Shown: piece by piece, positions 1 to 64,000 of the stretch
Position numbering within the stretch: position 1 is the first letter of the stretch
How the letters are laid out: every line of letters starts with the position of its first letter
Assembly: GCA_951799405.1 (NCBI GenBank)
Contig: OX637362.1
Location: 9,130,703-9,194,702 of the forward strand
Direction of reading: 5' to 3'
DNA: 64,000 nucleotides
DNA from: Agapetus fuscipes
Taxonomy: Eukaryota; Arthropoda; Insecta; Trichoptera; Glossosomatidae
Translations under genes and position numbers: made by a program
The notes under the pieces: generated by a model
Seen by the model: only the letters and a program-made list of their open reading frames with translations
What the model was told of the DNA's origin: nothing
The model's database searches: none

Positions 1-223
1 TAATAAATCTTCGAAAGTTTTTTCTGAAACTCTGTGGGAAGCCATTATTGAGGGTGTTCTGATTTTTGTAAATCAAAAAATAAAAATTAAACTTTGTTTC
101 ATTCCATTTTTATTGTTTGAGTCGTTACAAACGTTTTCAGAGGAGAACCTCCATAAGTTTGCCGTAAACTTTTATAATTTTTCTCCTTCAGATTTAAATA
201 TTTCTACTCATTTTCTTTTTCAG
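1..223 (+). other. Intron or intergenic sequence before the first FLYWCH exon
   Basis: AT-rich stretch without a recognisable gene. An open frame crosses it into the following exon in a different frame, which looks like chance in low-GC DNA. It ends in a long pyrimidine tract and CAG acceptor at 221-223. Confidence 0.6.
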
Positions 224-783
224 ATGAGTACTTTGCCATTTTGGTTGATTACGAGGGAAATTCCTCCGACAGTTCCGACGATGCATCTCTCCTAACGGAT
301 CTGTTTCAAACCGGCACCAAGAAAACCACAAAAATATTCACCAACGAACTTGTAAACTTCAACACAAGCAAATCTCTACTTTTAAATCAAGAAAATACAC
401 AAATTGATATGTTCAATTGTGATTCTTCTCCTGTCGATGAAATTCTGGATAGTTCTAATGTTTTACAACATTCAAATGTTTCTGTAATTGATGATGGTGC
501 TAACTCAAATATTGGAAAAGATTCTCCACGGTTTTCCGAGGGTCTACAGTACATCCAAAGTATCAGAGGAAATCCACAGCTTGTTTACGAGGGCCAGACT
601 TATAATTTTGAAAAGATGACGAGTATGAAGAAGATTTGGCAGTGCACGCAAAGTCAGAGGTTTAAATGTCGCGCTAGATTAGCGACAATTGGGTCTCAGG
701 TCATTGTGACAGCTGAAATGCATTCGCATCCTAAAATGATTGGTAGAATTAGTTCTAAGAATGTTTCACCACTCATTGAGTAA
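224..783 (+). CDS. Alternative terminal exon, FLYWCH finger with long acidic/Ser-rich leader (mod(mdg4)-like)
   Basis: Terminal exon of about 185 residues behind the acceptor ending at 223. The two leading bases AT complete a split codon (phase 1). The first 110 or so residues are Ser/Asp/Asn-rich and low in complexity, unlike the other exons, which go almost straight into the finger. The FLYWCH domain lies near the C-terminus: Y-N-F, then W-Q-C, a second Cys in F-K-C-R-A-R, and the canonical H-S-H pair, followed by about 16 more residues. An AATAAA sits at 890-895. Inferred role: one interchangeable DNA- or protein-binding C-terminus of a BTB protein. No start codon is required, because translation would come from upstream common exons outside the window. 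Confidence 0.8.
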
Positions 784-2395
784 ATAGACTCCGCACACAA
801 ACAAAATTGAGAGACTTTACACGGCTGTGTTGCTGGGGTTGCAAAAAAAAATGTTATTGGTTGCTTGTTGCTTGACACTGTTGTCCGAGAATAAAGTGCT
901 TGATTCAAATTTGTGCCGAGTCCATTCATGTATATGAATGTCATTTTTTTTAAATAGATTTGTGAAGAGGAATGCAATTCTAATCTAATCTAAGCTGCAA
1001 AGATATATATCATTTAAGATTTATACTAAATGCATTCCCACAAGCAGATATGTATATCTTCGCGCTAACACATGCCGCATGTGGACCTACAATATAAAAA
1101 CCCAATCTCAAATGAACATAAGCCTTGCAACTCTTGCCGTCCTTCCCTGAAACAGGGGTGACATTGGCAAAGTGTACCATTTTTTTTATATTATGGGTGG
1201 TCAGCCGCATAACAACCTATAAGTTAAGGAACATACATGACAAATTACATTTTTCAAATAAAAGAACCTATTTTGCCTGGCCAGTTGTCTTCATACGAAA
1301 GCAGAAGCTTAAGTGCATGCAATGGCATCTGTTGAACCAGGGCCGAAGTTATGGTCGATGGGAGATGCGTGATTCAAACTGACGTTATTCTGTTCCAAAT
1401 ATGTTAGGCAAGAATAGTGACTTGACTGCCTCGGCTATAACACCGACTTAGTTGTATTGTATACAACAAATTTTGTCAAGGAATAAGTGCATAGAAATTA
1501 CCAAAAATGTGTAAATAAATCTTTCTTTTCTTTTTCATCCATCAATTGCTATATAATTGTGTTAACTTCTATATTTTGTATCGGTGTTAATAAATATTAC
1601 TGGAAAATCTGTTGCCTTTTATTTTTAGATTAAAAAAGGATATGTACTTTTGAATTTTGTTTCTGTTACTTATATATATATAAAATACAAAAACCCTTAT
1701 TTTTATTCTAATCAGTTTATTCACCCAATTGTAAAGTAAACTTCTTCTCCATTTGAATTTTACCCTAAATATCCTGGTAGAAAAAATGTGTAAAGCTCAC
1801 AAGTAATTTAATACACTACTTATGTAAGTAAGTAAGTACTTAACTTCACATAATTTTTCTACTAAACATTTTGAGTTAAACTTGAATGAGAAAGTGCGAG
1901 CTTTATCCCTTTCTCTCTGATTTGAGAAAAAAATAGATTTGTGAAGAGGAATGCAATTCACCAACCTTTTTTGCTTGGTCAGAAACAGGTATTAAACATT
2001 ATCATTTAATAATTCATTATCTAATATTTTTAGTGAATTATTAATTAATAACTACCTAATGACATCTGTTGAACCAGGGTCAAAGTTGTTTTCGATAGGA
2101 AATGACGCAGGCGGGGTTCGAACTGGTGATAGTGTCGATAACGCAAATTCGAGCACCAACGCCTTATACCGTTGACCATCCCAGCAACGTCCTACAGTCC
2201 AAATCGGCTCTTGGTCTTTCCAAATTCTGTGCATCAACTTTTCCTTTACCCCACCCCTTCACCGCAGCCATCCAACTTGTCACCTGGAGAAGCCGTGTGA
2301 CATGTCTCCTCACTCCATCTTCCTGCTTCAGCCTGGGCCTCTCCACCAGTCTCCGTGATACATAAATGTTAAATAATTCTCTCTTTTCATTCTAG
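784..2395. mobile_element. SINE and RTE-tail fragments, no gene
   Basis: Holds a minus-strand RTE 3'-tail copy (about 985-1235), two minus-strand copies of a tRNA-derived SINE (about 1245-1440 and 1928-2200; each shows a reverse-complemented box-B-like motif and the tail motif for a target ending in AAATCTATT), and AT-rich filler at 1450-1920. No coding exon with a usable acceptor was found. Confidence 0.6.
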
Positions 2396-2631
2396 TTGTT
2401 CGGCAGTACATATCCTTCAAAACAAACACTCGTGGAAGACCCCAACTTGTGTATGACAATCAGTATTACAACAGAGAAGAGATCAGCGCCGGTCGTCAGT
2501 ACTGGAGATGCAACAAGAGGAAGAAATTCCACTGCAATGCTAGAATATGCCAGATAGGCGACGCCTTTAATATTGTGCAACCAGAACACACACACGGCCT
2601 ACTGCCTGATGACTTTTTAAACCTTCAATAA
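2396..2631 (+). CDS. Alternative terminal exon, FLYWCH finger
   Basis: 77-residue terminal exon after a TAG acceptor (2393-2395). The leading TT completes a split codon. The finger shows a G-R-P-x-L-V-Y entry, Y-W-R-C, a second Cys in F-H-C-N-A-R, and the canonical H-T-H pair. The TAA stop (2629-2631) lies inside an AATAAA hexamer (2627-2632), so coding end and poly(A) signal coincide. The exon resembles the first one more than the central cluster in its spacing and its H-x-H ligands. It is flanked upstream by SINE copies and downstream by a transposon-terminus-like sequence that precedes the psq/DDE exon. Confidence 0.82.
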
Positions 2632-2699
2632 ATATTTTTAAAATGTTGGATCTCTTTTATTACTTCCCGTTGAAATACTTTTTAGTTCTGCCTTCTTTT

Positions 2700-2976
2700 C
2701 TCACCAACAGCAAGAATTCCGTATCAGTACATGTGCCTATAATATAGGCAACATATTTAACCTTGAAATTTAAATTTAAAACATGATTTTTTGTTTTAAT
2801 TTGAGTCATTTTTAGAACTAAAATTTAAGGCATAGGGAAAAATATTTATCAAGAAAGGTATTTTTCCAGTGCACCCGCCTGTTTCCCATCAAGAAAGTCT
2901 CCTGGATAAGCTGACTAAGAGCTTGTAGCACATTTGAACTTACTTAATGTTACTTCTAATCTATGTTCATTTTTAG
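2700..2976 (+). mobile_element. Decayed terminal region of the 50-kb-type transposon
   Basis: The stretch around 2712-2770 resembles, in the same orientation, the left end of the element at 50146 (a GTGCCTA...TAGGCAACAT block followed by A/T-rich AAATTTAAA). It lies at a similar distance upstream of a psq/DDE exon (about 260 bp here, about 350 bp there). Similarity was judged by eye and the terminal repeat itself is degraded. Confidence 0.4.
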
Positions 2977-4226
2977 AGGAGTTTTACGAATGGAGAAATG
3001 AAAAGCGGAAACCAAGTAGAAGACCACACAACGAAAAGAACATGAGGGAAGCTGTGGATCTAGTAAATCAAGGAATGAGCTTAAGGAAGGCAGCGTACCA
3101 GAAAAATGTGAACTACGGAACCCTGTCTCGATATGTGAAAAAAAGCAATAACAGTGACGATCGTACATGTCGCATGTTACCAAACTATGGCAAGAAAGTG
3201 TTCTCAGTAGAGCATGAAAAGGACCTGAAAGAATATATAATGACCTACTCCAAGATGTGCTATGGCATAGGCCCCATGCAAGTCAGACGTTTAGCTTATG
3301 AAATGGCTTTGCATCACAGCCTAAAAGTTCCTCCAAGCTGGCACAAACATGGCAAAGCTGGCCTTGATTGGCTATTCTGTTTTAAGGGACGTCATTCAGA
3401 TTTGACTCTAAATAAGCCGGTAGCTCGCAGTTCTTCAAATGAACACGATGCCAAGATTTTTTTTGAAAATCTGGAAGATGTTATGAAACATCCTGCTTTT
3501 GGCGATGGCACAAGGGTGTTTTGTTTAGAAGAAATGAGCTTTACATTAGCGGAAAAGCCAGAAAATTTATTAGCGCCGAAAGAAAGTAAACTATTAAAAA
3601 AAATCACAAGTAAAGAACAGGTAACCACATGTTGTATAGCTTCTGCTGCTGGGTCAGCCTTGCCACCAATTATGATTTTCCCTGTGAAAAAATTTAAAAC
3701 CAGTATGTTAGATGGCGCTCCTCCAGGCACCTTGGGTCTTGCTCAACCAACGGGCCAGATGACTAAAGAGATGTTTATTGCAGTAATGAAGCATTTTGTG
3801 GCATTGACTTCATCCACCAAAGAAAACCCTTCTCTCATTATAATGGACAATCATGAGTGCCATTTGAAACCAGCTGCGCTCAGTATGGCAAAAGATAACG
3901 GAGTCTCGCTTCTTACTGTCCCTCCGCACTCGAGTCACAAACTCCAAGCTCTCCATGTATCTGTTTTTGGTCTGTTTCAAAGCTATTACGATAGTGCAGT
4001 AGACTCGTGGATGTGCCACAACCCAGAACAGAGCTTGACTATTTACCATGTAGCTGAGATCATCGGAGTGGCATTTGACAAGGCCATGACACAGACTAAT
4101 ATTACATCTGGATTCAAACAAACTCATGTTTTCCCTATCAAACGAGAAGACTTCACAGATGATAATTTTTCCCAAAGTGAGGATTCTTCTCCATTATCTA
4201 ATTTACAAAGATACGTTAATAGTTAA
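2977..4226 (+). CDS. Alternative terminal exon: psq-type HTH plus inactivated DDE transposase domain
   Basis: Uninterrupted 415-codon exon behind a TAG acceptor (2974-2976), phase 1 (leading AG). Order: basic linker; psq-like HTH at about residues 15-60 (N-E-K-N-M-R-E-A-V, S-L-R-K-A-A, Y-G-T-L-S-R-Y); a second DNA-binding/helical region including D-W-L-F-C-F; and a pogo/Tigger-type DDE_1 domain from about residue 165. Catalytic positions look damaged: the first motif, usually D-E-T, reads C-L-E-E-M-S; the second Asp is kept in I-M-D-N-H; the third, usually P-L-D-V, reads A-L-H-V. An intact frame with lost catalytic acids suggests a domesticated binding protein rather than an active transposase. 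AATAAA lies at 4253-4258. The alternative is a recently dead transposon that happens to lack stops; 415 clean codons make this less likely. Confidence 0.75.
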
Positions 4227-4298
4227 GGTGTTTGTACTTTATGATTAGCCACAATAAAAAACAAGTAAGTTGGCGCTTACTTGGCGTGTTTGAAGTCA

Positions 4299-4572
4299 CT
4301 TGGAATATGCATCTTCAGTTTGGGATCCCTGTTACAAGGTCTACATCAACACTTTTGAATCAATTCAGAACCAATTCTTAAAACACTCAAATTATCAGTT
4401 TAATGACCTGCAAAACTTACACTCTCGCCAGGCAAGGCGAGTGTTGTGTGGCCTAAAGTTTTTGTTTGATATTCTCAATTCAAACATTGATAGCATGTCC
4501 CTACTGAATAAAATTAAATTAAAATGTCCCGTTCGGTCTTCACGTCACATGTCTCATCTTTTCTATATATAA
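4299..4572 (+). mobile_element. LINE reverse-transcriptase C-terminal fragment
   Basis: About 90 codons starting E-Y-A-S-S-V-W-D-P. They match the post-RT region of the jockey/CR1-like LINE at 19.4-20.5 kb (S-I-L-E-F-G-S-V-V-W-N-P). 5'-truncated, no catalytic motif. 4573-5340 is AT-rich with no gene seen. Confidence 0.6.
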
Positions 4573-5339
4573 CGCCCTGCAAAAATAACTATCTTTAGAA
4601 TTGTTTTATTCAACATAGCTGCCAATCCTCGAATTTAACCCTGATTTTGACCCATTTCACTATAAAATTTAATGTTTCAAGCACAATTTTCTCTTCATAA
4701 TTGAAAATTCACAATTTTGGATATTATGTATTTTTCCTTTTATCTCTCAAAGATTTTTTTATTTAATAGTTTTTCCTTATCAAATTTTATTTTTAAAAAT
4801 AGCCATGTATTATTTCTCTTTTTGGCATAATGTCAAGTAACTAAACTATTTTTATGGAAAATTCACTGGTTAATAAAAAAAAACATATTTATTACTTAAC
4901 ACATTACTGTTTTTTCCTAAATAAATGTTTTTTTTTCAATGTTGGAGTTTGAATGTAATGTTTTCTACTCTGGTGAAGGTTTTGGAGATATTAAAAGTAT
5001 GAGGTTAGGTTAAATTTTTCATGTCTTTTCTAATATACCTACCTACTACTTTTTTGAAAATTGAGTAAATTTGCAGAAGTACTACAAAAGTTAAATTAAA
5101 TGTGTAAAAACAGATTTAAAAACAAAGCTGTGTTTTTTTCATTTTACCCCACCTGTCCCTCCTCGTTTAATTCCCTTACTTCTATTACTTCAAAAACCTG
5201 TTTCATAAAATTGAAATAAACAACGATTCTGTCTCAATATAAGACGGTAGATTTGATTTCTTAGCGATGAAGAAAAAAAACATTTATCTTCTGAAAATGT
5301 TCTACGCTAAGGATACGAATCATGAACCTTCATAATTGT

Positions 5340-5482
5340 TGGATATAAAGTTCCATTTAGCCTTACTGCAAATAGATCTTGCTCGAGTTGGTTCTATGTA
5401 GCCTTAACCAATTCTTCACAGGGCTCTTCAAGTGTGATTCACACTGAAACAGTGCTCTCCAAATAAATCATTTTATTAACTC
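5340..5482 (+). mobile_element. SINE fragment with LINE-like 3' tail
   Basis: Matches the 3' half of the SINE seen complete at 38.7-39.0 kb (complement) and 26.9 kb: a block on CTTGCTCGAG..., then GGGCTCTTCAAGTGTGA and AAATAAATCA. It ends just before the acceptor of the CENP-B-type exon. Confidence 0.55.
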
Positions 5483-5501
5483 GTTAGTTTTTCTTTCACA
5501 G

Positions 5502-6019
5502 ACAACTCGAGACAACCCATTACAATCTTCTTTGTGGAAACCGGAGGAGGCAAAAAGAGAAGCAGGAAGTCCATTACGTTGGAAACAAAGCTGGATGTTC
5601 TACGAAGAATTGAAGCCTCGGAGAAAGTCGTCGATATTTGCAAAGAGTTGGGATTACCCAGATCAACAGTGAAGACAATTCGGGCCAACAAGGAAAAAAT
5701 CTATGACCTGTCGCAATCCGCTGCGCCATCGAGTTTCTCCAAACTAACCCGGCAGAGAAGCGGCTTCATGGAAAAGATGGAGAAACTTCTGATCACTTGG
5801 ATCGATGACAATAACTTGCAGATGATCCCCATGAGTCAGTCTGCCATACAGAAGAAAGCCAAGAAGATCTACGAGGAATTGAAAAAAAAAGATCCCATGA
5901 AGGGGAGAACAGATGAAAAGTTTATGGCAAGTCATGGCTGGTTTGAGAATTTTAAAATCCGCCATGGCTTGCAGAATGTCAAGATTGAAACTTTATCGGG
6001 ACAGGAAGTTGATTTGTAA
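5502..6019 (+). CDS. Alternative terminal exon: CENP-B/Tigger-type double HTH, no catalytic domain
   Basis: 171-residue terminal exon after CAG (5499-5501), phase 1 (leading AC). Residues about 18-70 form a CENP-B N-terminal HTH (K-K-R-S-R-K-S, K-L-D-V-L-R-R-I, L-P-R-S-T-V-K-T-I). About 75-160 form the second, HTH_CENPB/Tigger-like domain ending in W-F-E-N-F-K-I-R-H-G. The frame stops eleven residues after the second HTH ends, with no DDE domain. The whole open exon is therefore a DNA-binding module of Tigger/Jerky ancestry, similar in plan to domesticated CENP-B-like proteins. It sits between the psq/DDE and homeodomain exons and shares the array's splice phase. No close AATAAA was seen. Confidence 0.75.
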
Positions 6020-6208
6020 TTTTTTATTTTAATTAACTTTTTCTTTTCTTTCCTTTTTTTTGATGGGCAATCATCTTCATGATGAATTTTGTTTATCATT
6101 TTAACATTTTCTTCTAATACAAAATATTGTGCGCGCATATTATAAACCTTCCTTAACCAAGCTATGCTTGAATATATATATATATTTTTTTTTTATTCTG
6201 TTGGAATC

Positions 6209-6423
6209 CAGGCGTGTGCATAGGGTATACACAAATACATTTCAGAATAAATATTTTCTCCCAGACCTTTAAAATAACTCATTTGAAATTGAAGTGCTAA
6301 CAATGGCTCCAATCGGACTTAAATTTTGAATTTTAAATCTCAATATCAAGGTTAAATGGCATTTTTAACATATATTGCCTACCTATTAGGGATTATGTGC
6401 CCTGTATGGGATGCACGCCTCTG
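6209..6423. mobile_element. MITE, deletion derivative of the 50-kb transposon
   Basis: 215-bp element with inverted ends CAGGCGTGTGCATAGGG (left) and ATGCACGCCTCTG (right). It is flanked by an 8-bp duplication with one mismatch (TTGGAATC 6201-6208, TTGAAATC 6424-6431). Its right end, reverse-complemented, matches the left end of the transposon at 50146 over about 80 bp. Confidence 0.75.
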
Positions 6424-7102
6424 TTGAAATCTGATGCTAAGGCCGGTTGCGTTGTTCTAACCAAACCGTCAATTTGTATTTTCCGTCTGGACTATACCAT
6501 TTAACCAACAGTCAGTATATACTTACAGTGCTCTCCTGACAAACTGACAGGACTAGCGCAGTTGTTAATGGAATGGATGCATTCACTAATAGTTTAAATA
6601 ACGGGTCCACTGACAGATGCAGCAGCGAATGTGTTTATTTACTTCTTTAGGGCATAAGTCGACCAATTGCACACATGCACACGCACTCTCCTGACGGTCA
6701 ATATGTGCATAGCAATATAAGTGTGCGTACATTCAGTTTAGCACTATAAGAACCTTTTCATGTTGAATGAATTCCGTTCACTGTCTATGATTTTTTTTGT
6801 ATCCGGTTTTGAATCAGAAATAGTGTATGGAGATGAATGAAAGATTTTATATGGTTTGTCCGGCGATCCCATCCGAAATAATAGACAAACCAACAGAATT
6901 CATGCTTTGTGAGAAGGACGTTACATTTTATGAATTTTCGTATAAATGTCAAGTGCGATTGACGCAGGTACCTACTCACTGATGGTTAGTGAAGCAATTT
7001 AACCGGCCTAAGGAATGTTGAATGCGCGTTCGTCTTAATTTCTAATGTAGTTTGTATTTAAAAAGGTTTTGTTGTTCAATGTATGTAACATATCTTATTT
7101 CA

Positions 7103-7346
7103 GTTTTAGGCTTACACGGCCGGCTGATGATGCTGGAGTGATGTTTTCCGGGATCTGTTGCCGTGGTCTGTGGGAGCTGGAGCTTCCGGACGTTTCGCCC
7201 ATTTCTACGATGGGCTTCTTCAGCGTGAAGTATGATGATGATGATGATCTTGATGAGAACACAGTCGTAGAAATGGGCGTAACGTCCGGAAGCTCCAGCT
7301 CCCACAGACCACGGCAACAGATCCCAGAAAACATCACTCCAGCATC
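7103..7346. repeat. Fold-back element with 13-bp target duplication
   Basis: Two arms of roughly 85 bp (7127-7212 and 7262-7348) around a loop rich in GAT repeats. The element is flanked by a perfect 13-bp direct repeat ATATCTTATTTCA (7090-7102 and 7347-7359). A related copy lies at about 54650-54882 and is truncated on the opposite side. A long target duplication plus one-sided truncation points to retroposition rather than cut-and-paste movement. Confidence 0.75.
7183..7230 (-). ncRNA. Candidate hammerhead ribozyme in the fold-back element
   Basis: On the minus strand: 5' CTTCACG, core CTGAAGA, stem II (GCCCAT/ATGGGC), GAA, palindrome ACGT, cleavage base C, then CGGAAG. Helix I pairs CTTC/GAAG and CG/CG with one bulged A. 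This is the order of conserved elements in a type I hammerhead. The two-base-pair helix III could work only as a dimer, as described for Penelope-like element ribozymes. Confidence 0.5.
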
Positions 7347-8629
7347 ATATCTTATTTCAAAAGTAACATTTTTTATGTTTTTTAATGTTTTTCTTGCTTT
7401 GTTTAAGTTAAAATGAGGATGCCCACCTCAGATATAAAAATATTACTTTCACAATTTGAACCCTTCTCTATTTCAGGTATGGTTATAAAAATGCAGGAGT
7501 TGTACCTAACTTAGTATGTCTTTTTTCAAAGAACCTATTTTTTATGATAATGGTTCTATCCATTTCAAAACAACTAATATGTGTCCCATAGACTAAAGGT
7601 GGCAATCTGGGGTTTTTCTAAAAATTAGATAAATGTATGAAAACGCTCAGAATCATATTCTCTTAATTTCTACATGTTTATCTCATTTAAAAAAAAAACT
7701 TGATTCCCTTCTGAAATAATGTATTTCTTTTACTTACATTTCCATAACTTTTGACACGTTTGTGCCACCAAAAAGTTTTTAACCTCACTTTTTCTCTCAT
7801 GGTTTGGCATTCATTCTGTTAACACTGTTTTTGTATATGCCTTTAAATGAAATATATTTTTAAGAAAATCTATTACGATTTTATTTCTTCCTTCATCCTA
7901 GATCGTTTATTCTTGGTTTTTCTACCGGCATAGAATTTAACTGAAATTTTCCCATTTAGTCCTTTATACCGGATGAATATCCTTACAACACCCACCCCCC
8001 TCTCAAATACTCCCTTATACCCTCACACAATGACAAATGACTAATTCTGGTTCTGGATCAAAATAGTATTCATTAGACAACCTGACGATGCAGAAGATAT
8101 GTTGTGAAAAAAATCAGTTGCGGATATTAAATACTCAAAAGTAATAAAAAATAAGTTGTTTTATTTTAATATTCCTTCCACCTCATCCATTAGGAAGATT
8201 CAGAATAAGATTCCCACCCTTTTCTTGTAAGTATATACCTATATTTTTTACCACTTATTTTTAAAGTTTTGAATGTGCCCCCACTTTTTGTAAAGAGACA
8301 TCTAGCGTCAGATAGACAAAACTTTTTTTACCTTGAAAAACAAACCAATGCCATCAAAACATTGTTAGGTTGTTATATGGAACAACTTATAATTTTTTAT
8401 GCTTAAAAAAACCTATTTTATTTAGGTATTCAAGCTTTTTTGTTGATCTAGTTTTTGAGGTGGTGACACAATGTATGTTTTCATCTTGCAATCACCAATT
8501 TTTATGTGAAAGCACGAAATTGAAAGTTAACTTTTACAAATCATCAAATCAAAGAGATTTTCAGCTCCTGGCTTATCTTTCCATCCGGTAATTTCTTTTT
8601 AGAGTTTCAATGTTGATTTTCATGATTCT

Positions 8630-8765
8630 ATAATCTAAATTGCAAAGATAAATTAACATTTAAAGCTCATATCAAAAGCATGTCCACAAACAGACACCTG
8701 TAGTTTGCGCTTACAAATGCTGAATGTGTACTTACAAATTAAAATCCAAACCTCATGATTCATAC
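8630..8765 (-). mobile_element. RTE-type LINE 3'-tail fragment
   Basis: Minus-strand copy of the recurring tail (TAATCTAAATTGCAAAGATA..., ...CTTACAAAT..). It abuts the acceptor region of the homeodomain exon. Confidence 0.55.
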
Positions 8766-8780
8766 TTAAATTCCTTGCAG

Positions 8781-9004
8781 GTAACCACAACAATAGACAA
8801 GACATCCAAAGCCTTCACTATCCGTACTCAAAGAGGGATCGGAGGAATTTCACAGCAGAAGAAATTGCCATATTGGAGACGGAGTTCCAGCGGGACAATT
8901 ATCTGAATGCCCAGCGTAGGCTGATGATGGCCTCTGAACTGAACCTCTCTGAGAGGAGTATAATGGTTTGGTTTCAAAATCGACGACGGAAAAAGAAGAC
9001 GTAG
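8781..9004 (+). CDS. Alternative terminal exon encoding a complete homeodomain
   Basis: 73-residue terminal exon after CAG (8778-8780). The leading GT makes it phase 1, like the FLYWCH exons. After about 14 residues, a full-length homeodomain runs to the stop: basic N-terminal arm (K-R-D-R-R-N-F), helix 1 (A-E-E-I-A-I-L-E-T-E-F), helix 2 (A-Q-R-R-L-M-M-A-S-E-L), and recognition helix S-I-M-V-W-F-Q-N-R-R-R-K-K-K with Trp48, Phe49, Gln50, Asn51 and Arg53 in place. The stop follows three residues after the basic tail. A variant ATTAAA is at 9019-9024. Helix 3 is intact, so DNA binding is plausible. I cannot assign it to a named Hox or paired class. The alternatives are a retroposed homeobox fragment or the last exon of an unrelated gene, but the array position, strand and phase favour use as a C-terminus of the same locus. 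Confidence 0.75.
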
Positions 9005-10000
9005 AATGCTTAAGATTTATTAAATCATTGTACTGTGTTATTTTATAGATATTTATTATTTTCGACATAGTTATGTACCCCTAGTTTATTTCCCACCATT
9101 GCTTAAATAGATAAAATGTGTGAAAACTTAATCACTCACTAGGGGTGCTGTTGTGTCTTACATACACTTTAATTTACATACCATACATTTTACTACTAAA
9201 GAATGGGGGGGAAGTTGCCCAGTGTTCTATACTAGGGTAATTGTATATTTACTTTATGTACATATTTTTTTATATTATTGCATAATGAATTGATGCAATG
9301 ACCGAAAAATGGTGGATGTTGGAATGCAACTAAACTACACATATGGTGCAACTTCTGCACCATTTTCCCAAAGGGATTGCTCGTGGTGAGTGATCCTATT
9401 TATTTTTACAGGTAAGGAAGCTGGCCTCACACCGACCACTTCATTTGTAGTGGTGGTTTCCGACTAATACTCATTTATTGTGAAGGCTGTTTCATCCTTG
9501 CAGGTGGCAAATAGTGATTTTCATTTTTAAGCTTGATATAAAAATGATACAGAAATGATTTCCCGTTTCTTTGACCATTTCAAACCCAAAGTAAATACCA
9601 GCGAGGTGTACTCTCAGCCTTCACAAGAAATGAGAACCAGCCCCCCTGGGAGCTGGGAAACCCCCACTTCACCTGAAAATGGTTGGTGTGAGGCCAGCCT
9701 CATTACCCGTAAAAATAAATAGGATCCGAATCGCCACATGGGACCCCTTCGGGGATAACGCAGGCAAGAAGTTAAACAATATGTGTGGCTTAGTTGCGTT
9801 ATATAGGTTTTTTAAATATATTATTCATTTTTCTTGCAACTTTCATTATAGATAAAAGATCTGAATTTAGGTAGCATAATACCTGTGATTATTTTAACTC
9901 TGCATTGTATGAGCTATACCAAGACATGGATTTGGTCCAGTCAATATAAGTCAGACTACTTTGACTGGGTCATATTCAGCGAAGGATCGTCTTTTTTATA
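9005..10000. repeat. Long imperfect inverted repeat about 9380-9725 in otherwise gene-free DNA
   Basis: About 9384-9520 and 9590-9725 are related in opposite orientation (CCTATTTATTTTTACAG...GGCCTCACACC versus its complement). The repeat shares wording with the SINE at 42.5-42.8 kb (TTTACAGGTAAG, CTCATTTATTGTGAAGGCTG), so it is probably two SINEs head to head. No coding exon seen. Confidence 0.55.
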
Positions 10001-10080
10001 ATAATAATAATATTACGATGATTTATTTGGTGAGTGCTGTTTTTGTGTGTATCACACCTCAAGAGCCCTCTTTTTATTGT
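10000..10080 (-). mobile_element. 3' tail of the CR1-like LINE/SINE family
   Basis: Complement of GAGGGCTCTTGAGGTGTGA...AAATAAATCA followed by ATT repeats, the same ending as the LINE at 41.2 kb. 10080-10450 shows no gene I can support. Confidence 0.6.
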
Positions 10081-10454
10081 TCACAACAGTGCACCCTCAC
10101 AGCTATCCGAGTCACAGGGTATTGTGCCACGAGATCAGTAGGTACGGCTTTTCGGTACATGCAATAAGTCATGTCCTCGCCCTCAGGTTTAGTCATCAGG
10201 CACATACAACCTGTAGCTCTCCAACTGGGTGGGACTGTCACGTAACTTTCTTAGTCTTCTACTTCTTCCGTCTCTATAAGTTGTCATCATCATTCATCAT
10301 ATGTGATTCTCCTAAGGGGCCATCAGAGCCTGGAAAAGATAGTTGTAGGGACAACCCTATGAGGTTGGAGGGCAGTAGGAAGACCCAGAGCAAGTTGGCT
10401 GGAAAGAGAGGACGGGAATTTATTTAACATTAAATAAGGTTTTTTTCAAATTTG

Positions 10455-11295
10455 TAAGGGATCTAATCTAATCTAATCTAAGCTGCAAAGATATATATCA
10501 TTTAAGATTTAAATTAAATGCATTCCCACAAGCAGATATGTATAATTTCGCGCTAACACATGCCGCATGTGGACCTACAATATAAAAACCCAATCTCAAA
10601 TGAACATAAGCCTTGCAACTCTTGCCGTCCTTCCCTGAAACAGGGGTGACATTGGCAAAGTGAACCAATTTTTTATATTATGGGTGGTCATCCGCATAAC
10701 AACCTATGTCAAGGAACATACATTACAAATTACATTTTTTAAATCAATAAATAACAATATATACATGGACATAAAAAAAAACTAAATCATAAAACCAATT
10801 TCACTTTAACAAACCCTAGCCGCCAACATCACAGATCAACCGCCATTTCTTTCTATCCTTGCATACTTCTTTCATTTCCTCCAGAGTCATAACCTTCTTC
10901 ATACAAGCTCTTCTTTTATTATGACTCTGGATATTCCATTCATTCGCAATTTTGGATATTTGGTCCATCCATACCTTTCTCGGTCTTCCTCTACCAAGAC
11001 ATCCATCTATTCTACCAACATATACTTTCTTCTTTAGTCTTTCCTCATTCATTCTCTCCATATGCCCAAACCATCAAAACAAACTTCTTTTAATCTTCAC
11101 TTTCACACTTTCTTTTGCACCACATTCTTTTCTTACAAAATCATTCCTCACCCTGTCACTCCGTTTTTTCCCAATCATACTTCTTAGAAAGTCCATTTCA
11201 ACAGTATATACTTTACTAATTTCACTTTCATTCACCGTCCAGGCCTCGCTTCCATACATCAAGGTGGGTAAAAGTATGCCACTGCGTACCGCCAA
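10455..11295 (-). mobile_element. 5'-truncated RTE-like LINE
   Basis: Minus strand. Coding remnants at 11295-11074 (L-L-P-T-L-M-Y-G-S-E-A-W) and 11061-10816 (G-R-G-R-P-R-K-V-W, D-R-K-K-W-R) are continuous with the recurring 3' tail at 10725-10455. This copy shows that the abundant 250-bp repeat of the window is the 3' UTR of this LINE. A frame break separates the two coding parts. Confidence 0.75.
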
Positions 11296-11666
11296 TTAAC
11301 TCAAAATAATGTATCTGCTTGTGGATATGCATTTAATATTAAACTTAAATGTTATATTTACAACTGTAAAATCAAAATTAAAATAAAAGGACTTGAATGG
11401 CATGTGTTTTTTCATATAATATTTCAAGTAATTAAATGCTTCAGGGAGGTGTCTGTATTTATGTTGTATCCTTTATATTTTATTTCATAGTAACAGTGTA
11501 TTTTTGTGGATATCACTACCCCGAGTGTGTAAACAGAAAAAAATGCATGAAAATTCTAAACACTCACCATAGGGAACATAATACTAATGATTATAATGAA
11601 CCAATTTTATACAGCACAATTTAATGGCACTAGCCACCCCAAAAGCCTCAATAAATATATACATAC

Positions 11667-11883
11667 CAATGGCGAAGGGTGCCATACAAGCCGATTCCCA
11701 TCGGTTTCCCGTTTAAAATGATAATAAAGTAGACTGCATGGTTTCAATGGTGAAAAAATATGTATTGTTTCTTTGGTTTTAAATGTATTTTTTTACTTTG
11801 TGCCTATTTTTTTAACTACTTTGTTACATCATTTTAAAAGGGAAGCCGATGGGAACCGGCTTGTATTGCACCCTTCGCCACTG
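11667..11883. mobile_element. hAT-like MITE
   Basis: Inverted ends CAATGGCGAAGGGTGC and its near complement GCACCCTTCGCCACTG, flanked by a perfect 8-bp duplication ATACATAC (11659-11666, 11884-11891). No coding capacity. Confidence 0.8.
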
Positions 11884-12071
11884 ATACATACATTTAATTT
11901 TATATAATGGATTGTGTGAGACCAAAACTTGGTTGACTATGTCAATTTAGAACTCTGTTCCAGAAATGTGTACATATTCTTGACGTAAGTATTCTTGCAG
12001 CTTATTTAAGAGTAAACCCTATGTATGCGTATGAAAAATCCACTCAAATTTTTTCATCATCTTTTTTTCAG

Positions 12072-12307
12072 GAGGCTCTCTGAAGTTCGTCCAGTCCCGT
12101 CGTTCTAAAGGCATGGTCTCTTATCTTGGGTTCACCTACACATACAAGCAGGAAAACTCCAGCAAAGTTCACTGGACGTGCTCCAAGGCTAGATCCAGAC
12201 ACTGCAAGGCGCGCATACACACTGTGGACAATGTAGTAGTGTTCGCGTACGGTGAACACATGTGCCAACACAGCAACGCCAACGTGAATGCATCTCAACG
12301 CATCTAA
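12072..12307 (+). CDS. Alternative terminal exon, FLYWCH finger (C2HC type)
   Basis: 77 residues after CAG (12069-12071), leading GA, phase 1. Finger: S-Y-L-G-F-T-Y-T-Y, then H-W-T-C, C-K-A-R-I-H-T-V-D-N, ending H-M-C instead of H-x-H, plus 14 residues rich in Asn and Ser. It is the most upstream member of the central H-x-C group. The stop is followed at once by a LINE 3' fragment, so the exon's own 3' UTR and poly(A) site were displaced or replaced by that element. Confidence 0.85.
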
Positions 12308-13062
12308 GCAACCAACTTTCGACAATGTCTCCCTCTCTAACCATGAACACTTAAATCTTCTTGGTGTTTCTCTGTCATCAGAGTTAAAATACCATGATGC
12401 TATTGAGTCTCGCACAACTTCCGCTTTCCGGCGACTCGGCATATTATACAGAGCTCGTAGGTTTTTTACTTCAGCCCAATTATTGACTCTGTATAAATCC
12501 CAAATCCGCCCCATTATCGAATATGGCAGCCATCTCTGGTGTGGTATGTCCAAGAAGTTGAGTGACCAACTTGATTCTGTGCAAAGGAGGGCAGTGAGGT
12601 TGATCAATGATCCTTCTCTGACATCCGATCTGCAGCCGCTCCAGCACAGAAGAAAGGTTGGAATGCTCAGTCTTTTTTATCGATATTACCACGGAGCTTG
12701 TTCTAATGAGCTCCATTCATTAATCCCTCCCCCTCTCATTTCAGAAAGGGAAACTCCTAGTACAACTCTCATTCATCCCTTTGCAGTCGATCTCAAAACT
12801 ATGAGAACTTGGCGTTTTCATGACTCATTCCTTTGCCAAACTGCCCGCTTATGGAATGGTCTACCAGTATCTGTGTTCCCTTCCCAATTTAATCCGGTTT
12901 TATTCAAAACCAACATTAATCACCACTTCCTTGCAGCGCCTCACGACAACAAAGAACTCAAGCAACACCTCTGCGGCACCCTTCCAGGGTGACATAGACC
13001 CCCAAGACTCTCAAGAATTGGGGAGCCTCCCGCACAGGATTCCTTAAAAAAAAAAAAAAGCT
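12308..13062 (+). mobile_element. LINE reverse-transcriptase C-terminal fragment with poly(A)
   Basis: About 220 codons matching the post-catalytic part of LINE reverse transcriptases (L-L-G-V-S-L, I-I-E-Y-G-S-H-L-W, A-R-L-W-N-G-L-P). It ends in A13 near 13047-13060. It begins directly after the FLYWCH stop codon and shares a frame with the end of an overlapping ORF. Confidence 0.75.
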
Positions 13063-13385
13063 CCTTATTTTCAGCATGCAACTTCTTAAGGGCTGGCTCT
13101 GTTGTTTCACCGCGCCGATAGCTGTCAAATTTGCGACCCATTTCCCCCCATCCCCTTTTGCCTCAGCCCGTAATGGATTTAGCCACACAAAACATGCTCT
13201 ACTCACTCTTGCTGTTTGTAGGATACCAATTAAGAATACCTTCATTATTACCGTTTCAGCCCTCACTTGTACAATGCGGAACATTGAACTTCAACATTTA
13301 TCTACAATTTTTTTATTGTAAGCCATTTGTATCCGTTTAGGCATCAATTATAGTTTTCCGTAAAGCATGTGTCATTGAATAAAAT
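13063..13385. other. Unassigned sequence
   Basis: More GC-rich than its surroundings, with two overlapping short frames but no recognised domain and no phase-1 exon signal. Possibly further LINE remnant. Confidence 0.35.
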
Positions 13386-13399
13386 AAGTATACAATGAC

Positions 13400-13625
13400 A
13401 AATCTAATCTAATCTAATCTAATCTAAGTTGCAAAGATATGTTACATTGGAGATTCACATTACATGCATTCCCACAACCAGACACGTACAAGTTCGCGCT
13501 TGCACGTGCCTCATGTGAGCCTACAACATAAAAACCAATCTCAAATGAACATACACCCTGCAACTCTTGCCGTCCCCTGTAACAGGGGTGACATTGGCAA
13601 AGTGAACCATTTTTACAGCAAAAAG
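13400..13625 (-). mobile_element. RTE-type LINE 3' tail
   Basis: Minus-strand tail copy ending in four tandem TAATC units (13403-13427). A CR1-like LINE 3' fragment, also minus strand, follows at about 13835-13945. Confidence 0.65.
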
Positions 13626-14639
13626 AGATGTAATTACCCCAAGTATTAAACATGGCGTAAACTCCCCTCGATTGCATAAATAGAAAGCTGTATAAAAGAT
13701 ATAACACCACTCCTAGTGACTGGTTTAAATAGTTTTCACACATTTTTTCTATTTACGCAATCGAGGAAAGTTCACACAATATATATTAATATAAATATAT
13801 ATATCAGGCTTATTTATTTTTAATTGCACATGATAAGTGTCACACCTCAAGATCCCCTCTCCGATCACGGATAAGACTTTTTGAAAAGGTGCGTCTTGAG
13901 AGCTCCGCGAAATATACCCAATGTCTTTACTTAGCCGCAATGAACTTGAACAAAATATTTTTGAGTACCTGAATTTGTACAGTATTAACTAAGAATTACT
14001 TAATAAGAATATTTTAGACCAAACTTTCCAGATTCATTGAAATACATTTCCCTAGAACTATGTACAGACTTTTAGCCATGGCATTTATATCTAGTCTACC
14101 AAAAAAGAATCATGAAATGTAGATGATAATGTATTTATTTAGAAAATAACTGATTAAATTAATGAAACTCATTACCTGTGTTTTTCTTTTTAATGTTTTG
14201 TAACTAATTAACCTTTCGTTGGACGTGCTGTTGTATAAAGTACAACAGTTGTGGTTTTAAATTGGAGTACGGCTGCTGGGCATTTTGTACAGGATCTAAA
14301 ACAGATTTTACAAACTAGAACTTGTGTAAAGTAGAATGTGTTACTTAACTTTTGTTCTTTGCGATAGAAGAAGAGACTCGTCTCCCGATGACATTGGATA
14401 TGACTTTGACGAAACTTTACTACTAGCTTGAACGGGACAGCTTACCTACATGCATGCCTTATGCATTTCTTTTCTCACCATCTCATTAGAAGTCCTCCAT
14501 CCACCTTATCTGGGTCAGTACTCAAATTCCCATTCACCCGAATTGGAACACCTTTGTTGTACTTATTTCAACACACACATTCTTTTGTTACTTGTATTTT
14601 TTTTTAAAGATTTTTTCATTGTTTTGTAGTGTTTCTGCA

Positions 14640-15330
14640 AAATGTTAAGGTCAAGTGATATTTCAAATGTTCATCAAAAGTGTTCATATGAAGAAGACTT
14701 TTTGAAAAAGATCAATTTTGTCTTGATGACGATTCTCGTGAAAGTGATTAAGTATTTTCTTTGTGATGAAAACATAGAAAATGCTGATGATTCAGATGAA
14801 AGTAAAGATCAATGATGAAGAGGGGGATTTGGTGACTAGTGATGAATAGTTTGTACTCAGAAACGATCTGCAGACTTTTTGGTGTAAAACAGAACTATAT
14901 AAGAGGTACGTTGAAAATACCTAAAATACTGTCAAAAAGTTTCCTGATCCAAAACTATAAAACAAAAAATTAAAACATTTTTACAGTTGTTTGTTATGAT
15001 ATGTTGAATGCAAGTTTTTAATTCACTAATTGTACATAAATTAAGTTTCAGCAATCTTATTACTAAATAAGTGCTACCACCAAGAATTTAAAGAGGAAGC
15101 AATTCCAACTGACCCTCCGACAAAAAAGAGAGGAACTAGCTAGATGTGTGGAAGACAAAAGAACTCATCTGCCTCTAAAGTGTGACAAGAGTTGTCAGTG
15201 TATATGCAGCAACACGGGATGAAGCAAACTGTTTGTTTGAAGTGTGACAACGAACTCAGAAGGGTAGTAAGTAAAAAACTTTTAATAGAAGATTAAGGCA
15301 AAGTCAGAGTCATTCCCAACACTACGGATA
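14640..15330 (+). pseudogene. Decayed piggyBac-like transposase remnant
   Basis: Broken frames. The clearest piece is about 15065-15250: K-R-K-Q-F, then R-C-V-E-D-K-R-T-H-L-P, a Cys pair, and later C-D-N-E-L, similar to the end of piggyBac transposases before their Cys-rich domain. An acidic stretch near 14690-14840 would fit the N-terminal region. Several stops; function unlikely. The family call is tentative. Confidence 0.35.
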
Positions 15331-15469
15331 ATGAAGTTGTGAAGTCAAGGAACAAATAATCCTGTTCTTCCGACAATACTTCTACTAAGTCCTTATTGAG
15401 CTCTGGTCTCCATGATTTCTTTCTTTCTCACCCAACACCACATAAACGTACACATGTGTCTGCTTGTGG

Positions 15470-15640
15470 ACATACATTTTATTTTATTCTATCTACCGTG
15501 TTTGTCTGATAGTTTATAAAGCCATAAATAGCTAAGCTCCTCCATATCTGACTAGCCTGATTTCACCCATTGAAATTGGTGTAAGGAGGCAGACACTCAG
15601 ATCTGCTGGTGATGTTGCTGTCAATTTGGTTCAGGTATGA
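15470..15640 (+). mobile_element. CR1-like LINE fragment
   Basis: Matches 40880-41025 of the long LINE: a ...TAAAGCCATAAATAGC block, then GGAGGCAGACACTCAGATCTGC. Confidence 0.7.
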
Positions 15641-15889
15641 AAGACATGAGTTAAAAGAAAAACTGACTGACACCAAAAGCATGTCTTTTTACCTTTTCTT
15701 AAAGGAGTTTGTTTTCATTTTATGTGAATGAGAAGTAAACCTCTGCGGTATTGAGTCCTGGGATAAAAGAAAACACTAAAACGTGAAATTGTGTCTTACA
15801 CCTTCGTGCTCCAGTCCAATTCAATCACTCAGAATGGTAAAGCACTACCAACTGATACAACTCTTTAAATAGGTTTTTTTGATTTTCAG

Positions 15890-16098
15890 GGCTATTATCG
15901 TCTGTAGAATTCATCAAGAAGAGGCTGGACTCGGAGGGAATGCTTCTGTACAACGGGTTCACCTACTCCTTCAAGAGAAGAGTGGGCTTCAAGAAGCACT
16001 GGACCTGCACCAAGGCCGCTTCCAAAGGCTGCAAAGCCAGGATACACACTATAGACGAGGAAATTGTACTTCTGTATGATGCCCACATCTGTCGATAG
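15890..16098 (+). CDS. Alternative terminal exon, FLYWCH finger (C2HC type)
   Basis: 68 residues after CAG (15887-15889), leading GG, phase 1. Order: V-E-F-I-K-K-R, then G-M-L-L-Y-N-G-F-T-Y-S-F-K-R, K-K-H-W-T-C, C-K-A-R-I-H-T-I-D, and H-I-C-R-stop. The stop falls two codons after the last zinc ligand. The exon has no methionine early enough to give a long ATG ORF, so start-codon-based gene finding would miss it. Closest in style to the exons at 19.1 and 24.1 kb (K-H-W-x-C, S-x-x-C-x-A-R). No nearby AATAAA was noticed; a hairpin follows 30 bp later. Confidence 0.86.
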
Positions 16099-16114
16099 CA
16101 GGGACCTTCACTTC

Positions 16115-16350
16115 CGTTTTTCACTAACGTTTTCGACTATTCAGTCATCAGGTTTGACCTGATGATGACTCAATAGTCGAAAACGTTAGTAGTATAATTT
16201 AAAATTTAATTTTTTAAATATACACTATTATATTTGTGAAATTAAAAACAGTGTTTAAAAGTTAAAAAGTGTTGTTTATTGAATAACAAACTAAAAACAT
16301 GAATTTTCACAGTGTTAATACACAAACCATAAAAAATATTTTAACTAATA
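16115..16350 (+). repeat. Fold-back element with shared downstream tail
   Basis: Inverted arms at 16120-16152 and 16156-16190 (CTAACGTTTTCGACTAT and complement), then an AT-rich tail with TGAATTTTCACAGTGTTAATACAC at about 16300-16325. The same tail follows the fold-backs at 25.1, 29.2 and 44.4 kb. Confidence 0.65.
16156..16192 (+). ncRNA. Candidate hammerhead ribozyme
   Basis: CTGATGA (16159-16165), stem II GACT/AGTC, GAA, palindrome AACGTT, cleavage base A. Helix I is short (AC/GT). All core bases match; activity not shown. Confidence 0.4.
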
Positions 16351-16634
16351 TATTCTCCTAAAAGGAATTATTAACTAAATCATGTGTTTTTTCTTTTATC
16401 CCATACTTAAATATTCTTATCATCATAAACATCAGCACAGGAACGAAAACCCTTAGTAAGTTTTGGCCTCCTCTATCCTTAAAGTACAAAGTTCTTAGAT
16501 GACCTCTTGTCTTCCTAAGATTTTTCATTCAAGGTGTTACTAAAAAAGATTCTATATTTAATGGAGTGTCCTATTAGTTTAGTTTTCCTCTTTAAAATGT
16601 AAATTACAAGCTCTCTTTTTTCTGTAACCATTTT

Positions 16635-17225
16635 GGACTTCCTGTCAACCCACATTGTCTTGATCATCTTCCCCCAAATCCGCATCTGGAATGCCTCTAG
16701 AGTCTAGGCGGTCTCGTTTGCTTTTCTGCATGCTTCAGATTTTGCATTCATACAACATAATGCTCCAAACAAAATCTTTCATGACTTTGTTGGTTAGAAG
16801 ATTAGTTAGAAGAAACTATATGTACTAACTAAACTAATACTATAACTACTAGTCATCATTATCATCATGAGCTTGGCAGCCCTGCTGGGCCTTGGTTGAA
16901 TCCAGGATTCTCCTCCACTCTTGCCTGTCCATCACTTTTGTTCTCCAGCCACATATTTCTACCTTTGCTACATCTGTGTTGACACTATCCATCCATTGCA
17001 CTGTCTCTTTCGACTTTGTAGTTATGAGAGTGTTAGGCTCTTAATGGAGTTTGCGTCTATTCTAATTATGTGACCAGCCCACTGCAGGCCTTCTTTGATG
17101 GAAGTAATCACATCAATCTCTTTGTGGATGTCATAAAGCTCTTTTTTGACTTTTTTTTGGATAGATTTCTTTGTAAGGTTTTGTTCATTTTTATATTTAA
17201 ATGTAATTTATTATTCATATTCCTT
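16635..17225 (-). mobile_element. RTE-like LINE C-terminal remnants
   Basis: Complement reads M-D-R-Q-E-W-R-R-I-L-D-S-T-K-A near 16950-16880, and an M-L-Y-E-C-K-x-W piece near 16770-16740, typical of the end of RTE reverse transcriptases. Multiple frame breaks. Confidence 0.5.
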
Positions 17226-18135
17226 GACTTATAGGTTGGTATGAGGCTGACCACCCATACTGTAAAAAATGGTTCACTTTGCCAATGTCACCCCTGTTTC
17301 AGGGAAGGTCGGCAAAAGTTGTGGGGCTTATGTTCATTTGAGGTTTGGATTTTATTTGTAAGTACACATTCAGCATTTGTAAGCGCGAACTACACTTGTT
17401 GGGCATACATCTAAGAGCTTTAACCCTTTGGCTGCGGCTGGCATGCATAGAAGTCATGACGTAACTTGCATACAGTGCGGCTGGCATCTATGCATGTCAT
17501 CGAAGTTTAAAGCTTCCCCTGACATCGGTGTTCAAATTTTTCAAACTTTTTTGTTGCTTACATTATAGGTACACTAATAAAATCTCATATTATACATATT
17601 TTGAAAATATTCTTTCTCAAATATTTCGTCAGAACAGATCGATCTCTCGTCCCGCTCGTGTGTACCAATGTTTATAAACAAAATCCAGGCAAGTATACTA
17701 TATTCAGATAGATATAACTGTTTATGTTTTTTGTTTTTTTGTAAAATAACTAATATATTTTTCTCTTTAGTGACGAGTATTTAAGTGAGTAAAAAAATTG
17801 TTTAAAACCTAATGGATATAAAATCTAGTTATGGAATGTGCGTATAATATATTTTTTTAAGTAGTATTGTTGTGATTTACTTGTTTTTATATAAAACAAC
17901 AAGTGAAAACATGTGTTGAAAGTTTGTGATTTGTGTTCCTAGATAACTAATGAATATACTTTTTCATAAATTTTGAAGTTTCATCAAGTAATTAAGGTAG
18001 GAAATCAATTTATGTGTAAAAAAATAGCCTCAAAAAAGTATTCCGTTCTGGCGGTGCGTATGTAGCAAATAAATTCCGAATCGAAACGGTTAAATGAATA
18101 TATCCTTGCAACTTAGATTATAGATTATTATAGAT
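17226..18135 (+). mobile_element. RTE-type LINE 3' tail split by a piggyBac-like MITE
   Basis: Tail sequence runs 17226-17423 and resumes at 18090 with ATGAATATATCCTTGCAACTTAG. The two halves join at TTAA, which is duplicated around the insert. Confidence 0.75.
17424..18089. mobile_element. piggyBac-like MITE at TTAA
   Basis: 666 bp between TTAA copies (17420-17423, 18090-18093). Ends CCCTTTGGCTGCGG and, on the complement, CCGTTTCGATTCGG. An internal repeat GCGGCTGGCAT occurs twice near the left end. No coding sequence. Confidence 0.7.
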
Positions 18136-18139
18136 TTAT

Positions 18140-18890
18140 ATAGATTATATATTACTTTTTTGACAGGAATGAAGTATGTGAGGAACTTACAGTTAATTTG
18201 AATGGAAAAAAAGTTGAAGTAGTGAATGAGTTTGACTATTTAGGAAGCAAGTTTGAGGCGAATGGTAAGATGACGAAGGAATTAGAGAAGCGTGCCAGCA
18301 AAGGAAGATGCGTGATAGGAGCGTTTGGTAGAATAGCGAAGAATAAAAGGATACCAAAGAAAATGAAAATGGCGGTACACAATTGTATATTGTTGCCGAC
18401 CCTGATGTATGGAAGCGAGTCATGGACGGTGAATGAAAGAGAAGTAAATAAGGTATGCACCGTAGAAATGGCTCATTTAAGAAGTATGACAGGAAAAACA
18501 CTGAAAGATAGAGTGAGAAACGAATGGGTTCTGAATGAATGCGGAGTAAAAGAAAGCGTGAAAGTGAAAGTTCAAAGAACTGTGATGCGATGGTTTGGAC
18601 ATATTGAAAGGATGAATGAAGACCGACTGACAAAAAGAGTGTGTAAAGGGAATGTAATAGGTAAGCGTGGAAGGGGAAGACCTAGAAAAGAATGGATTGA
18701 TCAGATAAGTGAGATTGCGAATGAATGGAATTTACAGAGTGGAAACAAGAGAAGAGCATGCATGAAAAGAGTGATGAAAGTAGATGAGATGAAAGAAGTA
18801 TGCAGGGACAGAGTCAAGTGGAGGCACTTATGTGGAGGTACTGGCCACCCCTAGAGGAATGGCGGCAGGATACAAGACAAGACAAGACAA
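18140..18890 (+). mobile_element. RTE-like LINE, C-terminal half of ORF2
   Basis: Open frame 18198-18854 lies after the RT catalytic core: D-Y-L-G-S-K-F, L-L-P-T-L-M-Y-G-S-E-S-W-T-V-N, R-W-F-G-H-I-E-R-M, G-R-G-R-P-R-K-E-W. It ends C-G-G-T-G-H-P-stop and then a tail of ACAAG repeats (about 18868-18890). 5'-truncated and intact over 218 codons, so probably a young insertion of a second RTE subfamily. Confidence 0.8.
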
Positions 18891-19069
18891 TAGATATACT
18901 GATGACTCCAACCATTGTTATCTCTCACCAGACCATAGATAGTTCTGAAGATCCTCCTTCCAAATGTTTCTTTTGAGGTCTCAGTTTTTTTTCTTAACCC
19001 AGGTTTCAGCTTAATTCATGTCTATAAATAACTTCTAGTAAAAAATGAAAACCTCCGTCTCTTTTTTAG

Positions 19070-19335
19070 GATTTCCTCCGCCAAGGTTTGTGAAGTCTGG
19101 CTCAAACTGTGAAGGTAAGTTACTCCACAATGGCTACACGTATTGCTTCAAGCAGAAGCCGGGGCTCAAGAGGCACTGGATCTGCAGCAAGAGTAGCTCC
19201 CGGAACTGCCGAGCGAGAGTGCACACCATCGGAGAGGAGATTGTATTCATGTCTGATAACCACATCTGTAATTTGAGCGCCTCAAACTTTGTTCCTTTCA
19301 TTAAATTTGATTTGAAATATAAATCTGATTCATGA
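19070..19335 (+). CDS. Alternative terminal exon, FLYWCH finger (C2HC type)
   Basis: 87 residues after TAG (19067-19069), leading GA, phase 1. G-K-L-L-H-N-G-Y-T-Y-C-F-K-Q, L-K-R-H-W-I-C-S-K, N-C-R-A-R-V-H-T-I, N-H-I-C-N, then a 20-residue hydrophobic/Lys tail to TGA. An in-frame ATG lies upstream at 19045, inside the presumed intron, so ATG-based prediction would extend it too far. A LINE begins within 30 bp downstream. Confidence 0.86.
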
Positions 19336-19359
19336 AAATATATTTATTGTTTCAATTTC

Positions 19360-20702
19360 AGTTGATGCCGTGTATACCTATTTCTCCAAGGCTTTCGATA
19401 AAATTAAACATTGTACACTTCTAGAAAAATTGCTTAAAATCGGTATACATGGTAACCTCCTGGGATGGATTGCATCTTACGTCGAGAATCGGAGTCAAGC
19501 CGTTTCATTGAGAGGGTTTACTTCAAAATTTCTACCTATCGGGTCGGGTGTGCCTGAAGGCTCTCATTTGGGTCCCCTTCTCTTCATCCTTTATATTAAT
19601 GATGTCAGTAACTGTAGTAAAAATTCATCATTCCTTTTAAATGCTGACGATACTAAATTCTTTAAAGCTATATCCTCAATAGATGATTGTTGTCAGCTCC
19701 AGAATGACCTAAATAATTTTAATGATTTTTGTAAGTCAAATCAATTAATCTTAAACTTTGATAAATGTTAAACAATTACTTTTACAAAAAAACATCTCCC
19801 GATTCATTACAGTTATAGATTGAATGATGAATTAGTTGAAAGGGTTACTAAAATCAAAGACCTGGGTGTAATTCTTGACACCAAGCTCCAATTCAATCAC
19901 CATATAGATTACATTTCATCCAAAGCTTTTAAAAGGCTTGGCCTTATTCTACGTCTATCTAAACCGTTGAAACAGGCCTCATCGCTCAAAATCTTGTTCT
20001 TTACATTTGTTCGGAGTATTTTGGAGTTTGGAAGTGTGGTCTGGAACCCGCAGTATACAGTTGATATTGATCGAATTGAGAAATTACAAAAGAAATTCAT
20101 GAAATCCTTAGACTTTCGGACAGGAAACAATTACACAGACTATAATACTTCAACTGATCGGCATGGTCTAGCTACACTTGAGAGTAGACGCAGGTTTTTA
20201 GACGCAATTCTTCTTTACAAAATAATTAATAATCATATAAATTCATCGCTGCTTTTAGAAAACGTCTTATTAAAAGTCCCTCGAATATCCTCTCGTCATA
20301 AACAAACATTCCACATACCTATCTGCAGTACCAACTATGCAAATAATTCATTTTTCAGACGCGCAACTACACATTATAACACTAATCTTTCAGATGTCGA
20401 CATTTTCTCAAATTCCCTACATTCGTTTCGAAATATGGTGAGAGAAATATGCTTCTGAGGAACAATCCGACAACGGTTTTTAATAACTTGTTCTTTTTTC
20501 CGCTTTCTTTTATGATATTTTTTTTACTTTCATTTAAATTTTAGTTTTTAGTTTTAATTTTAGTTTTATTGTCTTTACCTTGTAATTCTAAGAAATGTAA
20601 TATTCCTATGAATCTCTAGGTCTATATTTATTTAATTTTTATCAACATTATAATTGTATTATGACTGTTTGCTTCCTAAATAAATAAAAAAAAAAAAAAA
20701 AA
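19360..20702 (+). mobile_element. 5'-truncated jockey/CR1-like LINE with poly(A)
   Basis: RT begins mid-domain (F-S-K-A-F-D-K-I, G-V-P-E-G-S-H-L-G-P-L-L-F, A-D-D-T-K) and continues after one stop (near 19769) in the frame 19820-20458 (V-R-S-I-L-E-F-G-S-V-V-W-N-P). The catalytic box reads L-N-A-D-D instead of Y-A-D-D, and the Q in P-Q-G-S is E. Ends with AATAAATAAA and about 17 A. Confidence 0.8.
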
Positions 20703-20744
20703 AATCAATCTTCCTTTTAATCCTACAAAAAATTTAATACACTT

Positions 20745-20885
20745 TAATCTATAATCTAAGTTGCAAAGATATATTAACATTTAAAGCTCATATCAAATCA
20801 CAATGATCAAAATAAAATGAATTGACACACGTTTACACATGCTGCATGTGCACTTACAAAATAAGTCTCAAATCTCATCATCATG
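20745..20885 (-). mobile_element. RTE-type LINE 3' tail fragment
   Basis: Minus-strand tail (TAATCTAAGTTGCAAAGATA..., ..TCTCAAATCTCATCATC). It immediately precedes the DUF4806-like exon. Confidence 0.55.
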
Positions 20886-21080
20886 AGCTCAAAAGTCCAT
20901 CCCTATTCATTACCTTTGCTCTTCAGCTACAGTGTGATAAGTGTGACCATCCACTTGAGCAAGAACATCCAAATAGGTGGAAGTGGCATGTCAGTAACTG
21001 AGGCCCCATGTATATTTGTACAGATAGATTCAGATGAAGAAGTGGGGAAAAGGAAAATTAATAGTATGTATTTGTCAGAG

Positions 21081-21239
21081 TGAGTGATATAAAGTGAGCG
21101 TAAAAGAAGAAAATGCATGAAAAATGTGATGGATATGAAGGAATTGAAAGAGGTATTTCAGGATAGGAAAAAATGGAGGCAACTCTGCAGAGGCTCTGGC
21201 CACCCCTAGCGGAATGGCGACAGAGTTACAGTTACAGTA
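21081..21239 (+). mobile_element. Short RTE 3' insertion inside a coding exon
   Basis: Carries the RTE C-terminal motif D-R-K-K-W-R-Q-L-C-R-G-S-G-H-P and the GTTACA tail repeats. It is flanked by CAGAG (21076-21080 and 21240-21244). Removing it with one repeat copy rejoins the frame as Y-L-S-E-D-S-N-S. Confidence 0.8.
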
Positions 21240-22218
21240 CAGAGGATTCAAATTCGTGTGATGATTACCCACCTTCAAAAACAACTAAGGCTGAACAAAT
21301 TTTATCAAAAAAAAACAATGAGTGTAAAATACCCAACTCCCCCTAAACCTAAATCAGCTAAGAAAAAAATGCTGGCTAAACAATTTAAGGTAGATGAAAT
21401 CAAAACATATTGTAAATATCTCATTTATTTTTGTTTTATTTTTAAATGTGGACTACAAACACTCAACTTATTTCTTGTTGCATGTAGGTACTTGCTGAAA
21501 ATATTAAATCAGATGTGGTTGAACTTTCTGATATGCCAATGGAAAGTAAACTCGACTGTGAATTTCTGTCACAAACAAACTATGAGCTGTCCAACTGATA
21601 AAATTTCAATTTAGTTTTATTTTATTGATTGTACCTACATGAGGCAGATACAAATTTACTAACAGGTATTTTTTTCTTTTGTTACAGGATGCAGCAAGCA
21701 GTTTGCTAAACAGCAGAATCACCTATTTCAGATTGTGTCTGACCTAACTAAGCAAGTAGCCCAACTAAATAAAAAGGCTAACTTATTGTTAGGGCAGTCA
21801 CGAGAAACTGCAACACATACAGATGACAACCCAGCAATATCTGAATTATTGGAAAGTCTTCCAGTAAAAGATGATGCAAGTTTTGATCATTTGAATGATC
21901 AATTGAAAATAAGCCAGAATAAACAGGCAATAGTATGTATATACGTCTATAATCTATAATCATTAAAAAACGGCTGAATTTTCCTTTCTAAAGAATGCTA
22001 ATTTAATTGTTTTTAGATGTCATATTTGGCTTATGTTGGAGGTAAAAACGTCCGAAGTCTGACAAATAATATCTTGAGAAGAATATTAATCGATGAAGTC
22101 GCAGAGCTATATTCTTTGACTGGGAAACAAATGAAAAATTCCTTCAAAAAATCATTTTTATGTACAGACACATATAAATTAATATGTCGTAAGTATATTT
22201 GATTACTTATTACCATCT

Positions 22219-22459
22219 GTACCCTTAGTACAAGTTGCAAAACTTGAGAAAAGTAAAGTTTACGGAAAATATTAAAGAGTGATTTCTCCCAAAATCTGCC
22301 GTTTTTGTTTCTTACACTTTATGGTCTTAGCAAAATAGTTACAGTAATGAAGAAAATCAAGTTCAAACAAACAAAAACGGCAGATTTTGTGGAAATTACT
22401 CTTTAATAATTGCCGTAAACTTTACATTACTCAAGTTTTGCAACTCGTACTAAGGGTAC
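22219..22459. repeat. Fold-back MITE in an intron
   Basis: Near-perfect inverted repeat. Arms of about 95 bp begin GTACCCTTAGTAC and end in its complement, with a spacer around TTATGGTCTTAGC. It lies inside the intron between the 22017 and 22513 exons. No ORF. Confidence 0.8.
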
Positions 22460-22970
22460 TGTTAGTATGCTTACAATTTTCTATGAAATTTAATTCATAG
22501 TAATATTTTCAGAAATCTGCAGAAAAGTCTATGAAGATGTGACTGAAGACAATCTTAGAGAAGCAGTCGGTGACTGGCTAAATCAAGCTAAAGTCAGATT
22601 ATCAAGGAGGTAATTTAAATTTTATGCATAATAGTTACATGAATAGCCCATTTACCTAAAAGGTGGGAGGTTCTTAATTTGGTGCTTCTATATTTTAATT
22701 TGTTTCCATGCATAAATCCTTACAGGGCAATCCGATCTTCATATTTTATAATATTTGCTTTAATAATTTCTAAGACAACGGATTACCGTGGAACAAATTT
22801 CTAAAAAGAAAATTATAACTGTTTATAATGAAATTGGTAGGTACTTAGTGTATATTGCGTCCTTAATTATAAATGTTTTGTAAGTATATAATTACTAAAA
22901 ATAGCCTTGTTTTTTTGTTACAGAGCCGGGAGACAAAATAAAAAATAAAATTGATTGTTCCTCTACCTGA

Positions 22971-24087
22971 CTAGTGTGACCAAATTAGAACATTTTTAAT
23001 AAACATTAACATCGTCGTGCATCAAGCTTTAACTTCAGTGATGTAATTGTGAAATTCTCAATGATCGAAGCCTGAAAAATGTAGCTTTCATTCTTTCAAT
23101 AAATTATCAGAACTTTGAAACACTACAATGCATCATATAACTTTCATTAATGTGAACATAGTTTGTAGCTTTGAATTTAAGTTGATTTTTGTAAGCTATT
23201 TGTAAGACCAATTTTTGTGAAATACTTATTAGATTATCTTTCATTATGTTTTTTTCTTTATAAACATGTGTTTGCTAGGCTTATTTCATTTTGTATCTTC
23301 TGCTTCTCAATGATAAAATTAGGATGTGTTCTTAACGTATTAGAACACAGATATAATTATTCTAGGTTTATAATGTAACCACCAAGTTTCTAGGACAGTT
23401 ATTAAATTAAGAAAACAAAAATATTTAAGAATTAATTTTGTTCAATTATGTATTTACCAGTATTTCAAATAAATTTACGATGGCAATCTAAACACTGTCG
23501 AAACTCTTAAAACTAGTTTAAATTTGTGTTTGATGAAAAATAATTGTAATAAAAGTTTTAAAATGTATATTGTAAAACAGGCCAAAATTTCTTTTTTTTG
23601 GTAGTTAGAAGGGGGCCCATCATGACTTTTAGCAACGGGGTCAGGGGAATAATGTACCTGAGTGTGACTATACAATATACATGCTATTATAAAACTTTGT
23701 TACTACTATAAGCAAACAAAATAAAATAAAAATGTTTCATCTTTATATTCTAATTTTGTTTTTTTAAATATTATAACAGTTAAAAATAATATCAACTAAT
23801 GTATATAATTTGCAGTAGCAAACATTTTGCAAGTTTGTCATAACAAGCTCGCAGAACTTTGTTATGACAAAGTTCCTTTGGAAACTAGAAAGTTTGATTC
23901 AAACTTGCCTCTAGTGTATATACTTGCCATGGTGAACTTGTATCAAGCCTTCACTTTTGACACATCAAACTTGTTGCAAGTCAGATCCAAGTTTAAAATG
24001 CTATCTGGGATTGTTCACCCCATTTCAAACGTGCAGAGGCCATTACAAACCAAATCATCCTTAGTAAAAATGAATGTACATTTTCAG
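22971..24087. other. Gene-free AT-rich spacer
   Basis: No domain or exon signal found up to the acceptor at 24085. 23827-24087 stays open in a frame that does not match the next exon; short AACTTG repeats there look like simple sequence. Confidence 0.4.
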
Positions 24088-24302
24088 GGTTTCCGTGTGT
24101 TGAATTCTTGCGATCAAAGATCATGGGTGGGGAAGGGAGATTACTTTACAATGGATACACATACACCTTCAAGCAAAGCAAAGGTCTGAAGAAGCACTGG
24201 ATCTGCAGCAAGAACAGCTCTCGGAGCTGCAAGGCCAGGCTACACACTGTGGGCCAGGAAATTGTGTACCTTTTTGACTGTCACATTTGCCATGCAAGAT
24301 GA
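24088..24302 (+). CDS. Alternative terminal exon, FLYWCH finger (C2HC type)
   Basis: 70 residues after CAG (24085-24087), leading GG, phase 1. V-E-F-L-R-S-K, G-R-L-L-Y-N-G-Y-T-Y-T-F-K-Q, K-K-H-W-I-C-S-K, S-C-K-A-R-L-H-T-V, C-H-I-C-H, then A-R-stop. It shares the K-H-W-I-C-S-K-x-S-S-R layout with the 19.1-kb exon, which suggests the two are duplicates. No clear AATAAA within 100 bp downstream. Confidence 0.87.
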
Positions 24303-25595
24303 ACTTTCAGATGCCACTGATATTCCCCAAAGGTGTGTTCTTTCAACATAAGGTTATGTGACGTTAACCTGAAACAAAATCTACCTGTTTCACCCATGTC
24401 TGTGATGCGATTCTTCAGCGTGATGATGATGTAATGCTTATGACACTGTGGAAGGCATTATGGATGATAACTTGTAGAATATTTTTTCTAAGGTGAAAAT
24501 TCATTTTTAATTTCAATTCAAAATAACTTTTAATTAATAACAATAATTTTTTAGGCAATTTTACTCAAAATATGAAAGTACATTGTAGAATATTTCAGGA
24601 AATATGCATTAAAGGTTTTTATTTTCCTACTAAAACAGTGACATTAAATAATATATATCAATAAATAATAATGCTAAATACATAGGTTTCAGTATTTAAT
24701 CACTAAGAAATCTCATTCATGATTGGGAGGGCCCTTGAGGTGTGACACATACAAAAACAGCGCTCTTTTGTCATGTAGAAAATAGAAGAAAATATATCAT
24801 CCTCATATATATAAAGGGCAGTTCATATAATTTAGTAGAGTCGTCCCGTCCCAGAATGTGAGTGTGGAGCTCAGCAAACTATGGAGCACCTGCGGTGTTG
24901 TCCCTCCTGTCCGACAAGCTGCTCCATGGATGATCTCTTTGCGGGAAACCAAAGAGCTGTAGACATTGCTCACTGGGCCAATACGGTGTGAAGCTGACAC
25001 GAAGAAGAAGATATAATTTAGTTTGGTTTTATTGAAAAAGGACACCAGAGTTACAATCGTTGAACATATTTACACATAAAAAAGGTAACTATTCTGCTCC
25101 CGAAGATGCCTCATTAAGCGAAAATATTCGAGCAAAAAAGAAATAAATAAGTGAATTAAAACTTTGTTTCCATTTAAATTTTTTAAATAATTAAAAATGG
25201 ACTTTCACTGTGTTAATAAATCCACCCTAAAAAATATAAAAAAAAAAAAAAAAAAAATATTATATTTACACATTATTATAATTTTAAAATTTTAAGGATT
25301 AAACTAGCGTGTTTGAATGTAAATACCAACACTAATTCAATATGGCAATAACTTTGACAATGGCAATAACTTGGACTCTGCTTCAACAGATGTCATTGGG
25401 TAATAATGAATTAATAATCCATTAAAGTAACAATTATGACTTATTAACCTAACAATTGATTTATGTTTTGGATTTCTCTTTGAATTGAAATTAAATTAAA
25501 TAGAAACGTATGCCTTCCTTTTGTAAATGATGAAGGTAAGTTCTTTACTACTGAATAAAAAAAGTAATATTCATAATTTTTTTTTTTTTTTTCAG
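24303..25595. mobile_element. LINE and fold-back remnants
   Basis: A decayed copy of the 7.1-kb fold-back motif near 24380-24425; a CR1-type tail at 24727-24800; a LINE C-terminal piece at 24838-24991 with a C-E-C-G-A-Q-Q-T-M-E-H-L motif; a fold-back tail family member at 25090-25245 whose hammerhead-like core (25096-25133) has one core change (CCGAAGA). No gene. Confidence 0.55.
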
Positions 25596-25789
25596 AAGTC
25601 AAATTCATCTCTCACTCCCTGCGAGGAGGCGTTATGGCAGTTCACAATGGCTTCACATACACATTCAAGCAGAAGTCTGTCCATAAGTGCCACTGGATCT
25701 GCTCCAAGAGCCGTCGCTGTTCAGCCAGGATACACACCGTGGACAATATCCTCGTTTACTCGTACAAGACTCACACGTGTATAGACTAA
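25596..25789 (+). CDS. Alternative terminal exon, FLYWCH finger (C2HC type)
   Basis: 63 residues after a T-rich tract and CAG (25593-25595), leading AA, phase 1. V-K-F-I-S-H-S-L-R-G-G, V-H-N-G-F-T-Y-T-F-K-Q, K-C-H-W-I-C-S-K, R-C-S-A-R-I-H-T-V-D-N, T-H-T-C-I-D-stop. Note the extra Cys before the H-W pair, kept in most exons from here to 34.8 kb. Poly(A) signal AATAAA at 25810-25815, only 21 bp after the stop. It starts the compact run of exons with the R-G-G-x-M entry. Confidence 0.88.
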
Positions 25790-26172
25790 ACTAACAGACA
25801 GTGACAAACAATAAAAGGAAATCTTCTTTGTATTATGGTGTTTGAATTGAGTATTATATAACAAAACATCATGCAGCGCAAAATGTAGCAGTTAACCCAG
25901 GGGCGAGCATCCCATACAAGCAAAGGTAGGCAATGTAATGTAAAAATGTGTTTAACCTCAAAATTCAGATTTAAAATTGAAATGACGACAACCTATGGTA
26001 GGGTAAGTCATGGCCTCATTTATCAATCGTAGTCACCCCTGCCTTCATCCAGGAAAAGCAGAACAGCAGAAGTATTACATAGAAGCAATCCACATAAAAG
26101 AGTTCTAAAAATTTTTAGCGTTGACCAGAAAAGCCTAAACCGCCATGCCTAATTCCACCATATTATATATAT

Positions 26173-26423
26173 GTCGGGGTTATAGCCGCGGGAGCTAAGA
26201 GGGCTGATCTTTCTAGCGTGTTTCGAATGGAACAACGCTGGTTCGATCCCCGCTTGGGTCACATGACTTTAACTTTGACCCTGGTTCAACAGATGTTATT
26301 GGGTAATTATTATTTAATGATTCATTAATAATAAACAATAATGAATTATTAAATGATGATATTAATACCTGTTTCTGGCCAGGCAAAATAGGTTGGTGAA
26401 TTGCATTCCTCTTCACAAATCTA

Positions 26424-26469
<46 letters not shown>

Positions 26470-26470
26470 T
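26173..26470 (+). mobile_element. tRNA-derived SINE with long poly(A)
   Basis: Head GGGGTTATAGCCGCGGGAGCTAAGAGG with box-B-like GGTTCGATCCC, body with CCTGGTTCAACAGATG, tail AATTGCATTCCTCTTCACAAATCTATT followed by A35 or so. Related copies lie at 31.0, 31.4, 43.2, 53.2 and 62.9 kb (+) and at 1.2 and 1.9 kb (-). Confidence 0.75.
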
Positions 26471-26555
26471 ATGTCCAACTCCCATTTCAGGCCTCATTTT
26501 AAGAGGCACCAGTACCGCACAAGTCTTTAATCACAGCATTTCTTATTGTTTTCAG

Positions 26556-26779
26556 AAGACACTGTCCAATTCATCACATCCAATGTCAGAAAAGGAGGTC
26601 TGATGGCCCTTCACAATGGATTCACGTACACGTTCAAGAGGAATTCAGGAGAAAAGTGCCACTGGATCTGCTCCAAGAACCATCGCTGCACAGCCAGAAT
26701 TCACACTGTTGATAATATATGCATTCTGTCTGCCAATCATCATACCTGTGGAAACCAGAATCTAAATCTTTTGAAATAA
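26556..26779 (+). CDS. Alternative terminal exon, FLYWCH finger (C2HC type)
   Basis: 73 residues after CAG (26553-26555), leading AA, phase 1. D-T-V-Q-F-I-T-S-N, G-G-L-M-A-L-H-N-G-F-T-Y-T-F, K-C-H-W-I-C-S-K-N, R-C-T-A-R-I-H-T-V-D-N, H-H-T-C-G-N and an 8-residue tail. The stop TAA (26777-26779) is inside AATAAA (26775-26780). Very similar to the next exon (27198): same H-H-T-C-G-N end and I-C-I-L-S-A block, so probably a local duplication. Confidence 0.88.
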
Positions 26780-26888
26780 AGATAAAAATGTTTTATACTG
26801 TTACAAGTTGTTTCAATCTGTCCCATCATCCTTTTAGGGCAACTCATGGAACGATGATTGTGACTCTGGATGAAGTGAAAAAACTATG

Positions 26889-27110
26889 AACTGGTCCGTA
26901 GTCCAGTGGTAACACTTCGGACTCTGAATGGAAGGTTGTGGGCTCAAATCCTGGCGAATCACAAAAATATACCATTTATATTTTCAAATTTGCTCTTCAC
27001 TGGGTTATAAATTCCATTAACCTTAACGAAAGACCGGTCATCAAAAGGTCCATCCAGCCTTACAGCAACTGGGTCTTGCTTGAGAATTAAGAAAAGTTGA
27101 ATATTTAGCT
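26889..27110 (+). mobile_element. tRNA-derived SINE
   Basis: Head TGGTCCGTAGTCCAGTGGTAAC (box A) with GGTTGTGGGCTCAAATCC (box B), then a body shared with the SINE at 38694-38997 (complement). Its LINE-like 3' tail is missing here. It lies between two duplicate FLYWCH exons. Confidence 0.7.
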
Positions 27111-27197
27111 GATTGTTTATTATGTGAATAGTTTTCGAGCAATTGACAGGTTTAGGATGTAGGATTCCTAAATCACAGCATTTCTTATCTTTCCCAG

Positions 27198-27418
27198 ATG
27201 ACATTGTCGAATTTGTCACGTCCAATGCTGGAAGAGGAGGAGGTCTGATGGCCCTTCACAAAGGTATCACGTACACATTCAAGAGGAAAGCTGGGGGAAA
27301 GTGCCATTGGATCTGCTCCAAGAACCGCGGCTGTACTGCCCGGATACATACTGTGGACAATATGTGCATTCTGTCAGCCAGCCACCATACCTGTGGAAAC
27401 TATAAACTTGATCTTTGA
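27198..27418 (+). CDS. Alternative terminal exon, FLYWCH finger (C2HC type)
   Basis: 72 residues after CAG (27195-27197), leading AT, phase 1. D-I-V-E-F-V-T-S-N-A, an expanded R-G-G-G-L-M, L-H-K-G-I-T-Y-T-F, K-C-H-W-I-C-S-K-N, G-C-T-A-R-I-H-T-V-D-N, S-H-H-T-C-G-N. It is paired with 26556. The usual N-G-F-T-Y is K-G-I-T-Y here. AATAAA at 27468-27473. Confidence 0.88.
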
Positions 27419-27589
27419 AAATTATCAAGAAGCTTGTGAATTAAAAAAAAATGTGTTCAACACATGCAATAAAAATTCTGATCATTTCGTCTTTTATGTG
27501 GTCATCAAGAGAATTCTATGAAAATAATCCTACTGTCATCGATTCAGTCATTGATGAATAAATTTACAATATTAAAAGAGACTTTTTCA

Positions 27590-27765
27590 TGTTGTTTTAA
27601 TCATTTTTCTAAGGACCGCTCATTGATATCATCACCCGCTGGCAACGCTGTCTTTCCATCATTCTGGAACAATCTGCCTCTGAAGTTGAAAACGGAGAAC
27701 AATGCTGACAGTTTCAAGGAGTTACCGAAGACACATTTGTTTAAGAAAAGCTTTGACACATAGAA
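27590..27765 (+). mobile_element. CR1-like LINE C-terminal scrap
   Basis: F-W-N-N-L-P-L-K-L-K followed by T-H-L-F-K-K-S-F matches the extreme C-terminus of CR1/L2-type reverse transcriptases. Confidence 0.55.
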
Positions 27766-28167
27766 CCTTCTTGAGATAGCTCTTGCCACTGATAGCGCTA
27801 TGTGAAAAAAAAAACCTATTGTCAATGTTACACACTTTCATTGCTTTTATTAATTTCATCATCACAAATGGACTACTTAAGAAGTATGATTGGAAAAAGA
27901 CGGATAGGGGGATATGATAGGGTGAGGAATGATTTTGTTAGAGAGGAATGTGGTGTAAGAGAAAGTGTGAAAGTAACGATTAAAAGAAGTATACTTAGAT
28001 GGTTTGGACATTTAGAGAGAATGAATGAGGAAAGACTGACGAAGAAAGTGTATGCTGCAAGAATTGATAGATGTCGTGGAAGAGGAAGACCGAGAAAGGT
28101 ATGGATGGACCAAATTTTCGAAATAGCGAGTGAATGGGATATCCAGAGTCATAATCAAAGGAGAGCT

Positions 28168-28970
28168 TGTATTTTTTTTTTTTTTTTTTTTATTTCATAA
28201 ACAATTTTTACAAGAAATATTAAATCTTAAAAATTAAACATTTTTGTCCCGATAAACCAAAAATTTTCAGTTTGTCATCGGGTGCAACAATCAAATTAAA
28301 AAATAAAAGTCTTAGTATTTAGTGCTAGTATGAAATATAAAGTAAATTAAAGTTAAAATTAGGAGACAAGAGTAGAGTAAAAACACAAATATAGTTAAGG
28401 TAATTAATAAAAGAAAGTTCTTTCTCCCAGCCAAATCTTCAAAGATATTATAATTTTATTAATGTTTGTAGATTCCTTTTTAAAGTCCTTTGGCAACAAA
28501 TTAAATATTTTTGGCACAAGGTAATCCAACGTTCTTTGTCCATATTTGTTTTTAATTCTTGGCACAACTAATCCTTCATTAGATGTAAATCTTGTTTGGT
28601 ACACATGCTCTAGTTTATTTTTATATTTATCATTAAACAATTGTTGACATATAATTATGTTCCATAGTATACCCTTAATAGGCAAGACATTTAATGATTG
28701 GAATAAAAATGGTATATTCTGCCTTTGGTTATACACATTTATGGGAGCAATTAATTTTAAGAGAGCATTTTGAACATTTTGTACATTTTTAATATTGGTG
28801 GCGCAAGAATGTCCCCATGCAGTGAGGCCGTATCTTATAATGGACTCGGCAAGCGATAAATATACCAATCTTAATGTAGGGAGCGGCAATATAAACTTTA
28901 ACTTATATAATTGTCCAACAACAGATCTCAGTCGTTTGCACGTTTTTGAAGTTTTGAAGTTTTGAAGTTT
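28168..28970 (-). mobile_element. LINE fragment nested in the RTE copy
   Basis: Minus strand. Open frame 28889-28404 (161 codons: I-R-Y-G-L-T-A-W-G, D-Y-L-V-P-K-I-F-N-L-L-P) is a post-RT LINE segment. Its poly(A) appears as T20 at 28170-28190. The younger insertion of the two. Confidence 0.75.
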
Positions 28971-29129
28971 ATGAAAAAGGTTATGACTCTGGATGAAATG
29001 AAAGAAGTATGCAAGGACAGGAAGAAGTGGCGGCTAATCTGCAATGCTGATTTGTAATGTTGGTTTATTAGTTTGCTACATTTTTTGCATAAGAAATTTT
29101 TGACTTTTTTTGTAGAGATTTATTTTTAA

Positions 29130-29334
29130 TTAAAATCAAATTATTTTTTATTAAACGTTGTTTTATTTTCACAATAATATTTTGAATCTCGAGTACTTTC
29201 GACCTTCAATATTCAGGTCATTATCAAGAGTGATGTATAAAAAAAAAATTAATATTGAAGGTCGAAAGTACTCGAGATTCAAAATATTATTGTGAAAATA
29301 AAACAACGTTTAATAAAAAATAATTTGATTTTAA
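29130..29334. repeat. Fold-back element in the RTE 3' UTR
   Basis: Arms of about 80 bp (TTAAAATCAAATTA... and complement) around a spacer with CAGGTCATTATCAAGAG. It contains a decayed hammerhead-like core on the minus strand (TTGATAA in place of CTGANGA; GAA, palindrome AGTACT, C, CTC/GAG helix I). The tail GAATTTTCACTGTGTGAATAC follows. Confidence 0.7.
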
Positions 29335-29799
29335 ATAAAATGAATTTTCACTGTGTGAATACACAAACCCTACAAAATTTATTTTTAAGATTTTGTTGTT
29401 TTTTTTTTTATACTTAAAAATGTTATTTATTACTCGTATTCCTTGACTTATAGGTTGGTATGAGGCTGACCATGAGTGACCACCCATACTGTAAAAAATG
29501 GTTCACTTTGCCAATGTCACCCCTGTTTCAGGGAATGTCGGCAAGAGTTGCAGGGCTTATGTTCATTTGAGGTTTGGATTTTATTTGTAAGTACACAATC
29601 AGCATTTGTAAGCGCGAACTACACGTGTTTGTTTGTGGGCATAAATCTGAGAGCTTTGAATGAATATATCCTTGCAACTTAGATTATAGATATTATTATT
29701 ATAGACATTGATCTTTTCCATGTTGAAAATTCACACTTTTATAATATGCAGGGTTGACTTTGACAAAAGTATGAACAAATATTTTGAATATATTTTCAG

Positions 29800-30008
29800 A
29801 AAACACCGTCCAGTTTATAGACTCGAATTACCGTCGAGGTGGATTGATGGCCCGTCACAAAACATTTACTTACTCCTTCAAGCAGAGATCATCCCACAAA
29901 TGTCACTGGATCTGCTCCAAATATCCTCGATGTTCAGCCAGAATACACACCATAGATGACATCCTAGTATATGCCACAAACAACCACAAATGCATACAAC
30001 AAACCTAA
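29800..30008 (+). CDS. Alternative terminal exon, FLYWCH finger (C2HC type)
   Basis: 68 residues after CAG (29797-29799), leading AA, phase 1. N-T-V-Q-F-I-D-S-N-Y-R-R-G-G-L-M-A-R-H-K-T-F-T-Y in sequence, K-C-H-W-I-C-S-K-Y-P-R-C-S-A-R-I-H-T, N-H-K-C-I. The signature K-Y-P-R-C and the Q-R-S-S-H loop are shared with the exon at 30618, its tandem duplicate. No AATAAA directly after the stop. Confidence 0.88.
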
Positions 30009-30617
30009 CATTTACTTTGGAGAAAATGAGTAATGTAACTTTTTGCCACATTGCCTTCAAAAGGGCCGCATGTGTCAAGTGGATCCCATTTATTTCACAG
30101 GTACGCTTTCATAAGATAAACTCTCATTTAAAAAAAACTATATTGCCGCCTTTCTACACAAATTAAATGCACCTCTGAAAATCTTGCCGACTTTCCTTCA
30201 AACAAGACCAACATTAGAAAAAAGCACATTTGACATAGACAGAAAGTTGTAATGCTACACGGCCAGGTTGCTAACTTGAAGTGTGACTTATATTTTGATT
30301 TTGGTTGCTAAAGACCTGTTATGTATTGTGGAGAAGGGAATGATGTCGAATTGAGAATGGCAGGTTTCTTTCTATTCCTTTAGCTACTACATGTTACTTG
30401 AGGAAGAGCACACTACCGTCTGACTCTTTTACCTTTGTTGCAGAGAGCAGCGATCTGCAAAATCTATCTTACCGTACTATCCTAATACAATAAAACATCA
30501 CAGGACTAGTTACATTGACGTTTGACTTTTTCCTATCAAGAAAAAATAAAATCGGAAACATGCTTGCCCAAAATGTTTGGAGTCCATTATCAATAGACAT
30601 TTTTAATATTCTTTCAG

Positions 30618-30826
30618 GAGACACTGTTCAGTTCATAGACTCCAGCAATCGTCGCGGTGGAATGATGGTCCGTCACAACACCTTCACCTACTCCTTCAAG
30701 CAGAGATACGCCCACAAATGCCACTGGATCTGCTCCAAATATCCTCGATGTTCAGCCAGAATACACACCGTGGACGATGTACTTGTATATTCCACTAACA
30801 ACCATAAATGTACTGGACAAACATAA
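30618..30826 (+). CDS. Alternative terminal exon, FLYWCH finger (C2HC type)
   Basis: 68 residues after CAG (30615-30617), leading GA, phase 1. D-T-V-Q-F-I-D-S-S-N-R-R-G-G-M-M, H-N-T-F-T-Y-S-F, K-C-H-W-I-C-S-K-Y-P-R-C-S-A-R, N-H-K-C-T. It has the same length as its neighbour at 29800, with about 80 percent identity by eye. Differences sit mostly in the loop before K-C-H-W and in the last residues. AATAAA at 30836-30841. Confidence 0.88.
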
Positions 30827-30997
30827 CATTTAAAGAATAAAAACAAGAAAATCCTTTTGCTTCGCCTTTTATTATGCATTGGGTCCTGTTCATAATCTAG
30901 ATACTACATTATTTGTATACACTCCAATTACAGATCCATTTCCTGTGTCTCCATCTAACCTGAATTACATTTGTGATAATAAGGTAAGGTCATAATC

Positions 30998-31650
30998 AGT
31001 CGGTATTATGGCCGTGGGGATCGAGTCAGGTTATTTGGAACCGGATAACGTTGGTTCGAATCCCGCGACGATAACTTCGACCCTGGTTCAACAGATGCCG
31101 TTGCATGCACACAAGCTTCTGCTTTCGCATGAAGACAACTGGCCAGGCAAAATAGGTTGGTGGATTGCATTCTTTTCCACAAATCTATTTAACAAAAAAA
31201 AAGAGGTCTGCTGATTTTTTTTTTGGGATTTCCTTCTTGTGATGCAAAAGACCAGCTGTTCTCCCAACTTTTGGGTGGTCAGTCTGTAAACGCTGGCTGT
31301 CTTGTATCTCGCTTACAACGATCCAAGTTATCCTACTTTCATTCAAAACTCTCTGTGTTATGGCCGAGGGAGTCAAGTGGCTGATCTTTCTAGCGTATTC
31401 TAGCCCTTTCTATCTTATAAAGTTGGTTCGATCCCCATTGTTGACATTTGAAAATTGACAACTTGCGGTGTTATTTACAAACAGCAAATCCATGGCTCAA
31501 CTGCCACCTAAAGTGGTTCAACAGATATCATTGGGAAATTATAAATTAATAATTCATTAAAATATACAATAATGATATTAATACCTGTTTCTGGCCAGGC
31601 AGAATAGGTTAATGAGTTGCATTCCTCTTCAGTAATCTATTTAAAAAAAA
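30998..31650 (+). mobile_element. Two tRNA-derived SINE copies in tandem
   Basis: First copy about 30998-31200 (ATGGCCGTGGGGATCGAGTC, GGTTCGAATCCCGCG, tail to CCACAAATCTATT plus A run). Second about 31357-31650, same orientation, with an altered body. Same family as 26.2, 43.2, 53.2 and 62.9 kb. Confidence 0.75.
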
Positions 31651-31882
31651 CTGTCTCCTCTTCCTACTTCATCTGACGATGTCTTCGGTGTCGCTTTTTC
31701 TTTCAGTTTCTCAATTACAAAGCAACACAACAGTGCACAGCCAGGACATTAAACACTATTTTGCCAACATCCACATCTCTTGGCACTCCACAAGTATTAT
31801 ATACCTTCAGATCCTCTGAACTCTTGAGGGTCTTGCGCACAGTATTCAACCTCTAACACTAAAATTTTGAATACCCTTTCAG

Positions 31883-32082
31883 GAGAGGCTGTTCAATTCA
31901 TAAATTCTCGACAAGGCAGGCTCATGGTCCTTCACAATGGATTCACATACTCATACAACCAAAAATCTGGTCCCAAATGTTACTGGATATGCTCCAAAAA
32001 TCCTCGCTGTTCAGCCAGAATACACACTGTAGACAATGTTCTTGTGTATCTGTCTTCCAACCATAGATGTGTGGAACAATAA
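31883..32082 (+). CDS. Alternative terminal exon, FLYWCH finger (C2HC type)
   Basis: 65 residues after CAG (31880-31882), leading GA, phase 1. E-A-V-Q-F-I-N-S-R-Q-G-R-L-M-V-L-H-N-G-F-T-Y, K-C-Y-W-I-C-S-K-N-P-R-C-S-A-R-I-H-T-V-D, N-H-R-C-V. The His before Trp is Tyr here, the only C-Y-W variant in the cluster. The stop follows three codons after the last ligand. AATAAA at 32100-32105. Confidence 0.87.
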
Positions 32083-32298
32083 TTATGTAATTTTACATAA
32101 ATAAAATAAAAAATATTTTTTTGAAATGTGTTTTTAAGTCAGCCAGTTTTACCGGGCCATATCATCTTGAGATTGCTTGGCCATAGCACCAAGAGTTGAC
32201 TATTACATGCTATTTATGTATAATCGCAGCTCAGCTTTTACAACTTGAGAACTGGAGAATGGCATGGAGGACAGGCGTAGCTGTAGGTAATACTTAAA

Positions 32299-32480
32299 GG
32301 AGGCCAGAAGCGCTATTCTGCTAAATTCCTTATGACCTTAACTAGATAGCGATTCGTATCTAAAAATAAGATGCATTGTGATTTTTTATCTGTGGAGATC
32401 TTTCGCAGGCGCTAGCAAACTCCGACTTGGATTAATATCCAAAGTGTAAGGAATTTAGCAGAATAGCGCATCAGGGCTCC
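32299..32480. mobile_element. Short TIR element (MITE)
   Basis: Inverted ends GGAGGCCAGAAGCGCTATTC and complement of the right end, with near-perfect match over GCGCTATTCTGCTAAATTCC. 182 bp, no ORF. Confidence 0.65.
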
Positions 32481-32524
32481 AGTTGAGCTGTAGCGCCATT
32501 GAAGAAGAAAAAATATCTATCTAT

Positions 32525-32825
32525 GATGATCCAAGTTGCAATTATACACATGTAAGTTTGCTTTTACACATACTACATGTCTATAATCTATGATCTAAGT
32601 TGCAAAGATGTATTACATTTAAGATTCACATTAAATGCATTTCTATAAGCAGAAACGAATAAGTTTGCACTTAGTCATGCCGCGTGCGGACGTACAAGAT
32701 AAAAACCCAAATCTCAAATGAGCATAAGCACTGCAACTCTTGCCGACCTTCCCTGACATTGGCGAAGTGAACCATTTTTTTACAGTGTGGGTGGTCAGCT
32801 TCATACCAACCTATAAGTCAAGGAA
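32525..32825 (-). mobile_element. RTE-type LINE 3' tail
   Basis: Minus-strand tail copy preceded by a second, shorter fragment. Plus-strand scraps of the same tail lie at about 32880-33020. Confidence 0.65.
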
Positions 32826-33086
32826 ACTTAAAAAATAAAAATTGAAACTTCAAGGGCAAAAGTGAACAAATCTTAACAGTATGGGTAATGTTTCAGGGAA
32901 GGCCAGCGAGAGTAACAGGGCTTCTGTTCATTTGAGATTGAGGCTTTTATTTTATAAGTATCTACTTTTGGGCATGGGTTCAAAATGAATTTGAAATGTT
33001 AATATATCTCTGCTACATAGGTTTTAGATAGGATATAAAAACAGTTTCAAAGTCCTAAAACCATATCGTTGAATATATGTTCTCAG

Positions 33087-33301
33087 GTCGCTCAAAGCTA
33101 TGGATTGAGGATCAACCAAAGTTCGCTGCATCAGCTTCTAACCGGCCAGCTTGCAAGCTGTGTCTCAGAACTAGGAAAAAGCAAAGAAGAACCCGCTTCC
33201 ACTGCACGCTTTGCAGAAATCCTGTATGCCTTCAGCACTCTTACACAAATACTAAATATATTTGCACAGATTGCCGCGTCGGTTGTTCAGTGGTCGTTTG
33301 A
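33087..33301 (+). CDS. Alternative terminal exon: piggyBac-like Cys-rich zinc domain
   Basis: 70 residues after CAG (33084-33086), leading GT, phase 1. After 24 residues comes a cysteine-rich unit: C-K-L-C, a basic stretch R-T-R-K-K-Q-R-R-T-R, F-H-C-x-x-C, P-V-C-L-Q-H-S, then Y-I-C-T-D-C. The spacing and the R-x-R-F-H-C-x-x-C-x-x-P-x-C core resemble the C-terminal Cys-rich domain of piggyBac transposases, which binds transposon-end DNA. No catalytic part is present. AATAAA at 33305-33310. Splice phase, strand, length and poly(A) layout match its FLYWCH neighbours at 31.9 and 33.7 kb. The alternative is another small treble-clef or RING-like domain; the family call is moderate, the exon call stronger. 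Confidence 0.7.
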
Positions 33302-33712
33302 TAAAATAAACGTCGGAATCCCTACTTTTTGTTATTTCTTTCTCACCCTTTCTAGACCCCGTCCAATCTTTCCTGTTGAATGCCTTGCTCAGCCACTCTT
33401 TCCTGCAGTCTTCTGAATATCATCTAGCTATATCAGTTGTGGTCTTCCCTGCTTGACCATCCTGGATCTCCATTGGACAATTTATTGTTCGTCTACAAGT
33501 CATCAATTGTATTTTTACTGTACACCATTTGATATTTTTGGCCGAAAGCTTGAAAGGTAAGAGAACAAGAAATTAGTGGAAAAAAAAACCTGTGACTGGT
33601 CTACAACATCATTGATTTGTCTTCCTGGAAGAGGAAGAAATGATCTGTGACTGCGGAAAAGTTCCAGAAAATTCAATTTCAGAATAAATTCAAAATATTT
33701 GTTCGTTTTCAG

Positions 33713-33921
33713 GATTGACTGCTGAGTTTATTGAATCTCGTTATGGAAAGCCGATGCTCCTTTTTGGCAATTACACGTACACCTTCAAAAGGAAGACATT
33801 CACGAAAGCGCATTGGAGGTGCTCAAAGAAAGGCTCATGCAAGGCCAAAGTCAGAACTGTGGACCAGCAAATCATTTTTCATGACGATAATCACTCCTGC
33901 CAAGTATTTGAACAAAACTAA
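33713..33921 (+). CDS. Alternative terminal exon, FLYWCH finger (C2HC type)
   Basis: 68 residues after CAG (33710-33712), leading GA, phase 1. A-E-F-I-E-S-R-Y-G-K-P-M-L-L-F-G-N-Y-T-Y-T-F-K-R in sequence, then A-H-W-R-C, S-C-K-A-K-V-R-T-V-D, N-H-S-C. More divergent than its neighbours: W-R-C instead of W-I-C, and C-K-A-K instead of C-x-A-R. The stop is followed by a CR1-like LINE 3' end (33965-34140), so its native poly(A) region may be lost. Confidence 0.86.
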
Positions 33922-33964
33922 GCAAGTAATTATTCACTCTTTTACCTTGTTTATCTTTTTGTTG

Positions 33965-34140
33965 AAAAGAAGTGAGGAAGGCAGAAACTGGTGGAGTCTT
34001 TAAAGGAGCACTAAAGATGCATCTTTACAAAAAGTCTTATCCGTGATTTGAGAGGGCTCTTAAGGTGTGACACACACAAAAACGTCGCTCTTTTATTATG
34101 TGTACCTTATAAATAAATTATCCTTGTATATATATATATA
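33965..34140 (+). mobile_element. CR1-like LINE 3' end
   Basis: Encodes G-V-F-K-G-A-L-K-M-H-L and K-S-Y-P-stop, then the tail GAGGGCTCTTAAGGTGTGACAC, as at 41.1-41.2 kb. A TA repeat follows at 34128-34147. Confidence 0.75.
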
Positions 34141-34594
34141 TATATATAGGTACCTTTAGGTTCTCACAGCCAGCAGTTGGCACTTTGTGTTACAAGACTC
34201 TTACACAATCACATTGCCCATCAAAGAAATTGGTGAAACGTCTGGAACTTCCAGTTTCCACAGTAACAGTCTACATGGTCGATCAACTGTAGATGAACAA
34301 AGTATTCATACTTTGGGTCAGTAGACCTTGATGTTCATCATCAAATGTTTTCTCACTCGACTGTAGGTATGGTTATCCAAAGTATAGATACATACTTCAT
34401 CAACAAAGATTATCTTTCATTCACCATTGTAACTGTACATAACCTTTTAACTTTTTTCAAAAGTGTTTAGAATCCTTGATACGTTTCCTAAAATTGTTGG
34501 TGCTGTTGGCTTATATTCATTGCTAATTCGACAATAAGATGCTTTACTGTGAAAATCATTCTTTTAATTGTTGGCATTTATTTATTTATTTCAG

Positions 34595-34788
34595 AAGTAG
34601 ACATTTATTTTCTTCCTACTCGAACTGGACACAAGATGGTTGTGATTGGTGAGCATAAGTACACTTTCAAACGGGAGTCAGGGTTCAAATGCCATTGGGT
34701 GTGCTCCAAGACAAGGAAGTGTCGAGCAAGGATACACACTGTGGATGACAACCTCGTTTTCTCCTCCAATAACCATACTTGTGGCTAA
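34595..34788 (+). CDS. Alternative terminal exon, FLYWCH finger (C2HC type)
   Basis: 63 residues after CAG (34592-34594), leading AA, phase 1. V-D-I-Y-F-L-P-T-R-T-G-H-K-M-V-V-I-G-E-H-K-Y-T-F in sequence, K-C-H-W-V-C-S-K-T, K-C-R-A-R-I-H-T-V-D-D, N-H-T-C-G-stop. It is the last member of the H-x-C cluster; the next exon downstream reverts to H-x-H. AATAAA at 34796-34801, eight bases after the stop. Confidence 0.87.
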
Positions 34789-35806
34789 TATGAGCAATAA
34801 AAATACATTTTATATCAAATAGAATTGTGTTTTTATTTTTCAATCTATCAAACCTGTCTCCTCTAGAATTAAGGAAGCTATTTAATCTGCAGTCTTTTAA
34901 TTCTAGCTGCAGTACATCTTTATATTGAAGAAATATGTGTTACGTAATCTATTTATTTTTATGATCATTACCAATTTTACATAGCTAAAAGCGAATATTG
35001 AAATGACATTGATGTGTTTGTAAAGATATTTAATAGCCATGGACTCAAATCAGAACCCTGTGGAACACCTTTGTAAACCTCAGAATTTTTTTACCTTTTT
35101 TTTATGAAGTTACAACCTTTGTTAAGAACGAATAAATAAATTGGCATCTTCATTTATTCGTTCTTAACTAAATTACAAAGATTTAAGTAAGTAATTGCAC
35201 AATGAGAAAACATTTTAAAGTTCTTCGTGCATGTTGGTACAGAAATTCAGATCTTATTTTCTTTGTATATATTTTACAGAATAATCATTGCCTGTAGACC
35301 GAGGTGGTAGTGGTATTGTTATTTAATAGTATTTGTTTCTGTGAACAAAATAAAATATTTCAGTACAGGACCAGATAGCTGTCTCAAAGGATTCAAACTG
35401 TACCTTTGTCACCTTTTTATGGAAAGCGGCCAGAGTTGTATCATTTTTAACAGGAAAACTCAATTAGTTATAACACCTTCCTTAGCAATATCAATGAAGA
35501 AAAAATCTTGGGAGGACGAACAAGGTCACCCAATAACTAAATACTTCCAGGATTTGGATGTATGTCTCCTCCCATTCACATTTTAAGAGTATGGCAACCA
35601 ACAGAGACAGATGGCTGGCACAACAAGGCACTGCGTTGAGAAGATGATGATGAGAGCAACTGCAGATTCTACACACTTATTCCTATCTTGACACACTTCC
35701 TGTTTTCCTACACCTCCTATCCGGTATCCTACACCTTCAAATATATATTCTTGATCTATTCGTCGGGCACGGCCTATTGACGTTAACTCTTCTAATGTCA
35801 TTTCAG
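34789..35806. other. Gene-free spacer
   Basis: AT-rich. A LINE C-terminal scrap (M-A-T-N-R-D-R-W-L-A-Q-Q) lies at about 35592-35640. No phase-1 exon found. Confidence 0.4.
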
Positions 35807-36045
35807 TGAAGTTCATCCCCTCTCGCTCCGGCAGACAGATGATCTTCCTGAACGGCTACACCTACTCCTACCAGATGACGCTGAGGGACGGCGTGAAGCG
35901 CTGGGGCTGCTCTACGCACAAGAACCACTGCTGCACGGCCTTCCTCAGGACGGACGACAACCACATCCTGCCCAAGAGCAAGGTCAAGCACAACCACGAG
36001 TCCACGTACAAGCATAGAGACGGCAAGGAGGACAAACACAAGTGA
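35807..36045 (+). CDS. Alternative terminal exon, FLYWCH finger (C2HH type), GC-rich
   Basis: 78 residues after CAG (35804-35806), leading TG, phase 1. K-F-I-P-S-R-S-G-R-Q-M-I-F-L-N-G-Y-T-Y-S-Y, R-W-G-C-S-T-H-K-N-H-C-C-T-A, K-H-N-H-E, then a highly basic tail K-H-R-D-G-K-E-D-K-H-K. Markedly GC-rich at third positions compared with the AT-rich cluster upstream, as are the exons at 42.9, 53.6, 57.5 and 58.2 kb. The GTG overlapping the acceptor would be read as a start by simple ORF callers but is the split codon. The only nearby AATAAA (36174-36179) lies in a MITE. Confidence 0.85.
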
Positions 36046-36083
36046 ACTGGGCGCTTTTACTTCTTCAGAACCATTGGTTAGGG

Positions 36084-36385
36084 CAGGGGTCGGCATCTCA
36101 AGTCGGAAGAGCCAAAAGGTACAATTTACAAATTTCAAAGTGTGTAAAGAGCCACAAATGTTATCTTGCCAACAATAAATAGCGTCTACGGGGGGAGGGG
36201 GGAGGTGAAAAGCGAGTACAAGTGGCTGAGAGATAGAATCGGTGCCAATGCGGTGATGTAACTTTTTTCTTGACATGTTTTTTTAATGAAAATATATTGC
36301 GCCTACTGTGGATATTTGTGCCAGAGCCGCACTTTCGGAGCCAAAAAGCCACATGCGGCTCCGAAGCCCACTTTGCCGACCACTG
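36084..36385. mobile_element. hAT-Charlie-like MITE
   Basis: Starts CAGGGGTCGGC and ends GCCGACCACTG, flanked by 8-bp GGTTAGGG/GGTTACGG (36076-36083, 36386-36393). Internal AGAGCC and CACATGCGGCTCC blocks are typical of widespread animal hAT-Charlie elements. Confidence 0.8.
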
Positions 36386-36669
36386 GGTTACGGCAATTGT
36401 TTTAAGTGACAAAATCTTAGGCCAGTAATACAGGGACCCAAAAGTGGCAGGATGACCTAAAAATTCAACAAAATGGAACGCATACACATGTGCTGCACAT
36501 ATAATGCAACTTCTTACCCTCAAGGTTAATTGTCGTTAATTTTTACTTTAGCCAGAACGGATTCGGCATTATGTAAATACAAACATTCAGGTGCATGGAG
36601 TGCAATGTTAGTTTTAGTGCAAACTTAGCTTCGAATATAGTAAAACTCCTTACTTAGACGATGATGATC

Positions 36670-37035
36670 TATCTATAATCTATAATCTAAGTTGCGAGGA
36701 TATATTCATTCAAAGCTCTCAGATGTATGCCCACAAACAAACACGTGTAGTTCGCGCTTACAAATGCTGATTGTGTACTTACAAATAAAATCCAAACCTC
36801 AAATGAACATAAGCCCTGCAACTCTTGCCGACATTCCCTGAAACAGGGGTGACATTGGCAAAGTGAACCATTTTTTACAGTATGGGTGGTCAACCTCATA
36901 CCAACCTATAAGTCAAGGAATACGAGTGATAAATAACATTTAAGTATAAGAAAACAACAAAACCTTAAAAATAAATCTATACAAAAAAAGTCAAAAATGT
37001 CTTATGCAAAAAATGTAGCAAGCTAAACCAACATT
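36670..37035 (-). mobile_element. RTE-type LINE 3' tail
   Basis: Long minus-strand tail copy that includes the T-rich UTR segment and reaches the end-of-ORF region (complement of GTTTAGCTTGCTACA). Confidence 0.7.
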
Positions 37036-37249
37036 ACTCGAGAGACTACCTACCGACGCTGACAAGCTGACGGTAGAAGCTCTCTGTAAATAAAAAAGAT
37101 TTTGACTGGTGGTTCTTGCGTGTTTCATAGTTTATATAGTTTAAAGTGTCGGCCAATATATGCCACAACATCTGTATCAAATTGAAGCTGGACTGTTTTG
37201 GTGTTCATGTGTTTTTTGTGAATCGTAAATTTTGATAAAATTATCTATT

Positions 37250-37514
37250 ATATCGCTGCCCTAGTTCAATACTCAGACATCTTACACAAAGCTAGTTTCG
37301 AGAAAATCGAAAAAGAAGGTTTGTAATCGCTATGATAATTACAGTTAACTTTGTTTTAAAGTCACTTAACGCAACAATGTGTAGCTTAGTTGCATTAAGT
37401 GACTTTAAAACAAAGTTAACTGTAATTATCATAGCGATTACAAACCTTCTTTTTCGATTTTCTCGAAACTAGCTTTGTGTAAGATGTCTGAGTATTGAAC
37501 TAGGGCAGCGATAT
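37250..37514. repeat. Large near-perfect hairpin
   Basis: Arms of about 118 bp (ATATCGCTGCCCTAGTTCAA... and complement) with a 25-bp loop around CAATGTGTAGCTTAG. No ORF. It lies directly upstream of the CR1-like LINE. Confidence 0.85.
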
Positions 37515-37559
37515 CATTGTGCAGAGGTGGGTACTTGCGGCGGCGAATATTATTGTGAG

Positions 37560-40500
37560 AGAATATTTATATTGCCGCTGCATCTACAAGAGGTACCTAC
37601 GTCCGATTGACAACTGTGTCGGCATGCGTCGAACGTTTGTGTGTGTGTAAGTGTGTGTCTGGTACCTGTGCATGTCGCTACAAAACACGTTGGTACATAC
37701 AGTGCGCGTCTACTCAGTGAAACAACTCACTGACATTTTTGCTGAATTAAAGCCGAACTCTACCAAATTCAACACATCATCATGGCCACGTTTAATACTC
37801 CGACGACGCAGAAGAAGACCGGGGAAGAGAGGTGGACAAAGGTTGTGCTACTCAGCACTGCCAGCGCCGCTTCTTTTGCCAGCGCAGTTGTGCAATGATG
37901 AGGAGCGTGCTACCAGTGACCAGCCTTCGGTGAGACCTCCACCCTCGAACTCCCTGCCGACTGGCAGCGGAGGTAGACATCGGGAAGCATTGGAGAAGAC
38001 AGTGAAACTGGGTTGCTGGAATGCGCGCTCTATTGCAAATAAGATTGTTGAAATTGACGACTTTTGTAAGAGCCATGATCTTGACATCCTCGCCCTAACA
38101 GAAACATGGCATGAGAGTCACGACTCTGCATCACTGAGAGCATTGCGCGCTTTAGGATACACGACGCTTGAGGAAGCACGGGCAAGGCCGCGCCGTGGTA
38201 AAGGAACAGAGAGCATCTCTTGGTCCAATCACGGCGGTGTGGCCTTGCTGGTACGTTCGGGATTTCGTGTGGAGAAGATCAAAATTTTCCCCACGACGTC
38301 TTTTGAGTGCCTTGTGTGTCGAGTGTCTTCGAGTGCGGCTCTCACTGTTGCTGTAGTTTATCGTCCGGGCTCCAAGCCTGTAACGGCTGAATTTTTTAGG
38401 GAGTTCCGGGAACTATTTGAGACTCTTGTGACGCGTAACGAGATGTTTCTGGTGGTCGGGGATGTCAACGTCAGGCTTGAGCGTGGAGACGACACTAACA
38501 GTGTGGCTCTCACCGCCTTGTTAGCGGACTATGGCTGCAGACAGTGGGTTGGCGCACCAACTCATGATGCGGGTGGCCTACTGGATGTAGTTATAGCCAG
38601 AGAGGAGGACGCACCTTCAGAGACGAAGGTAGTAGATATAGGTTTGTCGGACCACAGATTGGTGACATCTAGCCTTAATGTGGGACGGCCTGTTAATAAT
38701 AATAATATTAGGATGATTTATTTGGTGAGCGCTGTTTTTGTGTGTATCACACCTCAAGAGCCCTCTGCGAGCTTGGTCGTCGCTGTAGAAAGCGCCAATT
38801 CTCAAGCAAGACCCAGTTGTTGTAAGGTTGGATGGACCTTTCAGTGACCGGTCTTTGGTAAAGATTTATGAATTTTTCAACTCAGCGAAGAGCACATTTG
38901 AAATATGAATGGTATATTTTGTGTGCTCCGCCGGGATCCGAATCCACAACCTTCCATTTAAGAGTCCGAAGTGTTGCCACTACGGACTACGGACCGGTCC
39001 AAGTTCCTGTTCCTGTTTATAAGAGCATAACCTCTAGGTGCTGGAACGGGTTCGATCTCGAGATCTTTAAAAAAGATCTTTCTGTTTCACCAGTCTGCTG
39101 TCCGGAAACCTATGTCTCAATGCAACCGGACGAGTTAGTAGACTTGTATAATAAATCCTTGGGCGATTTGATTGGGCTGCATGCTCCAATCAAATGTAAA
39201 GTAGTCAAAGAGCGAAACAGTGCTATCTGGTTTGACAATGAATGCCGTATGCTGAAACGCAATATGCGAAAACTAGAGCGAAATTTTAAAAACGGTAAGC
39301 CAGGTAGCACTAGGCAATCATGGATTGACGCTCAAGGTGTGTACAGGTCTGCTATTCTCCAGAAGAAATCCGATTTTTATTGTGGAAAGATTGCTGAGGC
39401 AAAATCCCCTCAGCAGGTGTGGAAGCTTCTGGAGAACTTGTCTGGGAGTGCTCGGGCTGGTGTAGGTTTGACGTCGACTGCTTGCGATTTTGCCACGTAT
39501 TTTGAAAACAAAATACCTCAATTGCACTTTGCTTGGGTTGCAGGTACTTCTGTCTCAAGGATTGGAAGTGCTTCGCGACTCGAAGTATTTGATTTAACTG
39601 ACATAGATGAGGTGTGTCAGATCGTGGTAGGATCGCCAAACAAGCAGTGTGGCCTTGACCCTGTACCAGTCTGGGTACTCAAAGAATGCATCTTACAGCT
39701 GGCTCCATTTATTGTTAAGGTAATCAATGGATGCCTAATGGATGCCACTGTTCCTCCGTCTTTGAAGGTAGCACACATCACGCCAATCCTTAAAAAGCCA
39801 CAGTTGGATCCCGGTGATCCCTCAAATTATAGACCTGTGTCGAATCTGCCATTCTTGTCGAAGGTGCTGGAGCGGATTGTCTCGCGGCGGTTGGTATCCT
39901 ATCTGGATGCAAGCGGCTTAATGCCTAAGAGGCAGTCTGCATACCGGAAATATCACTCAACAGAAACCGGTATGCTCATGCTTGTATCGGATATGATATC
40001 GGCTGTGGAGTGTGGTAATCTAGCCTTACTGGCGCTTCTTGATATGAGTGCGGCCTTTGACACAGTAAGTCACCCAATTCTTATTGAGAGATTGGAGGTG
40101 TCATTTGGTTTGACCGGAGGGGCTTTGGCGTGGTTTTCTTCCTATCTGGTGGAGCGCAGACAGGCGGTGCGTATTTGTGATAGTGTTTCACCTACCTACT
40201 CGCTGTCTTCCGGGGTCCCACAGGGCTCTGTGCTGGGTCCGATCCTTTTCATATTGTATACTGCTGAGATTGAGAGTATTGTTGAAAAATGGGGCCTCAT
40301 CGCACACTCATATGCAGATGACTGGCAAATATACTCTCATTCTCGGCCAGACATGGCTGAGGACCTCAGTTGCAGGGTCTCTGGGTGTATCGCGGAGGTC
40401 GGTGGGTGGATGAGGAACAATGGCCTAATCTTAAACATGGATAAGACGGAGATACTCTGGGCAGCCACATCGAGGCGTGACCACCTTCTGGTGAATAGAG

Positions 40501-41275
40501 TACCACTCTCCATAGGAGGTAAGCTAATCCAGCCTTCTGATTCGGTAAGACTTCTAGGAGTCTTACTGGATCGCAACCTGACACTGGATAGGCAAATAGA
40601 TGCCACAATAGCTTCTTCTTTTTTTTCGCTTCGCCAAATAAAGGCAATAAGAAAATGTCTGCCGTCAGATGCGGTTAAGACCCTGGTGAGTGCGTTTGTG
40701 ATGTCTCGGATTGACTATTGCTCGACGCTTTATAGTGGTCAGCCGAAGAAACAGTTTAATCGCTTTCAATCTGTGTTGAATTCGGCAGCAAGACTCATAT
40801 TCGGGATTCCCAAATTCGCTCACATCACCCCGCTGTTAAAAAAACTTCATTGGCTTCGTTTCCCGGAGAGGGTGGTCTTCCGTGTTTGTTTAATGGTATA
40901 TAAAGCCATCAATGGCTTGGCCCCACCTTATCTAGCTGATATGATTTCACCTGTTGAAATGGGTGTTAGGAGGCAGACACTCAGATCTGCGGGTGATGGA
41001 GTAGTCAATTTGGTTCAGCCGCGCCGTCAGATTCGTACAAACTTCGGAGACCGCGCTTTCCGTGTTGCGGGGCCGGTGGAGTGGAACAGACTGCCACCCG
41101 GAGTGAAGAACTCCAAATCTGTGGGTGTATTTCGAGGAGCACTCAAGGCACACTTGTTTAGAAAGTCTTATCCATGATCGGAGAGGGCCCTTGAGGTGTG
41201 ACACACACAAAAACGGCGCTCTCTTATCATGTGTAATTTAAAATAAATCAGCCTGTTATTATTATTATTATTACA
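37560..41275 (+). mobile_element. CR1-like LINE, nearly full length, with a SINE in its ORF
   Basis: ORF 37651-38692: leader, then an APE-type endonuclease from about 38000 (G-C-W-N-A-R-S, L-A-L-T-E-T-W, V-V-G-D-V-N-V, G-L-S-D-H-R). A SINE interrupts at about 38694-38997. The frame resumes in 38868-41177 with the RT domain (Y-R-P-V-S-N-L-P, S-A-A-F-D-T-V, S-G-V-P-Q-G-S-V-L-G-P, H-S-Y-A-D-D) and a C-terminal A-R-L-I-F-G-I-P, W-N-R-L-P-P. The Y-A-D-D catalytic box is intact. Ends GAGGGCCCTTGAGGTGTGAC...AAATAAATCAG and ATT repeats (about 41259-41271). It encoded target-primed reverse transcription and is now non-autonomous because of the SINE. Confidence 0.85.
38694..38997 (-). mobile_element. 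Complete tRNA-derived SINE inside the LINE
   Basis: On the complement: head GGTCCGTAGTCCGTAGTGG with box B GGTTGTGGATTCGGATCC, body, then a 3' tail GAGGGCTCTTGAGGTGTGA...AAATAAATCATCCTA and ATT repeats. That tail is shared with the LINE it sits in. Confidence 0.8.
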
Positions 41276-42940
41276 AATCAGCATTGCACATTGATGAATG
41301 ATTTATTTCCTGTGGCGCCATTTAATGGTCCAGGACCATCTCAAGGGCGCCATAAAAGCATGTGGCGTATGGAACCTTTTATTTATTTATTTTCACACAT
41401 AAGGGGGCTGGACTTACACCCACCACTCTACATGAAGTTAAGGTTTCCAAGCTCCCGAAGGGGCTGGTTCTCATTCTCTTGTGAAGGTTTGTATATTTGT
41501 ATATAGTTGTAAATATCCATATAAATAAGTCTCCATATGATGTACATATATTTGCAATTGAATTGTATTCAAATTGTGCAAAACCGTCTCATGACATTTT
41601 AGATCTGGATTTATTTATATTTTCATTATTTATTTATATTTAATTTTAGGAATAAAGTTTTCCTTTACTTCTGAAACTATTGTTTTATTTCACTTCTGGG
41701 AAACATAATTATTAATAATATTTTTTAGGGTTTGGTGGTTCACACAGTGAAAGTCCATTGTATATTAATTAAAAATACACTGCTTTAATTCACTTATTTT
41801 TTATTCAAATATGCCAAACGTTTTCGCCTAAAAAGGCATCCTCAGGACAATGACAATGACAAATCAAAAAATTTTGATGTGTGTTGGGTGTGTTGGAGAG
41901 ATTGTATCACAATAATAACGGCATAATACATATGTACCCTGAGTATTAGGGATTGCGTAAATAAAAAATGCATGAAATATATAATGGCACTCCTAGAGAG
42001 CGATTTAGTCTTCATACATTTTATTTGATTTATGTAATCAACGTGAGTTTACGCAATATTGTTTACTCGGAGTACTGGTAACTTCGGCAATGATCGTGCC
42101 AAAGTCGAGTATTCTCGAACATTCTCGAAACAGCGAGTGTGTTTGAGAAGAGGTATGTGATATAAATGAAGGCTTCCAGGATCTTCTTTTTGGCACCCTG
42201 CATAAGAGTTAATTTGGCATGCACATTGCACAAGTCAGATATGTACGTTGTGTGCTTATGGTGAAGGATTCCTTATGAGCTGAACCATATACCTATAAAC
42301 CGATATAAATAATAGTAAAAATCCATGTATGCTGTACTGTACTGTTACTTTATCCTGTCGCCTTTGGGTGGCCGGTACCTCCTCAGATGCGTCTCCACTT
42401 TTTTCTGTCCTTGCATATCTCTTTAATCTCTTCAACATTCATCACTTGCTTCATACATACTCATCTCTTATTCTTACTCTGCAGGTTCCATTCTTTCGCA
42501 ATCTCACCGGTCGCATGTGGCGAAAGGAACCTTTTTATTTTTACAGGTAAGAGGGTCAGCCTTATACCAACCATTTCATTTGAAGTGGGGGTTTCTCAGC
42601 TCCCGAGAGGGCTGGTACTCATTTATTGTGAAGGCTGAATAAATCTTGCCGGTATTTTATGTTGGGGTTTGAAATAAACACCAAAATGGGACACCCTCGG
42701 TGGGATTCGAAACCGAGCTAACGGCATGAAATGCAAGCACTCTACAAACTGAGCTATCGACCGGACAGAAAAAGGTGATGGATATGAATGAATTGAAAGA
42801 GGTATGTAAGGATAGGAAGAAATGGAGGCAGCTCTGCTGAGGCTCTGGCCACCCCTAGCGGAATAACGACAGAGTTACAGTGGCACCACAGTTCAATAAA
42901 GCCTTGAGAATAGTTGTAATAGTGTGTGGTTTGGTTGCAG
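41276..42940. mobile_element. SINE, RTE and fold-back fragments, no gene
   Basis: A SINE-like piece at 41290-41510 with hairpin GGCGCCATTTAATGGTCC; a fold-back tail member about 41710-41850; an RTE scrap (-) at 42320-42520; a tRNA-headed SINE (-) at 42525-42765 whose complement shows GGTCGATAGCTCAG and GGTTTCGAATCCC; an RTE 3' end (+) at 42778-42880. Confidence 0.6.
41811..41850 (-). ncRNA. Candidate hammerhead ribozyme
   Basis: Complement reads TTGTC, CTGAGGA, stem II (GCC/GGC, loop T5-A), GAA, palindrome AACGTT, cleavage base T, GGCA. Helix I pairs TGTC with GGCA, including one G-T wobble. Confidence 0.45.
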
Positions 42941-43179
42941 GCGTGCCCTACGTGCTGTCGCAGAGCTCGCGCTCCCAGCTGGTGTTTGGTGGTCAGCTGT
43001 ACGAGCGGGAGGGGCCCCGGTGCGCCGGCACTGAGGGGGAGGTGTGGGTGTGCGCCCGCCGCCCCCCGCACCCCGCGCAGCCGCCCTGCCCCGCCCGCCT
43101 GCGCCTGGAGGGCGGGGTGCTGCCCCACCTGCTCACAGAGCATGACCACCCCCTGCCACAGACTCCCACATTTGTCTGA
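42941..43179 (+). CDS. Alternative terminal exon, divergent proline-rich FLYWCH finger (C2HH type)
   Basis: 78 residues after CAG (42938-42940), leading GC, phase 1. S-S-R-S-Q-L-V-F-G-G-Q-L-Y-E-R, then an inserted G-P-R-C-A-G-T, V-W-V-C-A-R-R, a loop of P-P-H-P-A-Q-P-P before the second Cys (P-C-P-A-R-L-R), and E-H-D-H-P. The interval between the two ligand cysteines carries seven prolines, longer and stiffer than in the other exons. Extremely GC-rich within an AT-rich window. No AATAAA was noticed close to the stop, and a SINE follows at 43220. Confidence 0.82.
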
Positions 43180-43219
43180 ATCATCTCTTTCTTAAAATCT
43201 TGCAATTACAATTTTTTCG

Positions 43220-43440
43220 GTGTTATAGCTGAGGGGTAGAGGTGCATGTTCGACTAGCGTATTTGGAACCGAATAACGTTGGGTCGAATCTTGCGTCTAG
43301 CCCATTTGACCATAACTTCGACCCTGGTTCAACAGATGTCATTGCATGCACACAAGCTTCTGCTTTCGCATGAAGACAACTGGCCAGGCAAAATAGGTTG
43401 GTGGATTGTATTCCTTTCCACAAATATATTTAAAAAAAGA
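43220..43440 (+). mobile_element. tRNA-derived SINE
   Basis: GTGTTATAGCTGAGGGGTAG head, GGGTCGAATCTTGCG box-B-like motif, and tail ATTCCTTTCCACAAATATATT with A run. Confidence 0.75.
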
Positions 43441-45188
43441 AACAATCTCATCTACATCTTTCCTTTTCTCCCAATGTCTAGATTGTTTCCAATGTATATT
43501 TTTTACCCTTTTTTATATTTCCTGTAGGTACTCAAAATGTCAAAGCGAAAAAAAAAATGGAACCTGCCGCAGACTCCCACATTTGGCTGAATTATCTCTT
43601 TCTTCCATTGCTACGAGTATCTAAATTTTTCCCTTTGTCGAAATATTCAGATTCTGCCCGGTTTATCTATATTTTTTCTATCCGACGCAGGGTCGGATAT
43701 CAGTAGTGTATGGAGGTGTATGAAAACTTTCACACAGTATGCCCTGTAACCCATAGACAATCCGGGCAGAATGTTTTGTGACTGAAAGGTCTAAAGGGTC
43801 TAAAGGGTCTAAAAAGGGTCTAAATAGGGTCTAAATATAGTTTATTGGTCCAAATATCACCTTTATTTCAATTTTCACTTTCATCCAAACTTCTACGTCT
43901 ATCTTCATGTTCAGATTTTTGCTTCCATTTTTACAAATGATTTCCTTTCTCCAATTGTTCACCACTGCCCAAATCTCCCACATTCATCCAAATGTTTTTA
44001 TTTAATTCTAATTTGTCAATTTTACCTTCTTGATGCCTTATTATCTTAGTTACCTATTTAAATATAAATAATACTAACTATAAATCAAAACTGTTTTCCA
44101 TGACAATACCTACGCTCTAAGTCATTTTACATTTTTATAATTATAAGTATACATTATTATTCATGTGGTGCTGGAAACCCCTGCAACATTTATTCCATCC
44201 ATTTTTTATTTAATTTAATAATCGCGAGTATTATTTTTAAATGGTGATGGATTTTATTTTATTTTCACAATAAAAGAAATGGCAAAAATTGTTTTTATAA
44301 AAAATATATACAGAACTATAGTATAATATTTATGTAAATAAATTTACACAGACGGCTCCTGAGGATGCCTTTTTAAGGCGAAAATATTTGAGCAAAAATA
44401 AAATGGACTACTTAAAACTGTGTAAAATTATTTAAATAAATACAATGGACTTTCACTGTGTGGTTCACCAAACCCTAAAAAATATACATGTAGGTAGTTT
44501 AATATTTTACCAGGTCAATGTTATTGATCAAATTTAGTTAAGGTTTATTTCCCTATACAGAATTTTTAATATTATGGGTAGTGTTTTTACAATCGGCCCA
44601 ATATTTCACAGGAAAAATTTCTAGATCAAGAAAACAGTAATACATAATAAAACAGTAATACATAATAAAACTAGATGTATGAATGAAAGTTCACAATGAG
44701 ACAGTCAAATGAATGTTAGAATCACACTTATTCTGAAGTTGGCAATGTTTAATTAATTAAAATACTTTTTTAACTTTGTTACAATTCACTTGAGTTCTAA
44801 CAAAGTTAAAAAAGTATTTTAATTAATTAAAATGTGCTTTCACAAAGTTACTGCCCAAAATCTAAATAATATAATATTGGCAATGTTTATTGTGGAATAC
44901 ATTCCTCAGGAAGCATCGCCATTTATGACGCTAGTCTTTCTAAGACCTTATTTTATAATCATCAAACATAAAGTATAATTTGTACTATGCATGTAGTTTT
45001 CACGATTTCAAATATTTTCAAATACATTTAATTTGTACCTTATTTCCACTTTCTTTATTTTTATGAATAAAATTTCAATTCACATTCAAATGTTATTTTA
45101 TTTTATTTTTTTCCAACCCATAACAAAGTATCAATAGTTTTACGAGAAATAAGAAGGTTATCTTTCAAGATCAGGAAAAAAACCACTT
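43441..45188. other. AT-rich spacer with small fold-backs
   Basis: No gene. Contains GGTCTAAA short tandem repeats (43784-43840), a fold-back tail member (44260-44500), and a clean hairpin at about 44750-44834 with arms TTTTAATTAATTAAAATAC. Confidence 0.5.
44355..44393 (+). ncRNA. Candidate hammerhead ribozyme, best formed of the set
   Basis: GCTC, CTGAGGA (44359-44365), stem II GCC/GGC with a seven-base loop, GAA (44380-44382), palindrome AATATT, cleavage base T (44389), GAGC. Helix I is a perfect GCTC/GAGC. Helix III is a self-complementary palindrome without loop, which would need dimerisation. Confidence 0.5.
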
Positions 45189-46774
45189 CATCCCAAGTAA
45201 CCATTTAGGTTTTAAAAAGGTTACAAAATGGTCCCACAACCTTTGTATGGAAATCGGCACGTAAGTCTTAGTAGTCTCAATAACGTTATATTCACCTTAT
45301 ACTAACCTCGTGAGTGCTAAAAGGGCCCCAGTTTTAGAACCTTGTGAAGAGCTACACCAAAACCTATAGCTCAAATACAGAACCGCTCTACGAGCTACGG
45401 CAGAACCCAAATATAACTTCGGCAACCTTAATTTTACCTCAATATAACCTAGCAAGACAGCGTTTACGTTCTAAATAAGTCTTGGATGTAACTCGTATAC
45501 AACTTACAACTCGGGTTCTCTCGCTCTCGCTCGGGTGAGCGAGAACGAGATGTTTCTGTGGAAGATTTTTTACACAGCCGTGAATTGAAATACATATTAT
45601 AATGGCGCGTGCGCGCCATATTCCGACTTACCAAGTTTCAAAATGGATAGATAAGTATGAGTTGTTTTCAAACAAAATAATAAATGGCTTTAAGAAAGCA
45701 GGGGAAATGTAAAACATACTGCGAATGGCACTTTATCGTGATACTTTAGGATAATAGTTCTGTATACGAGACGGGCCTTTCGTAACTTAAAAAATTTAAT
45801 ATTTTAATTTTAATATTTTTTTTCAATTAAGTGTTTGGTGGTAAGTTGCATTATAAATTAAACTTATATTCATACAAAAAGGCATGTATTTTAAATCGCA
45901 TAGGATACCATATTTAATTTTGCATAATTAAATAAAAATATTTCTGTTGATTAAGATAGTTAGTTTTTTTTCATTGAAAAAATATGGCTGCCGTAAAGAA
46001 ATTACCAGTAAGCTTTAAAATATACCTTTTTTGCCAAAAAAAGAGCTAAATGTTATCTCGCGGAGCTACTAACAACCACAAGGCTATTTTCGCAGCTTTA
46101 AGCTTATTGCGAGGAGCTCTTAAAGATTTGTCAGTCGCGACAATAACTGCGAAGAAACATTAGTTACCTTAAGTTTTGTTGCTGACAGGACGTGTTGTTC
46201 ATCGAAAGAGTGCTAAAAAAACAGCTACAGGGTCCTCTGAAAGTAAGTTCATTTTTTCAATCCCTTGAAAGTCAAATGTTAAAAAAACACTTTGGATTAC
46301 GTTTTACGTCAAGTTTGTCTTTTTAACTCGCAGGTATTTTATCCCTCCCCTATTATTATATATATTATTATATCATCCTATTATTACTCCCCTCTTTAAA
46401 GTTTTAAAAAATATACATTATTGTATTGTATAAAATTTCCTTTAAAATAGTGTTTGATGTGTTTACTGTTGTTATTATTACTTTTTCTTTATTTTCCGTA
46501 TTTACTCAAAAACTATTGACATTATAAAAAAAATGTTAAGTACGGAACCTAAACAATGTATAGTTCTGTAATTAAAAGCAAAAACAAAATTCCAAAATAC
46601 AGCACACACGAAAAAAGCCAAAAATGTAAAAAAAACGAGTTTTTTAAAATATTTTTTTGTGATGGCAATTCTTCAGTTATATATTTTGTTCAAGCTTTAT
46701 AATTAAGATGCTTGATTTTTTTCATTACTGTAACTATTTAGCTAAGACCAAGTATAATATATATAATATATAAA

Positions 46775-47066
46775 GGGGCCGTCCATAAATTACGTCATCG
46801 ATTTTGGCCGATTTTCGACCCCCCCCCCCCCCCTTACAATCATCCTATAATCATTATCTAATGACCCCCCCCCCCTCTTGCTGTAATAATGGATGGGCTT
46901 AATAATTAATAATATTATATAACTTACATAATATTTTGTATATTTTGTAGAAATTGGTATTTACAAGAACAACGTCACTTTTGGTACTCGTACATCATTT
47001 GCCATCATCTGCAGACCAGACTCCCCCCCCCCCTTAATGCGAATGACGTTATATATGGACAGCCCC
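46775..47066. mobile_element. TIR element with GGGGCCGTCCATA ends
   Basis: Begins GGGGCCGTCCATAAATTACG and ends complementary (ATATATGGACAGCCCC), with poly-C runs inside. An opposite-orientation partial copy lies at about 61040-61293. Confidence 0.7.
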
Positions 47067-47092
47067 ATATATATAATATATATAAGACTAAG

Positions 47093-47390
47093 TATAACAA
47101 AACCAAGTGTAAATATTATATGCTGAATCTTTTCGGGGGTAGTCGGCTACTTCCGGTAGCGGTCGGGGGTCTTCGGCACCACCGGCGATACAGCTTTCAC
47201 TACATACCAGGCTACCGAGAACGCCCGAACGACTCCGGAGCGGCTCCAGACGGAGTGGACCGACAACGCCGGACGGTCCTGCAAGAAATCTACGGCGGAG
47301 ATTGCCGAAGACCCCCGACCGCTACCGGAAGTAGCCGACTACCCCCGAAAAGATTCAGCACATAATATTTACACTTAGTTTTATTATAAC
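47093..47390. repeat. GC-rich fold-back element
   Basis: Arms of about 90 bp around 47093-47195 and 47300-47390 (AATCTTTTCGGGGGTAGTCG and complement), with a CGGAG-rich loop. An adjacent hammerhead-like core at 47396-47437 carries CCGAAGA but keeps GAA, palindrome AATT and a perfect AGGT/ACCT helix I. Confidence 0.75.
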
Positions 47391-47624
47391 TCTAAAGGTC
47401 CGAAGATGGCTTCCCTTGCGAGGCCGAAAATTCACCTATTAAATAATAAAAATCAAACGATGTTTCCAAAAAACAAAATCATATTCCACGTCGTAAAAAA
47501 AAATATCTAAATATATACATATATGTTGAGATAAAAAATTTCACGACATGGAATATGATTTATTTCTTTATTTTAACGATGTTTCCAAAAAACAAAAAAA
47601 TAAATCATATATATATATCTAAAA

Positions 47625-48811
47625 ATCTAAATCTTAATCTTAGCTGCAAAGATATGTATCATGATATGCCTAATGCTGCAAAGCGACCTTGATAGGCTCT
47701 CGCATTACTGTATCCTTAATGATTTATCTCTGAATGTAAATAAGTGTCAACAAATAACTTTCACTCGAAAAAAAATTCCCTTAACTTACAACTATCAGAT
47801 TAATAATAATTATTTGAAGACCGTAACCGGAGTGAGGGACCTTGGAGTTTATATGGACGCTGGACTAATTTTCGATTCACATATCTTTTCCATCACTGAG
47901 AGGGCTTACAAAATGCTAGGATTTGTCTTGAGAGCTTGCAGTGATTTTAAGGATTTGAATGCAGTTAAATCACCGTATTTTGCCTATGTTCGCAGTATTC
48001 TTGAATTTGCATCTCCTGTTTGGAACCCCATGTATGATACATATATACGTCGACTAGAAGGTATCCAGAACAAATTTCTTAAGCATCTAAACTTCAGGGC
48101 ACATGTTTACTTTAATGATCATCGTGCTGCCGCTCATCATCATGGAATGATGCCAATGAAATCCCGTCGGATTCTCCTAGACATGAGTTTTTTATATGGG
48201 CTCATTCATGGCTATATTGATTCTAATTCTCTATGTGGGGGGATCACTTATCGTGTACCACACTCTAGACGCACTAGACTTGGTTCTCTATTCTTTTCTA
48301 ATACATATCATTCAAATTATGCTAAAAATTCAATAATGAACAGATTGCTCAGCACTTACAATGATAATTTTAACGATTTAGACATATTTTTATTATCAAA
48401 AAGTAAATTTCTCGACGGTGTGATTGCTGTTTTATCAAGGTAGCTCCCTTCTCATCCCTTTTATCATCCTTCCTCCTTTCCTCAAACATCCTTTCATCTC
48501 TCTGTGTATTTGCGCATATATATAATATATATAAATATGTATATGTATTTCTCGTTTTTCTTAAACCTGTTCTCTGTTAGTTGTTTTTTTTCTGATTATT
48601 TGTTGTTAGTTGGTTTTTTTTCTTGTGTTTTATTTTAAACCTTGTTATTTTGTTTATTTTTTTCTCTTCGTATTGCTATTTGTAGATATGGATTGTTTGT
48701 ATCTTTGAAATTTTTAAGTTAACGAAACCTGTTATTGGCCTTAAAATATTTTTCTTTTCATTTTTTTGCGAGTTTATGCTTTGTATGTGCTGTTGTGTTT
48801 CTTTAAAATAA

Positions 48812-48847
<36 letters not shown>

Positions 48848-49065
48848 TTGAGATTCATATTAATTGTATTCCCACAAGCAAACACGCATAATTTCGCGCT
48901 TACACATGCCGCATGTGGACCTACAATAAAAAAAAACTCAAATGAACATAATCCCTACAACTCTTGCTGACCTTCCCTGAAACAGGGGTGAAATTGGCGA
49001 AGTGAACCATTTTTTACAGTATGGGTGGTCAGCTGCATACCAACCTATCAGTCAAGGAAAATAAA
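47625..49065 (-). mobile_element. RTE-type LINE 3' tail interrupted by a LINE
   Basis: Minus-strand tail starts at 47625 (AATCTTAGCTGCAAAGATAT) and resumes at 48843 (ATCATTTGAGATTCATATTAA). ATCAT is duplicated at 47658-47662 and 48843-48847. Confidence 0.75.
47663..48842 (+). mobile_element. 5'-truncated jockey/CR1-like LINE with poly(A)
   Basis: Open frame to 48443: L-Q-S-D-L-D-R-L, N-V-N-K-C, G-V-R-D-L-G-V-Y, V-R-S-I-L-E-F-A-S-P-V-W-N-P. Same family as 19.4-20.7 kb. Ends in AATAAATAAA plus about 26 A. The ORF lacks stops over 260 codons, so probably recent. Confidence 0.8.
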
Positions 49066-50511
49066 TAATTGATAATAATAGAAATATATAATTAATAATA
49101 ATACAATAAATGAATAATAATAGTAATATTTAAGATGCTTTGTAGTCTTTACCATTCACCGAACTACCTACCATAAAAAATAATAAAAACTTACCGGTGT
49201 ATTGATAATTCGTAAAAAAAAATTACGGACTTTACGTTTAAAATTTCCATTGAATTTCTTTGATATCACCCTGTGTCGGTTCATCTTACTAGGCAACGTA
49301 TTGCTTTGAAATTCCGTAGACAACTAACAGCTGTTGAGCATAAAGCATTATAATATTATACTTGTAGCTCCTGAAGACAACCTATTGGTTTAGGTTCTTA
49401 CCACGCAGTCCTAATTTGTTTGCCTAGACAAGTCTTATACAACCTAAAGCAATTTCAACATTCTTTTACTTTATGGTTCTAACAATATTAAAAAGATAAC
49501 CTTTAGCTCTCACTTTAGCAAATGCCAACCTCTCTAGAACGTAATCAGGAGTCTTAGACAACCTTAAGATCATCGGACTATAAGCTCTTGAAACTTAAGT
49601 CACAGTAACGTTAATTTAACCTCTTGTCAGCAACTTCTACGTTGAAATAATAACCAGTTGGTTTTTGGACGTATAAGTTATCCTCAAGCCATTTATATGA
49701 CCAAATAGCAAAGCATTAACCTTTTTATGAGCCTTATAAGACCTAAAGACAATTTTCACAACTTAGGACGACTAAAGTGGTTACTTGGGATGTCAATAGG
49801 AAAAGAGTATGAAATAAATAAATAGGCTCACACACAACATGGCAGAAACCTTTTATATAAACTTCAGAAAATATATATTTTCTGCTTGCCAATAGTTCCG
49901 CTTCCAAAATTATGCGATTAGAAAGAACTTACGTTCAATTTAGGTTTTGGGTTTTATGTTGTAAATCTAAAAACGAAATGGGTAAGCGCGAGCTTATACG
50001 TATCTGCTTGTGGGCAAATATTTAATATGTACCTTAAATGTTAAAATTTATTTATTTATTTAACATATTATGTTTGCCCTATGTGTCTGCCACTATAGGG
50101 CTGTATGTATTTCTTCAAATGCATTGACTTATAGGTTGGTGTGAGCAGAGGCGTGCATCCCACACAGACACATGCGCCTAATAGGTAGGCAATACATGGA
50201 GTATTCAGATTTAAAATTCAAAATTTAAGAGCTCGGTGCGACACCTAAACTTTGAGCAAGTATTTTTGCTATGATTTTGTATTTCAGTAATTAATTTGAT
50301 TGGAAGTTAAGTGAGGATTTGTTCATAATTCGTGTTCGATTAAACTCTTTTAAAATCTCCTATAACTTTTTTTTATGAACAACGTAATTTTACACATTGT
50401 CTGTCCCCTTCTACCGGACACAAAGGTGTCCCCTAGCACCGGACAGTTTACAAGTTGATTTTCCCGCTCAGTATGTGCACTTGTTAAACTAATTGTTTTA
50501 CGTTATTTTAG

Positions 50512-52745
50512 AGTATAAACAACCAAGAAATTTTGAAATGGAGGAGAAGAAAAAGAAAGGAAAATGGGACCAACAAGGTTTGCAAACTGCTTTGAATAAA
50601 GTTTTGTCCAAAGACATGAGTCTAAGAGAAGCATCATTACGTTATGGCATCCCAAAGAGCACCATCTACGACAAAATATCTGCTTTGAAACGCGGAGAAG
50701 AAGTGGAGTTGGTACCAAAAATCGGCAGATTTAAAAATACCTTCTCACCAGAGTACGAACAAGTTCTAGTCGACCATATAAAAGGTTTGTCGAACAGATG
50801 TCTTCCGCTGATGAAAAAAGATTTTTTGAAGATAGCTTTCGACCTAGCTGAAGCTATGAAGATTCCTCATCGCTTCAATGAAAAGAAACGACCGCTGGTA
50901 AGCATTTCTATTATGACTTTATGCGAAGACATCCGGACATTTCATAAAGAGCTCCAGAATCGACAAGCATGATGCAAGCCGTAGGTTTAAGCAGACCTTA
51001 AGTTGACATATTTTATGACAGTTTGGAAAACCTAACGACACAGCATTGACTTATACCTGCCAATATTTATAACTGTGACAAAATGGGTGTCGAGTGCGTC
51101 CACAAGCAACAAAAAGTTCTTGCTCCGAAGGTTGTTCACCAAGTAGGAAAGCTGACTTCCGCTGAGAGAAGTAAAAATATCACTTTTATGTTTTGTATGA
51201 GTGCTGACGGTCACTTCACACCTCCATTTTTCATTTTTCCTAGACAAAGGATGAACGACAGCCTCATGATCAATGCTCCAGCCCAAAGTGTTAGTGTGGC
51301 TCAGTTAAAAGGATGGATGAACGGTGTTTTTTCTCCAATGGTTGCAGCTATTTGCGAAACACTCACATCCATCAAAAGAAACTCCTGTGCTGCTTCTATT
51401 GGATGGCCATTGCAGTCGCAAGACACTGGCTGTTATAAATTTCTGTCGAAAAATAGCACCCACTTAAAAAGCACCCCACTCCACATCACACACAAGCTCC
51501 AACCTCTGAATAGAACGTCCATGAAGCCTTTCAAAGATGCCTATAGTGAAAAATGTGACCTATGGATGAGAGAAAATCCTGAATCCGGCATAACGGACTA
51601 CGATATAGCCGGTCTAGACAATGATGCATTTGTTTTTATGCATTTATTTTACTAAAGTAGCTAGGATGGGTATTGCGGGGTCTGGCTTTAAATGCATGGT
51701 ATATATCCATTTGGCAGGCATTAGTTTAGTCTATAATCTATAATCTAAGTTGCAAGGATATATTCATTCAAAGCTCTCAGATGTATGCCCACAAACAAAC
51801 ACGTGTAGTTCGCGCTTACAAATGCTGATTGTGTACTTACAAATAAAATCCAAACCTAAAATGAACATAAGCCCTGCAACTCTTGCCGACATTCCCTGAA
51901 ACAGGGGTGACATTGGCAAAGTGAACCATTTTTTACAGTATGGATGGTCAGCCTCATTCCAACCTATAAGTCAAGGAATACGAGTAATAAATAACATTTA
52001 AGTATAAAAAAAAAAAAACAACAAAATCTTAAAAATAAATCTATACAAAAAAAAGTCAAAAAATTCTTATGGAAAAAATGTAGCAAATTAATAAACCAAC
52101 ATTACAATTCAGCATTGCAGATTAGTAGTGATATTGATTAATTGGCTGCAGATATGACCAATATACCAGTAGAAGAATCAGGGACTTCGTTAAATACGCC
52201 AAACTCTTGTAAAAAAAATGGCTGCTATTCCACTGATTTAGCCTTGGATGGTAGCTCATCTATACCTCAAAATGAACAATTCACAAACTTTTTAATGGAA
52301 AGTTCACCACAATCTACAGGAAACAGTTCTCAACATTCAACTAGCTTTTCTCTATATTATGTTGTTCGAATTGTCGCCGTTGCCAAATGCTGCCAGAAAA
52401 AGATCAGAGGCACGTAAAAGAAAAACTAAACGTTGTCAAATTGTAACTCCATTACCCTACAAACTCACAATTGAAGAAACTTTAAATGAAAATGAAAAGC
52501 AAATACCAAAACCAAAGTACAATGTCTTCTAAGAAGGGAAGGGAAAATCGACCAAAGGCTTACAGGGTAAAGGAAAAAGAATTGAGGAAGGAGACAAAGC
52601 AAAGAAAAAATATATATTAAAACCTAACACTAGTTGTGTAATTTGCATGAGCTCAGAGGAGCACGAAGAGGAGTGGATAAAATGTCCCAGCTGGGTGGAG
52701 TGTGCTCATGAAGCATGTGTGGGCATTCCTGAATGTGGAGATGAC
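50512..52745 (+). pseudogene. psq-HTH / DDE transposase pseudogene with C-terminal PHD-like motif
   Basis: First exon-like block 50512-50972 follows TAG (50509-50511) and reads in phase 1: K-G-K-W-D, S-L-R-E-A-S-L-R-Y-G-I-P-K-S-T-I-Y-D, then the frame is lost. DDE remains in 51060-51655: N-C-D-K-M-G-V (usual D-E-T changed), H-K-L-Q-P-L-N (third Asp changed to Asn), and the second acidic region is missing. After the inserted RTE tail, 52142-52745 encodes Ser-rich sequence, a K-R-K-T-K-R block and C-V-I-C, W-I-K-C, C-A-H-E-A-C, a PHD-like C-terminus seen in some insect pogo-type transposases. Not functional as it stands. Confidence 0.65.
51718..52132 (-). mobile_element. RTE-type LINE 3' tail nested in the transposase gene
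   Basis: Full-length tail on the minus strand, including the UTR segment up to the end-of-ORF region (complement of CTGCAATGCTGAATTGTAATG). Confidence 0.75.
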
Positions 52746-53227
52746 TACATTGTGCGATCGATGCACGATGTTCTCATAATGTCCGGCGCTAGGGGCTCGG
52801 CGATTAGTATGTACGGTACTAGGTGCCATTAGCAATGATTGCTATGTTTTTTGACAAATCTTAATTAAATTTCCTAAATATGTTTACACTGAATATATAT
52901 TTTTATTGATTTAATTTGAGTTCATAATATTTTTCTTAATTTCATTTTATTTTATTTACGAAAAACCTTAGGTGTCCGCCACTGGGGGACTTCCCCCTAC
53001 CCTATGCACACGCCTGGGTATGAGACTGACCATCCACACAGTAAAAAATGGTCCACTTTGCTAATGTCACCTCTGCTTCAGGGAAGGTCGGCAAAAGTTG
53101 CACTGTTTATGCTCATTTGAGGTTTGGATATTAATTTGTAAGTACACATGCAGCATTGTATGCGCGAACTAACACGTGTCTGTGGGCATGCATTTAATAG
53201 GAATTTTAAATGTTAACATATCGTTGG

Positions 53228-53400
53228 TGTTATGGCCGAGGGGTAAAGGCGCATTTTCGACTAGCGTATTTGGAACAGAATAGCGTTAGTTCGAATCGCG
53301 TCTGGCCCACTTGACCATAGCTTCGACCCTGGTTCAACAGATGCCAGACAAAATAGGTTGGTGATTCCTCTTCACAAATCTATTTTTTTAATAATAAAAA
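53228..53400 (+). mobile_element. tRNA-derived SINE
   Basis: GTGTTATGGCCGAGGGGTAAAG head, AGTTCGAATCGCG box-B-like motif, internally shortened body, and tail CCTCTTCACAAATCTATTTT. Confidence 0.75.
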
Positions 53401-53583
53401 AATCTTTGCAACTTAGATTAATTATAGATTATAGGGCTGTAGTGAGTTATTTGATTTGGCATATTGAACCAAACTGCATACATCGTTTTAAATTGAATAT
53501 TTCGGTAAGTGTCTACTTAGTGATGTATTTAGTGATGTTGTTAGTTGTTGGGAACAGGCATTGATGGATCTGTATGCTTTCAG

Positions 53584-53798
53584 TGGCTGCCACCTTCGGT
53601 CTGTCCCGCCACGGGAACCGCGTCATCCTGATGAAGGGCTACCGCTTCCAGAAGGAGCGCATCACGCCCAAGGGGCACATCCTGTGGCGCTGCGTGAAGA
53701 GGCACCTCACGCACTGCCGCGCCAAGATCTACACCTTCAACGAGCTCATCGTCAAGTCCATGACTGTCCACAACCACTGTCCTCAGTACAACAACTAA
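53584..53798 (+). CDS. Alternative terminal exon, FLYWCH finger (C2HH type), GC-rich
   Basis: 70 residues after CAG (53581-53583), leading TG, phase 1. A-A-T-F-G-L-S-R-H-G-N-R-V-I-L-M-K-G-Y-R-F-Q-K in sequence, I-L-W-R-C-V-K-R, H-C-R-A-K-I-Y-T-F-N, V-H-N-H-C-P. The Y-R-F entry replaces the usual T-Y-T-F, and C-R-A-K replaces C-x-A-R, as in the following two exons. High third-position GC. No AATAAA within 100 bp of the stop. Confidence 0.85.
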
Positions 53799-54649
53799 TA
53801 ATTCTTCTCCATCTTATTGCTCCTTGCTGAGGGTTGTTACCAATTATAATGAAATGATTTTACTGGGTTCTCTTTTAATTAAACTGCAATTATTTACAAT
53901 ATCATAAATTGATGAGGCATTCACTTTGTAACCTTTCATTAAAAAAAAATCAATAACAATTTGTATATGGTTACGGGGCGAGTAAATTTTATCCATTTTA
54001 GAAGAATTTATTTTATACGATTTGTTTCACAATTTACAGCAATTGATGTCTTCCTCTGGCTTTTGACTCGCTTGGCCATAAAATAAATAAATAGTATAAT
54101 GATTCATGAGGTGAACGCTGTTTATGTGTGAATCACACCTGAAAAGCCCTCTTCGAGCTTGTTCTTGATTTCGGTAACATTTTGAATTTTGTGATACTGT
54201 AATTTTTTTTTGCGATTAAAATTAAGAAGAAAAGAAAATCGGTGCTTATATAATATGTAGGTTGAATTATAAAATGGCAGGGATAATAAATTCCTGAAAT
54301 TTATTTATTTATAGTGGTTAAATATTGTTACCTATTTTTTATTACCTGATTAAAATTTTCCTAATGATGAAAAATATGTGATTTTTGGGGCCTTATGTAA
54401 GAAAATGTGCTTAAAAATGTTATTATATATATTTAGGTTAAGGGTTTTTTTTCAATAGAAAATATTGTTAAAGAGAACTATATTTATAGTAATATAAATT
54501 GTTTAATTACGATTGTTAATTTAATTTTGTGTAAAATATTATGAAAATGTTGACCTATAAAAATATTGATGTACTAAGTAAAAACTTGTTAAAACATGCT
54601 TAGATTACATGAAGGTACCTACGAGTACTTTATCGTACCTACTACTTCA

Positions 54650-54882
54650 AATAATGCTGGAGTGATGTTTTCCGGGATCTGTTGCCGTGGTCTGTGGGAG
54701 CAAGAGCTTCCGGACGTATCGCCTATTCTACGATGGGATTTTTCAGCGTGAAGTATGATGATGATGAAGATCATATATCTATTTCAACTCCCACAGCTGC
54801 AGCTCCAGCTCCCACAGACCACGGCAACAGATCCCGGAAAACATCACTCCAGCATCATCAGCCGGCCGTGTAAGCCTAAAAC
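54650..54882. repeat. Second copy of the 7.1-kb fold-back element
   Basis: Arms TGCTGGAGTGATGTTTTCC and complement. The right side extends to GCCGGCCGTGTAAGCC, which the 7.1-kb copy has on its left side instead. Likely short flanking repeat TACTTCAA. Hammerhead-like core damaged (CTGAAAA). Confidence 0.7.
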
Positions 54883-56659
54883 TCTTACTTCAACTAATGA
54901 CCGACTTTTGAAATGAGTCGTATAACGCCTGGGTTGAGGTTACATTGACTGTCACTTTTGCGATTATCGCGTGGAAGAGGGATGGATGTATGGAAAGTAT
55001 GCATGTGTGAGGGAGATAGATAGCAAAAATGTAAGCGTTCACAAATGGTTTATACGTAATAGCTTTTGTTCGTACGATTTTCGCAGAAAAGGATAACAAT
55101 CGACAGTGAGGGTTGGCAGCAGTGCTATGACAAGTTGACACACCAACCGCGTCAAAAAACAAAAATGAAGCCATGTCCAAGTGACAGCGCGTTAAATTAA
55201 AATTGTGAAGTTTACTAAAATATCCACAGCGACAATATCTCAAATGATTTTCATCGTTTTCCCCACATTGCGTAATATTTGTAATACATACATATAAAAA
55301 CTTAAAGGTGATATCTTACCCTAGAAAATATAAAGTAAACATGTGTCCTTATACATTATGTATAAAAGTTATCTTTTGTTATGATTTCTACACCTATTTA
55401 TTGTTACACTGATTATATGAAAAAATGTTATTGTTATTCAAAATTTTATCACTGACTAAATTATTATAAGATTACACTTTATTTGATTGAATTACTTACC
55501 AAGTAAGACTGAAATTAGAAAATCGTTTTTGAAATATTTTTAGGTTTAATTCTCATTTGTCAAATGTATTACCTTGATATCGCACGCTTTATAATAAAGA
55601 GCAATAACTCAAAAATTGGGAAAATCGAGATTTTGTAATAAAACGCAAGAACAATGCGAGAAGAATAGGTACGAGTAGAATGCGACAGCCGTTCAATTTG
55701 GACGAATATGACCGAGGTAAAACATCGGTCGCCTTTTTCATCCCACACAAGTTGTACTGGTTGTCTGAACTTCAAACGTGATTTCCCAACATTCTTATTT
55801 TTTTAGTTATTTCTCTTTATGTTAAGCGTGCGATATTATGATAAGTTAAAAATTAAATTACCAATCAAATCTGTAAAAAAACATTGAGGAAAATATTTGT
55901 TCGTATTTATTTATCAAATGGACTGCTACCATATTTTATAGCAAGAACTTTACTCAGGGGCGTTCACTTTATAGTGGCAAAAGTACACAGCAATACCTAC
56001 CTACTTAAAAAATCTATTTCAAAATTGAAAAGAAAGCCATTGTTTGGACTAACATCAATATCAAATTATTTTTAAAGACACAAGTCAAACTGTTTGTTCA
56101 AAAATATATTTGCCTTGATGCTGTACACGCTCCTGACTTAACTATATATTTCATTAAGTAGATAAATAATGATCCTATTATATTTTATGTTTTGTTTGTT
56201 ATTGTTTTCATAGTTTATGTGATAGATTTTGTGAAGAGGTTTTGGATTTTGTCAATTTAGAAATACAAAACTGTGAAATGTTAATCAGATCTCTTATTTT
56301 CCCCAATACAATGCAAAATAAGTTAAAATAAAGAAAATATTAAAAAAAAAAATTTAATCTTGTGTGTTTTCATTGATTCCACAAATGAAAATTGCCAAGA
56401 AAATATTTTCAAAAGTTGAACAGAAGGTACTTATTTATTGTTCCTGAAAAGTCAAACTTAAGTCAAAGTCACTGATATAGACTTGCACAAGCAGGTAAGT
56501 TTTGGTGCGAGGGAAAAAGGGAAACTTTGCATGTCGTGAAGGGAAAATTTGAAAATTTAAGTGGAAACACTGCTAACGAAACGTCGAGAATAATGTAAGT
56601 TCTCTTATAACGGTTCGTCTAATATCCGATAAATAATTTATTGTAAATAAATGCATTTA

Positions 56660-56770
56660 GTTTTCTTTTTGCTTCCTCCGTTTTGCGTCGCCGAGACCTT
56701 TCTTCTTTTTCTTGACGATTTGTTGGTTATTTTGCACCTGTTGTTTGGTGTTTTGCCTCCCCATCTAAGA
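56660..56770 (-). CDS. Possible small basic ORF (35 codons)
   Basis: Complement strand: ATG right after a TTCTTAG acceptor-like site, 35 codons beginning M-G-R-Q-N-T-K-Q-Q and containing K-K-K-K-K-G-L-G-D-A-K-R-R-K, with AATAAA shortly after the stop. It could be a short exon of an unrelated gene or chance in low-complexity DNA. I do not recognise it. Confidence 0.2.
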
Positions 56771-57523
56771 ATATTTTTTTAAGCACTTCTTAACTAAACT
56801 GACATATTATTCAAATTAAATAAACCGTTAAGGATAAAAGAAAAACCGCTTTGTTTTCGATTACGTGAGTGTTTGCGAAACCGGTTGTGTTATAAAAATA
56901 TACATATATACTCACGTAATCGAAAACAAAGTTGTTTTTCTTTTATCCTTAATGATGAACGATTACAAAGTTAATGCCTCTGCAATCAATAAATAAACCG
57001 TGTTGATATTATGACTGATAGCATTTGACTGAAGACGAAGTGAGTGCGTGCCACCCACACGCTTGTACCTAGCTTAAATTGTATGAACATGTTACTGTGT
57101 TCCAGATGACCTTAAATTTTCTGAGCAAGTGTTTAATAGTAATACAAAAAAATTAGGCCCTATGCATTAAAAAACAATCAAGTTGAAAAATAAGGGGCAG
57201 TCTAGTGGGCATGCGTTTGATATAAGTTTTGAATGTTAATATATATTTGCAACTTAGATTATAGATAATATAGTGTGCACTAGATACAAGCAAAAATATT
57301 TCAGAATATAAAATAGCGTTGGTTCATAGAAAAACGATTAAGATCTATAGAAAAATAATTAAGAGCCAAAACGTTGTTCAGGGTTTTACATGTCAAGTAC
57401 CATCATTTAGTTGTTAAAATCTGTTATTGTAAACATTGTTTTAAAAATGAATAATTTATATCGTAGCCATTTCAAAAGAATGGTAAAGTGCAACAACCTG
57501 TACGAGCATCTCTTCCCTTGCAG

Positions 57524-57714
57524 CTCCAGTCTTCTCTCCATCTAACCGTGGTGGGCTGGTGATAGACATCGGCCAGTACCGCTTCACCAAGCACTCCTCC
57601 TACAAGAACGGCCTCACACGCTGGCAGTGCAACAGGGCGCACCAGTGCTGCAAGGCCAAGCTCTACACCATGGGCAGAAACATCACCGCCAGATACGACT
57701 GTCACAACCATTAG
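57524..57714 (+). CDS. Alternative terminal exon, FLYWCH finger (C2HH type), tandem copy A
   Basis: 62 residues after CAG (57521-57523), leading CT, phase 1. P-V-F-S-P-S-N-R-G-G-L-V-I-D-I-G-Q-Y-R-F in sequence, T-R-W-Q-C-N, C-C-K-A-K-L-Y-T-M-G, C-H-N-H-stop. The protein ends on the last zinc ligand. Nearly identical to the exon at 58161; differences cluster in the loop between the cysteines (R-A-H-Q-C against K-S-Y-N-G) and N-R against K-R. AATAAA at 57772-57777. Confidence 0.87.
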
Positions 57715-58160
57715 AAGGCAATAGAAAAGGCTCATCTACGTCGCGCTTACAATGCTGCATGTTTACATACAAATAAACCAAACCTCACATAACATACGTA
57801 GCTGGAGTGAAAAGACGATGCACAGGCTAGGGTGGAAAAGAATCCTATGTTCAGAAAAAGGCCCACCCAGGACTGATGAGCTCACTATGATGATGGGTGA
57901 TTTTTTTTCCTATGGCGCCATTTAATGGTCCAGGACCATATCAAGGGCGCCTTGGCTTCTGAAAAAAACTGTGTATTCAGTTCCTTTCTGAAGGTAGTTG
58001 TAGGTTGGTTCTCGCAAACACGGACGGGCAAATCGTTCCAGGCAACCGGCTCGGCTCGGCGAGATGCGACTCCGAATCTCCACCTAATTGTAGACTGTTG
58101 GTTGACTTACGTCCTATCTAAATTTTGAACAATCTCTACGACTGCCTGTTCTTCTTGCAG

Positions 58161-58351
58161 CTCCCGTGTTCTCCCCCTCGAAGCGCGGGGGCCTGGTGAT
58201 AGACATCGGCCAGTACCGCTTCATCAAGCACTCGTCCTACAAGAACGGCCTCATCCGCTGGCAGTGCAACAAGTCGTACAACGGCTGCAAGGCCAAGCTC
58301 TACACCATGGGCAGAAACATCACCACTAGATTCGACTGTCACAACCATTAG
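58161..58351 (+). CDS. Alternative terminal exon, FLYWCH finger (C2HH type), tandem copy B
   Basis: 62 residues after CAG (58158-58160), leading CT, phase 1. P-V-F-S-P-S-K-R-G-G-L-V-I-D-I-G-Q-Y-R-F, I-R-W-Q-C-N-K-S-Y-N-G-C-K-A-K, C-H-N-H-stop. The T-T-R-F-D before C-H-N-H replaces T-A-R-Y-D of copy A. The acceptor region (CTTCTTGCAG) is conserved between the copies. AATAAA at 58388-58393, 37 bp after the stop. The 446 bp between the copies hold a SINE fragment (57905-58090). Confidence 0.87.
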
Positions 58352-58489
58352 GAAATCCAAATCTGACACTTAGGGTAATACGAGTATAATAAAGGATTGT
58401 TCAAACTTTGTATTATAGAAGTTCTCACGTAAAGGATATGTAAATAATTATTTATGCCACTGCTGCCAGTTTATGCCATAAGGCGTAGT

Positions 58490-58860
58490 CTGTAACCGTG
58501 ACTCTGTTGCCATTCCGTTAGGAGTTGCCAGAGCCTCTGCAGAGATGCCTCCATTTCTTCCTATCCTTACATTCCTCTTTCAATTCATTCGTATCTATCA
58601 CCTTTTTCATGCATTTTCTTCTTTTACGCTCTTTTTGTATATCCCATTCTTTCACAATCTCCTCAATCTGATCACTCCATACTTTTCTCGGTAATCCCTT
58701 ACCTCTTTTTCCTTTCACATTTCCTCTGTAAATATACTTTGTCAGTCTATCATCGTTCATTCTTTCCACATGCCCAAACCATCTCATCACATTCTTTTGT
58801 ACCTTAACTTTCACATCCTCTTTCAACTTACTTTCTTTCTTTACCCATTCATTTTGCTAT
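58490..58860 (-). mobile_element. RTE-like LINE 3' end
   Basis: Open frame 58826-58518 on the complement: R-W-F-G-H-V-E-R-M, K-R-G-K-G-L-P-R-K-V-W, D-R-K-K-W-R-H-L-C-R-G-S-G. Same subfamily as 18.2-18.9 kb. 102 codons intact. Confidence 0.75.
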
Positions 58861-59389
58861 TCACAGCCGAATAGCAAAATAGAGAACGCGTGTGTTACAA
58901 TGACTAATTAGGACATTTCTGCGACCATGAACTAATAAACGAAACTTTAAAACATATTTATTTAAGGTCTGTGCGCTCTTTTCAATTTTAAGTTCATGGC
59001 TTAGCATCTTGCTCAAAATACAACAGAATTTAATTTTTTGTCTTTATCATACATTGTTTTTTTTATAGACAAATGATATGAAACTATTTAAAAAGTTTTC
59101 ATTGAAGTACAGTTGACTCTTTTTTAATGATTTGACGAATCGACCTGTAGGAATGAATAGCTTTGTATAATTGTTTGATTAAATTACCAAATGCGAGTAG
59201 AAAAACTTTTTTGTATTTTGATTTTTTTATGTAATTATGTTTTAAGAAGTACTTAATCTTTTTTGAAGTGATCTGTATTTTCGAAATATGTCTAATGTTC
59301 TCCAATCTGTACGCTTAGTAGGTAAAATTTACACATATGTAACTCAATTTCTGAAAAGTTTTAGCGGAAACATTGTAGAACTCCATTTT

Positions 59390-59702
59390 AATTATTAAAA
59401 AATGATAACAAACTTTGTTTAGTTCTACTTTATTTATTTTTATTTAGTTACAAACAAAAATAACGAGTTGTGACCGGTTTCGGCCTCTTGGCCATTCTTT
59501 ATAATTTTTCATATTTCTCCTAATTTTACTGTGTGTATAATATTCATTTTGCTTTATATAGTCTCCCATTATTTTAAGATTTCAGTTTCTCTGAGGATGG
59601 CCAAGAGGCCGAAACCGGTCACAACTCGTTATTTTTGTTTGTAACTAAATAAAAATAAATAAAGTAGAACTAAACAAAGTTTGTTATCATTTTTTAATAA
59701 TT
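59390..59702. repeat. Large fold-back element
   Basis: Arms of about 120 bp (AATTATTAAAAAATGATAAC... and complement) around a 75-bp AT-rich spacer. The right arm contains a hammerhead-like core. Confidence 0.85.
59584..59626 (+). ncRNA. Candidate hammerhead ribozyme
   Basis: AGTTTCT, CTGAGGA (59591-59597), stem II GGCC/GGCC with loop AAGA, GAA, palindrome ACCGGT, cleavage base C (59620), ACAACT. Helix I: T-A, small internal loop, then AGTT/AACT. Confidence 0.5.
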
Positions 59703-62700
59703 AACTCAATTTCAATTTCCAACTTGTACTCGATTAATGGCGCTATTCATGTTTCCATACATTTGGCGTGCAGAGTACCTACTCAATGTCAAGGAAAGTG
59801 AAATTGCATGTAAAAGTAATACTCTGGTTATATTTTTTCCATAGTTAGTATTTTTTGTATTAAATTAATCATTAGTATTAATTTACTTAATTAATTTAAG
59901 AAAGTACTTATGAAAGTAAAACTTATTTCTAAGCAATAATTATAATTAAAGGTAATTGTGTCCCTTAGAAAGGCGTATAGAATCTAAGGCGGCGATCTAG
60001 GTTTTTTTCGATAATAAGATAAATTTATAATTCCACAGAAAGCCTAAAATTTACATTTTCGGAAAGTGGTCCTAGATTAGTAAAAAAACTAATTGTACAA
60101 ATTGAATATTTGAGAGACCGTTGTAGGAAAACTTACATTATTCTCGACATTTCGGGCGGCACCCTATGCGCACGATGATTGCACGACGAGTTCATCCTTA
60201 AACTTCGTGCAGAAAGGTTGCCTCCTGAAGACGTTGGCTACAATTTCAAAAAAACATCAGAAAAATGTAAGACTTAAATTTTTGTAAATTATCTTACAAA
60301 TGTTCGTCAAACATCTAAAAAGAATAATTATTTTGTAAGATAATTTTTATTTGTAAACTCTGGGTTGCCGTTTTTGATTCAATGCGACTCAAAGAAGAGT
60401 TCTTACTCAGTAAGGTATTAAGTGAGTATCCAAATTTGGTTGTATGAAAATGAGATAGTGCCTCTACAACTGTCGAACCAAATTTTGAATACTCACTAAC
60501 TACCCAACAAAGTAACAGCACATGCTGGACATAGCTCATTACCCCGACTATAATATATTGCGTAAATATATTAAAACTAAAGCACTCAGTACAGGCGCTG
60601 TAGTATTTTCTATACATTTTTCTGCTCACGCGAAGGTCGAGTATTTACGCAATGTTTTATATTCGTAAGCTTGTCACAAAACTTGAAGTTCCTAATAGAT
60701 AAAATAAAATAAAAATACTTTAATTAGGTATTCCAAGTAAAAACTTAATTGAGTTTAAACTGTAGCCTTTAGCAAGCGTTTAAATTCCTAAAAAATTGTT
60801 GTCAAAATCTATGGTTGAGTTAAAACGTCTTATTTATACTTGAGATACTGATATAAGTATTTATTTGTTTACATTTTAACTGTGAATATTGTGTGTAGTC
60901 ATTTTTATTGTGAATTCTTAGAAATTGTTTAAGTAAGCTAGATTTTGTAAACTATTTAGGACATCGATCAATGTTAAAGAAATAAAACATGGACCATCAG
61001 AGCCGTTTAGCGTGATGCTCCGATATCAATGAGGTTTTGTTGCGAGTCTGGTCTGCGGATGATTGCAAATGATGTACGAGTACCAAAAGTGGCGTCGTTC
61101 TTGTAAATACCAATTTCTACAAAATATACAAAATATTATGTAAGTAATATAACATTATTAATTATTAAGCTCATCCATTATTACAGCAAGAGGGGGAGGA
61201 GGGGTCATTAGATAATGACTATAGGATGATTGTAAGGGGGGGGGGGGGGTCTAAAATCGGCCAAAATCGATGACGTAGTTTATGGACGGCCCCTTAGCAG
61301 TTTGTTACGACAGAATGTTCAACAAGTACACTTGAGGGCCTTAGAATAAAAAAAACAAGCGTCTCATATATTGTCTATAGGACACTAGTCCATACGACAC
61401 TTGTCTATAGGACACAGTGTCCCATAGCTAGTCTTGAGGACACTTGCCTTTTTGGTTCTAATGCTCTCACTTAATGCCATATTCATTGTTAAGTTTAACG
61501 CATTCCTGTTATCTTATGTTAATTTTCTTCACCGTAGTTCCTTGACTAATGGGTTGGTATGAGACTGACATCCAATGCTGTAAAAACTAGGTTCACTTTG
61601 CCAATGCCTTCAGGGGAAGGTGGTAGGAGCTTCAAAGTGTATGTTCATGTGGGGTTTAGTTTATTGTGTTTGTAAGCGCGAACTTACATGTGCCTGCTTG
61701 TGGGCATGCATTAAATATGAGCCTTGAATGTAAACATATCTTTGTAACTTAAATTATAGATTATTATTTTACACCTGTTTTGTTCCGAGGCATATTTCTT
61801 ACTATAGGAAACCACTCAAACACGCCGTCTATTTCTTTTATATTGGTCGATGGCTTAGGGCCAATTTTTAAAGAGCCGTATAAAAAAGTTAGGGCAGTAA
61901 CACATAGCACCTATCTAAGCAACATATTTTGACGGAAAATATTACTTTAGGTTGCCCAAAAACTCATTTTTAATCTATAAAACTTTGAATAAAGTGTATT
62001 TTGTGCATTTGTACTTAAAGACTTAATAAATGAGATTAACCTTTTTAATTGTTCACATTTATTATTTCTTGTTGCATTGTTGGAGTTGCTGCAAAGAGGT
62101 ATGTATGTTGCCCACAACTGTATTTCTTGTATAATTGCACTCGAAATTTATTTTCTGCACTGCCTGGCGCACGAGTTGTGTACAGGTCCATCGCCCTTCG
62201 ATTTTTATCAGAAAGACCGTCAGTCATAATTTGATCGAATAATGTTCGATTTATTATATTTCGCAGGTGTAGCGTAGACTAAGATTGTATTATCTGAGTC
62301 TTGGTTAGGGATTAAGTAGCGCCTGTCTTCTCAGTGACATGTGTATTCATTTATGCTTACATTACATTGTCAAATTCATCTCATCCCTTTTTCTTCTGCG
62401 ATGGTCCTACAGCACAACTGAAACTTTGCCCCCCTTCAACTTTCGTCTCCAATTTATCCGGTTCGTCACCTCGCTGCCTTAGTTCTTGTTTATCGTATAC
62501 GCCATTGAGAAAATTTTACATGAGCAATGTTTGCATGTGTACTGGACCGATGTGTCTTATGAAAACAAGAAATTTATTTTAAAAATATTTAAAAGAACTC
62601 TCACGTTATCCAGTTTTACCGTTTTTTTTTTAGCTCAGATTATGTAGAATTTGATTCATAAGACAACTGCATGAAAAAGGCATATTTGACAAGATTGGCG

Positions 62701-63143
62701 TATACGATAAACAAGAACTGGGGGAGCGACCTGTTCATTCCTTACTTCATCCTTCTATCTAAGTCTCGATCTTTTCACTCTTTCTCTTCCTCCCGGGTGG
62801 CATTTCATCATAATTTAAGAAGCCGAGCATCTTATGCCTACCATCGGCCATCTATGCATTACACATTCAAACTGGTCGATGTTCTGGCCTCGCGGGACAA
62901 GTTGCTTGTTCGACTAGCTTATTTGGAACAGAATAACGTTGGTTCGAATCACGTCTGACCCATTTAACCTTAACAACAGATGCCATTGCATGCACACAAA
63001 CTTCTGCTTTCACATGAAGACAACTGGCCAGGCAAAATATGTTGTTGAATTGCATTCCTCTTCACAAATCTATTTATAAAAAAAGTTTTTGCAATTTATA
63101 TATTATTGCCAAATTGCTAATTTGGAATTGCCCAACATTTCAG

Positions 63144-63472
63144 CATGGTTCTATATCGGCACATCTTTTAACACCTGCCAACTGGTATGGAGCAACAACA
63201 TCTTCCAGGAAATGGCCTACAACCCCAGCAGAAGCCGCGTCTCCTGGAGGTGCTCCAACTTCAGGAAGAAGAGGACCAGCTGCCCCGTGAGGATCTTCAT
63301 CGTGGACGGCTTAGTGACGCAGATATATGGGGCTCACAACCATCCAGACAATTACAAACCCAGCCGATACGACCAAAACAAGATCCACGTGGATCCCAAT
63401 GGAAAATACAGGATATATGATGTGGCCAACTTCTTTGAGAGTTCAGATTTGTTTCATGCTAAAGCATATTAA
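63144..63472 (+). CDS. Alternative terminal exon, FLYWCH finger with C-terminal extension (C2HH type)
   Basis: 108 residues after CAG (63141-63143), leading CA, phase 1. F-N-T-C-Q-L-V-W-S-N-N-I-F-Q-E replaces the usual F-T-Y entry, then V-S-W-R-C-S-N-F, S-C-P-V-R-I-F-I-V-D, A-H-N-H-P, and about 41 further residues rich in Tyr, Asn and Asp (Y-R-I-Y-D-V-A-N-F-F). The C-P-V-R variant of C-x-A-R is unique in the window. The simple ATG ORF starts upstream in the intron and should be trimmed to the acceptor. Confidence 0.82.
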
Positions 63473-63509
63473 TTTATTGACTGATTAGTTGTCGCTATTC
63501 ATCTGAGAG

Positions 63510-63625
63510 TGGTCATGGCCTCTGCAGAGTTCACTCCATTTCATCACCTTTTTCATAGATTTCCTTCAATCAGTCCCATTATTTTACAATTTCACCAATC
63601 TCCACAAGCCCTTAAATTTATCGGT
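63510..63625 (-). mobile_element. RTE-like LINE scrap
   Basis: Complement resembles the E-I-V-K-E-W...M-K-K-V end of the RTE ORF, decayed. 63626-63950 is AT-rich with no gene. Confidence 0.45.
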
Positions 63626-63954
63626 CTTTCATTTCCCATTTCCTCTATATTTATTTACAACCAGCGTTCTATCATCATTTTTGTGCAATATTAGATGTGT
63701 CCTTACTAGATTCTTTAAAATGAAATGCCTACGTAGGTATACTCGTATTATGTTGTTGTTTTTTTTTAAATAATTTTATGTTTGTTTTTGTTGTTGATTT
63801 CAAGTTATTTTCACAACATTTCTTTAATCTATTTTTAAGTTTATTTATAGTGATGTGACGAAAAAACATTTGAGAAGAAAAGACGAGTAGCATTGTAAAT
63901 GTAAAATCAAATACCTTTAAATTATTTTTTTGTTCTACCCTGCTCTATTCGCAG

Positions 63955-64000
63955 TTATTATCTGCTGAAGTTTCGCTCCCACGAGCAGGTAATATTTTCA
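63955..64000 (+). CDS. Possible start of a further exon cut by the window edge
   Basis: A TCTATTCGCAG acceptor (63951-63954) is followed by open sequence. Only the AG at 63969-63970 would give phase 1, reading S-L-P-R-A-G-N-I-F, which resembles the S-R-x-G-x-x-M entry of FLYWCH exons. Too short to confirm. Confidence 0.2.

Follow-up and report, generated by a model that had tools for sequence, protein, structure and literature searches.

In mod(mdg4) of Drosophila and Lepidoptera, BTB common exons are combined with many FLYWCH acceptor exons that lie on both strands and share a phase-compatible junction. The accessible part of one source gives 31 acceptor combinations for the fly, 40 for the monarch and 41 for the diamondback moth, places acceptors on both strands of mod(mdg4) in fly, silkmoth and monarch, assigns opposite-strand acceptors to 33 of the 40 monarch isoforms (with RT-PCR confirmation of 14 of the 18 tested), and reports FLYWCH in 26 of 31 fly and 37 of 40 monarch isoforms, naming no homeodomain (PMC4667647). 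A similar design is seen in Drosophila lola, with BTB common exons and alternative, partly trans-spliced DNA-binding ends; 17 of its 20 isoforms carry C2H2 zinc fingers there, again with no homeodomain named in the available part of the account (PMC11426971); according to the same part, Tramtrack-type BTB domains multimerise with themselves and with one another. A homeobox survey of 123 Lepidoptera lists the families present, and its text mentions neither mdg4 nor BTB (PMC9977156).

The Agapetus fuscipes locus analysed here shares with mod(mdg4) the BTB common exons, the FLYWCH acceptors on both strands and the compatible phases, but differs from the known examples in that its acceptor ORFs include a homeodomain as well as several other DNA-binding domains; the homeodomain also sets it apart from lola, which it otherwise resembles in plan. 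A complete homeodomain that falls amid ANTP-type sequences is a likeness to ANTP-class homeobox genes, including the zen-derived Shx genes of Lepidoptera, although this one shares no more than 49% identity with any other in the genome, and neither a start codon nor a separate gene was seen for it. Transposase-type DNA-binding domains (CENP-B, Psq) behind a host domain recall host-transposase fusion transcription factors, with the difference that the join here would be made by trans-splicing at one locus and that the homeodomain is not of transposase type. We consider that the exon at positions 8781-9004 of the window (the whole 64,000-nucleotide stretch analysed, C30:9130703-9194702 of the 618 Mb genome) is probably a 3' acceptor exon of mod(mdg4), yielding a trans-spliced BTB-homeodomain isoform. 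Its features are as follows.

8781..9004, + strand: homeodomain-coding terminal exon including the stop codon, with a phase-1 acceptor
8761..8780, + strand: 3' splice site with cag at its end, acceptor score 8.2 bits
8831..9001, + strand: homeodomain, residues 2-58 by the usual numbering
9002..9004, + strand: stop codon TAG
9019..9024, + strand: ATTAAA, candidate poly(A) signal seen in the sequence

The cag ends at 8780, the exon starts at 8781 and the frame is open from 8783 to the stop codon; the acceptor is in phase 1, with two bases required for completion of the first codon. The exon matches the Pfam Homeodomain model (PF00046) at an E-value of 1.8e-19 and 69.8 bits (cut-off 22.9), the alignment covering model positions 1-56 of 57. 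In what we take to be the usual homeodomain numbering, F8, L16, F20, L26, L40, V47, W48, F49, Q50, N51 and R53 are all present and the stop follows directly after residue 58. Sequence search against solved structures with the exon protein retrieved 122 distinct sequences at E-values of 0.001 or below, the top two being engrailed proteins. A single-sequence structure model (mean pLDDT 76.3) has helices at residues 25-35, 40-51 and 57-72, and the best 21 matches in a structure search seeded with it are all homeodomains, with a lowest E-value of 0.24 and none reaching 0.001. A chance match to the homeodomain is excluded, and the original prediction, which had placed at these coordinates a complete homeodomain of three helices with W48-F49-Q50-N51 and a stop just past the domain, in a phase-1 exon, was accurate in each of these points.

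The frame of the exon has no in-frame ATG before helix 2, so that translation of the homeodomain requires an upstream exon. Among four candidate acceptors scored, the phase-1 site at 8781 is the best (8.2 versus -1.2, -4.5 and -9.1 bits), and its score falls in the range of the FLYWCH exons that were not used for training. Two properties of this site count against the BTB-homeodomain reading, namely that it scores below the 16 training acceptors (10.3-17.7 bits) and that the sequence across it is also donor-like (CAG/GTAAC). The codon-usage score of the exon (0.16 per codon, within the FLYWCH range of -0.18 to 0.99) gives weak support because high-scoring non-FLYWCH ORFs are nearly equal in number across phases and strands.

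A genome search yielded 40 other matches to the homeodomain of the exon, all at 49% identity or less; the exon is thus single-copy, with no near paralogue pointing to a gene family. In a tree with 68 of the 94 other genomic homeodomain places (80 were fetched, 14 weak ones being left out, and 12 fetched rows were dropped because they were short or, in two cases, unaligned from their start), the exon groups with ANTP-type sequences at 94/84 on a long branch of 1.61 changes per site and joins no single family within them. The phylogeny by which the source of the exon was to be traced therefore gives an ANTP-type placement but not the source family. A protein search for relatives in a collection of 5.8 billion returned one candidate and none at an E-value of 0.001. 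Against its ten nearest homeodomains the exon has dN values of 0.45-0.61 with saturated dS, which precludes a dN/dS ratio.

These figures bear on whether the exon could be a relic, that is, a homeodomain copied or moved into the array and present in no stable mRNA. The long branch would fit such an origin, as would the transposon-rich surroundings and the profile score, which at 67.9 is the lowest of 28 full-length homeodomains (72.1-96.0 for the 27 from which the profile was built) and in this respect also counts against the BTB-homeodomain reading. Yet the frame, the core residues and the acceptor are intact at about 50% divergence, a combination that neutral simulation almost never allows. 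When ten Hox-type homeodomains were drifted to 50% identity in 200 runs each, by substitutions only and without indels, which makes the simulation lenient to a relic, 152 of the 2000 outcomes were free of stops and 1 of those 152 kept the six core residues; the best profile score was 53.3, none reaching that of the exon. Being better preserved than neutral drift from Hox-type sequences predicts, the exon has spent most of its history under homeodomain constraint, perhaps in another gene. We regard a relic as distinctly improbable, while a recent loss of function, judged from this one genome, is conceivable.

Other homeodomains of the genome deserve mention in their own right. The Hox-type homeodomains of C24:4540493-15947532 fall into two groups about 8.8 Mb apart, so that the Hox cluster may be split, with what we take to be rough-like and labial-like homeodomains between the groups. 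A single open frame of 1076 residues at C12:2283825-2286581 contains four homeodomains and is presumably a Zfhx-type gene.

The surroundings of the exon were surveyed over the window and 100 kb on either side (264 kb), with a FLYWCH profile based on 18 exons of the window, including one in a wrong-frame translation. The profile matched 72 ORFs representing 71 places (two are frames of one place) across C30:9030751-9293414, first 27 on the minus strand (9.031 to 9.118 Mb) and then 44 on the plus strand (9.131 to 9.293 Mb); the array touches both margins of the surveyed stretch and may be larger. The best acceptor is in phase 1 in 64 of the 71 places, one off-frame duplicate row being set aside, and in 48 of 55 when the 16 places that trained the acceptor score are removed. 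The figure of 71 acceptor places exceeds the acceptor combinations given in the accessible part of PMC4667647, which are 31 in the fly, 40 in the monarch and 41 in the diamondback moth. Same-strand FLYWCH exons lie on both sides of the homeodomain exon, and the array in this part of the window includes the following.

224..783, + strand: FLYWCH acceptor exon
2396..2631, + strand: FLYWCH acceptor exon
12072..12307, + strand: FLYWCH acceptor exon
15890..16098, + strand: FLYWCH acceptor exon
19070..19335, + strand: FLYWCH acceptor exon

The description of the homeodomain as a terminal exon inside a FLYWCH array thus agrees with the anatomy, but it is not the lone non-FLYWCH DNA-binding exon there. 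Other ORFs of this kind in the window are listed here.

2977..4226, + strand: phase-1 ORF with Psq helix-turn-helix and DDE_1 domains, intact, 415 residues
5502..6019, + strand: phase-1 ORF with CENP-B_N and HTH_Tnp_Tc5 domains, without a DDE domain
33087..33301, + strand: phase-1 Cys-rich ORF with no Pfam match
50512..50972, + strand: phase-1 ORF with a Psq helix-turn-helix, an in-frame ATG preceding the domain and a DDE-like ORF behind it

For all five non-FLYWCH DNA-binding or Cys-rich ORFs (2919, 5480, 8759, 33059 and 50493, the homeodomain exon included), which had been picked before their phase was looked at, the best acceptor is in phase 1; among the strong acceptors listed for other phases, read by eye and consisting partly of other FLYWCH frames, no such domain occurs. 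The Psq-DDE ORF has no copy above 49% identity among the 101 scored of 456 candidates, and the next genomic match to the CENP-B/Tc5 ORF, which is likely a captured transposase end, is at 40%. The Cys-rich ORF resembles what we take to be the end of piggyBac transposases, and the Psq ORF at 50512 may be a transposon remnant. A scan for phase-1 ORFs added a single, short Psq helix-turn-helix exon without a start codon (C30:9207874-9208071, L020:3172-3369), which has no other genomic match at an E-value of 0.001 and, if joined to BTB, would yield a Pipsqueak-like BTB-Psq protein, and a minus-strand MADF pair; as both were found through their phase, they provide no test of phase agreement. Given the lack of close copies among scored matches, the CENP-B/Tc5, Psq-DDE and Psq ORFs are not recent transposon copies. 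In the minus half of the array, a MADF domain extends over two minus-strand ORFs (L015:7768-8049 and 6412-6669), and a BESS motif occurs in one ORF scanned with that half; the MADF-BESS unit could be either an embedded gene or a further mod(mdg4) end.

Pfam was run over the non-FLYWCH ORFs of both strands with a length of 95 residues or more, covering 201 of 211, 10 at the borders of fetched pieces being left out. It detected reverse transcriptases, endonucleases, DDE transposases, FLYWCH, Psq and CENP-B/Tc5 domains, besides a single BESS motif and a single Baculo_FP domain, and no ordinary host-gene domain among these 201 other ORFs of the 264 kb, so that the array consists of mod(mdg4) exons and mobile elements, including captured or domesticated transposase parts. 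This result also weighs on a second explanation, in which the homeodomain exon would belong, as its terminal exon, to an independent and divergent homeobox gene that begins elsewhere on the plus strand, with its first exons inside or beside the array. Introns upstream of the homeodomain are common in homeobox genes, which favours such a gene; phase-1 agreement, taken alone, is a one-in-three chance event, and the MADF-BESS unit, with an in-frame ATG of its own, is a possible example of a gene embedded in the array. Apart from the absence of ordinary gene domains, the explanation is opposed by the distance to the closest genomic homeodomain (49% identity, no near paralogue) and by the plus strand of the 8.76 kb upstream of the exon in the window, where no ORF leads from an ATG to a phase-1 donor (strict G/GTRAG, at least 20 residues). 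An independent gene is accordingly unlikely, though it is the alternative to which we give most weight.

The BTB domain (PF00651) is split across two minus-strand exons, C30:9328692-9328832 and 9328466-9328600, about 188 kb from the homeodomain exon, on the opposite strand and past the FLYWCH array. The BTB common region comprises three exons of 211, 540 and 78 bases with an open frame throughout, the last of them at C30:9327987-9327910 on the minus strand. Phase-1 ends ahead of GT donors are visible in the second and the third, and the N-terminus of the region is of the typical form. A sequence search of the PDB with the BTB domain retrieved BTB proteins generally, the best being a ZBTB17/BCL6 fusion (7.9e-16) and the Tramtrack-type CG6765 reaching 1.9e-9. 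By its anatomy the locus has the plan of mod(mdg4), an assignment made mainly on the FLYWCH array, since the BTB sequence by itself does not tell Mod(mdg4) apart from other BTB proteins of the Tramtrack type. Joined in silico, the three common exons and the homeodomain exon are in frame and give one open BTB-homeodomain protein of 350 residues. The locus had been predicted to be mod(mdg4)-like, and the presence of the BTB donor, the agreement of phases and the open joined frame uphold this.

In this assembly the homeodomain exon lies antisense to the exons for BTB, which rules out cis-splicing and leaves trans-splicing as the sole route between them. The fusion had been attributed to alternative or trans-splicing; of these, ordinary alternative cis-splicing is excluded by the opposite strands. 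Cis-splicing could operate from the BTB transcript if strand or order were wrong in the assembly, and the strand switch of the array between 9.1177 and 9.1309 Mb of C30 does look like an inversion error. However, the whole locus lies in one chromosome-scale contig, and acceptors on both strands also occur in mod(mdg4) of fly, silkmoth and monarch, as the accessible part of PMC4667647 has it; an error of this kind is very hard to credit. Elsewhere in the genome, four equal-scoring BTB matches at tandem spacing (C21:13733802-13806909) reflect either recent duplication or an artefact of the assembly.

In the trans-spliced BTB-homeodomain reading that we prefer, a separate plus-strand transcript would bear the homeodomain exon, and trans-splicing would connect its 3' splice site with the 5' splice site of the final common exon in a BTB donor transcript coming from the minus strand 188 kb away. 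The predicted product of 350 residues would carry the BTB multimerisation domain in front and the homeodomain at its end in place of FLYWCH. From this arrangement we infer transcription, trans-splicing, DNA binding and function of the product: the BTB part would form multimers with itself and with other Tramtrack-type BTB domains, the homeodomain would pick the DNA, and the fusion would bring BTB partners to homeodomain-type sites. The trans-splicing motif CAGGTAAGT (U1-complementary), allowing at most 1 mismatch, is absent from the 5.2 kb 3' of the last common exon; this is listed against the BTB-homeodomain reading, but with a mean of 0.64 matches in shuffled sequence the absence is uninformative.

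We know of no pairing of BTB with a homeodomain from any source. In line with the original prediction, which was aware of no homeodomain isoform at this locus, the open-access literature, with subscription papers mostly outside the search, describes neither such an isoform of mod(mdg4) nor a BTB-homeodomain pairing. What we rate as the new element is a new class of DNA-binding end at a known trans-splicing locus. More tentatively, and with slightly less than even confidence, we suggest that mod(mdg4) might serve as a store of exchangeable DNA-binding ends, with 71 FLYWCH places and the homeodomain, CENP-B/Tc5, Psq, Psq-DDE and MADF-BESS units sharing one BTB-donor phase, in which trans-splicing would turn a captured domain into a BTB transcription factor without rearrangement beside the BTB exons. 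If spliced as proposed, the homeodomain exon would contribute to a BTB-homeodomain factor built from two separate transcripts. A trans-splicing locus would then gain new DNA-binding domains through insertion of a phase-compatible exon at any point of the array, which would represent a direct and testable path to new transcription factors.
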